The translations under genes and the position numbers were made by a program. The notes under the pieces are model-generated. The model had not been told where the DNA came from. It ran no database searches and was given only the letters and a program-made list of their open reading frames with translations. From IMG/VR virus record IMGVR_UViG_3300024520_000183, positions 1 to 40,525 of that record: 40,525 bases of DNA; one strand, 5' to 3'. The stretch comes from a virus. This document shows positions 1-40,525 of this stretch, piece after piece. The stretch's first letter is position 1, and each line of letters starts with the position of its first letter.

Positions 1-253
1 CGGTCTAGGTTACGGTTACGGTGACGGTTACGGTCACGGTGACGGTGAAGGTTACGGTTACGGTCTCGGTCTCGGTGACGGTGACGGTTACGGTGACGGT
101 GACGGTGACGGTTACGGTTACGGTCACGGTCACGGTCACGGTGACGGTGAAGGTTACGGTTACGGTCTCGGTCTCGGTCACGGTGACGGTGAAGGTTACG
201 GTTACGGTCTCGGTCTCGGTGACGGTGACGGTAAAGGTTACGGTTACGGTGGT
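1..253. repeat. Left part of a (GGTNNN)n hexanucleotide tract
   Basis: About 41 consecutive six-base units, all GGT plus one of TAC, GAC, CAC, GAA, CTC, AAA (one CTA at the very start). Most units contain the interrupted palindrome GTNAC. There is higher-order structure: units 134-175 and 176-217 are an exact 42-bp tandem copy, and 20-121 is identical to 40342-40443 at the other end of the window. The period is six, so copy-number changes never shift a reading frame, and all frames stay open. It lies directly upstream of the gene at 310. Whether its role is as DNA or as protein is not shown. Confidence 0.95.
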
Positions 254-256
254 TAA
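2..256 (+). CDS. 3' part of a possible Gly-X repeat protein (partial)
   Basis: One frame through the tract reads Gly-X-Gly-X with X = Tyr, Asp, His, Glu, Leu or Lys and ends Gly-Gly-TAA at 254-256, exactly where the repeat stops. The matching frame at the right end starts at ATG 40336, two codons before the repeat. Joined through the terminal overlap, this would give a protein of about 120 residues, Met-Arg-(Gly-X)58-Gly-Gly. Every Gly codon is GGT and no synonymous changes are seen, so coding is doubtful. No good ribosome site precedes ATG 40336. Confidence 0.3.
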   Translation, partial: GLGYGYGDGYGHGDGEGYGYGLGLGDGDGYGDGDGDGYGYGHGHGHGDGEGYGYGLGLGHGDGEGYGYGLGLGDGDGKGYGYGG

Positions 257-309
257 TAAAATTGAATCATATAAACTAATAATAAAAACCAACAAAAAAG
301 GATAATATT

Positions 310-552
310 ATGTCAGATAAAAAATACGATAATACTAATAGAGGAGCTGTTTGGAAAAACAGTGACAAGAAATCAGAAACGCATCCCGACTTCAAAGGGA
401 ACCTAAACGTAGATGGAGTGGAATACTTCCTAGACTTCTGGGCAAATGATCCAGAAGGCCGCCGTCCCGACTTCTCTGTGCAAGTGAAGAAGAAGGATAA
501 GCAGCCAGGTGGATATACGCCAGCAGTCGATGATGGTTCGGCTCCATTCTAA
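310..552 (+). CDS. Small phage protein with an SSB-like acidic C-terminus
   Basis: This 80-residue protein starts at an ATG behind AAGGA. I cannot assign a known family with certainty. Its N-terminal half (NRGAVWKN, HPDFKGNLNVDG, EYFLDFWAND) resembles small phage proteins found beside recombination genes. It ends DDGSAPF, which recalls the acidic Asp-Asp-x-Pro-Phe tip that bacterial SSB uses to recruit partners. With the Erf-type protein upstream (across the contig ends) and the exonuclease directly downstream, a role in handling single-stranded DNA is a reasonable inference, but no OB fold can be shown by eye. Confidence 0.75.
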   Translation: MSDKKYDNTNRGAVWKNSDKKSETHPDFKGNLNVDGVEYFLDFWANDPEGRRPDFSVQVKKKDKQPGGYTPAVDDGSAPF

Positions 553-580
553 ACAATAACAACTAAAGAGAGATAAAACA

Positions 581-1384
581 ATGTCACACTATTACACACA
601 AGACGGAACCCCTCGCTATACTGTCCCTAAAAAGGACGGTAGCGGGGAACGTTCCACTACTATCGCGGATGCACGAAAACTAAAGCTTCTGCCATCCGTT
701 ACAACAGTTCTACAAGTCCTAGCTAAGCCAGGTCTAGATAGATGGAAGCTTATGCAGGTTGCAGATGCTTGTTATGATGATAAGATAACTAGCACAGAAT
801 GGGAGCTTGAGGATTATTCCCGCGAAATGATTAAGCGAGCTTTTGAGCAAGTGGATGATGCTGCTGATCTCGGAACGCTTATACATAAAGCACTTGAATG
901 TTACTTCCAGCGGGTCGATTTCAATTCATTGGAAACAGTGGTAATTGGAGATAAGACCGTAGGGCTACATGAAATATGCACAGATGTCGAGGTATGGACG
1001 GAGGATAACCTTGTAAGTATCACAGAATCAGAGCTTTGCTTAGTAGATGGTAAGCATGGTTTTGCTGGCCTCACTGATTGCGTTATATTGAAGGAGGGCA
1101 AACACGGCATTCTCGACTTCAAGACAAGAAAGTTTGACCAAATCAAGGGTCTGAAGCCGTATGACGAGCATCCTGTCCAAATTGCTGCTTACCACATGGC
1201 TAAGTATGGACAAATCACAGATGATGCCATAGGGTGCAATTTATATATAAGCTCAACAGTAGCGGGACTCATACATGGAATATGGTATGATGCTCCCAAG
1301 CTACGTGAGAGTTGGGAGATATTTAAAGCAGCTCTTACAATATGGAAGATTCAGAAGAACTATCAAAGCGGGACAGTATCATGA
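581..1384 (+). CDS. PD-(D/E)XK (RecB/Cas4-like) exonuclease
   Basis: A 267-residue protein with the order expected of phage RecB-like nucleases: PSVTTVLQVLAKPGLDRWK near residue 40, GTLIHKALE near 100, then the catalytic region with Asp in GFAGLTDCV and the DxK motif in ILDFKTRKF (about 155-185), followed by the QIAAYH helix near 206. Such enzymes resect double-strand ends and usually act with an annealing protein; here the Erf homologue lies a few genes upstream through the contig ends. ATG 581 follows AAAGAGAG. The stop overlaps the next start as ATGA, suggesting coupled translation. Confidence 0.85.
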   Translation: MSHYYTQDGTPRYTVPKKDGSGERSTTIADARKLKLLPSVTTVLQVLAKPGLDRWKLMQVADACYDDKITSTEWELEDYSREMIKRAFEQVDDAADLGTLIHKALECYFQRVDFNSLETVVIGDKTVGLHEICTDVEVWTEDNLVSITESELCLVDGKHGFAGLTDCVILKEGKHGILDFKTRKFDQIKGLKPYDEHPVQIAAYHMAKYGQITDDAIGCNLYISSTVAGLIHGIWYDAPKLRESWEIFKAALTIWKIQKNYQSGTVS

Positions 1385-1614
1385 CGCACGAAAAGGCACA
1401 ACTAGAGGGGCTAGTGGGAATACTATGGGAATTAGGGGGTAGACATCTACATGAAAGCGGTCAGCGATACCGTAGATCCACTGATAATGAGTCTGTAGCC
1501 TTCTGGCTCCCTGAAGATATGATAAAAAACGACATTAAACGGCTGGCTGACTCCAATAATATCCAAACGAGGAGAAACAGCATAGGGGGGCAAGTAAATG
1601 ATAATGGCAAGTGA
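1381..1614 (+). CDS. Hypothetical protein, 77 aa
   Basis: I chose the internal ATG at 1381 because it forms an ATGA overlap with the exonuclease stop (1382-1384); the longer frame from 1342 would run 43 bases into that gene. The product is short and charged, with an AFWLPEDMI segment. The 3' end overlaps the helicase start by 17 bases. I do not recognise a family. Its place between exonuclease and helicase genes suggests a replication accessory role, which is inference only. Confidence 0.7.
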   Translation: MTHEKAQLEGLVGILWELGGRHLHESGQRYRRSTDNESVAFWLPEDMIKNDIKRLADSNNIQTRRNSIGGQVNDNGK

Positions 1615-2857
1615 GAATATACAGCAAGTAACCAGAAAAGACATTGAGCACCAGCTACTAGCTTGTATCTTGCATGACCCTGAGCGTAACGTCATCAATG
1701 ACTGCGTATCAGGGGGCATCGAGTCGAGTATGTTCGATGGGGCAAGTCTACGAGTGTGGGATGCTATGATAGAGCTATGGAATGACGATGAGGAAATTGA
1801 CACTGCCACTGTAGGTATTAAGTCAGGATTGTCATTCATAGACATAATAGACATCGAGAATGTTCGGGATGGATGCGTAGGCCATAAAATGTTCATTGAT
1901 GAACTACTCAAATGGGACACTCGACACCGCTTAGACAGGATTAGCATGTATATCCAAGACAATGCTAGTAGTGATCCAGATGATACCGTCTGCCAAGTGC
2001 TGAGAATGGCTGAGGATCGCCCTGTAGTGAAGGTGGAGGAAAACTCCGCTGGTGTTATATGCAAAGGCTTCGTAGAGCGTATAAGAGCCTTAGAGAAAGA
2101 AGGGGCAAGTATAACGACCAACTTACCCTCCTTAAATCATCTTATGCCTATAAGGAACGGGCAGCTATTAACCCTAGCTGCTCGTCCTGGCTTCGGTAAA
2201 ACTGCTTTAGCATGTCAGTTGGCCTTTTATTCTGCTGTAGTTCAAAATAAGTCTGTGGCATTCTTCTCTATGGAGATGTCTAGGGATGAGCTGATGATGC
2301 GAGGGCTATCTATGATGAGCGAAACCTCAGGAGGGCTGATTAAGGAGGGCATACCTAGCCCCCAAACGGATGCCAAGGTAAATGATGCACTAAACAGGAT
2401 TGCTGCCTCGGACATACACTTATATGATAACGCCAGCTTAACAACTGACAGGATCTCATCTATATGTAAAAAGCTAAAATCAAAGGGAGGGTTAGACTTC
2501 GTTGTAGTGGATTATTTGCAGCTTATCACCCCTTCTGACAAGAAGGCTAATAGAGAGCAGCAAGTGGGGGGCATAGCTAGGGATTTAAAGAAACTCGCTA
2601 TGAACTTACGCATTCCAGTATTAGCATTATCGCAGCTTAACCGCGATGTAGTCAAAACCAACCGTAAGCCAAACCTATCAGACCTTAGAGAGTCAGGCAG
2701 CATTGAGCAGGACAGTGACATTGTTATGTTCATTCACCCTATCGACCCTAATGCTAATGATGATTGCGAGATTATCGTTGAAAAGCACCGCAATGGTTCT
2801 ATAGGTTCAATTACTACCGAGTTTATGAAGGCTCGTAGCTACTTTAAACAGAAGTGA
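1598..2857 (+). CDS. dnaB: Replicative DNA helicase, DnaB type
   Basis: A 419-residue DnaB-family helicase. The N-terminal all-helical domain starts DIEHQLLACILHDP. The RecA-like motor has a Walker A loop, AARPGFGKTALA (about residues 194-205), a FFSMEM strand, Walker B FVVVDYLQLI (about 300-309), ALSQLNR and the RESGSIEQDSDIVMFI segment. It would unwind DNA ahead of the fork as a hexameric ring. No DnaG primase, loader or DNA polymerase is visible in this window, so host proteins probably do the rest. A second Met two codons in is an alternative start. Confidence 0.95.
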   Translation: MIMASENIQQVTRKDIEHQLLACILHDPERNVINDCVSGGIESSMFDGASLRVWDAMIELWNDDEEIDTATVGIKSGLSFIDIIDIENVRDGCVGHKMFIDELLKWDTRHRLDRISMYIQDNASSDPDDTVCQVLRMAEDRPVVKVEENSAGVICKGFVERIRALEKEGASITTNLPSLNHLMPIRNGQLLTLAARPGFGKTALACQLAFYSAVVQNKSVAFFSMEMSRDELMMRGLSMMSETSGGLIKEGIPSPQTDAKVNDALNRIAASDIHLYDNASLTTDRISSICKKLKSKGGLDFVVVDYLQLITPSDKKANREQQVGGIARDLKKLAMNLRIPVLALSQLNRDVVKTNRKPNLSDLRESGSIEQDSDIVMFIHPIDPNANDDCEIIVEKHRNGSIGSITTEFMKARSYFKQK

Positions 2858-2858
2858 T

Positions 2859-3002
2859 ATGGAGATTGAGACAATTATAGTAGTAATAGTATTTGTGGCG
2901 GGGCCAGGAATCTATTATATGATAAAGGGGTTATTTACTATACCCGATAGGACTGACGAGGTTAAGCCTATGTATGTTAAAAGGGATTGGGATGACAGGT
3001 AA
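2859..3002 (+). CDS. Small single-pass membrane protein, 47 aa
   Basis: A short frame starting at ATG 2859, immediately after the helicase stop, and ending at TAA 3000-3002 inside the start of the HNH gene. The N-terminal 25 residues form one hydrophobic segment (ETIIVVIVFVAGPGIYYMI), followed by a charged tail ending KRDWDDR. It fills what would otherwise be the only gap in a tightly overlapped operon, which supports it as a gene. Function unknown. Confidence 0.6.
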   Translation: MEIETIIVVIVFVAGPGIYYMIKGLFTIPDRTDEVKPMYVKRDWDDR

Positions 3003-3372
3003 GCCTAGAAACGGTGGTGAATGGACTGAGGCTAGATTCACTAGCTTTGTTATGTCGCAGCTACGCGGTGGTAGATGGCCTCAAAAATATAAGGCAATAC
3101 AAGCCGCATATATAGATGATGGAATAAACCCCGAAACAGGTCGCAGATGCAAACTGCATAGGTGCGAGGAATGTAATGATTGCTTTCCTGCTAGTAAAAT
3201 GCAAGCTGACCACATCGAGCCAATTATACCCTTAACAGGGTTTGACTCATGGGGAGCTGTTATAGAGCGACTGTATTGTGAGGTGGATGGATTTCAGGCA
3301 ATGTGCAAGCCTTGCCATAAGATTAAAACTAAGGAAGAGAACAGAATAAGGAGAGAGAACAAGAAACTATGA
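2992..3372 (+). CDS. HNH endonuclease
   Basis: A protein of 126 residues if started at ATG 2992, which follows AAGGGATTGGG; ATG 2974 would add six residues but lacks a ribosome site. It has the zinc-finger form of the HNH fold: Cys-x-x-Cys in RCEECND, the catalytic His in ADHIEPI, a second Cys-x-x-Cys with His (CKPCHK), and a basic tail. It could nick DNA during replication, recombination or packaging, or be a free-standing homing-type nuclease. Its fixed place in the operon favours a phage function. Confidence 0.85.
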   Translation: MTGKPRNGGEWTEARFTSFVMSQLRGGRWPQKYKAIQAAYIDDGINPETGRRCKLHRCEECNDCFPASKMQADHIEPIIPLTGFDSWGAVIERLYCEVDGFQAMCKPCHKIKTKEENRIRRENKKL

Positions 3373-3659
3373 GTGAAGAATCAATATTAGAGGAAGCAGA
3401 ACGCATTACTGGAGGAGATAGGCAGAATGACTATGGCCCCCCTGACCAAGACTTTGCTAGAACAGCTAAACTATGGAACACATTGCTATCAGCTTACATT
3501 AAAGATGGTGAGCTGGATATGCCCCCTGCTGCTGTAGCCTTGTGCATGATAGCCCTAAAGCTATCCCGTGAGACGCACCAGAAGAAAAGAGACTCATGGG
3601 TTGATATAGCAGGATATGCTAAATGCGGATATATTTGCAGGGAGTGTGAGAATGACTGA
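3369..3659 (+). CDS. DUF6378 domain protein
   Basis: A 96-residue protein with the features I associate with DUF6378: ILEEAERITGGDRQNDYG at the N-terminus, a central FARTAKLWN segment, VALCMIALKLSRE, and RDSWVDIAGYAKC near the end. The biochemical role is not established; the helical layout and conserved Asp/Glu residues recall the MazG-like all-alpha NTP pyrophosphatase group, which is inference. The start forms an ATGA overlap with the HNH gene. Confidence 0.75.
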   Translation: MSEESILEEAERITGGDRQNDYGPPDQDFARTAKLWNTLLSAYIKDGELDMPPAAVALCMIALKLSRETHQKKRDSWVDIAGYAKCGYICRECEND

Positions 3660-3945
3660 GCAAGATATAATCAAGGTCGCATGTGATGTATGCCACTTAG
3701 ATTCAGTGGATGTCATGAACAGAACTTCTAGAACAGTGGAGCATGTAGCAGCTAGAATAATTATATCTAGTAAGCTAAGAGAAGAGGGCTATCCTATGGC
3801 TGTGATAAAAAGGATGATGAATTATAAATCAAACTCGGCTGTCCTTCATGTATTAGGAATCGCTGACAATCCAGAGCGTCAGTGTCCATATACTAAGAGT
3901 AGAATTAAAGTAGCAAATGAGACATACAACAAAATCAACAAATAA
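3652..3945 (+). CDS. Stand-alone DnaA domain IV (origin-binding) protein
   Basis: ATG 3652 overlaps the preceding stop and gives 97 residues; the longer frame from 3616 would run through the end of the DUF6378 gene. The sequence follows DnaA domain IV: an IIKVACDVCHLDSVDVMNR stretch, TSRTVEHVAARIIISSKLRE as the basic helix, and MNYKSNSAVLHVL where DnaA has its DnaA-box signature (GGRDHTTVLHA). There is no AAA+ ATPase domain. It may bind a phage origin near the DnaB gene or compete with host DnaA; the sequence does not decide. Confidence 0.7.
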   Translation: MTEQDIIKVACDVCHLDSVDVMNRTSRTVEHVAARIIISSKLREEGYPMAVIKRMMNYKSNSAVLHVLGIADNPERQCPYTKSRIKVANETYNKINK

Positions 3946-3955
3946 GGAGAAAACA

Positions 3956-4453
3956 ATGAAACCAACAATAGAAGAACTACAGAAGCAGCTTGATGCACTT
4001 CAGGCACAGATTAACGCGATGTTCGAAGACAGAAATCAGCGCGAAAATAAGGGACTTGAACGACCAGAGTTGGCACATGGGCAGATTTGGAGGTATAAAC
4101 TAAAAGGAACTGATTATACAGCGATACAAAACCATAAAGGCATATCTCTTTTAGACAACGATACGAGCATGCCCTTTTCTCGGAGCATAGGCTTTGATGG
4201 GTGCGAATCATCATTCACTTACATCGGCATGAATCCCAAGGCTCCTAAGCTATTCCCTGAGTGGATTACTGATAGGCGGCCTACTTCGGATGATGCTACT
4301 ACAGGCGGGTGGCTGTACTCTTGGCGCGAGGGAGATCCTCACGAATTAATCTTTTTTGTTCATCTCTCAAACATAAAACTCGGCACACCTTGGCTACCAA
4401 TCACAGCCTTTGACCACTGTAAACCTGTATTGATTAAGGAGGTGGAAGGATGA
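3956..4453 (+). CDS. Hypothetical protein, 165 aa
   Basis: The start at 3956 is set by the strong AAGGAG eight bases upstream; the longer frame from 3917 runs through the end of the previous gene. The first 35 residues form a heptad-like coiled coil (EELQKQLDALQAQINAMFED). The rest is a mixed region with GQIWRYKLKGTDYT and FTYIGMNPKAPKLFPEW. I do not recognise the family. It ends in an ATGA overlap with the next gene. Confidence 0.75.
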   Translation: MKPTIEELQKQLDALQAQINAMFEDRNQRENKGLERPELAHGQIWRYKLKGTDYTAIQNHKGISLLDNDTSMPFSRSIGFDGCESSFTYIGMNPKAPKLFPEWITDRRPTSDDATTGGWLYSWREGDPHELIFFVHLSNIKLGTPWLPITAFDHCKPVLIKEVEG

Positions 4454-4755
4454 GTGAGGAATATAAGATTTACGCTATGAAAAAAGGGGATCAGTGGTTC
4501 GCTGAGGATGTTGATGGCTCGTGGTCAACGGAACTGGAGGATGTGTCCGTGTTCACTGATAGAGATGTAGCCATTTTCTACGCTGAGGTATCTAGGGGCG
4601 AAGTAGTTGCCATCCATGATGAGATCAAGAAGCAGGTGCTTCAGGAGGTGAGGCAGCTAGTTTTAAAGACTGACATCGGCAAGTATATAAGGCGTGGCGA
4701 TATGCTTGAAGCCCTTGACAAGCTAGAGCGTAAGATTAAGGAGGCGGGAGGATGA
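4450..4755 (+). CDS. Hypothetical protein, 101 aa
   Basis: Coupled by ATGA to the gene before and the gene after. The N-terminal half is probably beta-rich (YKIYAMKKGDQWFAEDVDG), and the C-terminal half is a long charged helix ending LDKLERKIKEAGG. Several Glu- and Lys-rich stretches suggest a soluble protein. No family recognised. Confidence 0.7.
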   Translation: MSEEYKIYAMKKGDQWFAEDVDGSWSTELEDVSVFTDRDVAIFYAEVSRGEVVAIHDEIKKQVLQEVRQLVLKTDIGKYIRRGDMLEALDKLERKIKEAGG

Positions 4756-4934
4756 GTTGCACAGACTGTAAGCATTGCTGGTTTGATGAATTGGTATCAA
4801 ATGAAAGTGAGAATAATTATGGTTCCAATAAATGGGTATGTGAAGGCCGCCTAAATTCTGGTATAGCAAACCTTAAATCATTTCCCTTTAAGAAAAAAAT
4901 GAATTGCTTCGAGCCAAAGGAAACCGATGAGTGA
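4752..4934 (+). CDS. Cys-rich small protein, 60 aa
   Basis: It begins CTDCKHCWFD, with more cysteines at VCEGR and MNCFEP, so five Cys and one His in 60 residues could bind a zinc ion. Such short Cys-rich proteins are common in phage replication operons and are usually annotated only as hypothetical. ATGA overlaps at both ends suggest translation together with its neighbours. Confidence 0.65.
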   Translation: MSCTDCKHCWFDELVSNESENNYGSNKWVCEGRLNSGIANLKSFPFKKKMNCFEPKETDE

Positions 4935-5019
4935 GTTTGAGAGAATAGTATTATGGGCTGTATTTTTTGATACATTGCTGGCAAATACAGTTAATATAGC
5001 GAGGTGGCTTTTATTATGA
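4927..5019 (+). CDS. Very small hydrophobic protein, 30 aa
   Basis: ATG 4927 lies before the stop of the Cys-rich gene and TGA 5017-5019 overlaps the next start as ATGA. The peptide contains one stretch long enough to span a membrane (IVLWAVFFDTLLANTV). Position and overlaps are the main support, since a frame this short could arise by chance. Confidence 0.45.
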   Translation: MSEFERIVLWAVFFDTLLANTVNIARWLLL

Positions 5020-5246
5020 GTGAGTGGCAACCGATAGCGACTGCGCCTAAAGACGAAAGCTTTATTATTGTATTCGCAAGATGGGGTTGGGATTATTATT
5101 ATGCACCGACAGGAGGGCCATATCAAGCTATAGCGTCATTCGATAAGGATTCAGGTAGATTTATACAAACTACCGAAAACCCATACGAAGATTACTCAAC
5201 TGACGCAACCCATTGGATGCCCCTACCTAAGCCTCCTACCGATTAG
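5016..5246 (+). CDS. DUF551-like small protein
   Basis: Start chosen at ATG 5016, in ATGA overlap with the preceding mini-gene; ATG 5004 would add four residues. The opening MSEWQPIATAPKDE and the closing DATHWMPLPKPP match the short DUF551-type phage proteins, whose role is unknown. It is the last + strand gene here, and its final 11 bases overlap the end of the convergent gene on the other strand. Confidence 0.75.
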   Translation: MSEWQPIATAPKDESFIIVFARWGWDYYYAPTGGPYQAIASFDKDSGRFIQTTENPYEDYSTDATHWMPLPKPPTD

Positions 5247-5421
5247 CCCCATCTGGCCCATGCGGGGTATGACCGTAATTGTCCTTTATGCAGTTCTCTT
5301 GAATCCATTGAACTAAACTAACAGCCTCATCAAAGGTTTTTATGCGATCAAAGGGAACAATCGGCTTCCCTGTATCCATCTCAGTATTAGCAGCAACTAT
5401 TGAGCTTGCAGGTATCACCAC
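5236..5421 (-). CDS. Hypothetical protein, 61 aa
   Basis: Last gene of the leftward late unit. It contains DEAVSLVQWIQENCIKDNYG, a likely helix, and ends near the + strand gene with an 11-base tail-to-tail overlap. Its start overlaps the upstream gene's end by seven bases. No family recognised. Confidence 0.55.
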   Translation of the reverse strand: MVIPASSIVAANTEMDTGKPIVPFDRIKTFDEAVSLVQWIQENCIKDNYGHTPHGPDGANR

Positions 5422-5687
5422 TCCTCGTCCTCTGTATCGTCATCACTCCATATTTCCGCGTCATCACACCCATCCTCCTCTAAAGCCCCGTCATCAAGCT
5501 CACAGAGGCCATGATGAGCATCACAGAGTAGGCGGTATATTAAATCTTGGTCGGCATCATGTTCCCAATAGATGGGCTTCCTGTTGTCCTTGATAATAAT
5601 AATGCTATTATCGAACCACTCGCGCATGATATACATCACTTCATGCATCTTCTTGTTCTGCTCTGGCGTATATCCTAAATCTTCCAT
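5415..5687 (-). CDS. Acidic hypothetical protein, 90 aa
   Basis: A helical N-terminal part (YTPEQNKKMHEVMYIMREWF) is followed by a strongly acidic tail rich in Asp and Glu, ending TEDEEW. Small acidic phage proteins sometimes mimic DNA or act as inhibitors, but nothing here proves that. It starts after an 83-base gap in which I see no clear promoter. Confidence 0.6.
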   Translation of the reverse strand: MEDLGYTPEQNKKMHEVMYIMREWFDNSIIIIKDNRKPIYWEHDADQDLIYRLLCDAHHGLCELDDGALEEDGCDDAEIWSDDDTEDEEW

Positions 5688-5770
5688 CCCTAAAACCTAT
5701 ACGACTGAGGCTATGTGGCAAACAGTTTATGGGGAATAACCTAAGCTTCTCTGCACCAAGGATTTAAGGC

Positions 5771-6043
5771 TTACCCTACAAAGATGTAGTATCTTCTCCC
5801 GTTTGGGCCTATTTGGTCATGGGTTTTGACTTTCCCTGCTGCCTCCAATCGACCAAGTGCCGTTGTCGCCCTAGTTCTAGCCCCCTCATAATATCTAACA
5901 GCGAACTCACTGCGCGTAAATGTACCCTCTGGCTTCATATTCCGCTTCTCAGGAACATATTGGAGTGCTTCAAAAGCTTGCTCCATAGGGTCTGCCCCCT
6001 TTTTAGTAGACTTTGATCGTATCGAACGCTTTGAATTTGCCAT
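5771..6043 (-). CDS. Probable winged-helix DNA-binding protein, 90 aa
   Basis: The C-terminal two thirds (FTRSEFAVRYYEGARTRATTALGRLEAAGKVKT then a beta-hairpin GPNGRRYYIFV) has the helix-turn-helix-wing order of winged-helix proteins, with a basic N-terminus. The start follows AAAGGAG and lies 41 bases inside the end of the phosphoesterase gene. A regulatory role late in the leftward unit is inference. Confidence 0.6.
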   Translation of the reverse strand: MANSKRSIRSKSTKKGADPMEQAFEALQYVPEKRNMKPEGTFTRSEFAVRYYEGARTRATTALGRLEAAGKVKTHDQIGPNGRRYYIFVG

Positions 6044-6752
6044 ATTTATCTCCTTTTATTACCTGATATTTAATCTCATCCTTATTTGCGTAAATTTCTG
6101 CCCATCCCTGAGAATGTTTAAGCTTATTTATGTTCCTACGGGCATACCCTGGATTCAGATCCGTCATACAGGGAACGTGTTGGCATATAACAGGGTCTAG
6201 GCTCGCACTTTGCCAATGAATGTCTGCGTGTAAGTCTCCAGCAAACACATGGGACGCTGAACCGCCATAGACCTCGGCATGTTTTTTAGCTGCATTAGCC
6301 GCATGGCAATAACCATGAATAAACGCCATTTTACCGAGCTTTAGAACACCACTCCGAGAGCAAAAGGGAGTTGTATGAACTTTGTATTTACGAAACAGAT
6401 AATTACTCTTCTCTATTATCATCTGGGCGGCATCTGCTCTAGGCCCATCTGTCCCATCAGCTACATCATGTATTCTCCAATCATGATTACCCCAGAGAAA
6501 GTAGTTCTTATGGTTTCCCTTATACAGCCTCTCTAGGAATAAGCAGCCAGCTTTATAATCGTCCAACATAGAGCAAGCCTTCTCATCTGCGCTCGCACCC
6601 CTTCGTAAACTCTGAAAATCCCAAGCGTCTCCACCGTGAATAACTATGTCTGGCTTAAAATCCTTCTTCCTATCAAAGAATGCCTTTGCCGTCCTATTGT
6701 CGATAGCATCACCATGCGTATCGGTGCAAAACATTATTCGTTTGATAGCCAC
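6003..6752 (-). CDS. Calcineurin-like metallophosphoesterase
   Basis: A 249-residue protein with the full metal-ligand set of the family in order: FCTDTHGD (Asp and His near residues 10-12), HGGDAWD, WGNHDWR, IHGYCHA and FAGDLHADIH. It hydrolyses a phosphoester, perhaps a nucleotide or nucleic-acid end; the substrate cannot be read from sequence. The start is GTG 6752 (reverse strand) behind AAAGGGGAG, which is better supported than any downstream ATG. Confidence 0.85.
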   Translation of the reverse strand: MAIKRIMFCTDTHGDAIDNRTAKAFFDRKKDFKPDIVIHGGDAWDFQSLRRGASADEKACSMLDDYKAGCLFLERLYKGNHKNYFLWGNHDWRIHDVADGTDGPRADAAQMIIEKSNYLFRKYKVHTTPFCSRSGVLKLGKMAFIHGYCHAANAAKKHAEVYGGSASHVFAGDLHADIHWQSASLDPVICQHVPCMTDLNPGYARRNINKLKHSQGWAEIYANKDEIKYQVIKGDKYGKFKAFDTIKVY

Positions 6753-6790
6753 GCTCCCCTTTATGTTACAATTAACTATGCAGTCAACAG

Positions 6791-7030
6791 TTAATGTATC
6801 CTGCCTACGATATAGTCAGCTATGTGGGATTTGAAATATATGAAGAAGGCGACTAAACCACCCCAACCTAAGCTCACGGCTGTTATCACTTTTGCATGAT
6901 TTGCCGTTTTTTTTTCATTGATAGCAAGGCGTTCAACAATACCAGGAGAGCCCATCTCCTTGTCGCCAACTAAAGCGGTTTCAATGCGGTCTAGCGACTG
7001 CTCTAATTTATCAAATCTTTCTTCACTCAT
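6791..7030 (-). CDS. Small coiled-coil membrane protein, possible holin or lysis accessory
   Basis: Of 79 residues, the first 50 are a coiled coil (RFDKLEQSLDRIETAL) and the last 30 hold one membrane segment (VITAVSLGWGGLVAFFIYF). This layout resembles XhlA-type proteins, in which a soluble helix precedes one C-terminal membrane helix. It lies directly downstream of another membrane protein, suggesting a two-gene lysis cassette although no endolysin is adjacent. Confidence 0.6.
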   Translation of the reverse strand: MSEERFDKLEQSLDRIETALVGDKEMGSPGIVERLAINEKKTANHAKVITAVSLGWGGLVAFFIYFKSHIADYIVGRIH

Positions 7031-7031
7031 A

Positions 7032-7481
7032 TTAACGTGTCTTTGCTATTCCTGCTCCAAAATAAAAGAATGATATGTTTATGGCAAGCCTCCACATCTC
7101 AGGGGTCATTAAGAAACCATCAGCCTCCAATACCTTCATCTTGCCCCCACTCTGAAATAGGCCAAATGCCCTATCTTTCACTGGGGTTAAATATGCGTAT
7201 GTTGTAGGTATGTCGCCATCAAAGGCAAATATGAACACACCCCCAAAAAGTGTCGAGAACACAGCAAACACTATGAACCTACGAACCATAGCCCCTGACA
7301 CCCCTCCGCGCTTATCAGCTTTATTAGCCGATGAGTCATTGGCTCCAAGACCCTCTAAGGCCATCTTGTGATTGTCGGCAGCATTGGCCTGACTCTGAGC
7401 CGCCATCTTCATAACAAACCCCCCTGCTGCTATAGCAAGAGGCTCCATACCACCTAACACACCTGAAAATATATCAATCAT
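7032..7481 (-). CDS. Membrane protein, holin candidate
   Basis: This 149-residue protein has a hydrophobic N-terminal segment (EPLAIAAGGFVM), a clear membrane helix (FIVFAVFSTLFGGVFIFAF) and a third near the end (LAINISFFYFGAGIAKTR). A three-helix layout with a conserved aromatic-Gly-Arg end recalls 3TM holins. It sits after the structural genes and immediately upstream of the coiled-coil membrane protein. The holin role is likely but unproven. Confidence 0.55.
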   Translation of the reverse strand: MIDIFSGVLGGMEPLAIAAGGFVMKMAAQSQANAADNHKMALEGLGANDSSANKADKRGGVSGAMVRRFIVFAVFSTLFGGVFIFAFDGDIPTTYAYLTPVKDRAFGLFQSGGKMKVLEADGFLMTPEMWRLAINISFFYFGAGIAKTR

Positions 7482-7482
7482 A

Positions 7483-8136
7483 TTAAAACCTTATTCCGTA
7501 TGCCAAAGCATCAAAGCGGTCTACTGCGCTAACATCATCCCGTATGCGCCATACAAGCCTGTCATTAGTTCCTGCTCTTAGCCTGAAGCCCCAAGGCATA
7601 CCTAACACCTCTTGGAAATCTATATAGGGCATGAATGCCTCAGATGATCCAGCAACATTATTCGCCCTGAAAGCATTATTACCATTGCCGAAAGCAGGGA
7701 ACCCACCTGATAGGCGAACAAACTCGAAGTTGGATGTAAGTTCGTCTGCTATAACAATATCCCCTAACTCAGCACTAAGCCAATGAAGCTCGCACCCATT
7801 AGTCAGCGCAGCAATTGCTCCAAATTGTGATAGTGTCGCAGTAGCATCTGATATAACAACAGATGTTGACTGCACATAAATATCCTTCTCTTGGTCTGCC
7901 GCAATCCAGAACTCTAATGGCGCAGCTAGAGTCCCAACAACGCGCATATCCTTAGCGTTTGAGCCGCCACTTACATAAGCATGTCCATCGTCCGTGAAGT
8001 ATTGGCGAAATGGTAACGCAGAGTCCTCTTCATCCTTCGGGGGATGGGTGTGAACTACTACGTTTATCTCACCTTCGCCATTGATGCGGGCAGCATTCGA
8101 GCTGTCCCTACCATCTACTAAACGGACATCTACCAT
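7483..8136 (-). CDS. Probable virion-associated protein, 217 aa
   Basis: It opens VDVRLVDGRDSSNAARINGEGEINVVVHTHPP, a style I associate with phage tail or virion-surface proteins, followed by beta-rich sequence with few charged helices. It lies at the end of the tail-adhesin cluster. The start abuts the previous stop. No enzyme motif is visible. Confidence 0.6.
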   Translation of the reverse strand: MVDVRLVDGRDSSNAARINGEGEINVVVHTHPPKDEEDSALPFRQYFTDDGHAYVSGGSNAKDMRVVGTLAAPLEFWIAADQEKDIYVQSTSVVISDATATLSQFGAIAALTNGCELHWLSAELGDIVIADELTSNFEFVRLSGGFPAFGNGNNAFRANNVAGSSEAFMPYIDFQEVLGMPWGFRLRAGTNDRLVWRIRDDVSAVDRFDALAYGIRF

Positions 8137-8739
8137 CTATCGCTCTCCGTCTTTTACGTGTAGGATAAGCGCAGCATAAACCTCAGTTGCTAATGAAGCT
8201 GAGTCCACGCGGATACCAATAGAAGATCCTCTAGGAAGTTCCATATTGATATTAGCATATAGTCGGCCTTCTGGGTTAGCATGTAGTAGTATAACATCAG
8301 ATCCATCAGTAAATGTTTGGTTCTGTGCTGTAGACTTATAAGCAAGTGTTGTAGCCTTTAGAGTCTTAGAGCTACCAAAGTTACGGTTGCCATTCATGTC
8401 CACAGCACTTGCCGCCGTTACGAGTGTTCCCGCAGTAGGATTACGAACTACATAAACACCGATATGACTATCAGTTGTTGTTGTGTTCTTAAAGCCAAGT
8501 GCGATGGCTTCTACAATTACGTCCTCAGTCTCGTCATTCTTGAAATAAAGAATAGCAGAGCTTGTAGATGATAAAAATGCCTCCTCACCTGTATTGATAT
8601 TGTAAGCGTTTCCTAGCCCTGCTGCTGCCTGAGCTTCGCCCTCTGTGACAGCAAAGACCTGAGCCTCATTACGTCCGTTTACGCCTAGGCCTTTGCCTGT
8701 GCCGTTTCCGTTATCTGATATACCTAGTCCTTGAGCCAT
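8137..8739 (-). CDS. Probable virion-associated beta-rich protein, 200 aa
   Basis: The N-terminus is Gly-rich (ISDNGNGTGKGLGVNGR) and the rest is beta-rich with Thr, Ser and Asn, as in trimeric tail-spike or fibre accessory parts (EAFLSSTSSAILYFKNDETE). It follows a 4-base gap and is followed without a gap. I infer a structural role from composition and place; no family assigned. Confidence 0.6.
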   Translation of the reverse strand: MAQGLGISDNGNGTGKGLGVNGRNEAQVFAVTEGEAQAAAGLGNAYNINTGEEAFLSSTSSAILYFKNDETEDVIVEAIALGFKNTTTTDSHIGVYVVRNPTAGTLVTAASAVDMNGNRNFGSSKTLKATTLAYKSTAQNQTFTDGSDVILLHANPEGRLYANINMELPRGSSIGIRVDSASLATEVYAALILHVKDGER

Positions 8740-8743
8740 AATA

Positions 8744-9007
8744 TTATAATTTTAAGTTTGTTATTGTGGAAAGTTGAAACTCTATCTTCTGAAGAGTCTG
8801 TAACATTTGTAAATTCACTTGGACGATGTCCTCACCACCACCAACCTCTGAAGCGTTGCTAACCTCGACTGATCCGCTAGAGATTGCTATGGTTCCTCCA
8901 CTTATATGACCAATAGTTCCAACGCGGTCTAAGCTACCTCCACCAGCGATTACAGGCCCACTGATTGTTGTGGATCTATCTCCATGTCTGCCGTCCGTAT
9001 CAGCCAT
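8744..9007 (-). CDS. Small Gly/Ser-rich virion-type protein, 87 aa
   Basis: The N-terminal 55 residues are low-complexity Gly/Ser/Ile (TISGPVIAGGGSLDRVG, SGGTIAISSGSVEVS), which could form beta-helix turns. The C-terminal 30 residues form a Leu/Gln-rich helix (VQVNLQMLQTLQKIEFQL), perhaps for trimerisation. The start overlaps the preceding stop as TAATG. Confidence 0.6.
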   Translation of the reverse strand: MADTDGRHGDRSTTISGPVIAGGGSLDRVGTIGHISGGTIAISSGSVEVSNASEVGGGEDIVQVNLQMLQTLQKIEFQLSTITNLKL

Positions 9008-9501
9008 TATGCGTTGCTCCCATAGTCATATACATCAACGTCAGCAAGTGCCGCCATGTCCTGTATATTGTTCTTAATCATGAATCGAATGCTAATATCC
9101 TCATCCGACAACTCACGGTTTCCCCATGTAAATTGACTGCTATACTTTCGCGCAGGATCAAAGCCAATGAGGTGCAACACCGCTATGCCACACGAAATCA
9201 AATAGGACGCAGCTAACTCCGCAGAAGAATACTTCAAGAATAAATCCCCTATACTATAATCCTTAATCTCACCCACAATACGCTTACCTTCACCTGTTAT
9301 GTAGTCGCATCCTACGGGTGGCTTAATCTCCTGATAGTCCTCGAAGCATGAGAAGCAATATGTAGGCTCAGGCACAACAAAACATGCGTGATTCACTGTA
9401 GCCCTAAGCTTGCCAGCATCCTCCATGCTAAAAGAATCAAGGCTTGGCCCCTTTCCGAATAACCAAGCCTCTTCACCTTTATGCTTAAAGGACATCTGCA
9501 T
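9007..9501 (-). CDS. GKGPSLD-motif protein of the tail-fibre cluster
   Basis: The N-terminus reads AWLFGKGPSLDSF. The Gly-x-Gly-Pro-Ser-Leu motif is shared by DUF115 proteins of flagellin glycosylation loci and by GT42 sialyltransferases, where it forms part of the nucleotide-sugar site. Further on are YLISCGIAVLHLIGFD, a likely Rossmann-type strand, and a conserved-looking CFSCFEDY. At 164 residues it is shorter than those enzymes. It may be a small sugar-modifying or sugar-binding enzyme; glycosyl transfer is inference. Confidence 0.55.
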   Translation of the reverse strand: MQMSFKHKGEEAWLFGKGPSLDSFSMEDAGKLRATVNHACFVVPEPTYCFSCFEDYQEIKPPVGCDYITGEGKRIVGEIKDYSIGDLFLKYSSAELAASYLISCGIAVLHLIGFDPARKYSSQFTWGNRELSDEDISIRFMIKNNIQDMAALADVDVYDYGSNA

Positions 9502-9743
9502 CAGTCATCTGCTCCATTCCATGTAACCGAGTCAACTCCTATAACCGATACAGCTTGATCGGCTGTATGGACAGTTCTACCGTCCTTAGAAACAATAGTA
9601 ATGCCTGACAATGAAGCTGGCACATCTCCCTCATATCGGAGCAAAGCATCTGTGCTAGTCTTATCAGGGCGAGCCTCACAAGTAAACTGCCCAATGGTGA
9701 TACTTGCTACATCTGAGTTTGCTATGAACGTATAATTACTCAT
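9501..9743 (-). CDS. Hypothetical beta-rich protein, 80 aa
   Basis: Small and probably all-beta (SNYTFIANSDVASITIGQFTCEARPDK), with the size of one Ig- or fibre-associated domain. It overlaps both neighbours by a few bases, so it is translated with the lectin-like gene. No family recognised. Confidence 0.55.
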   Translation of the reverse strand: MSNYTFIANSDVASITIGQFTCEARPDKTSTDALLRYEGDVPASLSGITIVSKDGRTVHTADQAVSVIGVDSVTWNGADD

Positions 9744-10441
9744 TTCGCTAATAACTCCATCTCTGCAATAGTTAGAATTTTAGTAGACAGGAAGCAGTTA
9801 GATGGTTTCCCGCCTGTTAGATTTGACGGTGCTCCATTAGCAGTAGTCATGATACCCCATCCATCAGTCCATGTTGAGGTATCCCATGCGCTAGTTATAG
9901 ATACATTGCCACTATGAACAGTCCCATTAGACTCTTTGATGCAGTAATCAAAGCCAGAGTTATCAGTGACCGCCATACATACAAATGTATTTGCAGAGCT
10001 ATCGCTGAATGATGTTATAGCCGCGCTAAAGCTTGTTGCCGCAGCGCGAGCCTGAACCTCTATTTTATCAGTAGCTATCTGAGAGCGAACACGGAACCAA
10101 TTATCTGCATTAGCACGTAGCTGAAGGATTGTATTATTGTTGCCGCTACTCCATATACCTGAGTCAAAGTTGAACCAACCACCCATCGTGCCATTCCCAT
10201 CACAAGGCATGTCACCTGTTGAGATAGTAGCCTCAAGGCCATAGTCGGTAGAGCCATCGAACAAGGGTGATCGCTTCCCATCTATAGTAGGATTATTGGC
10301 AAAGTTAGGGCTTCCGCCATACGCACCGTCATTAGCCTTCTCAGAGAAGTCTACCAACGTAGAGCCACTACGCTCATTGCATGGAAAAAAACGGACTAAC
10401 CCGCTTCCGCAGATGTGCCTAACTTTGCTCTCGTAGTTCAC
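9740..10441 (-). CDS. LamG / concanavalin A-like lectin domain protein
   Basis: The 233 residues fit one LamG-type jelly roll: GLVRFFPCNERSGSTLVDFS at the start, SPLFDGSTDYG, GTMGGWFNFDSG, WFRVRSQIATDKI, FVCMAVTDNSGFDYCIKES, and CFLSTKILTIAEMELLAK, the last matching the common A-L-T-x-x-E-I-x-x-L ending. Such domains bind sugars, so it could be a receptor-binding part of the tail fibre or a capsid decoration that binds polysaccharide or mucus. Confidence 0.75.
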   Translation of the reverse strand: MNYESKVRHICGSGLVRFFPCNERSGSTLVDFSEKANDGAYGGSPNFANNPTIDGKRSPLFDGSTDYGLEATISTGDMPCDGNGTMGGWFNFDSGIWSSGNNNTILQLRANADNWFRVRSQIATDKIEVQARAAATSFSAAITSFSDSSANTFVCMAVTDNSGFDYCIKESNGTVHSGNVSITSAWDTSTWTDGWGIMTTANGAPSNLTGGKPSNCFLSTKILTIAEMELLAK

Positions 10442-10720
10442 TTACTTAACGTAATCGCCTGCTTCAATAGCTTCCTTGAAGTGAGCTAAAAGAATGTCCC
10501 ATGCTGGCTTAATATCAGCATTAAGCTTTGCTTGATCGTTCTTGCAGCATCCCACAAATGGAACACGAGCCTCTTTAGCGTAAACACTTAATGATAAATT
10601 ACCATTATTGTCGCTAGTGATGGTCGCTTGCCAAGGGTTCATTTCACTGATACCAGCGATCTCTTCTTTGGCAACTACTGTTACGTTTTGAGGTGATTCA
10701 AATGTTATTTTTTCTGACAT
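10442..10720 (-). CDS. Hypothetical protein, 92 aa
   Basis: It begins with likely beta strands (KITFESPQNVTVVAKEE) and ends in a helix (PAWDILLAHFKEAIEAGDYVK), with a CC pair in the middle (VGCCKNDQ). It lies between two fibre-type genes, so it may be a tail accessory protein or chaperone. No family recognised. Confidence 0.6.
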   Translation of the reverse strand: MSEKITFESPQNVTVVAKEEIAGISEMNPWQATITSDNNGNLSLSVYAKEARVPFVGCCKNDQAKLNADIKPAWDILLAHFKEAIEAGDYVK

Positions 10721-10732
10721 AATATTATTAGT

Positions 10733-11692
10733 TTAAGAGAAGTTATATCCAGGGAACATATAAAGAGTTGTTCCATCACAGAAGTAAGGGAAGATGTCTA
10801 CGTCTGCTGCGCCCGTTGATAGGCTAGGAGCAATGCCACCTACGAACTCATAGTCAGTTCCAAAGGCTAATGTCCGTGATCCCGTTCCGTCCTGAATGAC
10901 TTTAATCATACCGTGGCCTCTTCGCTTACCTGTGGGGTTATCTAAAGTTCTGTTACCTGCTAGTGTTACCGTAGCATAGTTACCAGTAGACATTACAAAC
11001 GATATATTCGCTCCGTCCGATAATGTCTGATCTTCGTCTACGGCAATATCACCATTAGCATCCGACCAGTTCTGTGTCCTTTGACCCGTGAGGTTATCGG
11101 GGGTTACAGAAACATATTGAAGTGCTGTGGCTGAGTTGTGCCTAAAGTCAGTATTGACCGTATTTGAGCTATCACCGACATGGACTATCTGTGTGCCAAC
11201 AGACATCATTGCTACATTACCAACAACAGTTCCAATAGCCGTTTCCGACCAGTCCTGATAAGTAGTAGCAGTATCGTCCTCAAGTCTAAGAATATCCTTA
11301 TATGTGATATGCCCTGAGTTAAACTCTGTTCCTGCCGTAGCCTGAGAGCTGATAGAGTTGCTATTCAAATATAAGCCAGAGTTAATAAGCTCTCCCGCTA
11401 CATTCGTTCCCATCACAGCAGAGTTATAGGCAACACCGTTATCTACTGTAAGCTTCAAAGTAGAAGGAGTTCCTGCCATTGAGGTTATATCAGGGAACTG
11501 CGCTGTTCCGCTACCTGCTGTAAGGCCGTCTAGTGTCGCACCAGTTGCCCATAGGACATTGCTACCCGATACGCTTAAAGGAGAGTCACCCTGAGAGCTT
11601 GCACCAGTCCACATGGATATGACATTATTAGTGCCTGTCCCTGTAACTGTTCCAGAACCACCGCCGCCTGTCTGTCCTTCTAGCTTACCCAT
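10733..11692 (-). CDS. Tail fibre-like protein, 319 aa
   Basis: The composition is typical of a fibre: GQTGGGGSGTVTGTGTNNVI at the start, then repeated short beta segments rich in Gly, Thr, Ser and Asn (SMWTGASSQGDSPLSVSG), and a compact end with GNRTLDNPTGKRRGHGMIKV and GTRTLAFGTDYEFVGG-like segments seen at the tips of phage fibres. It overlaps the upstream gene by eight bases. It probably forms a trimeric distal fibre or a second receptor-binding protein. Confidence 0.7.
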   Translation of the reverse strand: MGKLEGQTGGGGSGTVTGTGTNNVISMWTGASSQGDSPLSVSGSNVLWATGATLDGLTAGSGTAQFPDITSMAGTPSTLKLTVDNGVAYNSAVMGTNVAGELINSGLYLNSNSISSQATAGTEFNSGHITYKDILRLEDDTATTYQDWSETAIGTVVGNVAMMSVGTQIVHVGDSSNTVNTDFRHNSATALQYVSVTPDNLTGQRTQNWSDANGDIAVDEDQTLSDGANISFVMSTGNYATVTLAGNRTLDNPTGKRRGHGMIKVIQDGTGSRTLAFGTDYEFVGGIAPSLSTGAADVDIFPYFCDGTTLYMFPGYNFS

Positions 11693-11987
11693 TGCGAACT
11701 GCGGCTATGTGGATGAAGATGTTAGGAGCAGTAGCACCCGACAAACTGAATCGAATCACGCTCCCACCTCTTGCTTGCAGAACATCAGTAAAATTGCTAG
11801 TGATAGCTGATGTCACCGTAAATGGGGAGAATAGTGCTGAACTAGCAGGATTCTGCTGAGACATAACAACTGTTCCACCTCCGAAGCTTGAGCCTGCTAT
11901 GTTGACATCAAATCTAATTCCTTCAGGAAGGGTGATGTCGTAATCCCCGTCTGCGGTTATATTTCCGTCTGCTGGTAAGTTTGCCAT
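11685..11987 (-). CDS. Hypothetical fibre-associated protein, 100 aa
   Basis: Probably all-beta (DGDYDITLPEGIRFDVNIAG, GGSVIRFSLSGATAPNIFIH). It comes first after a 46-base gap with a possible promoter and overlaps the fibre-like gene that follows. Size and place suit a fibre adaptor or small decoration protein. No family recognised. Confidence 0.55.
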   Translation of the reverse strand: MANLPADGNITADGDYDITLPEGIRFDVNIAGSSFGGGTVVMSQQNPASSALFSPFTVTSAITSNFTDVLQARGGSVIRFSLSGATAPNIFIHIAAVRNG

Positions 11988-11996
11988 AATGTTTTC

Positions 11997-12025
11997 TTAT
12001 ATATAGTATTAGTATTGCTTATCAA
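11997..12025 (-). promoter_or_regulatory. Possible sigma70 promoter in front of the fibre cluster
   Basis: On the - strand TTGATA (12020-12025) is followed at 16-17 bases by TATATA or ATATAA (11997-12003), just upstream of the gene at 11987. The region is AT-rich, so chance is a real alternative. Confidence 0.35.
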
Positions 12026-12033
12026 GTATTAAA

Positions 12034-13206
12034 TTACATCCATCCAACTAGGTCAACCTGCCATGTGTCTAGCGTCCCTGCTGATACATCCACCTTGACC
12101 TGCTCTGTAGTGGCTCCCCCTACATAGATGAATATAGTATCAGTTCCCCTTGCTGACCCGCTACCTGTGCTAACGCCGCCATCAACCTCAGTTACGACAA
12201 TCTCATTACTATCCGAGTCCTTAATTGTCATAGTAGCAACAACATCGCCTATATTTGAGCGCAATACACACCTAATCTGTGCAGCAGTTCTGCCTGTTGG
12301 GGTGGCTGGAAGGGTTAGGTTAGTATATACCTGCGACCCTGTCCCATTATTGATAGAAGCAGAGTATGCTGACTCAAAAGCCTCTGCGCCTTCTAGTGTA
12401 GTCACCCTAGTATCTACGCCGTCTAATGCTGTATCTAGGTCAGTGATGTCCTCGTTTAGAGAAGCATTGCCATCAATGTAATTGGTTCCAGACTTAACAA
12501 CATAATTGCCATCTGTTCCTATACCACCTACACCCGCTTGCGTAGCATCTAACTCCGCTTGAACAGTCGCATCATTGGTGTCTATGTAAGTCTTTACAGC
12601 TAACTGAGTTACGCCATTTACTGCGTCAGGTGAACCCCCGCCTAGTGCTGTGTCAGTGGACAGTGTTAAGCCAACCCCAACACTACCCTTGCTAATAGAG
12701 TCAATAGCCCCATCAGAGCCTTTAAATGCCGCTAATGTCCCTGCTCCCAATGCCATACGATCTGCCTGACTTGGTGTGACCGCGTTAGTTGTTAGCTCAG
12801 TGGATGGATATTGTATAAATCTACTCAGGACTGCTCCGTTGCCGAATAAAGCTGTTGCAATCTTGTTAATCAGCATAGTGAGCTTATCTAGGGCTCGCTC
12901 AGTTGAATCAGCAGGAAATCTGTCATTCTCCACATAATCAGTGGCTTGTGTCCTCGGAGGGCAGTTCTCTACGGTGACAATATCACCAATAGTCCCCGTT
13001 ATCATATCGATAGAGCCATTTCCAGCGTCTACGAGGGGTAAATTAACTGAATAGTCAGAGTTTAGCACCAATGTCGTCTCTACGCCTGCCACCGTCTTTT
13101 TGACCTTTAAGTCGGCCGCCAAGAGGAAATAGTAGTTGGTAGGCAGGTTTTGAGTGCCTGACGTGAGGGTGTATTGGATGACTGAATTTTCGTTGGCTAC
13201 GGTCAT
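12034..13206 (-). CDS. Tail fibre protein with a T7 gp17-type N-terminal domain
   Basis: A 390-residue protein. Residues 1-120 (VIQYTLTSGTQNLPTNYYFL, then GDIVTVENCPPRTQATDY and STERALDKLTMLINKI) match the conserved anchor that attaches T7-like fibres to the tail tube. The middle is low-complexity and probably trimeric coiled or beta-helical (DTALDGVDTRVTTLEGAEAF). The C-terminal third is a beta domain ending WQVDLVGWM. The short body suggests that the adhesin genes downstream complete the fibre. Confidence 0.85.
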   Translation of the reverse strand: MTVANENSVIQYTLTSGTQNLPTNYYFLLAADLKVKKTVAGVETTLVLNSDYSVNLPLVDAGNGSIDMITGTIGDIVTVENCPPRTQATDYVENDRFPADSTERALDKLTMLINKIATALFGNGAVLSRFIQYPSTELTTNAVTPSQADRMALGAGTLAAFKGSDGAIDSISKGSVGVGLTLSTDTALGGGSPDAVNGVTQLAVKTYIDTNDATVQAELDATQAGVGGIGTDGNYVVKSGTNYIDGNASLNEDITDLDTALDGVDTRVTTLEGAEAFESAYSASINNGTGSQVYTNLTLPATPTGRTAAQIRCVLRSNIGDVVATMTIKDSDSNEIVVTEVDGGVSTGSGSARGTDTIFIYVGGATTEQVKVDVSAGTLDTWQVDLVGWM

Positions 13207-13267
13207 AGTATATATATGTATATGATTTTTGTGAAAAAGCTAGTATTAAAATTACTTATAGTTGGTA

Positions 13268-16200
13268 TTAGAGGTTCTTTACTATTCGCTGGAACTCCTC
13301 GAATAGTGTTTCGTCTCGCTTCGTGTGTTCCTGTACACCTATCCCTGACCCAGCCCCGCCAACAGCCAATACGCCCTTGACCGCTGATCCCGTGTTAGCA
13401 GCAACCGCAGCGAACTCCTGCACTGGCAATGGGGTGACACCTCGAACGATAGCATCATGCCACTCAACATCCTGCCCGATAACATTCTTCCCTGTTGCCA
13501 AAGTCCAAGGAAGCTGTAGTGCTGGCGATGTTTTATACATCACAAAATTGCCTAGATCTTTCACTGAACTACCACCAGACTTCCGCTTATCCGCTATACC
13601 TAATGTCTGCGCACCTGAGTATAGAACATTTACTGCGATTCTTACGGGCTGAATCATGCCGCCCCATAGATCTATATGAGTGTCACCCATGATAATTTTA
13701 CCAAAGTCGCTGTCGTCGGGGTCTAATCCCACGTCAGCACCGTTCGCCTTAGCGATTGCCATGAATGACATCCCCATTGAAACAGTGGTTATGAAATCAC
13801 GCATTATTGCCCGATTTACGATGTCCTTTTTTCCTGTCGCAAGATCATTTCCTAGCTTAAAACTCTGAGAGAAGAGCATCCCCGTTAGTTCTATGCGACT
13901 CGTAGCAAATCTAGGGGCAAAGAAGAATGCAGAGACGTTCTCTGCCCATGCTCCCGCAAGTTTCATTTGCCCACGACCTGAAGCGATATTCACGTAATGA
14001 GCGTATGCTTTCTTTTCCTCCATTGTGGCAGATGGATTCGCCTTAACGAACTCATCGAATGCTGATGTCCTCAACATATTGAGCCCAATTACCATATTGC
14101 GCTCTGAAGCCTTAATGATGTTCAACCAACTTGGAAGGAAGTCAAATGCTGAGGACATGAAATCTTCCTCTCTTGCACTAAGCGAAGTCTCTAGCCCACC
14201 CATAAATAATCCAGCGCGATCTCGTTCAAGCTGAACTGCTGCGTCCTCGCGCATCGCTATGTCTATCTGGTCTGCCTTGTTCTGTGAGAAGAATGCAACG
14301 AAAGCTCTATCGAAAGCCTTAATCGCTGCCCCTTTAGTCGGCACTCCCCATCCGTTAAACTTAACGACACGGCTAGACCCGAGTATCAATCCTTGCCTCA
14401 TAAGGAAACTCATGTCGCCTGTAGCGAGCAATGTCCTTGAAGCGAGTAGAACTGCGATAGCCTTTTCTGTTTTAGTTTTCTGCCTCTTGTCGCGTATGTT
14501 CTGGGCTATGATGCGCGTAAGTTCCCTATGCTTTATTCGGGCCGCCATAAGGTCATCTGACACCGCAGCAAAGCGTTCCTTTGGTGGCATAATCTTATAC
14601 TTCTTAGAACGAATCTGGTTTTCTAGATCTACAATAGACTCCTCCGTTCTCAGTGTCGCTTGGAGGTCGTTAAACGCTTCCATAGCCATCTGAACATCCA
14701 CGCCCTTCTCGGGCTTAGGGAATTTAGGCTTCAGACCATTCTTCTTTAAATCTTCAATACCATCAAGTAATTTATCTAGCTGGTCGTCTGACTTCTTGCC
14801 TTCCTTTAGAACCTTCAAGGTTTCTTTAAGGGTCTTTATCTCATCTGACTCGAAGAACGCGACACCGTTAAAGTGATTAGACTCACCATTTTGAGCTAAG
14901 TCCGTAAGCATTCTATTAATTTGATCCCTTAAAGCCTTTCGTGTGGAGAGCTCGCGCTGTATGTCTTTTATTTTATTCCGCTTCGCCTCTAACTCTGGAC
15001 TAATCTTCCTCTTTTTCGAGAAGGGTGCGATCTCTGAGGCCAGCTCAAGCTCAATAGCCTCCAGGTCTGTTATTCTAGCATCAGCCGCCTGTAAGTCTCT
15101 TGCGTTTGCAAGCAAGTCCTTGGCTTTCTTCACCGACTCACGAACCTGAGAACGAACACCCTTCTTAATGCGACGAACTCCCGCATCTAAAGCATCCTCA
15201 ACAGCAGCAAGCTCCTTAATTACATGAGATAGCTGCCTGTCATCCTTAATTGTCTTTAAAAACCCTGCCTTGAGCTCAATAAGCTTCTCTTTTAGCTTCT
15301 GTATTTCTTTGCCCTGCTTTGTCGCATGCTTGACGCTACCTTTGCCCTTCATAGTGAAGGTATTCTTTAGCGCAGAATTGATTTCAGCTTGAAGTGATGC
15401 AAGCTGCTTCATATTAGCTATACGTTCCTCAGCCTCCTTGCGAACCTTCTTCAATGCCTTAGGGTTCCGTCCACCTAAAGCATTTAAAACATCCTGGTCT
15501 TTTATGTCAGGAATGTCGCCCTTAACCTTGTCGATAACATCATCAAGTGTTGTTGAGCCTTCTGATACATAAGTCGAGGCAAGTTCCGCGACGAGATAAC
15601 CCATCTCTAGCGATAGCCCTATAGCACCAGTTATATCATTAACCCTCACGCCAAGCTCCTTGATCCTATCCTTTATGCGCTTACGCTTATCAAATATTGC
15701 CTTGGATGTTTGCTTAGCCTTCTTGGCTCGCTTGGATGCAAGTGTTAAAGTTTCTCTAGCAGCAACCAATAGTGCCTCAGCATTAGCCGCCTCTGCCTCT
15801 TGCTCTAATTGCTCTATCCGTTCCCGAGCAACCTGAGCCTCCCTTGACCATGCCGCTATCTCTAGCCTCTCTTCGTTCGTAAGCTCACGCTGAGCATTGA
15901 ACTTAGCAACATCTAACATATTCGCTAACTTATATGTATCTGAGTCAAAGAATGACCTACGAATACTCAATGCGCGACCTGCTTGTGTGCCTAGACCCCT
16001 AGATGCAAGGGACAACGTATCAAGTCGCTCGATTAGTCCAGCGATAGCAATATCAGCTTTCTTAGTCTGCGCCTCATCCATTGTATTCCCTGCGTCCTTC
16101 TGGTGTTGAAGTATCGCATCCTCTACTTTGGATATTTCTATAAGAAGAATTACTTCTGCTTCTGTTAGATCGTGATTAACAGGGCGACCATCATTTACCG

Positions 16201-18865
16201 CGTCAGCGATGCCCGTAGCTTTGTCAAATAACTCCTGCCCATCACTATACTCAAGTAATACAGAATTAAGGACATCCTCCTGTGATTGCTTATGAGGAGT
16301 ATTTGTTGCAGATAGTCCCATCCTGCGGCGAACATCATTCATGACGCGGGATTTTAAAGAAAGCGGCTTTTTGCTAGTGCTAGAAATAAGAGGCTTCTGG
16401 TCATTACTCTGGCTCACAGGTCGATCAACCTTAGTTGAGATGTTATTACCCTTGTCGTCATCAGCCACCGTTACTTTAGAGCCAACCGGAGCATCAATGC
16501 CCGTCTCGACTTCAACCTTTTTCTTCTCTTGCGCTAATTCAGACCAATGCTTCTTTGACTCCTGAGCTTCCTCTTTCGTATTAGTCATCTGGCGAGACTC
16601 ACCATCTTCGCCCACAGTTTCCTGAACGGGAGATTCCGTGGCATCTAATTTATCCACCGACTCAACCTCAATGTCCTCAATAACTGTATCCTTCTTTGGT
16701 TCAGATGGATTATCTGATACGAATTGCTTGGAAATTTGCTCAGCAGTATTATGGTCAGGGGCTTCAATGACGTGACCATCAGGAGAAGTGACATTATAAT
16801 ATTCTCTGCCCGTGTTCCCATCAACCATGCGCTGAATAGTAGGCTTCTCAGGGTCAGCCTGATCTGCGTCAAACTGATCGTTCTCAGTGATCATGGCCTC
16901 CTTCGCGCTCTCTACTATTTCTTCCTTTCGGAATGCGTATGCCTCGCGATAGAGGCGAACCTTATCCTTCGGGCTGCTTGCCGCAAGTATGGCTTTTCTG
17001 TATTTTTCAGGAATCCCCACAAGTTCCAGGTTAGATTCGTTGCTGATATATTCAGCGGCAATCGCCAAATCGAATCTAGTTTTATTAGCTACGCCGATAA
17101 CGGTCATTGGTAACGTGGCCCACGCAACATCTCTGCGCTCTTCAGCCCATCTGCCCCACGTTCCTTTCGGCACATCTGGAAACTCATCTTCCATCGCTGA
17201 AGCAATTTCCTGTAACACTATTGGCATAGCATCCTGCGCAGCTTCCTGTAAATTGGTTTCGGCTGTATTTATAACAGCGTTAATAGCAACGCGCTTAGCT
17301 CCGGTCTTTAGCGCAGCTAATGGAGCACTCTTAATTCTGTTCAGCAGACCGCCAATAAATGGAGTGTCACCGATAAGTAATCGCGCAGTAAGCATCTCTA
17401 TCGGAGCTTCAAAGGCCGCAGAAATTAGCCCTCCCGCATAAGCGTCCTCCCTTGACATCCCACGACCAACCATTTCTTGCATACGCATATTCGCCGTTGA
17501 TGTATATAGCATACCAAAACCAGCCACAGGAACCAACCCTTGCAATGTATAGGCTGCGTTATTTAGGAATGGGTATAAAATCTTGTCAGTAAGTATCCAA
17601 TCACCCTTAACTGGGTCTACGCGAGTCTCTGATAATGCAGTCAACTTGTTAGCTACTTCTGTGCGATGCAACACCTTTCCTGCCTGGGCTTGCATAGATT
17701 CAACCTCATCCTCTGTCAATAGTCGCGTCCGGGGGTTCATTGCCAATTGCTTTTGAGCTTCCTCCTCTGATAGTCCTTCACGCGACATCTGTGTAGGGAT
17801 CGAGAGGTTTATCATCGCATCAATGCGCTCCTCTTCGGAATCGAACTTCTTTAAATCAAATTCCTCTCTTACTAAGATTCGCTTTCCTTGGGAAACAGGA
17901 AGAAATGAACCTGCCTCAAAAAATCCGCCCCAATTTGAAACAACACCCTTGAATCCTCTTGAAATAGATTCCCATGACTTTTGAACGCCTCCAGTCACCC
18001 CCTCCTTCTCGCTCCCCTGATCCCTTGCGTCTGCTAGAGCCTGAACGATGTAATATAAGCCCTCCGTATCCTCAACGTCGATATTATCGAATATCTCCAT
18101 TATTTCCTCTTCGGTGGCATCACTTGACATACCATCTACGCCTTCCTTTGCTCCTAGATAATCAAATATCTTCTGACCGCTTTCACGGTGCTTTCCGAAC
18201 TGCTCTGTGGCATGTTTAAATGATGCCTTATAGGCTTGGTGGTAAATATCGTTTGTGCGCCCGCTGTAGCCGTCCTGCTCCATTAGTTCGGTAACTGCCC
18301 CATGATAACCCATCGACTCGTTTAGACCCAATGCTACGGCCTTATACGCCGAATCTGATGACACCTTAACGAACTCACGATCCCTTTTGCGCTTAGGCAT
18401 TAACTCAGTCTGAACTTTCTGGTAAAACTCTACGTCGGACAGATCTTTGAACTCTTCGCCCCATGTTGCCGCTGCATATGCAGGTTTAAGTCCCTCGTAA
18501 TTCTTGCTTGCCCTATTTAGGTCAATCTTTAAGTCATTCGATAATAGCTTAGTAATAGCCATTTTCGCGCTATCACCCTGCCTGTCTGGAGACTGAGATA
18601 ATGCAGTCTGCCATTTCTTTTGATTCTCCGGCTCAAGATTATTGCCAACTGCGTTAATGTCCTCAAACATAGACTCAGTGTCGATAGTGTTTCTCATCAT
18701 CTCACCTTTGCCTGGAGAGAACATTGGCTCACCTAATGACTGCTTATGAGTCCTGTATCGAGTCAAAGCACCTCGAACATTATTGCGAGTATCTTCGTCC
18801 TCGATCCTACTGAAATTATTATAAAGGGCTTTAGCCTTCTTATCTGTAAGCATTTGGTTTAACAT
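13268..18865 (-). CDS. Giant internal virion / polyvalent protein with LPD38-like C-terminus
   Basis: The 1865 residues hold a helical N-terminal third with a hydrophobic patch near 425-510 (TLQGLVPVAGFGMLY, GGLISAAFEAPIEMLTARLL), a disordered acidic stretch near 650-850, and long charged coiled coils near 950-1450. The C-terminal region from about 1460 has DMSFLMRQGLILG, RAGLFMGGLE and KASERNMVIGLNMLR, as in the LPD38 domain of phage polyvalent proteins. Its place and size match T7 gp16, the ejected channel protein, but I see no transglycosylase domain. It probably enters the host with the DNA. Confidence 0.75.
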   Translation of the reverse strand: MLNQMLTDKKAKALYNNFSRIEDEDTRNNVRGALTRYRTHKQSLGEPMFSPGKGEMMRNTIDTESMFEDINAVGNNLEPENQKKWQTALSQSPDRQGDSAKMAITKLLSNDLKIDLNRASKNYEGLKPAYAAATWGEEFKDLSDVEFYQKVQTELMPKRKRDREFVKVSSDSAYKAVALGLNESMGYHGAVTELMEQDGYSGRTNDIYHQAYKASFKHATEQFGKHRESGQKIFDYLGAKEGVDGMSSDATEEEIMEIFDNIDVEDTEGLYYIVQALADARDQGSEKEGVTGGVQKSWESISRGFKGVVSNWGGFFEAGSFLPVSQGKRILVREEFDLKKFDSEEERIDAMINLSIPTQMSREGLSEEEAQKQLAMNPRTRLLTEDEVESMQAQAGKVLHRTEVANKLTALSETRVDPVKGDWILTDKILYPFLNNAAYTLQGLVPVAGFGMLYTSTANMRMQEMVGRGMSREDAYAGGLISAAFEAPIEMLTARLLIGDTPFIGGLLNRIKSAPLAALKTGAKRVAINAVINTAETNLQEAAQDAMPIVLQEIASAMEDEFPDVPKGTWGRWAEERRDVAWATLPMTVIGVANKTRFDLAIAAEYISNESNLELVGIPEKYRKAILAASSPKDKVRLYREAYAFRKEEIVESAKEAMITENDQFDADQADPEKPTIQRMVDGNTGREYYNVTSPDGHVIEAPDHNTAEQISKQFVSDNPSEPKKDTVIEDIEVESVDKLDATESPVQETVGEDGESRQMTNTKEEAQESKKHWSELAQEKKKVEVETGIDAPVGSKVTVADDDKGNNISTKVDRPVSQSNDQKPLISSTSKKPLSLKSRVMNDVRRRMGLSATNTPHKQSQEDVLNSVLLEYSDGQELFDKATGIADAVNDGRPVNHDLTEAEVILLIEISKVEDAILQHQKDAGNTMDEAQTKKADIAIAGLIERLDTLSLASRGLGTQAGRALSIRRSFFDSDTYKLANMLDVAKFNAQRELTNEERLEIAAWSREAQVARERIEQLEQEAEAANAEALLVAARETLTLASKRAKKAKQTSKAIFDKRKRIKDRIKELGVRVNDITGAIGLSLEMGYLVAELASTYVSEGSTTLDDVIDKVKGDIPDIKDQDVLNALGGRNPKALKKVRKEAEERIANMKQLASLQAEINSALKNTFTMKGKGSVKHATKQGKEIQKLKEKLIELKAGFLKTIKDDRQLSHVIKELAAVEDALDAGVRRIKKGVRSQVRESVKKAKDLLANARDLQAADARITDLEAIELELASEIAPFSKKRKISPELEAKRNKIKDIQRELSTRKALRDQINRMLTDLAQNGESNHFNGVAFFESDEIKTLKETLKVLKEGKKSDDQLDKLLDGIEDLKKNGLKPKFPKPEKGVDVQMAMEAFNDLQATLRTEESIVDLENQIRSKKYKIMPPKERFAAVSDDLMAARIKHRELTRIIAQNIRDKRQKTKTEKAIAVLLASRTLLATGDMSFLMRQGLILGSSRVVKFNGWGVPTKGAAIKAFDRAFVAFFSQNKADQIDIAMREDAAVQLERDRAGLFMGGLETSLSAREEDFMSSAFDFLPSWLNIIKASERNMVIGLNMLRTSAFDEFVKANPSATMEEKKAYAHYVNIASGRGQMKLAGAWAENVSAFFFAPRFATSRIELTGMLFSQSFKLGNDLATGKKDIVNRAIMRDFITTVSMGMSFMAIAKANGADVGLDPDDSDFGKIIMGDTHIDLWGGMIQPVRIAVNVLYSGAQTLGIADKRKSGGSSVKDLGNFVMYKTSPALQLPWTLATGKNVIGQDVEWHDAIVRGVTPLPVQEFAAVAANTGSAVKGVLAVGGAGSGIGVQEHTKRDETLFEEFQRIVKNL

Positions 18866-18867
18866 TT

Positions 18868-20475
18868 TTACTGAAACTCTCCTATTACCTTATTCCACTC
18901 CTCATCAGATATGCCGTCTGGATTAACATCATTACCCAAATCGCTCCCGCCAAATGCTGAAAGGTAGTCACCTGTCCTATATCTCGTTGTGATTACGTTA
19001 AATTGGTCACTTAACTCCCGCTGGCTCGCTCCCTTGTTCTCAGGTTTACTATACCATTCCTCTATCTCATACATCACCTCATTGCGCTGTTTGGCTGCGT
19101 TTTGGTAAGCCTCAGATGCTTTATCGAAACCCTTACCGTATCCCAATGCTGAGTCGGGGGTCATTAATTCACGCTCCCTGTCCACCGTCACATCTCTAGT
19201 CCAATCTACGCCAAACTTACCTACTATTTTTCCGAGCATCCCCTTTTCGGTTCCGACGACTCTAGTTTCTGGATCATAATCATATAAATCCCCAAACCTG
19301 CCATTAAGAAGCATCTCCTCGGCCTGCTTGCTCACAGTACTGAGTTTTGCGTTCTGTGTTTTTATCGCCCCACTCTCTCGGCTTTTCTCAAACCTCTTCT
19401 GCGCCTTGTCGGCTTCCTCTTTTCCTTTTGTCCCCATGTTTGGGTAACTTAGAATATGGTCTAACTTGAGTTTGTCTATCTTCTCCTCCAACTCAGGATC
19501 ATCCAGGTCTAGTGAGTCCCACTTGTTTTTTACTCTAAACACGGCCTCATGGTCGATAGCACTCGAACGTTTCCCTATCCTAGCCTGTAACGCGTCAGTC
19601 ATGACAGCTTCAGGAATATTGAGCTCATGGTAATCAGAGACAGACATAATATCCTCAATCGCACTCTCTCTCTCTGCATCTGTAGCGTTCTCGTTCACCT
19701 GGATCGCCTTAACCTTCTCTGATGTTATTGCGTTTAACTCGTTTTGCTTTGCTCTCGCATTAGAATTAAGTGAGTCAATCTGCTTGGGAGTTAAATCGGA
19801 AATCCTCGGGTCATCCTTGTCCCCCAGTATCCTCATTGCCTCAACGGGATCTCCATTCGTCACATTGACAATGTTTTGATACTTTGCCTCGCGTGTCTTT
19901 TCTATCGTAATACTAGCAACATCTGATTCAAATATGACATTATTATCCGCTGCTGCCCGAACCTCTTCAGCAATACTCTCCCAATCACCCGACGCAACTT
20001 GCTGACCTACTATCGTATTGAACGAGTCTGTCTTTTCCTTGGCATCCTGGACATCATACTTAGTTCTCCATTTTGCCCTCTCCTTTTGTATCCTTAGATC
20101 GTTCTCAGCCTTGACTTTTGCTGCTGAAGCTGGAGACATCTTGGAATATTCATCTGCGCCAAAATCCTTGAAAGCTTCATCAAAATTAAGCATCCACTCG
20201 TCTTTATCCTTCGTGTTTGCATTATTTGTAGCTATCTCCTGTGTCGTCATGCCAAACTTGAGACGCATATCAGTGTCAGCCTTCCAATCATCTGACGCTT
20301 GCTTCTTCTTCTCTAACTCGTTGAAATATGCGCCAGCCTGAGTAGCTGTCTGCATAATCTGTTGCCCGACCTGTGTTACGGCTTTACCCGCAGCAGTATT
20401 GTCGCCCATTTGGACGGCAGTTGAAGCTTCTTGCACTTGTGGAAGTGCTTGTCTCGTTACTCGTAATTCACCCAT
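18868..20475 (-). CDS. Internal virion protein (T7 gp15-like by position)
   Basis: This 535-residue, highly charged, mostly helical protein (QTATQAGAYFNELEKKKQAS, then KAENDLRIQKERAKWRTKYD) contains repeated helical pairs and no enzyme motif. It lies between a gp14-like gene and the giant gp16-like gene, in the same order as the T7 ejection proteins. The assignment rests on gene order and helical character, not on a sequence match I can prove. Confidence 0.7.
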   Translation of the reverse strand: MGELRVTRQALPQVQEASTAVQMGDNTAAGKAVTQVGQQIMQTATQAGAYFNELEKKKQASDDWKADTDMRLKFGMTTQEIATNNANTKDKDEWMLNFDEAFKDFGADEYSKMSPASAAKVKAENDLRIQKERAKWRTKYDVQDAKEKTDSFNTIVGQQVASGDWESIAEEVRAAADNNVIFESDVASITIEKTREAKYQNIVNVTNGDPVEAMRILGDKDDPRISDLTPKQIDSLNSNARAKQNELNAITSEKVKAIQVNENATDAERESAIEDIMSVSDYHELNIPEAVMTDALQARIGKRSSAIDHEAVFRVKNKWDSLDLDDPELEEKIDKLKLDHILSYPNMGTKGKEEADKAQKRFEKSRESGAIKTQNAKLSTVSKQAEEMLLNGRFGDLYDYDPETRVVGTEKGMLGKIVGKFGVDWTRDVTVDRERELMTPDSALGYGKGFDKASEAYQNAAKQRNEVMYEIEEWYSKPENKGASQRELSDQFNVITTRYRTGDYLSAFGGSDLGNDVNPDGISDEEWNKVIGEFQ

Positions 20476-20477
20476 AA

Positions 20478-20945
20478 CTATTTAGCACCTGCTCCCATGC
20501 TTGCTATTTTGCCAACAGCGGCAACGCCTGTTCCTACCTGTTGTGTCGTTAATGCTGAAGCCTTATTAGCTCCTTCAAATCTTATTAAACTCGCCTTGGC
20601 TCTAGCCTGAGTCTGTTTAGCTTGTGCCACTCGGTTAGCGTCTAGTATACCCAATTCAAGCTCCCCTGCTGTTTCTGCCATAAGCTCTAACGGGGAACCA
20701 GCGGTTGTTACGCCAGATTTAGCTACTGCCGCCCGTTGCTTTCCTAGAAGTCTACGATTCTGCACCCGATTACGTCTAGCATTCTCAGTGTTCTCTTGCT
20801 CAACGCGAATAGCTTCATTCTCCTGAACTTTGGAGTTGAACTCTGCTGTGGCTTTTACTGCCTTTTTCTGCTGTTCTTGACCGCGTATCGCTATCGCTGC
20901 TCCAGCGGCAACGGCTACGGCTGCTACGATTACTAAAGGAGGCAT
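20478..20945 (-). CDS. Internal virion protein (T7 gp14-like)
   Basis: The 155 residues begin with a hydrophobic Ala/Val helix (LVIVAAVAVAAGAAIAI) followed by a long basic, Gln/Arg-rich helix (NARRNRVQNRRLLGKQRAAV) and SGVTTAGSPLELMAETAGE, typical of gp14-family virion core proteins. In T7 this protein forms the outer-membrane part of the DNA-ejection channel. It overlaps the preceding gene by 13 bases. Confidence 0.8.
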   Translation of the reverse strand: MPPLVIVAAVAVAAGAAIAIRGQEQQKKAVKATAEFNSKVQENEAIRVEQENTENARRNRVQNRRLLGKQRAAVAKSGVTTAGSPLELMAETAGELELGILDANRVAQAKQTQARAKASLIRFEGANKASALTTQQVGTGVAAVGKIASMGAGAK

Positions 20946-21361
20946 GGCATTTCTTGCGGTTGTGGGGTTAAAGGCTTAAACATCTCTGTAACGCTCTGAT
21001 GGTTCACCATAAAGCCGCTACGTTTAGCGACTTTCACCAATGAGGGCTTCTCATAGAATGCCATCATTACACTAAATCCTTCAGATTCAGCAAATATCTG
21101 GAAACATTCTACAATGTCCTGGTGAGCCTGATGTATTTGCTTAGGTGACGCTTCAGGGTTTGATATAAATAGGTTGCACCATGCTACTGATACGGAATAG
21201 TCCATATATAACCAAGCAGCGGCAATATCCTTGTCGCCTTCATGCGAAATGTAACCAGTGGCTTTTAGTAGATGCTCTGGCATAGCAACCATACCATTCT
21301 CTTCCCACCAGTTTTTGACTATAGGGTAATCTGTTCCCTGTTCATAGAGTCTTACGTTCAT
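20933..21361 (-). CDS. GNAT-like protein
   Basis: At 142 residues it has the size and pattern of a GNAT acetyltransferase: N-terminal VRLYEQGTDYPIVKNWWEENG, central strands DIAAAWLYMDYSVSVAWCNLFISNP, a helix HQDIVECFQIFAES and FYEKPSLVKVAKRSGFMV, which matches the strand-helix-GF ending of the fold. A clear acetyl-CoA loop (Gln/Arg-x-x-Gly-x-Gly/Ala) is not evident, so it may be inactive. GNAT-like genes are often found among podovirus virion genes. Confidence 0.65.
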   Translation of the reverse strand: MNVRLYEQGTDYPIVKNWWEENGMVAMPEHLLKATGYISHEGDKDIAAAWLYMDYSVSVAWCNLFISNPEASPKQIHQAHQDIVECFQIFAESEGFSVMMAFYEKPSLVKVAKRSGFMVNHQSVTEMFKPLTPQPQEMPCLL

Positions 21362-23718
21362 CGTCCAGTAACTTCAAATTTGTAAGTGAGTCGTAAGATG
21401 GTCATAGGCAACGGCTGAGTCTGCCTAATAGTTATATCACCTTCACGCGCATGTCTACTTAAAACAGGTATATCTTTAGTTCCTGTGAATAATGGTGGAG
21501 ATGAGTCCATCGCATCCCCTGTATCCCTGAATGGAAACTTAAAGAACTCTACGCTATCAGTATTCCCCTCGTAGTTAGTTGCCCACTCGATCCCTAAGCT
21601 ATTGTGGAATGATACAACAATCTCCCTAAGCTTCTTAGTGGTATCAATGCTTGAGCCAATGCGAGCATCAGCTTCTAGCTTCATAGGGGTTATTACCGAA
21701 TTATACCCTAGTCCTAGATGAATCTTTTCCCCTGTAAGGGAGTCAGGTAAAGTAGCTATGCCTGATGCGTCTGTAGTGACATCCCCCAAATAGTCTCCAT
21801 CGGCTAAAATCTGAACTGTAGTGTTAGGCAGGTGAGCCGCAGTTACCGTAGCTGTAGCCACACCGTCATAAGTTATTCCAGCGTCCACATAAAAGCTCTC
21901 TTCCTTATCGCTGAGTTGGCTATTCACTGCCGATGCCGTAGAAAATCCATATACAACCGATGTGTTAAACTGCTCCACGAAGCGAACCGTGTTGCCATCT
22001 ATCGTCCGTTTTACAGTGACCCAAATTTGGTCATTCAGTCCACCATATATAGTCGCCACTGATTCGATGATGCCATCTGTTTCATGCTTAAACCACCCAA
22101 TGACATCCTGATCTCGCTCATAGGTCATACCTACTAGCTTACCTTCGCCTGTTACTGCCCAAAAGATGCTATTAGGTTGCTGCGTGAAGTCAGCCTGTAT
22201 AATGCCGCCGTCTGTGACGTGCTCAGCAAAGAGCGTCATGTCAGGTGATACATACTTAGCAGTAACGCTTGTCTCGCTCTCTACGAGCTCTCTGACCTTC
22301 CTGCCGTTGCGCTGGACATATAGAACAGTGTCGCTAACCATGAAGCCCTGAATGAACTCAGAACCATTAGCAGATTGACGGAATACAGCCACATTTGACG
22401 GAGTTAATGCCTTTTCAGCATCTCCACCCATAGTCCACTCAGCCCCAATGGTTCCTATAAGCAATTTAGTCTGCCCAGACATCCATTGGATGCTATTCTG
22501 CTCAGAAGCAGCTAATGTATAACTAAAGGAGTCATCATCATCTGTTCCTGTTGTGAAATTCTCGAAATCATCAATCTGTGAGCCCCATACCGTTTGCGGC
22601 CTCTTATTAGTGCCGCCATACACTATGCGCTGCTCGAATATGGCTACAGCCCTCGGATAGCCCTGCTCTGCGCTCCATGCGCCTTCATTCCAGTTATCAG
22701 TAGCATCTGTGCTCTCTAGCGACTCAATGACAGTCATATTGACTGATGTAGCACTATTGAACCCCGTAATTTGAACTACACCACTTCTGGATGTATTTAG
22801 CACCTCTAAGTATGCTTGCGGGGCTGTTACTGACGCTGGCGGCAATCCAACTGCAACAAAGTCTATCCTAAAGGTAGATTCTGTTGGTTGATCGTCCTCA
22901 ACATCAACGTTCCTATCACCATCGTTAGATGAAAATGAGCGAACGTCCTCAAATAAGCCTGTAGAAGTATTTAACTCCTGAACCTTCACATTACCACTCC
23001 AACGTCCTGTTGTTCTAAAGTTCCATGTATCCACTACAGTAAGGTCTGCTGAAGTGCCTGTAGATGTTAGCCCAATACTTTCCTCTACAGCTTCTCTCGG
23101 CTGACTAATCTGCCAATAGCTTCCAACATGATCTGCTGTGAATATACCAGAAGAGGCCGTCAATGTGCCTGAGCCTGTAGTAACGCTTGGTGTTATTGTT
23201 GTGCTAGTAATGTTTACATCCAAGAAAGGAGGCTTATCAAATACCACTTCCTCTATAGTGAACGTATTAGCACCTGTTCTACTAAGCTTCTGTACAGGAT
23301 GGTTCGGATGAGTCATGTACATGATGTCATTCACCTGAACAAACTGCACTTCAAATAGGTCTGCCTCTAGCCAAGGTGGTGTCCCAGATGTTAGAACATC
23401 ATCTACAGTCGTATTGATTACAGGGGCTCCATTGCTGAAGAACCTCATATAACCCTCACCAATCTCTATGACATAGCTAGTGGTGGTAGAAAAATCATAC
23501 CCAATAAGGCGAGACTTAGCATTTGCCTTTGTATTGGCGATATACTTCATGCCGCCCCTGCGCTCTAAGCCGCCATAAGGCAAAATGGTGCAATTAGTAA
23601 TCTCGCGGCAAGCACTATCATACTTTGCGCTGTCTACGCGAGCATCCAAGAAAGGCGACCATTCGCCCGCATTGAATGCTGTTACGCTCTTATGTGAGGT
23701 TCCCTTTGGTTCAGGCAT
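21358..23718 (-). CDS. Tail tubular protein B / nozzle protein
   Basis: The 786 residues start with KSVTAFNAGEWSPFLDARVD and CREITNCTILPYGGLERRGG, a signature of podovirus nozzle proteins, then ARFL-type strands, AVAIFEQRIVYGGT and TVWGSQIDDFENFT in the propeller region, and a beta-rich C-terminus. It forms the distal tube of the short tail, below the gp11-like ring. Its length matches T7 gp12 (794 aa). It overlaps the GNAT gene by an ATGA. Confidence 0.85.
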   Translation of the reverse strand: MPEPKGTSHKSVTAFNAGEWSPFLDARVDSAKYDSACREITNCTILPYGGLERRGGMKYIANTKANAKSRLIGYDFSTTTSYVIEIGEGYMRFFSNGAPVINTTVDDVLTSGTPPWLEADLFEVQFVQVNDIMYMTHPNHPVQKLSRTGANTFTIEEVVFDKPPFLDVNITSTTITPSVTTGSGTLTASSGIFTADHVGSYWQISQPREAVEESIGLTSTGTSADLTVVDTWNFRTTGRWSGNVKVQELNTSTGLFEDVRSFSSNDGDRNVDVEDDQPTESTFRIDFVAVGLPPASVTAPQAYLEVLNTSRSGVVQITGFNSATSVNMTVIESLESTDATDNWNEGAWSAEQGYPRAVAIFEQRIVYGGTNKRPQTVWGSQIDDFENFTTGTDDDDSFSYTLAASEQNSIQWMSGQTKLLIGTIGAEWTMGGDAEKALTPSNVAVFRQSANGSEFIQGFMVSDTVLYVQRNGRKVRELVESETSVTAKYVSPDMTLFAEHVTDGGIIQADFTQQPNSIFWAVTGEGKLVGMTYERDQDVIGWFKHETDGIIESVATIYGGLNDQIWVTVKRTIDGNTVRFVEQFNTSVVYGFSTASAVNSQLSDKEESFYVDAGITYDGVATATVTAAHLPNTTVQILADGDYLGDVTTDASGIATLPDSLTGEKIHLGLGYNSVITPMKLEADARIGSSIDTTKKLREIVVSFHNSLGIEWATNYEGNTDSVEFFKFPFRDTGDAMDSSPPLFTGTKDIPVLSRHAREGDITIRQTQPLPMTILRLTYKFEVTGR

Positions 23719-23722
23719 AAGG

Positions 23723-24361
23723 CTATAGGTCGTCTATTCCACCCTGGAACGTTCCAGTGACGCGAGCATTTAGCCATCTTGACTGCTCTCTAGGATCAAA
23801 TGGCTGCTTATTGCGCTCATTGCCATCAACCTTGCGAGCTCTAGGTAATACAACCTGAATGTATTTATTATATAGACCTTGAGACTTAACTTCGTCCTGT
23901 CTGATCTGGGTAGCGATCTTGCTTCCCAATAAAACTGCGAATGCCTCTACGAATAGAGCATCGTATGTTGTTGTGTCCTCAACCTCAGCGATATACTGAA
24001 TCTTAGCAACATCTGCGTCTGAGAGAAGAACCAACCCCACACCGTCCAAATTTTCAATTTCATAAGTGTCTGTCCGTTGCTGGATGTCATGCCCATTAAG
24101 GCGAAGTAGTCTGATGAAGTCTGATGGTAACTTAAATTGTCTAGCATACCCGAATACAGGGGCTAGTGTCAGTAAAGCAGCTTCTACGCGCCGCTTTAAG
24201 CAGTTCCATTCGTGATCTCTAGCGATCTCGCGGAATGTTATATCATAGACAGAATTTACTATTCTAGCAGTAGCGTTATCCTTGTCGTTCACGTTCATTA
24301 TGGTGGGTTCACCAATATACGCGAGTGCCTGATTTGCTATATCTGTCTTACTTACTGCCAT
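23723..24361 (-). CDS. Tail tubular protein A (gp11-like adaptor)
   Basis: In 212 residues it has the gp11 family opening SKTDIANQALAYIGEPTIMN, the helix YDITFREIARDHEWNCLKRR and FKLPSDFIRLLRLNG. It forms the ring between portal and nozzle and carries the fibre anchor. It is the first gene after the GC-rich hairpin at 24393-24424. Confidence 0.9.
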   Translation of the reverse strand: MAVSKTDIANQALAYIGEPTIMNVNDKDNATARIVNSVYDITFREIARDHEWNCLKRRVEAALLTLAPVFGYARQFKLPSDFIRLLRLNGHDIQQRTDTYEIENLDGVGLVLLSDADVAKIQYIAEVEDTTTYDALFVEAFAVLLGSKIATQIRQDEVKSQGLYNKYIQVVLPRARKVDGNERNKQPFDPREQSRWLNARVTGTFQGGIDDL

Positions 24362-24392
24362 ATCCTTTAATGTGTCTCCCCTCTAAAGGAAA

Positions 24393-24424
24393 GCTGCGGG
24401 GGGAAGGAGAGAGCCCCCCGCAGC
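24393..24424 (-). terminator. Strong hairpin between the capsid and tail genes
   Basis: An 11-bp perfect stem (24393-24403 with 24414-24424, GCTGCGGGGGG against its complement) and a 10-base loop. On the - strand it is followed by TTTCCTTT, a broken T-run, so it may terminate only partly. It lies between the decoration-type gene and tail tube A, where T7 has its T-phi terminator behind gene 10. Confidence 0.75.
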
Positions 24425-24445
24425 GTATCCATAGGGTCGCTAGGA

Positions 24446-24916
24446 CTATGCCTTAGCGAAAGTACCGTAAACGTTGATAACCTTACCTGCTGTTGCAGTT
24501 CCAGTTAGAGCAGCGATAGTAACAGTAACCCAGCCAGCAGGAGTAGCGTTTGCTGTAACAGGAGTTGTTACGGCAGCACCAGCAGTAGTAGCTGATAACG
24601 CGCTAACACCCGCATTTGCTGCATTAACATTTTCCGCAGATGCGATGAATGCGTCTGGGTCTAAATCCGTTCCGACCTTAATTGTGCAAGTAGTTGCACC
24701 TACACCATCACTAGAAGCAACGAAGCTAGAAGCGATAGGCGTATAGCCTTCTGGGATTTGAATCATGTTAATAACATCAGCAGCAGCCAATGTAGCGGTT
24801 GTTACGTGTGATGCTTGAGCATAAACAACGTTCGCATACGAAGTTCCACCATTAAGGAGGTTCTTTGCTGTTGGGTCGTTTTGTTTAGCACCTTCAGTTG
24901 AATATAGAGTAGCCAT
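24446..24916 (-). CDS. Probable capsid decoration / head protein, 156 aa
   Basis: Rich in Ala, Thr and Val with few charges (TAGAAVTTPVTANATPAGWV), beta-rich, and placed directly after the major capsid gene. It begins ATLYSTEGAKQNDPTAKNLL. Size and position fit a head-decoration or stabilising protein. It is followed by the hairpin at 24393-24424, so it would be made at high level with the capsid protein. No family recognised. Confidence 0.6.
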   Translation of the reverse strand: MATLYSTEGAKQNDPTAKNLLNGGTSYANVVYAQASHVTTATLAAADVINMIQIPEGYTPIASSFVASSDGVGATTCTIKVGTDLDPDAFIASAENVNAANAGVSALSATTAGAAVTTPVTANATPAGWVTVTIAALTGTATAGKVINVYGTFAKA

Positions 24917-24936
24917 ATTATTTACCTTTCAGTTGA

Positions 24937-25863
24937 TTATGAACGAAGAGTTTGAACGATAACCACACCCTTTTCTTCCATACGAAGTGCGCCCATGCGG
25001 CAACGAGTCCGAACCTGAGTGCCATGGCTCTCAGCAGGAATGATGTCAACATTTGAACGTTTTTCGCCGTCACCAAATACAACTTGAGAACGGTGGTAGA
25101 ATAACGTCTGATAGATGTCAGGAACAGTAGTTCCAGCACCAGAAGCAGTCGTCTGAGTTAGGTCAGTGTGACAGATCCATTTGAAGCCCATCCATGATTT
25201 GCCGTTCAATGTTCCATCCATGATAGGAGCAATGTTAGCATAGTCACGATTCTTTGCTTCATCAACGTCACGAACTAGAGCCGCGTCATCTTCAGGAGAA
25301 ATGATCGCATAAGCGTCATCACCTAGAGATAAATCGTTTTCTGCGAAGATCTTGCGAGCTTCTACAACCTTAGCAAATGTCATGCCTGAGTTAGTAGCAG
25401 AACCAGATGCAACATAGTCTACAGTTACGATTTGACTTGCTGGCAATGGCGTTAGAACGTCTCCGTCCTCACCTGTGCAAGCATTTCCTTCAAGAGCATC
25501 CATGATGGTGCGGTCTTTAAGGCGATTGTATGCAAAGCCGTGATTTTCGATTAGGTCACCTTGTGGCGAAATAAGAACACCGAGCTCTTTGCTGTCCCAT
25601 TCGTCAAGAATGTTCGAGATGTCGTGTTTCTTAGTTTTCAACCAGCGATGGAAGCTATCAGCGTCACTGCGGTTAGTTGCACCATGACGAGTAGTAATTT
25701 CAGCCATAGCTTGTTTTTCAAGCTGGGCATATCGCTTCTGGTAGCCGTTAATTTGATCTAGTTTGGTCGTTCCGGCCAACTTAGATGGCATCTGCTGGAT
25801 ACGGTGTAACCAGTTCTGCGAGTAATCTATTGTGTAATGTTCGGGTAATGAATTAAAAGACAT
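24937..25863 (-). CDS. Major capsid protein
   Basis: A 308-residue protein resembling the Phage_capsid_2 family (HK97 fold): helical N-arm (DYSQNWLHRIQQMPSKL), EWDSKELGVLISPQGD, the spine region MTFAKVVEARKIFAENDLS with DDAYAIISPEDDAALVRD, and a beta C-terminus (RCRMGALRMEEKGVVIVQTL). The order scaffold, small gene, capsid and decoration supports this. It has its own promoter and a structured leader upstream. Confidence 0.85.
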   Translation of the reverse strand: MSFNSLPEHYTIDYSQNWLHRIQQMPSKLAGTTKLDQINGYQKRYAQLEKQAMAEITTRHGATNRSDADSFHRWLKTKKHDISNILDEWDSKELGVLISPQGDLIENHGFAYNRLKDRTIMDALEGNACTGEDGDVLTPLPASQIVTVDYVASGSATNSGMTFAKVVEARKIFAENDLSLGDDAYAIISPEDDAALVRDVDEAKNRDYANIAPIMDGTLNGKSWMGFKWICHTDLTQTTASGAGTTVPDIYQTLFYHRSQVVFGDGEKRSNVDIIPAESHGTQVRTRCRMGALRMEEKGVVIVQTLRS

Positions 25864-25908
25864 ATTAATACCTTCCTGTGAATTTAATTTAGAGTGTGAC
25901 CTTGCTTC

Positions 25909-25994
25909 GAGTATCCCTTGCGGGGTCTAACTTAGACGTTCGATTTGCTAGGCTGGCTCTTCCACAGAAAGGTATCCCCGTGAGGGGGCTTTCT
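25909..25994 (-). promoter_or_regulatory. Structured 5' leader of the capsid mRNA
   Basis: On the - strand two similar hairpins occur: CCCC-tcac-GGGG framed by AGAAAG/CTTTCT (25966-25994), and CCCC-gcaa-GGG (about 25910-25926). Both are followed by GATAC. Between them lies the 13-base palindrome GTCTAACTTAGAC (25925-25937). The structures fall between the promoter and the capsid start, so they would sit in the transcript leader. Confidence 0.5.
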
Positions 25995-26023
25995 ACCATG
26001 ACGAGGTATCAGCTATGTAATGT

Positions 26024-26051
26024 CTTATATGCTCATAAGAGCATGAGTCAA
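26024..26051 (-). promoter_or_regulatory. Promoter with internal operator for the capsid gene
   Basis: On the - strand TTGACT (26046-26051), a 16-base spacer and TATAAG (26024-26029) form a good sigma70 promoter in the 192-base gap before the capsid gene. The spacer holds a perfect inverted repeat, ATGCTC-N4-GAGCAT (26029-26044), placed where a bound protein would block RNA polymerase. A near match lies at the early promoter (33556-33571). Confidence 0.65.
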
Positions 26052-26055
26052 GTTT

Positions 26056-26349
26056 TTATTTACGTTTTATTAAGTCATCGTGCATTTTCTTAATAGAAAC
26101 ATCAGAAGGCTTCCCCCATAGTCCAATTTTGACTAAGGCTTGCCCAACCTTCAGCTCCAGCAAATGCGTTTGCTTGTCTGTTGTGCGCTGAGATCCATTA
26201 ACCTCAGTTAGTTTGTATTCAATACTCTTGAGTATATCGACTTTCTCAAGCTTCTGCGGTGCGGCCTTCTTGCCCACCACCTTCTTTTTAGGAACTTTAA
26301 TTTCCGTTTTACCTTGTTCAACTTGTTCTTTTTTGGGTGTAATAGCCAT
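26056..26349 (-). CDS. Lys-rich hypothetical protein, 97 aa
   Basis: A basic, low-complexity N-terminus (GKTEIKVPKKKVVGKKAAPQ) precedes a helical part (VDILKSIEYKLTEVN, HLLELKVGQALVKIGLWG). It overlaps the scaffold gene end by one base and lies before the capsid promoter. It may be a minor head protein or a scaffold helper. No family recognised. Confidence 0.6.
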   Translation of the reverse strand: MAITPKKEQVEQGKTEIKVPKKKVVGKKAAPQKLEKVDILKSIEYKLTEVNGSQRTTDKQTHLLELKVGQALVKIGLWGKPSDVSIKKMHDDLIKRK

Positions 26350-27242
26350 TATCGTTGTGAGTCAGCATGTTTTTGGTGAAGTTCGCTCACTACCTTCGAG
26401 TAGTGGTGATATGATTCCATGTCGCCTTTAGCATGAGCCGCGATAGCCTTATCACGCGCATCATTAGCCCGTTGCATGCTATCTGCCCCGATTCCATCAC
26501 GGATACGGCCTCCTGCTCCCTGATCTGATACATTATCTCCAGTGATCTTGCTCTTTAGTGATGCTAGGAACTTAACGCCCTCAGCAGTCATACCAATTCG
26601 CTCAATCTCGCTCTGAGGTGCTCCTAGAGCCTTCCCAACCTCAATGGCTGTATTTATTGTAGCATCTGCGTCTACACCATACTCTGCTTTGAGAATGTTG
26701 CGCTGTTCGTCAATCTGTTGGCCTTGAAGCTGTGCTGCCTGTTCTTGTGCGCCATCGAATGAAGCTGTGTATGCTTCAAACAAATCCTTAGCCATATCAG
26801 GGGACGAACCATGCTTATGAAGAATGTCAGCGAATCCGCTAACTTGATCCTGGTTCCAGTATTCCTCTGATATTCCCTCTGGACGTTCCCATTTGTAATC
26901 TGAAGCTTCTTTAGGAGCTCCATTAAGCTCACGCATCTTACGATCAAACTCACCGCGAATACTTTCAGGGGCATCATCGGCAGGACGTTCAAAACCCTTC
27001 TGACCTGCCATATACTGCAAATTAGCAATGCCATCAATAGCCGCCTTATTTGGGTTCTCTGCTCCTTGGTATTTCTGGAAGAACTTCTGCACTCCCTTAT
27101 TGTTATCATCGAAATGAGAACTCAGCCCCTCATTAAGTCCATCATCGCTATAAAAGCTAAAGTCAGGGCTTGGGGTTAATGTTGGTTCTGAAGATGGTGC
27201 TGGCGCATCTCCTTCGCCTCCTAATAATGATTCTTCGCTCAT
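26349..27242 (-). CDS. Scaffolding protein
   Basis: The 297 residues are acidic, Gln/Glu/Ala-rich and helical. They start with a disordered Pro/Ser region (PAPSSEPTLTPSPDFSF), then KFFQKYQGAENPNKAAIDGI, MRELNGAPKEASDYKWERPE and a long helix (AQEQAAQLQGQQIDEQRNIL). This pattern (ANLEYMAG-like and P-x-x-A-D/Y motifs) is usual for podovirus capsid assembly proteins between portal and capsid genes. Confidence 0.85.
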   Translation of the reverse strand: MSEESLLGGEGDAPAPSSEPTLTPSPDFSFYSDDGLNEGLSSHFDDNNKGVQKFFQKYQGAENPNKAAIDGIANLQYMAGQKGFERPADDAPESIRGEFDRKMRELNGAPKEASDYKWERPEGISEEYWNQDQVSGFADILHKHGSSPDMAKDLFEAYTASFDGAQEQAAQLQGQQIDEQRNILKAEYGVDADATINTAIEVGKALGAPQSEIERIGMTAEGVKFLASLKSKITGDNVSDQGAGGRIRDGIGADSMQRANDARDKAIAAHAKGDMESYHHYSKVVSELHQKHADSQR

Positions 27243-27246
27243 GGAT

Positions 27247-27555
27247 TTATTTCTCTACTTTTGGTTTTGGTTTAGTGTCAGCAGCATCCAGTGTCTCTGG
27301 CTTGCTATTAACACGCTTTAAAATGTCTACGATACGTTTACGGGAGCCATCCTCGATGGCTGCCCTTGTGCGGTCATAATGCCCATTCTTGTCAGGGAGG
27401 AATACATTTGCCTTTAATATGGCATCGAAATCAGCCATGACCCGCTTTTGGGCCGCACTTCTTCTTCCTGCCACCCTGCCGAATACCTTACGATATGCCG
27501 CGTTTAACTTTTCTTGGGCTATACGCCTCTCCAACTGAATTTCTTCAGCATTCAT
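27247..27555 (-). CDS. Basic hypothetical protein, 102 aa
   Basis: Helical and basic (ERRIAQEKLNAAYRKVFGRV, GRRSAAQKRVMADFDAILKA), between portal and scaffold. Proteins of this type and place occur in related podoviruses, but the role is unknown. The four-base gap to the scaffold gene implies shared translation control. Confidence 0.65.
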   Translation of the reverse strand: MNAEEIQLERRIAQEKLNAAYRKVFGRVAGRRSAAQKRVMADFDAILKANVFLPDKNGHYDRTRAAIEDGSRKRIVDILKRVNSKPETLDAADTKPKPKVEK

Positions 27556-27568
27556 ACATCTCCTTTAT

Positions 27569-29308
27569 TTATAGTTGATCGCCAATAGAATCTTGTAGCT
27601 TCTCAGGTGCGCCACCTAAATCTCCAGCGGCTTTGCTCATTTGCTCCATATCTGCCATAGCTTGTTGCTTCTCAGCCTGTTCCGCCATAGCAGCCTTAAT
27701 TTCTTCCACCTCAGCCTGTGTGTTCATGAAGTCACTAGCTACACCGAGATTATCACTAAGCTTGTTGTAGCCACGCTCAGGATTAAACATCATGCGCCAT
27801 GCCTGCGTTGCACCTTCAGGGTCAATTTGGGCTGTTTGCATAACAGTCTGCAAGAATTGCATAAAGTCTTGATTCTGACGGGCTTTAAGAAGCATCGCTA
27901 TCTTAGAAGTAAACTCAACCTTCGGGGTGTCGATTACCATACTGCCGTCCTGCTTCTCACGAAAGACCTCTTGTGGAGGCTCAGGGAAAAGCCCCTTACG
28001 GAAGCAGATGCCGAATACACGGTTCAAGAAAGGCTTCGAGAACTCTGTGTTTAATCGTGTGAACGTAGGATGAAAACGCCCAACCTTCTCTGAGAGCATC
28101 TCTTGCACCTCGAACGCTGTTTTCTCTCTACCGCGTTCACTCATGCTGGTAAGGAGTTGAAATAAATCAGTGAAGAACGACTGTTCTATCTGTCTACGGC
28201 GAAACTCGCTTCGCTCCATGCCTTCTCTGACATCTCCTGCTGTAGCCCACTCCTGCGGTAAAGCATTAGGCATACCCTCATCGTAAACAGTAACACCACC
28301 TGCTCGGTAATCCACATCACCTTCCATATTAGACGGAAGCAAGATGCGGGGGTTCACCCTTAGTTCTACTAATGTATCTAAGTTTTCCTCAATGTGGTTT
28401 AATTGACGAATGCCTGATAAAATCTCTGATGATGGGCAATATCCATAAACATCGTCACCCCATTCACTGAAACGGCTGACCATTGTAGGCATTTCCTCAT
28501 ATCCGCTTTCACGGAGGACTACGCTACCTTCAATCATTACGTGACACGTTCTGATGGGCATATTAAGCGCATCTACCCTATCAGGATCGCGCTCACGGTT
28601 AGGGCGAGGCTCTATGGCTACGATGACCTGTATTTTGTCGTCCTTGCCATCCTTGCCCCTCTGCTCGGCTCTCTCCATGACCTTCTTGGGGATTGATCCA
28701 GTGTTGCCACTTACGCCTTCTTCACCATAGCGCATTATTAGCTGCCTTGGTGTGTATTCCTTTAAAATCATCACCTTATCGACAATACCTTTATCGTTCT
28801 CGGCAATTACATAAGTCCCGATGTCCTCGGACTTACAGTAAAGCACATCAGTCTCATCCTCTTCCACATGGAAGTGTGACGTGCCAAATGCTCCGCGCAT
28901 AATGAAAAATGAGTGTATCTCCATCTCGAAGTTAGTTTCGGATAGAACTTCTAGCATTATTTCGCCAGTTTTCTTATACCACTCCTGAGCCGCCGCAGAA
29001 TCGTTGCCGCGAGGTGCTTTATTCGCAAACCAGCGTCCACCAATGAGAAAGTCCATAGACCCTGCCGCAAGAGTAGTGTTCGCATGAATGGCAGTAGTAT
29101 CATGGATATTGTCAGTATATCCATCTATACTCTTGGTTTTCTTTGTATTGATCTCCGATTTACGGGGCATCACATAGTTAGATATGTCCTGCCAAATGTC
29201 TGAACGCCAATTCTCTTGGTCAGCTCTAAGGATTCTCCACTCCTCGACTATCGAGGCTCCCTTGCCGCTTGCCATGCCGACTACATCGGCTTTTTGATAA
29301 TCAGCCAT
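27569..29308 (-). CDS. Portal (head-to-tail connector) protein
   Basis: The 579 residues match the podovirus head-to-tail connecting family: RADQENWRSDIWQDISNYVM and PRKSEI near the start, HDTTAIHANTTLAAGSMDFL, NFEMEIHSFFIMRGAFGTSH, and a Gln/Met-rich C-terminal helix (EIKAAMAEQAEKQQAMADME) that would form the barrel. It forms the 12-mer ring for DNA entry and exit. The length is close to T7 gp8 (536 aa). Confidence 0.9.
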   Translation of the reverse strand: MADYQKADVVGMASGKGASIVEEWRILRADQENWRSDIWQDISNYVMPRKSEINTKKTKSIDGYTDNIHDTTAIHANTTLAAGSMDFLIGGRWFANKAPRGNDSAAAQEWYKKTGEIMLEVLSETNFEMEIHSFFIMRGAFGTSHFHVEEDETDVLYCKSEDIGTYVIAENDKGIVDKVMILKEYTPRQLIMRYGEEGVSGNTGSIPKKVMERAEQRGKDGKDDKIQVIVAIEPRPNRERDPDRVDALNMPIRTCHVMIEGSVVLRESGYEEMPTMVSRFSEWGDDVYGYCPSSEILSGIRQLNHIEENLDTLVELRVNPRILLPSNMEGDVDYRAGGVTVYDEGMPNALPQEWATAGDVREGMERSEFRRRQIEQSFFTDLFQLLTSMSERGREKTAFEVQEMLSEKVGRFHPTFTRLNTEFSKPFLNRVFGICFRKGLFPEPPQEVFREKQDGSMVIDTPKVEFTSKIAMLLKARQNQDFMQFLQTVMQTAQIDPEGATQAWRMMFNPERGYNKLSDNLGVASDFMNTQAEVEEIKAAMAEQAEKQQAMADMEQMSKAAGDLGGAPEKLQDSIGDQL

Positions 29309-29514
29309 TATCCCAATAGAGTTTTACCAGGGCGTGATGTTGCCCCACCAGTTTCACCAGCTAGAATGCTCTTTTTCATCCCTGTGCGAGATTTATCCAA
29401 GATTCGCTGCTTACGGCGAACTCCGCCTGTTTCTCCTTCACGGCCTTCACGGGCTGCGGTAGGTGGAGGTGCAGGTGGTGGTGGTGCTTTAGGTGGTTTT
29501 GGTGTAGATCCCAT
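29308..29514 (-). CDS. Small Pro-rich protein, first of a TLLG family
   Basis: A 68-residue protein beginning MGSTPKPPKAPPPPAPPPTA and ending GKTLLG. Short proteins with a Pro-rich start, a basic middle (RRKQRILDKSRTG) and a TLLG ending are commonly found upstream of podovirus portal genes. The stop overlaps the portal start. Two further copies of the family lie directly upstream. Confidence 0.7.
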   Translation of the reverse strand: MGSTPKPPKAPPPPAPPPTAAREGREGETGGVRRKQRILDKSRTGMKKSILAGETGGATSRPGKTLLG

Positions 29515-29515
29515 A

Positions 29516-29770
29516 TTATTGTCCTAGTAAAGTTGATACTTTTCTGTAATTGGAGTTTGCTCGCGCTCTGCGAGAGGCGGCTGGTGTTGCCGTTAAAGAT
29601 TTGCCTGCCATAGGCTTAGATTCTTCCTTGCCAGAAATGGCACGGGATAAATTCCTTACGGGACGAGGAGCGTCATTAGAAGCGGAGGAACCACCGTTGA
29701 TCTGATTAACGAGATTTGCTACGGCTGGACTTTGAGCCTTTGCTGAAGATTTCTTTTGGCCTGATCCCAT
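29516..29770 (-). CDS. TLLGQ-family small protein, copy 2
   Basis: An 84-residue basic protein (GKSLTATPAASRRARANS, ending STLLGQ). It shares the start MGS, a middle NLSRAISGKEESKPMAGKSL and the ending with the copy upstream. Its 3' end sits in a 21-base direct repeat (TATTGTCCTAGTAAAGTTGAT, forward strand) also found at the end of the next copy, pointing to recent tandem duplication. Confidence 0.7.
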   Translation of the reverse strand: MGSGQKKSSAKAQSPAVANLVNQINGGSSASNDAPRPVRNLSRAISGKEESKPMAGKSLTATPAASRRARANSNYRKVSTLLGQ

Positions 29771-29771
29771 C

Positions 29772-30023
29772 TTATTGTCCTAGTAAAGTTGATTTTTTGG
29801 GCTGATTAGAGAGTATTCGAGCTCTACGAGAGGCAACGGGTGCTGCGGTCAGAGATTTGCCTGCAACAGGCTTCGCTTCTTCCTTATTGGAAACTGCGCG
29901 AGCTAAATTGCGTCTAGGGTCGGGAGCATTGTTGACGGTAGTAGAGCCGCCTTTTTTACCAAGAGCCTTCTGTATCGCTAGGTTATGGGCGGGAATTAAA
30001 AATTTCTTCGGATCTGATCCCAT
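29772..30023 (-). CDS. TLLGQ-family small protein, copy 3
   Basis: An 83-residue basic protein closely related to copy 2 (NLARAVSNKEEAKPVAGKSL, APVASRRARILSNQ, ending STLLGQ). One base separates it from copy 2. Its start lies 41 bases inside the upstream gene. The divergent first 25 residues and conserved C-terminal half suggest that the C-terminal part carries the shared function. Confidence 0.7.
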   Translation of the reverse strand: MGSDPKKFLIPAHNLAIQKALGKKGGSTTVNNAPDPRRNLARAVSNKEEAKPVAGKSLTAAPVASRRARILSNQPKKSTLLGQ

Positions 30024-30381
30024 AAGTTCTTCTAATACGTTGTTTAAATTTATCTAATGAATACGATTTCAAGCTACCTTTATGTTCAAATGTGCAGTAT
30101 GGCAAGTAAAAAGGTATATTATCTAATGCTTTATTCATATCACCTGACAGGAAGTAGATGAACCATGAGTTCTGCTTATGCTCGTTATAAGTTATTCTAA
30201 TGTCAACTAAATCCTGATGCGGTGCTTCTTTGTTCACTGGTCTACCCATGATGAAGTAGTCAGGGGTGGCTTGGACGTAGCCAAACATGAAGTGCAGGTC
30301 TACGAGGTCGTAGAAGTCGTCACCATAGAAATCTAGGGCGATCTCCGCAGGGGATCTATCGGAGTACACCAAAGTAGACAT
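29983..30381 (-). CDS. Hypothetical protein, 132 aa
   Basis: It starts STLVYSDRSPAEIALDFYGD and has an aromatic-rich core (DLHFMFGYVQATPDYFIMGR, NSWFIYFLSGDMNKALD). A basic end (KFKQRIRRTYGIRSEE) overlaps the next gene. I do not recognise the family. It lies between the large terminase and the portal-side small genes. Confidence 0.65.
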   Translation of the reverse strand: MSTLVYSDRSPAEIALDFYGDDFYDLVDLHFMFGYVQATPDYFIMGRPVNKEAPHQDLVDIRITYNEHKQNSWFIYFLSGDMNKALDNIPFYLPYCTFEHKGSLKSYSLDKFKQRIRRTYGIRSEEIFNSRP

Positions 30382-30493
30382 CTATCACTACTGACTTAAA
30401 GGCTAATTCAACAATCTTAGCTGCCATCGTTCCTGAGAGGGCATATATCTCATATACACCGTCATCCATTGTTAATACTGTCCAAATGTTCAT
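30356..30493 (-). CDS. Small hypothetical protein, 45 aa
   Basis: ATG 30493 (reverse) overlaps the terminase stop as ATGA and the frame ends at TAG 30356-30358, 26 bases into the next gene. The peptide is half hydrophobic (GTMAAKIVELAFKSVVIDVY). It explains the otherwise empty 100 bases between the two larger genes, which is the main support. Confidence 0.55.
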   Translation of the reverse strand: MNIWTVLTMDDGVYEIYALSGTMAAKIVELAFKSVVIDVYFGVLR

Positions 30494-31869
30494 CTAATTA
30501 CCCTCACATTAGTATTCCTGTTGTCATTTCCAGCTCGTCCACCCATACGAACCCTTACACCACTACCCGTACGGCCTCTTTTCTGCCTTCCTGCGCCACC
30601 TACAGCTCTACCGAGTTCAATAGCCCATGAAGCATACGCAAATGCGGTTCCCCAGTGAGATGCCCAGTCATGAACAGGCTGATTAGTATAATATTGCTTC
30701 TTTTCCACTTTACGGGAGCTCCAAAACTCTAATGCCCTCAAACCATCCCTGCATTCATCCTGATTGATGAACATGCGAGGGAATAGCTTAATAGCTGTGT
30801 TAATCGTATCCCATTGGTCTTTAGGACGTTTCAAACTCTCCACATTCTGAAATCCAGCATCCTTGAAGATGGGCTGCCATACAGTTTCACCGTCATGCGG
30901 CAAAAAGTGCATACCATAGCTATATCCACGCTCCTTAGATAGCTGCTGTAGCAAATCAACCCACTTATGGGGGGTATTTAGCTTCGCATGTCCTGATAGA
31001 GCTTGCAAAAACTTAACCTTGTCTCCCACAAGCTGCCATATCCAGCACTTAGTATTCATTGGGAGCCCTATATCGAATGTAGTATATACGGGTTGCCCTG
31101 CAAAGTGCATAATATCTGCGGATATGCGTGACTGCTTCCTAGCCTGTTCCACTTCTTCTAAAAATATAGTGCCTGGACTCGCTATATCGAAGTCACACTC
31201 ATATTCCTGCAAATATTGGTTTCTACTAATATTAGGATCGTTCTGGATGTCAAGGAGTTCCTCTTCGTCCAAAATTCCACTCTTACTAGCAGGTAAATGT
31301 AAAGAATACCACGCATCCTCCTTCTCAGAGTGCTTAAATACGTCATAGAACGCATTTTTGCCTTTAGGAGTCCCAATAAACGTCGCCCAGCCCTTATAGT
31401 CAGATAAACACGGTCTAATAACAGTTGCCCAAGCATCAGGGTTAATATCAGCATATTCGTCTAATACAACACCGTCAAAATATAGCCCACGCATACGCTC
31501 GTAGTTATCACCAGAATATAGCCTGATTTCTGCCTTTGTAGGCTTACCGTCTTGGTCTAATATAGGTATTGTGCATTTTAAGTCGCTCTCATTGATGCGG
31601 ATACCCTTAATCGGGCTAAAGAACTCCTTGATATATCCCCACGCAACATCCTTAGCCTGATCTCTCGTAGGAGCTATATAAGCATACCGCAGAGGGGCAG
31701 TTTTCATGTTCTTTCGCTTATGCGTAAGAGCGCGAACGCCTATATCCTGAATGCAACCAAAGGTTTTTCCAAAACGCCTATGGATAACCAAACAGGCCAT
31801 ACGCTCAGTCCTTTGCAGATAAGGCTTTAGAGCCTCTCTGGGGATGATATTAAGGGTGGTTTCAGCCAT
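30490..31869 (-). CDS. Terminase large subunit
   Basis: A 459-residue packaging motor. The ATPase has Walker A VIHRRFGKT (28-36), Walker B GVVLDEYAD (about 133-141) and the coupling TFIGTPKG. The RNase H-like nuclease has its first Asp in TTFDIGL (about 262), then LPHDGE and HDWASHWGTAFAYA near 400. It cuts and pumps DNA into the prohead through the portal. A Gly/Arg-rich tail ends the protein. Confidence 0.95.
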   Translation of the reverse strand: MAETTLNIIPREALKPYLQRTERMACLVIHRRFGKTFGCIQDIGVRALTHKRKNMKTAPLRYAYIAPTRDQAKDVAWGYIKEFFSPIKGIRINESDLKCTIPILDQDGKPTKAEIRLYSGDNYERMRGLYFDGVVLDEYADINPDAWATVIRPCLSDYKGWATFIGTPKGKNAFYDVFKHSEKEDAWYSLHLPASKSGILDEEELLDIQNDPNISRNQYLQEYECDFDIASPGTIFLEEVEQARKQSRISADIMHFAGQPVYTTFDIGLPMNTKCWIWQLVGDKVKFLQALSGHAKLNTPHKWVDLLQQLSKERGYSYGMHFLPHDGETVWQPIFKDAGFQNVESLKRPKDQWDTINTAIKLFPRMFINQDECRDGLRALEFWSSRKVEKKQYYTNQPVHDWASHWGTAFAYASWAIELGRAVGGAGRQKRGRTGSGVRVRMGGRAGNDNRNTNVRVIR

Positions 31870-32032
31870 TGGTTCTAGTAGGCAGCCCCTTTAGGGGGTT
31901 TGCATAATGCTTAACGCTATCCACCTCAGATATATGCTTAATACTAGCCTCCTTACGCTCCTGGGCTAAAGCCTTACCTATATTATGATAAAGTTCCTCC
32001 CTACGCTCTCCCCATTTAATCTCCACACTCAT
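31862..32032 (-). CDS. Small charged protein, 56 aa
   Basis: ATG 32032 (reverse) lies one base after the upstream stop, and the frame ends at TGA 31862-31864 inside the terminase start. It contains a helical KWGERREELYHNIGKALAQE segment and is basic towards the end. Tight spacing on both sides supports it. Function unknown. Confidence 0.6.
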   Translation of the reverse strand: MSVEIKWGERREELYHNIGKALAQERKEASIKHISEVDSVKHYANPLKGLPTRTNG

Positions 32033-32033
32033 A

Positions 32034-32240
32034 TCATTTACATAGGGTTGGAAATTGAAGGACTAAGTCCCTTAAACGCTGAACATAAGCATTACTGCCC
32101 TTTCCGCCACAATGGGCTTCCACTTCATCTATTAGCAAATATAGGTCGTCCTTTAGCTTATTATACCCCTTTAGCTTCTTACATTTATCCATGACAGTGA
32201 TACACCGATCCTTGTCCATATCCATTTTCTCCTTAATCAT
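32034..32240 (-). CDS. Small helical protein, 60-68 aa
   Basis: The longest start is 32240 (ATGATT). The AAGGAG at 32226-32231 favours ATG 32225 or, better spaced, ATG 32219, giving 61-63 residues. Helical (DKCKKLKGYNKLKDDLYLLI) with two Cys. It overlaps the end of the upstream gene. No family recognised. Confidence 0.6.
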   Translation of the reverse strand: MIKEKMDMDKDRCITVMDKCKKLKGYNKLKDDLYLLIDEVEAHCGGKGSNAYVQRLRDLVLQFPTLCK

Positions 32241-32556
32241 AGCTTCTCTCCTTTATAGGGAAATCAGCATATAGGGATTCTATGACTTTTAATTTCTCAT
32301 GCACCGTATCCTCGACCTTCTTTTCTAAATACTTAATAACCCAGTCCCTCATTGCGGAAATGCCGCCCCCGTACTCGCTAGGCAGATTATATAGGTCATA
32401 GTCGTCCTGAGCATGTCCCTGCTTCCATCTAGTGATTTCATTCTCTAATATACTCAAATCCCGATTAATCTGATCCCTCTCCTTTAGACGTTCCTTAACG
32501 TGATCCATTATAGCACCAAAGCTAGGGTAGCCATCATCCATATCATCGTAATCCAT
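32233..32556 (-). CDS. Hypothetical coiled-coil protein, 107 aa
   Basis: First gene of the large-terminase operon, with a good AAAGGAGAG site and a promoter candidate at 32607-32636. Acidic start (DYDDMDDGYPSFG), then a coiled coil (HVKERLKERDQINRDLSILE) and EKKVEDTVHEKLKVIESLYA. No family recognised. Confidence 0.65.
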   Translation of the reverse strand: MDYDDMDDGYPSFGAIMDHVKERLKERDQINRDLSILENEITRWKQGHAQDDYDLYNLPSEYGGGISAMRDWVIKYLEKKVEDTVHEKLKVIESLYADFPIKERSYD

Positions 32557-32606
32557 AATTCTCTCCTTTTATTCTTAATTAACACTTGCCCTCCTGAGCA
32601 TACCCC

Positions 32607-32636
32607 TTATATTCCATACCATCCCATATAGGTCAA
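32607..32636 (-). promoter_or_regulatory. Candidate promoter of the large-terminase operon
   Basis: On the - strand TTGACC (32631-32636) is followed after 17-18 bases by AATATA or ATATAA (32607-32613). The predicted start near 32600 leaves a leader of about 45 bases with AAAGGAGAG in front of ATG 32556. Confidence 0.5.
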
Positions 32637-32984
32637 GAGCAATGTTTCACCACCTCTGCTTATATAAGGAAGATAGCTACTGTTACTACATAGTGTAACT
32701 TCTCACTGAAATCAGCTACTCTCAGATATGTGTATGTTGTTTATCTTTTGGGGGCTTAGGGGCTTTCAGCTTTCTCATACTGCCATACACAATCCAGTTC
32801 CCATAGGTCAGGCGCACCACCTCATACCCTTATAGCTTATATTATATAGCCATATAAGGCGCATAGGCTAACATATTTAGGATTAGGCAATTGCTATTTG
32901 GTTGGGGCATATTTGGGGGGAGTCCCTTTCCCCCGCTACGGACTAGGTCTCGCCCCCCTGCCCCCCCTATCGTAAGCACCCTAG

Positions 32985-33003
32985 AAAAAAGGGGGCACCC
33001 CTT
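32985..33003 (-). terminator. Intrinsic terminator after TerS
   Basis: On the - strand the stem AAGGGG-TGC-CCCCTT (32989-33003) runs into T residues (forward A-run 32985-32990), 25 bases past the TerS stop. The short loop makes it less certain, but stem and T-run are perfect. Confidence 0.6.
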
Positions 33004-33027
33004 CGAGCTAGTGAACAACGTGAGCGA

Positions 33028-33438
33028 TCACTTAGCTCCCCAAGTAATGATCACTGGCCCTTCATTACCTTCATCACCGTTTGCATAGTCAGCTTGAAAC
33101 GAGTCAAGTAGGAGCTTGGCACGAACTGCCGCGGGAGTGTCCGGGTCGTCGTGGAGCTCGGCGCGTAAGCGACTTATGTCTTGTTTGCTCCAGACAGGCG
33201 TATAGCTCATCTGCTCCTTTTCTTGACTAGCCTTGAGTGAAGCGACCTTTTCAGCGCGAAGGCATTCAATCTCTTTTATGATCATAGGATTATTCATGAG
33301 GGTAGCTGAAGAAGTTTGAGCTGCCAGGATTGAGGAGTCTGGATAGGATTTCAAATAGGCCTCTTGCTGTGTTGTGCCAGTGACGAATACTAGGTTGTGG
33401 CAGTAGTCGAGTTGCTTTTGGGATAATTTATTCATCAT
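33028..33438 (-). CDS. Terminase small subunit
   Basis: In 136 residues it has the family opening KLSQKQLDYCHNLVFVTGTT, then QQEAYLKSYPDSSILAAQTS and NNPMIIKEIECLRAEK, the helix-turn-helix region that recognises the packaging site, followed by a coiled coil. ATG 33438 is followed by a second ATG at 33435; no clear ribosome site precedes either. Unusually, it is split from the large subunit by about 1.2 kb with a terminator and three small genes. Confidence 0.85.
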   Translation of the reverse strand: MMNKLSQKQLDYCHNLVFVTGTTQQEAYLKSYPDSSILAAQTSSATLMNNPMIIKEIECLRAEKVASLKASQEKEQMSYTPVWSKQDISRLRAELHDDPDTPAAVRAKLLLDSFQADYANGDEGNEGPVIITWGAK

Positions 33439-33472
33439 TTTTTTGGTGTCTGTAGTAGTTGATTAGTAAGTA

Positions 33473-33502
33473 TTTATATATGTAGATAAAAGAAAGTTGC
33501 AA
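33473..33502 (-). promoter_or_regulatory. Leftward promoter for TerS and the late unit
   Basis: On the - strand TTGCAA (33497-33502) and TATAAA (33473-33478) are 18 bases apart, 35 bases upstream of TerS. The -35 is weaker than consensus (4/6), so it may need an activator. Confidence 0.45.
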
Positions 33503-33520
33503 CTATTTTCAAAGAAGTGC

Positions 33521-33571
33521 TTGACTATAAAGGTATATCCTTTAATACTATTATCATGCTTAGGGAAGCAT
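33521..33571 (+). promoter_or_regulatory. Rightward early promoter with two inverted repeats
   Basis: TTGACT (33521-33526) with TAATAC 16 bases on (33543-33548) or TACTAT (33546-33551). The spacer is largely filled by TAAAGG-N5-CCTTTA (33528-33544). ATGCTT-N4-AAGCAT (33556-33571) covers the predicted start point. Both look like repressor sites. The gene at 33609 follows. Confidence 0.65.
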
Positions 33572-33608
33572 AAGAGACATAAACAACAATTAAATAGGAG
33601 AAAAAACA

Positions 33609-34016
33609 ATGAGTTATACAAAAGAACTAAGCAACGAAATGGTGAACGCAATTATTGAGCATGGACTTGATAATCTAGAGGGCATTGAGGAAGGCCAGGA
33701 AGCTTGTGAACTGCATAATGCTCTATACAATATGGATTACTTTATCATCGGATATTACCAAGCCGAGCAGTTCTTAAAAGATCACCTGTTTGCTGTTGCT
33801 GGTATTATTCAACAATATGAAAATGACAACTTTGGAGAGGTTACAACGGATTTAAGCTGTTCTGAGAAAGTCGCAAACATGTTGGCCTATATTGTAGGAG
33901 AAGAGCTATTGAGCAATTGCGCTACAATTAGCAATAATTGGGATGAAACGCTTAACAATGATGATTTAGCGGAAATTCGTGAAGAACTAGAAGCGCAGCA
34001 AGGAGTTGTAGCATGA
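33609..34016 (+). CDS. Early hypothetical protein, 135 aa
   Basis: First gene of the rightward early unit, with a strong TAGGAG site. Very acidic and helical (EHGLDNLEGIEEGQEACELH, DDLAEIREELEAQQGVVA). First-expressed acidic phage proteins are often host or defence inhibitors, which is only suggestive here. No family recognised. Confidence 0.75.
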   Translation: MSYTKELSNEMVNAIIEHGLDNLEGIEEGQEACELHNALYNMDYFIIGYYQAEQFLKDHLFAVAGIIQQYENDNFGEVTTDLSCSEKVANMLAYIVGEELLSNCATISNNWDETLNNDDLAEIREELEAQQGVVA

Positions 34017-34156
34017 AGCTAATTGATACACGCACAGTAGAGCATAAGTCTCTGGTCATTAAGCTTAACTCTCAAAGAATCACCATAGGAGAGTTAAAAC
34101 GGCTACAAATACTAGGCTTAGATAGATTGAAAAAAACAGGCATTTTAATTAAATAA
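34013..34156 (+). CDS. Small hypothetical protein, 47 aa
   Basis: ATGA overlap with the previous stop; ends at TAA 34154-34156. The sequence (SLVIKLNSQRITIGELKRLQ, then ILGLDRLKKTG) has a basic helix at the end. Translational coupling is the best support. Confidence 0.6.
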   Translation: MKLIDTRTVEHKSLVIKLNSQRITIGELKRLQILGLDRLKKTGILIK

Positions 34157-34177
34157 CTAAAGAGAAAGTAAAAAACA

Positions 34178-34450
34178 ATGAAAACGCATAAGGGAGATAT
34201 AATTACAGGCGAAAGGCTACAGGAAGCACGTAACGCGGTTGCAAAAGATTGGGCGAATAATGCTCAGGCGATTAGAATTGAAGATCCTTACGCCAGCCAC
34301 ATCTTAGAGGATCAAAAAGATGAGCTACTTGAAGCGGGGCTACAGACTGCTAGGGATATAAAGGGCGGATTGCATGATTGTCATTTTTGGTGCTGGCAAC
34401 GTTTAAACCATCATATAACAGGCGAAACGGTAGCCCTGCTTCAATCTTAA
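34178..34450 (+). CDS. Hypothetical protein, 90 aa
   Basis: It follows the leader AACTAAAGAGAAAG also seen at other early genes. Helical N-terminal half (ITGERLQEARNAVAKDWANN) and a Cys/Trp/His-rich stretch (HDCHFWCWQRLNHH) that might bind metal. No family recognised. Confidence 0.65.
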   Translation: MKTHKGDIITGERLQEARNAVAKDWANNAQAIRIEDPYASHILEDQKDELLEAGLQTARDIKGGLHDCHFWCWQRLNHHITGETVALLQS

Positions 34451-34468
34451 AGACTAGGGGGGCTATAT

Positions 34469-34699
34469 ATGAAAAACGCGTCAAATGTATTTAAAGAGCT
34501 AAGTGAAATGGTTTTTATCAAAGAAAAAAAACCAGAATCAGCACAACTTGCGCATATCAATAAGGCGATAAAATGGTGCGACACTTACGGTTTTACTAAA
34601 GATCATCCACACAGGGCTGATTTTATCAATTCCTTCTGTTGTGGTGCAGGGATAGGGGAATGCTTGCCTTTTAAGGCCACAACTAAAGAGAAAGACTAG
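34469..34699 (+). CDS. Hypothetical protein, 76 aa
   Basis: Contains AQLAHINKAIKWCDTYGFTK and a Cys pair (FCCGAGIGECL). The start follows GGGGGGCT. It ends Lys-Asp-stop within one of the GACTAGG words. No family recognised. Confidence 0.6.
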   Translation: MKNASNVFKELSEMVFIKEKKPESAQLAHINKAIKWCDTYGFTKDHPHRADFINSFCCGAGIGECLPFKATTKEKD

Positions 34700-34705
34700 G
34701 GAAAA

Positions 34706-34933
34706 ATGGCAAGGAAAAGAAAAGCAGGACGGCCCAAGGTTAAGCCAGAATCAAAAGCTGGATATAGGCAATATCTATTGAAGCTAACAAAGTATGAAGC
34801 TCAATGGCTCGGCATTGCCAGACTATGCAAGCCTCATTTAAGCCGAAATGGATTCTTGCGGCAGGCTATACTTGAATCAAGTGTACCACCAGGATACGAA
34901 AAACTACTAAAGAAACCAAAGGCAGAAAAATGA
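34706..34933 (+). CDS. Small basic DNA-binding candidate, 75 aa
   Basis: Starts ARKRKAGRPKVKPESK, with an AT-hook-like Gly-Arg-Pro-Lys core, followed by a region that could be a ribbon-helix-helix (YRQYLLKLTKYEAQWLGIAR, SRNGFLRQAILE). It probably binds DNA and may act as an early regulator. The stop overlaps the next ATG. Confidence 0.65.
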   Translation: MARKRKAGRPKVKPESKAGYRQYLLKLTKYEAQWLGIARLCKPHLSRNGFLRQAILESSVPPGYEKLLKKPKAEK

Positions 34934-35082
34934 AAGGAAGAGCAAGACTAGCCAATGGCAAGATCATTGAATTTAACAATGATGATTGCGACAAGCTAAG
35001 AAACATTGAGGATATTACAGACCTTGAACTGATCGAGCATGTAATAAGGGAAGAAATGAAGCACAGACTAGGCAAAGACTAG
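34930..35082 (+). CDS. Small hypothetical protein, 50 aa
   Basis: ATG 34930 overlaps the preceding stop (ATGA) and the frame ends at TAG 35080-35082. Basic start (MKGRARLANGKIIEF), then an acidic helix (LRNIEDITDLELIEHVIREE). Coupling supports it; function unknown. Confidence 0.6.
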   Translation: MKGRARLANGKIIEFNNDDCDKLRNIEDITDLELIEHVIREEMKHRLGKD

Positions 35083-35100
35083 GCGAAAAAGGAGAAAAAC

Positions 35101-35397
35101 ATGAGTGGAATAACAATAAAAGACGATGAAAGAATGCAATTTGAAGGGAAAGCGCATATACCTGGTATAGATGCGGAAATTATCCTGAGAATTGATTATA
35201 TATTACAGTGGGAACACTACTATGAGGGCACTAGGTATTATGGGCCTTATGAAGATCATACATTGAAGGATGTTTGGATAAAAGACTGGTATGCAACTGA
35301 TTTAGACGGTAGCGAGGTGGATATTGAGGAGCTTCAGGTAGAAATATACTTGCATGAAACAGTTCTAGAAGAGGAGGGCTTGTCTAGTGCATTCTAA
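35101..35397 (+). CDS. Acidic hypothetical protein, 98 aa
   Basis: Follows GGAGAAAAAC. Rich in Glu, Asp, Tyr and Trp (DYILQWEHYYEGTRYYGPYE, LDGSEVDIEELQVEIYLHET). The composition is that of a DNA-mimic-like or small inhibitor protein, but no family match is evident. Confidence 0.65.
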   Translation: MSGITIKDDERMQFEGKAHIPGIDAEIILRIDYILQWEHYYEGTRYYGPYEDHTLKDVWIKDWYATDLDGSEVDIEELQVEIYLHETVLEEEGLSSAF

Positions 35398-35674
35398 TAG
35401 CAAAAAAGCATTGTACGAGGAGCGTTCTAGGCTAAGTGAAAGAGAGTCTCAAATATACGAAATGCTTAGAGGAATGCCGAATGACTCGCATACAGATAGG
35501 CAAATTATGGTAAGACTAGGCTTTTCAGAACCTAACCAGGTCAGACCACGTATAACAGAACTGATTAACAAGGGGTTGCTTATGGAGTGCGGGAATACCA
35601 AGTGCTTAGAGACTAGGAAAACTGTGAGACTAGTGAAATTATATAGTGATAACAATCAAATGGAGATGTTTTAA
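35387..35674 (+). CDS. Winged-helix protein, 95 aa
   Basis: GTG start at 35387 behind GAGGAGGG, overlapping the previous gene by 11 bases. The sequence RLSERESQIYEMLRGMPND, TDRQIMVRLGFSEPNQVRPR and ITELINKGLLMECG follows the three-helix-plus-wing layout of MarR/ArsR-like folds and restates a common phage pattern. It is probably a DNA-binding regulator acting with the next gene. Confidence 0.65.
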   Translation: MHSNSKKALYEERSRLSERESQIYEMLRGMPNDSHTDRQIMVRLGFSEPNQVRPRITELINKGLLMECGNTKCLETRKTVRLVKLYSDNNQMEMF

Positions 35675-35675
35675 T

Positions 35676-36218
35676 ATGAATATAGCAGCAATAACTACAT
35701 ATAAACACGGCGGAATGCTAAAGGCATTGACCAAGCTAGGATGGACAAGCGCAGAGCTTGCTAGAAGGATGAATATAAGGCCATGCGAAATATCTCATCT
35801 AATGACACTAAAGAGAAAGCCTAAGCAAGACATGGCTAATCAGATCCAAAGAGTATTCGGAGAGGGAGGGCTGTATGTAGATGTTACTGAGTGGTGGCCT
35901 GAAGCGTTTACGGGCATGAAGGAGAGAGTGAAGTCAATAAGCTTTGCAGATATTGACCCTGAAGCCGTTAGCGCATTAGACACAAAAACCGACTATAGGT
36001 TAGCGCATCTGACGGACGCGATAAAATCCTTACCTAACCAGCAGCGCAGAATGATGGACATGAGGTTTGACGGAAAAACATTAAAGGAGGCAGGGAAGGA
36101 GATGAATGTCGGGGTTGAGAGAGCTAGGCAAATTGAATTTAGGGCAAAAAGAAAGATTATGTGGCTGGTGCTCAAGTCTGTAGCGGATGATGACCATTTC
36201 AACGCCATAGAGGTATAG
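35676..36218 (+). CDS. XRE helix-turn-helix fused to sigma70 region 4-like domain
   Basis: Start at ATG 35676, just after the previous stop (the longer frame overlaps it). Residues 8-60 form an XRE repressor-type HTH (GWTSAELARRMNIRPCEISH, then LKRKPKQDMANQIQRVFGEG). Residues 110-170 read SLPNQQRRMMDMRFDGKTLK and AGKEMNVGVERARQIEFRAK, matching sigma70 region 4 (Leu-Pro, the RF-x-G turn, the -35-binding helix). It likely controls phage promoters; it lacks sigma region 2. Confidence 0.8.
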   Translation: MNIAAITTYKHGGMLKALTKLGWTSAELARRMNIRPCEISHLMTLKRKPKQDMANQIQRVFGEGGLYVDVTEWWPEAFTGMKERVKSISFADIDPEAVSALDTKTDYRLAHLTDAIKSLPNQQRRMMDMRFDGKTLKEAGKEMNVGVERARQIEFRAKRKIMWLVLKSVADDDHFNAIEV

Positions 36219-36223
36219 GCAAT

Positions 36224-36661
36224 ATGAATATGAATAAGATACTAATAACCCTTATGCTCTTAACAAATGCAGCGCATTGCTACACAGCTGAGGAGATTGT
36301 GACATTAACTATACTAGGAGAAAGCAGATGCCAACAAGAGGAGGGAATGAGGGCAGTCGGGCAAGTGCTTTTGAATCGAAGCAGAGCGAATAATATCCCT
36401 GTAGATGCCGTTTGTTTAAAGACTAGGCAATTCTCCTGCTGGAATAATAAAAAGGCCATGTTGAGACGCTCAGAGGCTGTTATGGCTGAATTTGAGTCAA
36501 AGACTAGGCTAGCTCAGAGCATTGCAGCATTTATATGTAACAATATGGATGTCCATGAGACTAGGGCAAACCACTATTGGGCGCATAACCTATGCGACCC
36601 GTATTGGGCGAAAGGAAAAGCTGGTGTCATCATAGGAGATCATACATTCATACAACTATAA
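36224..36661 (+). CDS. SleB-type cell wall hydrolase (endolysin)
   Basis: In 145 residues: a signal peptide (KILITLMLLTNAAHCYT) and one SleB/CwlJ hydrolase domain with LTILGESRCQQEEGMRAVGQ (catalytic Glu), VLLNRSRANN, FSCWN and the closing HYWAHNLCDPYWAK and IGDHTFIQL. Export by the host Sec system means lysis timing may depend on a pinholin or membrane release. A second ATG two codons in is an alternative start. Confidence 0.85.
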   Translation: MNMNKILITLMLLTNAAHCYTAEEIVTLTILGESRCQQEEGMRAVGQVLLNRSRANNIPVDAVCLKTRQFSCWNNKKAMLRRSEAVMAEFESKTRLAQSIAAFICNNMDVHETRANHYWAHNLCDPYWAKGKAGVIIGDHTFIQL

Positions 36662-36699
36662 TAATAACAACTATAATAATAACAACTATAATAATAAGG
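36653..36699 (+). repeat. Three tandem copies of a 15-base unit with TATAAT
   Basis: CAACTATAATAATAA is present three times back to back, from the last codons of the endolysin gene to the ribosome site of the next. Each copy contains TATAAT, the -10 consensus. No matching -35 is clear, so it may be a spacer grown by slippage. Confidence 0.8.
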
Positions 36700-36707
36700 A
36701 GAAAACA

Positions 36708-37280
36708 ATGAAACCAATCACAACAACACTGAATGAAATAAGAAGTCACGAACCTTGCTCTGATGGGTGGGAGAAACTATTGAAATCCCTAGGCAAAACT
36801 AAAGCGGACGATGAGCCACTTGAGTTAGTTACCATACTTGAAAGCAACGACATAGCGGATGCGGTATGGTGCTTGGGGTGTCTTAGTGAAGACCATGAAT
36901 ACCTTGTGCGCCTGTTCGCCTGTGCATGCGCGGAAAGCGTTCTACATTTATATGAGAATGAATACCCTGAAGACTTTCGAGTGCGCAATTGCATTGAAAC
37001 TTCTAAAAAATATGCACTTGGGTTGTATGACGATGCTACTTGGGCTACTACATTGACTGCTGCTGGGGCTATTACATTGACTGCTGCTGGGGCTGCTGCT
37101 TGGGCTACTACTAGGGCTGCTGCTGGGACTGCTGCTTGGGCTACTGCTAGGGCTGCTGCTGGGGCTGTTTGTGATGCTACTGTTAGGGATGCTGAAGAGG
37201 AAAAGCAAACCGTATTCTTCAAGGAATACTTCGGATCGCCTAAAACTATAGAGGAATATAAAACACTATTAACTAAATAA
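36708..37280 (+). CDS. Imm5-like protein with Ala/Trp repeats
   Basis: A 190-residue protein starting at ATG 36708 behind AAGGAG. The helical N-terminal part (ADAVWCLGCLSEDHEYLVRL, FACACAESVLHLYENEYPED) leads into a low-complexity helix of AAWATTRAAAGTAAWATARA repeats, then an acidic end. This resembles phage proteins called putative Imm5-like immunity proteins. The true function is unknown. The repeat DNA is GCT-rich and may vary in length by multiples of three. Confidence 0.65.
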   Translation: MKPITTTLNEIRSHEPCSDGWEKLLKSLGKTKADDEPLELVTILESNDIADAVWCLGCLSEDHEYLVRLFACACAESVLHLYENEYPEDFRVRNCIETSKKYALGLYDDATWATTLTAAGAITLTAAGAAAWATTRAAAGTAAWATARAAAGAVCDATVRDAEEEKQTVFFKEYFGSPKTIEEYKTLLTK

Positions 37281-37292
37281 CTAAATAGAATA

Positions 37293-37754
37293 ATGAAAAA
37301 AGAGATAGAAATAGACGGGAAGCAGTTCGAGCTAGTCCCATTTAAAGGGGAAAACACTCATGGCTGCATCCCTTGTGATAAAGTTAAGTATAAATCTGGC
37401 TACCTACTGAGAGAGCTACCCAGTAAACCCGATGTGCCTGAGAAGTGGGAGCCGACTGAAAATGGCACTTATTATACTATAAATAGTTGTGGCGAACTAT
37501 ACGGGGACGTATGGCATGAACATCGTTCAGACCAGGGGAGACTAGAAGTAGGTAACTGCTTCTCCACCGAGCAAGAAGCCAAGGACTCAATCATATATAA
37601 AGCATTTCACGGGGATGCTGTGGCTAAGATGTCGCGCAATAATGCCTGTAGGTCGCTACATGAAATAATCAACGAAAGCGGCAAGTGTCATCAAACCCTA
37701 ATTCTAGACAAGCTCACCGATCTAGGCTTCATAAAGAACGAGGTGGAGTTATGA
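37293..37754 (+). CDS. Hypothetical protein, 153 aa
   Basis: Last gene of the early unit. A beta-rich N-terminal half (KEIEIDGKQFELVPFKGENT, HGCIPCDKVKYKSGYLLREL) with TYYTINSCGELYGDVWHEH, then a helical end. The strong terminator follows at once. No family recognised. Confidence 0.7.
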   Translation: MKKEIEIDGKQFELVPFKGENTHGCIPCDKVKYKSGYLLRELPSKPDVPEKWEPTENGTYYTINSCGELYGDVWHEHRSDQGRLEVGNCFSTEQEAKDSIIYKAFHGDAVAKMSRNNACRSLHEIINESGKCHQTLILDKLTDLGFIKNEVEL

Positions 37755-37775
37755 CATCCAGCTCGTAACAATAAG

Positions 37776-37804
37776 AAGCCGCCCAACACCAGGGCGGCTT
37801 TTTT
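37776..37804 (+). terminator. Intrinsic terminator ending the early unit
   Basis: Perfect 9-bp stem (AAGCCGCCC 37776-37784 with GGGCGGCTT 37792-37800), seven-base loop and a T-run to 37804. It can also act on leftward transcripts from 38032, with a weaker T-run on that side. Confidence 0.95.
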
Positions 37805-37837
37805 ATTGCTCAAATTTCCTACCTAAGCGGCGAACCC

Positions 37838-38032
37838 TCAAGCGTTCCATATCCTGCGCCTAGAAGGATAGCCATTAGTGCGCTTAAAAGCCTCTACACT
37901 ATGCTCCAACACCTCAAGGCGACTCTCTATGCGAGATATAACATTGATGGCCTCCTGGAGGCGTATAGAAGCTTCACTAGCATCTTTGTTAAGTTGCTCT
38001 AAGGTGTGGCGATCTTTAGGCGTAAAACTCAT
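37838..38032 (-). CDS. Small coiled-coil protein, 64 aa
   Basis: Helical with heptad-like spacing (EASIRLQEAINVISRIESRL, LEHSVEAFKRTNG) and a basic end. It is the only leftward gene right of 33.5 kb and converges on the terminator at 37776-37804. No strong ribosome site is present; the start codon lies inside CTCATAAGAG, half of the capsid operator sequence. Confidence 0.5.
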   Translation of the reverse strand: MSFTPKDRHTLEQLNKDASEASIRLQEAINVISRIESRLEVLEHSVEAFKRTNGYPSRRRIWNA

Positions 38033-38351
38033 AAGAGCAGCAACCTTATTGCTAGGGAGCTATATAGCAATTATATAATAGCTAAGTAGCTATATGGCAG
38101 CCATTTATATGCGCCGATGAAAGCCCCTTTAGGATAATTTCTCATCTATTGGCTCAGTCGTAAGCTGAGTGCTATCCAGTCACTCTTTCGATTAAATCTA
38201 CTCTAGTGCTATCACAGTCCTTACAATGTTTATTGCCCACCTGAACCCGCAGAGGTGGCTCGCTGCGTCAGGAATTAAGTGAAGGTCTGTTTAACTTTCA
38301 AACTACGTTCTAAGGATCAAACGCTAACCTACAAACTGCCCCTTCCATTGG
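38033..38351. other. Gene-free AT-rich stretch with short palindromes
   Basis: No supported gene. It contains AGCTATATAGC and AGCTATATGGC 30 bases apart (38058-38068, 38088-38098), the palindrome GCTATATAGC (38059-38068), a TATAAT readable on either strand (38074-38079), hairpins CTCAG-N7-CTGAG near 38153-38170 and CCACCT-N10-AGGTGG (38237-38258). An origin-like or regulatory role is possible but not shown. Confidence 0.5.
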
Positions 38352-38355
38352 AGCC

Positions 38356-38445
38356 AAAAAAAGGACTCAAGCCACACACTTAGAGTCCTTCTTTCGCAAC
38401 ATAAAATTGCTTATTAAAATCTGTCATCCATGTGTGGTGGAATTA
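38356..38445 (-). ncRNA. Candidate small RNA, about 90 nt, with its own terminator
   Basis: A consensus-like promoter directs transcription leftward from about 38445 to a strong intrinsic terminator (stem AAGGACTC 38361-38368 with GAGTCCTT 38383-38390, inner AAG/CTT pairing, seven-T run 38356-38362). No gene lies between. The 5' part contains CCACACA, which is complementary to TGTGTGG in the terminator loop, so an alternative fold or pseudoknot is possible. Confidence 0.6.
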
Positions 38446-38451
38446 GTAAAA

Positions 38452-38480
38452 GTTAAATCAGCTACTAGAATCCTTGTCAA
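38452..38480 (-). promoter_or_regulatory. Promoter of the candidate small RNA
   Basis: On the - strand a perfect TTGACA (38475-38480), a 17-base spacer and TTTAAC (38452-38457; 4/6). Placed between two leftward terminators. Confidence 0.65.
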
Positions 38481-38488
38481 GCTTTCTG

Positions 38489-38520
38489 AAAAAAAAAAGA
38501 CGGCCCCCTATTAGGGAGCC
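38489..38520 (-). terminator. Second leftward terminator
   Basis: On the - strand the hairpin GGCTCCCT-AAT-AGGGGGCC (38502-38520, one mismatch) is followed by GTC and a ten-T run (forward A-run 38489-38498). It would stop leftward read-through just before the small-RNA promoter. Confidence 0.7.
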
Positions 38521-38583
38521 TAGAACCCATTGGGAACTTAAAAAGAAACCCCCTCACCCGCTACGCAGATGAGGAGGCCAACA

Positions 38584-38625
38584 ATGAGAGAGTGGAAACA
38601 ACACCACAGTCCTGACAATGAGTAA
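38584..38625 (+). CDS. Possible 13-aa leader peptide
   Basis: ATG 38584 has a strong GAGGAG site 8-9 bases upstream and reads MREWKQHHSPDNE to a TAA at 38623-38625. It lies upstream of the promoter at 38668, so it would need a separate transcript. Too short to prove by sequence. Confidence 0.25.
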   Translation: MREWKQHHSPDNE

Positions 38626-38667
38626 AATTAAATAATACTCAAGAACTAAAATAAAATAAAACAAGTA

Positions 38668-38696
38668 TTGACATCTACTCTAAAGCCCTTAATAAA
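38668..38696 (+). promoter_or_regulatory. Consensus promoter of the replication/recombination unit
   Basis: TTGACA (38668-38673), a 17-base spacer and AATAAA (38691-38696). The leader then carries a small hairpin CACCC-N6-GGGTG (38708-38723) and an AAAGGAGAG ribosome site before ATG 38747. Confidence 0.7.
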
Positions 38697-38746
38697 TAGG
38701 CGCAACACACCCCCCATTGGGTGAAACAAACTAAAAGGAGAGAATA

Positions 38747-39130
38747 ATGAATGAACAACTAGATAACGCGGCAGTAGATGCCCTTGTAAGTATTGTCACT
38801 AACGCAGCACGGGCCAAAGAGTTTGTGCTTTCTGAACTACCAGAGGTGGTTGAGCAATTACTGGCATGGAAGCTGGTCGAGAGTATTGCAGTGAACCTAA
38901 TATGCCTCGCAGCAATAATCGCAATTGCCGTTAATATAATCAAGCTAGTAGCCTTCGGGTCAAAGGATAACTGGAAGGGAGATGCAGTTATGGTTTGGGT
39001 TTTTATAACGATAGGTATCACAACAGTAATAATTATAACTTCATTTTTTCTTATGAATCTTGCATGGATTCAGATATGGATAGCCCCAAAAGTGTACCTG
39101 CTAGAATACGCATCGGAGCTTGTAAGATGA
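38747..39130 (+). CDS. Membrane protein, possible holin
   Basis: The 127 residues have an amphipathic N-terminal region (AAVDALVSIVTNAARAKEFV, then ELPEVVEQLLAWKLVES) followed by two membrane helices (VNLICLAAIIAIAVNIIKLV and VWVFITIGITTVIIITSFFL). The PEVVEQLL-xW pattern occurs in phage membrane proteins annotated as holin-like. The endolysin lies on a separate transcript 2 kb upstream. Confidence 0.6.
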   Translation: MNEQLDNAAVDALVSIVTNAARAKEFVLSELPEVVEQLLAWKLVESIAVNLICLAAIIAIAVNIIKLVAFGSKDNWKGDAVMVWVFITIGITTVIIITSFFLMNLAWIQIWIAPKVYLLEYASELVR

Positions 39131-39333
39131 GCGAGAATATTAAGTATATCAAAGCAGCAAGGGAGCTTTATAAAGTAAAGGGCTTCCCTTTCACTAACAG
39201 GGATGGAGAAGCAGTTGATTTTGTTAAAGCTGCTTACGATAGACTATCACCTGAAGAAAAACAAGAATGCGATGAGTGGAATAGAGCTGAAATGCTCGCT
39301 GCTCAAGATGCACATAATAAGGAACAATCATGA
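39127..39333 (+). CDS. Hypothetical protein, 68 aa
   Basis: Start at ATG 39127, in ATGA overlap with the membrane protein stop; the longer frame from 38995 is a shadow of that gene. Helical and charged (IKYIKAARELYKVKGFPFTN, LSPEEKQECDEWNRAEML). The end overlaps the next start by an ATGA. No family recognised. Confidence 0.65.
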   Translation: MSENIKYIKAARELYKVKGFPFTNRDGEAVDFVKAAYDRLSPEEKQECDEWNRAEMLAAQDAHNKEQS

Positions 39334-39932
39334 AGGAACTAATGTTAATACAATCGGAGCTAAAGGCTCCAAAGTCGCAGACTAATAAGTTTGGTGGCTA
39401 TCAATATAGAAGTTGTGAAGATATACTGGAGGCGGTTAAGCCATTGTTGGCTAAACATGAATGCGTCCTCACTATATCAGACGAGATTAAAGAGGCGGGG
39501 AATCTAACCTATGTAGAGGCAACCGCGTCAATTCGCCCATCAGCGGATTCAGCACCAGTAGTATCCGTAACTGCTCAGGCTGGCATAGACCCTAACCGCA
39601 AAGGAATGGACATAGCTCAGAGTTTCGGCAGTTCAAGCAGTTATGCACGTAAATACGCTTTAAACGGCCTGTTCTGCATAGATGATACCAAGGATGCCGA
39701 TGCGACTAATACGCACGATAAGACCCCTTCAAAGCCCGCTAAGAAGGCAGCTAAGAAGCCTGAGCCTATCACAGACGATCAGAAGATGGAAATTGCAGCC
39801 CTAATGCTGGAACTAAGTATTACAGATGCTCAGTTTGAGAAAACTATGGGAGCTAAAATACTAAATCTATCAGACTTCGCAGCTCATGAAGCTATCGAAC
39901 GACTCACTAAACTAAAAAACAAAAAAGGATAA
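39330..39932 (+). CDS. erf: Erf-family single-strand annealing protein
   Basis: In 200 residues it has the ERF signature: IQSELKAPKSQTNKFGGYQY, RSCEDILEAVKPLLAKHECV, the core GMDIAQSFGSSSSYARKYAL and NGLFCIDDTKDAD, then a basic linker (KPAKKAAKKPEP) and a helical C-terminal domain. It anneals complementary single strands during recombination and concatemer or circle formation. The partner exonuclease is encoded at 581-1384. Confidence 0.9.
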   Translation: MKELMLIQSELKAPKSQTNKFGGYQYRSCEDILEAVKPLLAKHECVLTISDEIKEAGNLTYVEATASIRPSADSAPVVSVTAQAGIDPNRKGMDIAQSFGSSSSYARKYALNGLFCIDDTKDADATNTHDKTPSKPAKKAAKKPEPITDDQKMEIAALMLELSITDAQFEKTMGAKILNLSDFAAHEAIERLTKLKNKKG

Positions 39933-39934
39933 CA

Positions 39935-40312
39935 ATGACACAGATCAACCATGAAACATTAGAGCTAAACGGGGTTAAATACATCCGAGAAGATTCTATA
40001 AATGATAACGCACCTGCTAAGGATTTAGATGGTAAACCCTATGTAGTCATCAGAAGCCGAGACTCAGGATGCCATGCAGGTTACTTAGAGTCAGAGGAGG
40101 GGAATGCTGTCGTGCTCCTAAACTCACGCAGATTATACCAGTGGAAAGGCGCAGCAACACTTAGCCAACTAGCAATGGAAGGCGTTGATCAAAAAGGCAG
40201 TAAATTCCCTATGGAAGTAATTCGGATCACTATATATGATATATGTGAAAAGATCGACACCACTGAGAAAGCCCGCCAAAGCATTCAGGGGGTTCCTGTA
40301 TGGAGTGTGTAG
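39935..40312 (+). CDS. DUF6948 protein
   Basis: In 125 residues it has the pattern of this phage family: KPYVVIRSRDSGCHAGYLES, GNAVVLLNSRRLYQWKGAAT, LSQLAMEGVDQKGSKFPMEV and the ending SIQGVPVWSV. The function is unknown, but members are common next to recombination genes. The start follows AAAAAAGGATAACA. The hexamer tract begins 29 bases after the stop. Confidence 0.8.
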   Translation: MTQINHETLELNGVKYIREDSINDNAPAKDLDGKPYVVIRSRDSGCHAGYLESEEGNAVVLLNSRRLYQWKGAATLSQLAMEGVDQKGSKFPMEVIRITIYDICEKIDTTEKARQSIQGVPVWSV

Positions 40313-40335
40313 CTATTAAACCAACACTGTATTAC

Positions 40336-40525
40336 ATGCGCGGTGACGGTTACGGTCACGGTGACGGTGAAGGTTACGGTTACGGTCTCGGTCTCGGTGA
40401 CGGTGACGGTTACGGTGACGGTGACGGTGACGGTTACGGTTACGGTAAAGGTTACGGTTACGGTGACGGTTACGGTCACGGTGACGGTGAAGGTTACGGT
40501 TACGGTCTCGGTCTCGGTGACGGTG
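40336..40525 (+). CDS. 5' part of a possible Gly-X repeat protein (partial)
   Basis: ATG 40336 then Arg and Gly-X pairs to the window end (X = Asp, Tyr, His, Glu, Leu, Lys). It matches the frame that ends at 256 on the left. No ribosome site is visible, and all Gly codons are GGT, so this may be a by-product of the repeat rather than a gene. Confidence 0.3.
   Translation, partial: MRGDGYGHGDGEGYGYGLGLGDGDGYGDGDGDGYGYGKGYGYGDGYGHGDGEGYGYGLGLGDG
40342..40525. repeat. Right part of the (GGTNNN)n tract
   Basis: About 31 six-base units of the same kind as at the left end. The pattern has a 120-base higher-order period: 40342-40443 equals 20-121 exactly, and the next copy starts at 40462. The last 77 bases (40449-40525) are identical to 7-83. 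Confidence 0.95.
40449..40525. repeat. 77-base terminal direct repeat (with 7-83)
   Basis: Exact identity of the two contig ends over 77 bases. Just outside it the sequences differ by two bases (CGGTAAAGG at right, CGGTCTAGG at left). The likely cause is an assembly overlap in a repeat of a circular or terminally redundant genome; a true short terminal repeat is the alternative. Confidence 0.85.

Follow-up and report, generated by a model that had tools for sequence, protein, structure and literature searches.

Candidate short, terminated leftward transcript in the control region of a podovirus-like phage

A candidate short leftward transcript

The gene-free region between the leftward and rightward early units of a podovirus-like phage contains a locus that may constitute a short, terminated leftward transcription unit, yielding an RNA of about 90 nt that is possibly a regulatory small RNA (sRNA). 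We give this reading about an even chance of being correct, and consider a short terminated transcript the likeliest interpretation of the locus because its promoter-like site has the position that a unit enclosed by two terminators would require. Terminator hairpins and promoter-like hexamers are present at the locus, and a long ORF is absent. An earlier note had described the arrangement as the textbook layout of a bacterial sRNA gene. The layout indeed fits a short terminated leftward transcript, but the description is overstated in view of the marginal promoter, the unstructured RNA body, the lack of an Rfam match and the lack of a phage target. On the sequence evidence alone, the locus is a candidate and not a discovery. 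If transcribed, it would add an sRNA from an uncultured podovirus-like lineage, encoded in the control region between early units.

In the proposed mechanism, RNA polymerase would start near position 38445 from the TTGACA-17-TTTAAC site and terminate at 38390-38356, where the hairpin and U tract lie. The released RNA would be untranslated, open in its 5' part and closed off by a stable terminator at its 3' end. Such a unit would occupy the control region that separates the rightward replication unit from the leftward unit of small genes. We infer that the RNA would act in trans, most likely by base-pairing with a host transcript through its open 5' part, a host partner being favored because no phage target stands out.

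Genomic setting

The window, i.e., the whole stretch of DNA that was analyzed, is a virus record of 40,525 bases. Family scans of the window recognize a head-tail adaptor, a terminase, a major head protein, an Erf annealing protein, an exonuclease and a DnaB-like helicase. The connector is ~24-30% identical to the connectors of Pelagibacter phages, Bordetella phage BPP-1 and phiV10-like phages, and the phage is on account of these matches probably podovirus-like. Hexamer repeats of the form GGTNAC occupy positions 1-251 and 40341-40525 and encode a Gly-Tyr/Asp/His repeat protein; since this protein seemingly spans the record ends, the record is probably circular or cut within the repeat.

The locus lies within a gene-free stretch of 714 nt (38033-38746), between a leftward ORF of 64 aa and the rightward replication unit, which starts at 38747 and includes Erf (Table 1). 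The presumed rightward early promoter, stated earlier to be about 190 bases away, has its TTGACA at 38668, at a distance of 188 nt. Elsewhere on the plus strand, positions 35646-36218 encode a protein that combines an HTH domain with a sigma-70 region 4 domain and may be a phage transcription regulator with a promoter preference of its own. The protein encoded at 36708-37280, also on the plus strand, weakly matches Imm5-like immunity proteins and contains an Ala/Thr-rich repeat that is encoded by a DNA tandem repeat.

Table 1. Features of the locus and its surroundings, in window coordinates unless another locus is named.
Feature	Position	Strand	Remarks
T1, strongest leftward terminator hairpin	38547..38579	minus	Loop tip CTGCGTAG; MFE -24.2, z -5.9
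T2, leftward terminator	38489..38520	minus	Stem 38520-38502, ten-T tract 38498-38489; MFE -14.5, z -3.0
Candidate sigma-70-type promoter TTGACA-17-TTTAAC	38452..38480	minus	Exact -35, weak -10
Putative short RNA, ~90 nt	38356..38445	minus	Start placed from the -10, end from the terminator
CCACACA, complement of the T3 loop	38431..38437	minus	Found in 240/20,000 shuffles
T3, leftward terminator hairpin	38356..38390	minus	Stem 38390-38361, loop TGTGTGG, seven-T tract 38362-38356
Leftward 64-aa ORF	37838..38032	minus	57% in the close relative
Presumed rightward early promoter TTGACA-17-AATAAA	38668..38696	plus	
Sites of the CTGCGTAG tip	Window 38547-38579; L002 ~5266-5295; L122 ~13363-13400	minus	

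Terminator hairpins

Read from right to left on the minus strand, the order of elements is T1, T2, TTGACA, TTTAAC, ~55 nt and T3, and the three leftward terminators all fall inside ~220 nt. The terminators of the locus are stronger than shuffled sequences give and hence are not due to chance; ten shuffled windows contained about one hairpin of -15 or better per window, both strands taken together. A two-strand terminator scan lists few strong terminators in the window, T1 and T3 among them; T2, missed at the first settings, was picked up at looser ones. The leftward terminator that had been described at 38489-38520 is present as T2, a stem followed by a ten-T tract. The second one, previously called perfect, is present as well, in the form of T3, which within a piece of 51 nt has an MFE of -22.4 (z -5.2; 0/200 shuffles as good), but it is not perfect, with one bulged, unpaired T in its stem. 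T3 supplies the 3' intrinsic terminator with a U tract that is looked for in an sRNA gene. T1 lies outside the interval covered by the earlier note, which did not mention it.

Candidate promoter

The two hexamers reported previously are found on the minus strand, with TTGACA at 38480-38475 and TTTAAC at 38457-38452. The -10 hexamer agrees with TATAAT at four of six positions; the two that it misses, A2 and T6, are the most conserved ones, and for this reason the candidate is absent from a simple promoter scan. Scored with an E. coli matrix, which may not fit the host of the phage, the candidate ranks 85th in the window, or 28th when combined with an 18-nt spacer and TTAACT. Many of the sites scoring above it fall inside genes, and the better of its two matrix scores is reached by 347 of 3000 shuffles of the 110-nt gap. 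A stricter form was defined as an exact TTGACA, a -10 with at least four of six matches and a spacer of 16-18 nt, a test picked after the site had been seen. This form occurs at only three sites on both strands of the window (38668 plus, 38480 minus and 31253 minus), two of which, at 38668 and 38480, lie in the intergenic stretch, and it is present in 66 of 3000 shuffles of the gap. The promoter is plausible yet marginal, and is weaker evidence than the terminators; that it fires, we infer from these hexamers.

The putative RNA and its folds

The bases following the promoter are gene-free, as stated before, with no ORF of at least 40 aa overlapping 38356-38450. The ~55 nt between TTTAAC and T3 are unstructured, and sliding folds over 38390-38489 on the minus strand reveal no structure beyond chance when compared to shuffles (z +0.9). 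Rfam 15 gives no match at the gathering score for the whole window and nothing credible for the region at E-values up to 5, the best matches of the region being far below the gathering score. Target prediction for the 5' region had been suggested as a check. For the phage part of this prediction, none of 63 chosen phage gene starts pairs with the 5' 54 nt better than 200 mononucleotide-shuffled controls (best -19.4, weaker than the best of all 200 shuffles), and a phage target is therefore disfavored. A small protein gene was also considered and rejected, as the 15-codon frame present there has no Shine-Dalgarno-like sequence upstream.

The 5' CCACACA and the loop TGTGTGG (38378-38372) are exact complements and are able to pair, as had been proposed, but the match is modest: with dinucleotide shuffling of the upstream part, 240 of 20,000 sequences contain the full 7-mer match. 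The accompanying suggestion that the RNA might switch between two folds is weakened by the folding energies. When forced into a nested fold, the pairing yields -18.0 kcal/mol versus -26.0 kcal/mol for the terminator fold, and a lasting switch is unlikely because of this cost of 8 kcal/mol. While the 3' arm is still to be made, the CCACACA-loop pairing is part of the best fold of the 5' part (-16.5), and a transient pairing at that stage is the portion of the suggestion that stands. Tag and loop could also touch without disrupting the stem. A self-tuning switch RNA would go further: the CCACACA tag would transiently trap the terminator loop during synthesis, the choice between a released 90-nt RNA and read-through into the leftward unit would be set by transcription speed or by a tag-binding protein or RNA, with the region serving as a timer for the two early units, leftward and rightward. 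We regard such a device as very improbable.

Relatives

A single close relative was found, contig IMGVR_UViG_3300009103_000146 (read as loci L082, L086, L089 and L112; head protein 89%, terminase 85%). It is the one close match among the 23 loci of the terminase search and the only one of 103 in the search with the 64-aa protein; the head protein search gave three loci, one of them close (with alignment, the same 3/28). A genome-contig search returned 9/108, all of at most 27% identity and left out of further comparison, and the search with the protein starting at 38747 gave 0/14 candidate stretches and no phage record. The DNA of 36700-40525 matches one of four related records, in Erf only. 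For the region itself, no DNA relatives were found in phages at an E-value of 1e-5, the matches at loose E-values in phages and plasmids were chance-level pieces of 19-47 nt with no credible relative among them, and an exact hairpin scan of viral contigs returned none.

L086 carries ~10 small leftward ORFs (6981-9311 minus), the 64-aa protein among them, versus one in the window. Its ORF at 8846-9250 has an N-terminal stretch in common with the window ORF at 37293-37754, which lies on the other strand. The matching gene-free region of L086 contains a leftward hairpin at 9946-9978 (I4) with a 7-nt loop and a T tract (MFE -18.9). Because the contig stops 22 nt upstream of this hairpin, the comparison is confined to the hairpin; by eye, the two stems differ at several paired positions, in an alignment that is uncertain and, with two sequences, too small to test covariation. 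Local alignment of the gene-free regions on the plus strand gives a score of 26 for the window and L086, within the range of the shuffles (maximum 30). The corresponding score with L002 is 33, slightly above the shuffles (31), and stems from the T1 hairpin alone.

L002 shares Erf (73%) and the T1 hairpin tip with the window. Two leftward terminators of L002 have their T runs at 5390 and 5266, and a weak hairpin accompanies a third T run at 5162; for its matching region, no promoter-like site is listed. A pattern scan for the CTGCGTAG tip found only L122 and the L002 contig; the tip is thus seen in a leftward terminator in three otherwise different phages, each time in a gene-free region. The Erf search yielded at least 80 loci; among the matches listed, L002 alone has enough of the replication unit in common with the window to be informative. 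Among the matches listed, 50 Erf loci have at least 2 kb upstream; of these, 18 contain at least one leftward terminator and 6 at least two, the equivalent numbers for rightward terminators being 28 and 4. With at least two leftward terminators in only 6 of these 50 listed loci, a terminator stack does not generally accompany Erf units.

Alternative explanations

The stack of T1, T2 and T3 might instead halt leftward transcription coming from the right and insulate the divergent units, with no dedicated RNA gene and with TTGACA being incidental. We hold this to be a serious alternative, if clearly short of an even chance. The transcription to be halted would run antisense through the replication unit, or would be late transcription that passes the convergent junction at 5739/5771, where the replication unit faces the leftward unit. 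Neither strand has a terminator-like fold at this junction; on a circular or concatemeric genome, leftward read-through could therefore enter from the right. The crowding of three leftward terminators argues in the same direction, as does L002, in which two to three leftward T-run hairpins stand ahead of the replication unit, yet with no promoter-like site. Insulation leaves the promoter-like site of the window, rare in its strict form, unexplained, and the few Erf loci with at least two leftward terminators among the matches listed speak against a general need for it. The transcript starting at 38445 could also be a conditional-termination leader for the leftward small-gene unit (37838-38032; ~10 ORFs in L086), which T3 would mostly stop and which would read through if termination were prevented; the 5' CCACACA may then delay formation of the terminator. 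T3 is located upstream of the leftward unit in both the window phage and L086, the tag-loop pairing is part of the best fold before the 3' arm is made, and the 15-codon frame ends inside the T3 stem. However, T3 is separated from the ORF by 325 nt with other promoter-like sites in between, the final fold prefers the terminator, and the frame has no ribosome-binding-site-like sequence and does not qualify as a leader peptide; we judge such a leader improbable. The late leader of lambda is a terminated leader RNA, with a promoter and then an intrinsic terminator ahead of an operon. The window locus resembles it in this order of elements but differs in that no antiterminator gene or site is identified there.

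The hairpins might finally act as DNA, for example as part of an origin or of genome ends, with transcription beside the point. The whole region is gene-free and combines hairpins with a direct repeat, the 16-base CACAGTCCTNACAATG, which flanks the locus at 38213-38228 and 38605-38620. However, the T run that follows each hairpin is confined to one strand, as in intrinsic terminators, and the repeat exceeds chance weakly, since 9 of 100 shuffles contain as many matches when up to three mismatches are allowed. Direct repeats as an origin signal were accordingly rejected as weak, and a role as DNA seems the least probable of the readings weighed here.

Comparison with known phage RNAs

Short RNAs of such size are already known from other phages, and the kind of element is therefore not new, although, according to PMC4933390, phages other than the temperate models have yielded few known sRNAs. 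OOP RNA of lambdoid phages overlaps cII by 52 bases and acts as an antisense RNA (PMC5869508, PMC12197685). The short terminated transcript predicted in the window is similar to OOP as described there: it would likewise be short and leftward, with a promoter and a terminator of its own, and close to replication genes. It differs in that OOP overlaps cII, whereas no ORF of at least 40 aa lies opposite 38356-38445 and no homology is seen; with no overlapping gene, an OOP homologue or OOP-type antisense RNA was rejected. According to PMC12197685, PreS (LPR1) of lambda, ~88 nt in length, and VpdS of phage VP882 are trans-acting RNAs that work with Hfq; they are small phage RNAs of a size class similar to that of the putative window RNA. 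Their expression, Hfq binding and targets are reported in that paper, and sRNA1 and sRNA2 of the virulent phage PAK_P3 were seen by RNA-seq and are late-expressed (PMC4933390), whereas the window RNA is a prediction from its sequence only. The PAK_P3 RNAs, transcripts of ~100 nt whose function is given as unknown in the same paper, share both their intergenic location and their approximate length with the putative RNA of the window.

Follow-up and report, generated by a model that had tools for sequence, protein, structure and literature searches.

DUF6948 and a Gly-X repeat gene form a conserved two-gene cassette in many unrelated phages

The window (the whole 40,525-nucleotide stretch of viral DNA that was analysed, IMG/VR record IMGVR_UViG_3300024520_000183) carries an operon in the order Erf-DUF6948-GX-SSB-exonuclease-DnaB, running through the ends of the record (Table 1). 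The replication-operon setting had been proposed in a preliminary description of this DNA and is borne out by profile matches to its genes. The DUF6948 protein scores 89 bits against PF22253, for which the Pfam gathering cut-off is 27. After it comes a tract of GGTNNN hexamers, which extends from 40342 to 40525 and then from 2 to 250, that is, over the 184 bases that end the record and the 250 that begin it. These coordinates confirm the earlier report of a tract at both contig ends, a position that is an assembly break. No further match to (GGTNAC)3 occurred when the whole window was scanned.

Table 1. Genes and features of the operon that spans the ends of the window
Feature	Position	Strand	Support
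Erf-like single-strand annealing protein, operon start	39330..39932	+	PF04404 E 2e-40, phrog_155 E 5e-44
DUF6948 gene, 125 aa, cassette gene 1, predicted Sm/LSm-like fold	39935..40312	+	PF22253 E 3e-25
Gly-X gene, 5' part: ATG 40300, leader MECVAIKPTLYYMR, GGT-NNN units from 40342	40300..40525	+	
Imperfect 83-bp terminal overlap with 1-83	40443..40525	+	81/83 identical
Gly-X gene, 3' part: frame from base 2, stop TAA 254-256, bases 1-6 doubtful	1..256	+	
SSB-like protein, next in operon	310..552	+	phrog_18154 E 1e-12
PD-(D/E)XK-type exonuclease	581..1384	+	phrog_298 E 1.6e-18
DnaB-like replicative helicase	1598..2857	+	PF03796 E 5e-70

A direct end-to-end join of the record was rejected, as it is one base out of frame, and the 83-bp overlap was used instead. 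This is the sole suffix/prefix overlap, and only prefix positions 5 and 6 are mismatched. When it is collapsed, the ends join in frame into a circle, with an open reading frame of 132 aa and 59 six-base units, 58 of them Gly-X and the last Gly-Gly. The Gly-X frame with its own start and stop, and the count of about 58 units, were thus rightly described, with the reservation that the true length is uncertain because both record ends fall inside the repeat. Three levels of order had also been claimed. TRF returns periods of 6 and 42, and an exact 106-bp repeat (19-124 is identical to 40341-40446) corresponds, in the merged sequence, to a period of 120 bp.

The interrupted palindrome GTNAC, previously said to lie in most units, is present as GGTNAC in 44 of the 59 units of the merged tract. 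It arises because GGT followed by a Tyr, Asp or His codon ending in AC spells GTNAC. The X residues in the window are Tyr (20), Asp (18), Leu (9), His (6), Glu (4) and Lys (1); Ser is absent, unlike in most relatives. The claim that no synonymous changes occur holds for nearly all units and fails at a single place, CTA versus CTC at positions 5-7, within the doubtful first bases of the record. If the codons were drawn from the usage of the neighboring genes, the probability of such uniformity would be about 10^-58.

Gly-X genes and DUF6948 genes are tightly associated across phages. A forward search of IMG/VR used a Gly-X pattern blind to the silent bases together with the window's own GGTNAC pattern, and gave 116 Gly-X loci with a same-strand upstream neighbor. 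Among the matches listed, an iterated HMM search found a DUF6948 homologue immediately upstream in 93 of these loci, 23 had no recognizable DUF6948 there, and only 1 downstream neighbor, used as the control, matched DUF6948. For the reverse search, loci (at least 80) were fetched from IMG/VR by a DUF6948 protein motif alone. A script placed a Gly-X ORF downstream in 77 of 80 among the matches listed, a figure that rose to 79 when two loci (L444 and L503) were read by eye; L477 was the one without Gly-X. About 14 of the 80 reverse-set contigs were already present in the forward set. GPGT-type matches in the reverse test proved to be the +1 reading of GGG-NNC Gly-X tracts and were set aside. In the window, too, the Gly-X ORF lies directly downstream of DUF6948 on the same strand. 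The preliminary description had suggested looking for the same tract in related phages, and the reciprocal searches find Gly-X beside DUF6948 in most of them.

The pair is commoner than the 116- and 80-locus counts. Among cultured or annotated phages it occurs in Chlorobiaceae phage CV-1-33 (genes 26/25), Pectobacterium phages of the Ymer genus, Sabo and six relatives, Iodobacter phage PhiPLPE, Vibrio phage IKEMa6-1 and Dickeya phage Setonix. It is also carried by gonococcal prophages (L514 and L526), unannotated in their PLSDB copies, and the gonococcal DUF6948 protein has three matching places per genome. The neighbors of the pair include RecT, YqaJ, AAA_24, DnaB and DNA methylases. DUF6948 followed by (Gly-X)n is therefore a conserved two-gene cassette in very many unrelated phages. 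The module is apparently undescribed: in the open-licence literature there was no relevant description of the pair, of DUF6948 or of phage glycine repeats, and one elsewhere is possible.

Three narrower comparisons gave nothing. A pattern search with the window's own DUF6948 as a single protein returned no relatives, and no Gly-X tract occurred in the stretches fetched for Erf relatives (L121-L200). The annotation of Microcystis phage Mvi-Yong1342-1, the closest terminase match at 40% identity, names no such gene.

Gene structure within the cassette is also conserved. The Gly-X start codon in the window overlaps the DUF6948 stop by 13 nt (gtATGGagtgtgTAG), and among the matches listed exactly this overlap recurs in 47 of 67 measurable loci and 30 of 93 forward loci. 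The pattern is rTATGGnnnnnnTAR; its rTATGG part is shared by both genes and supplies the codon for the conserved C-terminal Trp in DUF6948. Such an overlap of start and stop suggests that translation of the two genes is coupled. The two are separate genes in the window; in one locus only (L226) DUF6948 and about 43 Gly-X units form a single ORF (E 8e-27). Some Gly-X proteins carry a further C-terminal domain, one of which matches DUF7666, while matches of Gly-X proteins to PF22807 (TrAA12) were judged to be low-complexity. Tandem Gly-X gene arrays were seen as well: three of them (L082, L085, L088) share a C-terminal domain, EAILEEMGIP...LELRRDV, and have no recognized DUF6948 upstream, and two others (L086, L059) share the leader M(T/A)EYFYPVG and a basic tail, STRTRRRS.

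Structure prediction offers a lead on the first gene. AlphaFold2 models of the window DUF6948 and of a second subfamily have pLDDT values of 92.9 and 89.5. All 50 listed PDB matches of the window model (Foldseek/VIA) are Sm, LSm or SmAP proteins, as are nearly all those of the second, which add 3by7, a metagenomic Sm/LSm-like protein. The match scores are modest (VIA Z 7.2, Foldseek E about 0.002-0.03), a level that can mean merely a shared small-barrel arrangement. A sequence-profile search against the PDB found no Sm protein, its best match being a ribosomal protein at E 0.08. Given the modest scores and the lack of profile support, we describe the two subfamilies as having a predicted Sm-like fold and do not assign them to the Sm family.

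The silent bases of the tract behave differently from the bases that determine X. Across 65 DUF6948-anchored tracts (1,609 units), entropy is 0.20/0.21 bits at the silent positions and 1.03/1.06 at bases one and two of the X codon. The opposite holds for bacterial Gly-Tyr tails collected by a similar pattern search, with 1.17/0.95 at silent positions and 0.43/0.24 at X. A single Gly codon makes up 95% of a tract on average, compared with 40% for the favorite Gly codon in the other ORFs of the same loci, and the tract codon is the locus favorite in 18 of 62 cases. The silent class varies by phage (GGC-NNC, GGC-NNT, GGT-NNC, GGG-NNC and others). Wherever a class is well sampled, Ser, Tyr and Asp account for most of X, in similar proportions, and the Ser codon shifts from TCC to TCT with the class. 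This constant makeup under different silent classes points to selection acting on the composition of the Gly-X protein.

The preliminary description favored a DNA-level role, and one may ask whether the hexamers are a DNA element (a binding array, origin, decoy or methylation target) in which the open frame is incidental. The frozen silent bases, the GTNAC palindromes and the position in a replication operon would all suit such an element. However, the bases that would form the motif of a binding array or origin repeat are not conserved between relatives: the silent class agrees at chance (0.25) for DUF6948 pairs 50-90% identical, and only pairs above 90% agree. The frozen bases follow neither local codon use nor DUF6948 relatedness, and this independence argues against a DNA or an RNA motif. 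Composition, in contrast, stays constant under different motifs. The DUF6948 partner with its fixed 13-nt overlap, the fusion, the C-terminal domains and the constant Ser/Tyr/Asp makeup together indicate that the hexamers belong to a gene and do not stand alone as a DNA array, as far as comparison of sequences can tell. We consider the DNA element very improbable. A role in recombination, also raised earlier, may be a by-product of the repeat.

An element acting in RNA was considered as well. The distal face of Hfq binds ARN repeats, and a GGx-NNy repeat in the mRNA could likewise be a binding site of the Sm-like DUF6948 protein and provide autoregulation. A predicted Sm-like fold beside a repeat of fixed and free letters is what this idea would expect. 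Given the chance-level agreement of silent classes, it is doubtful that DUF6948, or a factor inherited together with it, reads the silent bases as a motif, and we find the idea improbable.

Variation between close relatives occurs by whole units. In two pairs of near-identical contigs with flanks 99-100% identical (L442/L443 and L061/L091), all tract differences are whole six-base units, with no substitution. Between the Pectobacterium phages Ymer and Amona, the flanks show no difference (1,027 bp upstream, 700 bp downstream), yet it takes 12 unit edits to turn one tract into the other; the tracts have 32 and 29 units if a shorter last unit is included. Shuffled tracts gave a mean of 18.5 edits and a minimum of 12 in 300, so the observed value lies at the edge of the shuffle range. 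Over seven isolates, GGC is kept in 209 of 218 units and the final C in 210 of 218. In two gonococcal prophage copies the tract differences are mostly point changes, so not every tract turns over fast; fast turnover may need active phage replication. A rough simulation produced frozen silent bases and variable X only when unit duplication and deletion were about 1000 times as frequent as point mutation and X composition was under selection; without that selection X collapsed too. These comparisons support very fast turnover of whole hexamer units, with residue composition apparently kept by selection. Of the alternatives in the preliminary description, "very recent expansion" comes closest, in the form of recent, rapid unit turnover.

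The evidence for hypervariability rests on short-read assemblies, which handle repeats badly; the Ymer-genus genomes were assembled from Illumina reads with metaSPAdes (PMC11445585). Repeat length and order could in principle be products of assembly, as both contig ends of the window lie in the tract and 17 of 80 DUF6948-anchored loci, among the matches listed, also leave their contig inside it. We regard an artefact as extremely improbable, since many complete phage genomes, and circular gonococcal records that are also complete, contain the gene with both ends closed, and collapse alone cannot yield different orders of X.

We think it probable that the tract is the coding body of the Gly-X gene of a cassette, with fast unit turnover and a product that serves as an in-trans tail for the Sm-like DUF6948 protein. 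Slippage or unequal recombination would duplicate and delete hexamer units at a rate far above that of base mutation, and this turnover would homogenize the silent bases. Selection on the protein would keep the mix of a few X residues and be blind to their order. DUF6948 would be an Sm-like, probably ring-forming, nucleic-acid-binding protein. The Gly-X protein would be its flexible low-complexity tail, supplied separately, and may tune the binding or clustering of phage RNA or single-stranded DNA beside Erf/RecT-SSB recombination genes.

Alternatively, Gly-X could be a hypermutable gene selected for composition only and functionally unlinked to DUF6948 (a virion, anti-defence or host-binding protein, for example), the two being adjacent only through the operon and the hypervariability being adaptive in antagonistic coevolution. 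Order is indeed reshuffled between isolates with identical flanks, and some loci have tandem Gly-X arrays or lack DUF6948. Reciprocal linkage of about 80-97%, the overlapping start and the fusion instead suggest a functional pair, and we judge an unlinked gene unlikely. More tentatively than the in-trans tail itself, we raise the possibility of a widespread, undescribed system of two partners, an Sm-like protein and a Gly-X polymer encoded by its own gene, free of any fixed order and under constant reshuffling. Together they might, for example, scaffold phage nucleic acid in a condensate or filament; the sequence of the polymer would vary between near-identical phages and its chemistry would stay the same.

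The closest parallel worked out so far is Acinetobacter baumannii Hfq, which also joins an Sm-type core to a long glycine-aromatic low-complexity repeat. Its GGFGGQ repeats are required for Hfq to function normally; their redundancy is reported to matter for fitness, and changes to the C-terminal domain to alter RNA binding (PMC11617691). There, however, the tail is on the same polypeptide, as it is among the phages only in the L226 fusion, the unit is GGFGGQ and not Gly-X, the protein is a host protein, and hypervariability is not shown. The Hfq C-terminal region, again a low-complexity tail of an Sm-like ring, is reported to form an amyloid-like beta motif and can self-assemble (PMC10590398); its sequence is unlike Gly-X, for which self-assembly is putative. 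Eukaryotic and archaeal Sm and LSm proteins share the predicted fold of DUF6948 but have no detectable sequence similarity to it, and its ring and RNA binding are putative. Bacterial proteins with GYGYGY tails, which we take to resemble tyrosine-kinase (BY-kinase) proteins, alternate Gly and Tyr, but their silent codons are fully mixed, X is almost only Tyr, and they are cellular. Diversity-generating retroelements likewise vary the first two codon positions at otherwise fixed sites, whereas Gly-X varies by gain and loss of whole units; reverse transcriptase (PF00078) is absent from the record.

Two genes that very many phages carry, and whose products are labeled only as hypothetical in the records examined, can now be treated as one linked module, and the Sm-like prediction gives a structural clue to an uncharacterized domain. 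As a natural experiment, the Gly-X gene bears on low-complexity proteins: composition appears to be visible to selection, and order does not. The gene also shows cleanly that silent sites can be better conserved than replacement sites for a cause other than codon usage. Contigs of phages break here, so genomes that are circular risk being reported as linear. An order-free, reshuffling polymer module would be more interesting than a DNA array.

Other repeats occur in the window. A plus-strand gene at 36708-37280 (phrog_18326, with a weak Imm-5-like match, PF21805) has its own low-complexity AWATT/AAAGAAAWA repeat with a 24/36-bp period at 37034-37167; a link between this repeat gene family and Gly-X was dismissed, as the two are not co-located. 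Just before it, at 36652-36697, are three perfect copies of a 15-bp repeat, ACAACTATAATAATA. On the minus strand at 29516-30023, two adjacent short genes look like tandem paralogues, with SRRAR and STLLGQ near both C-termini.
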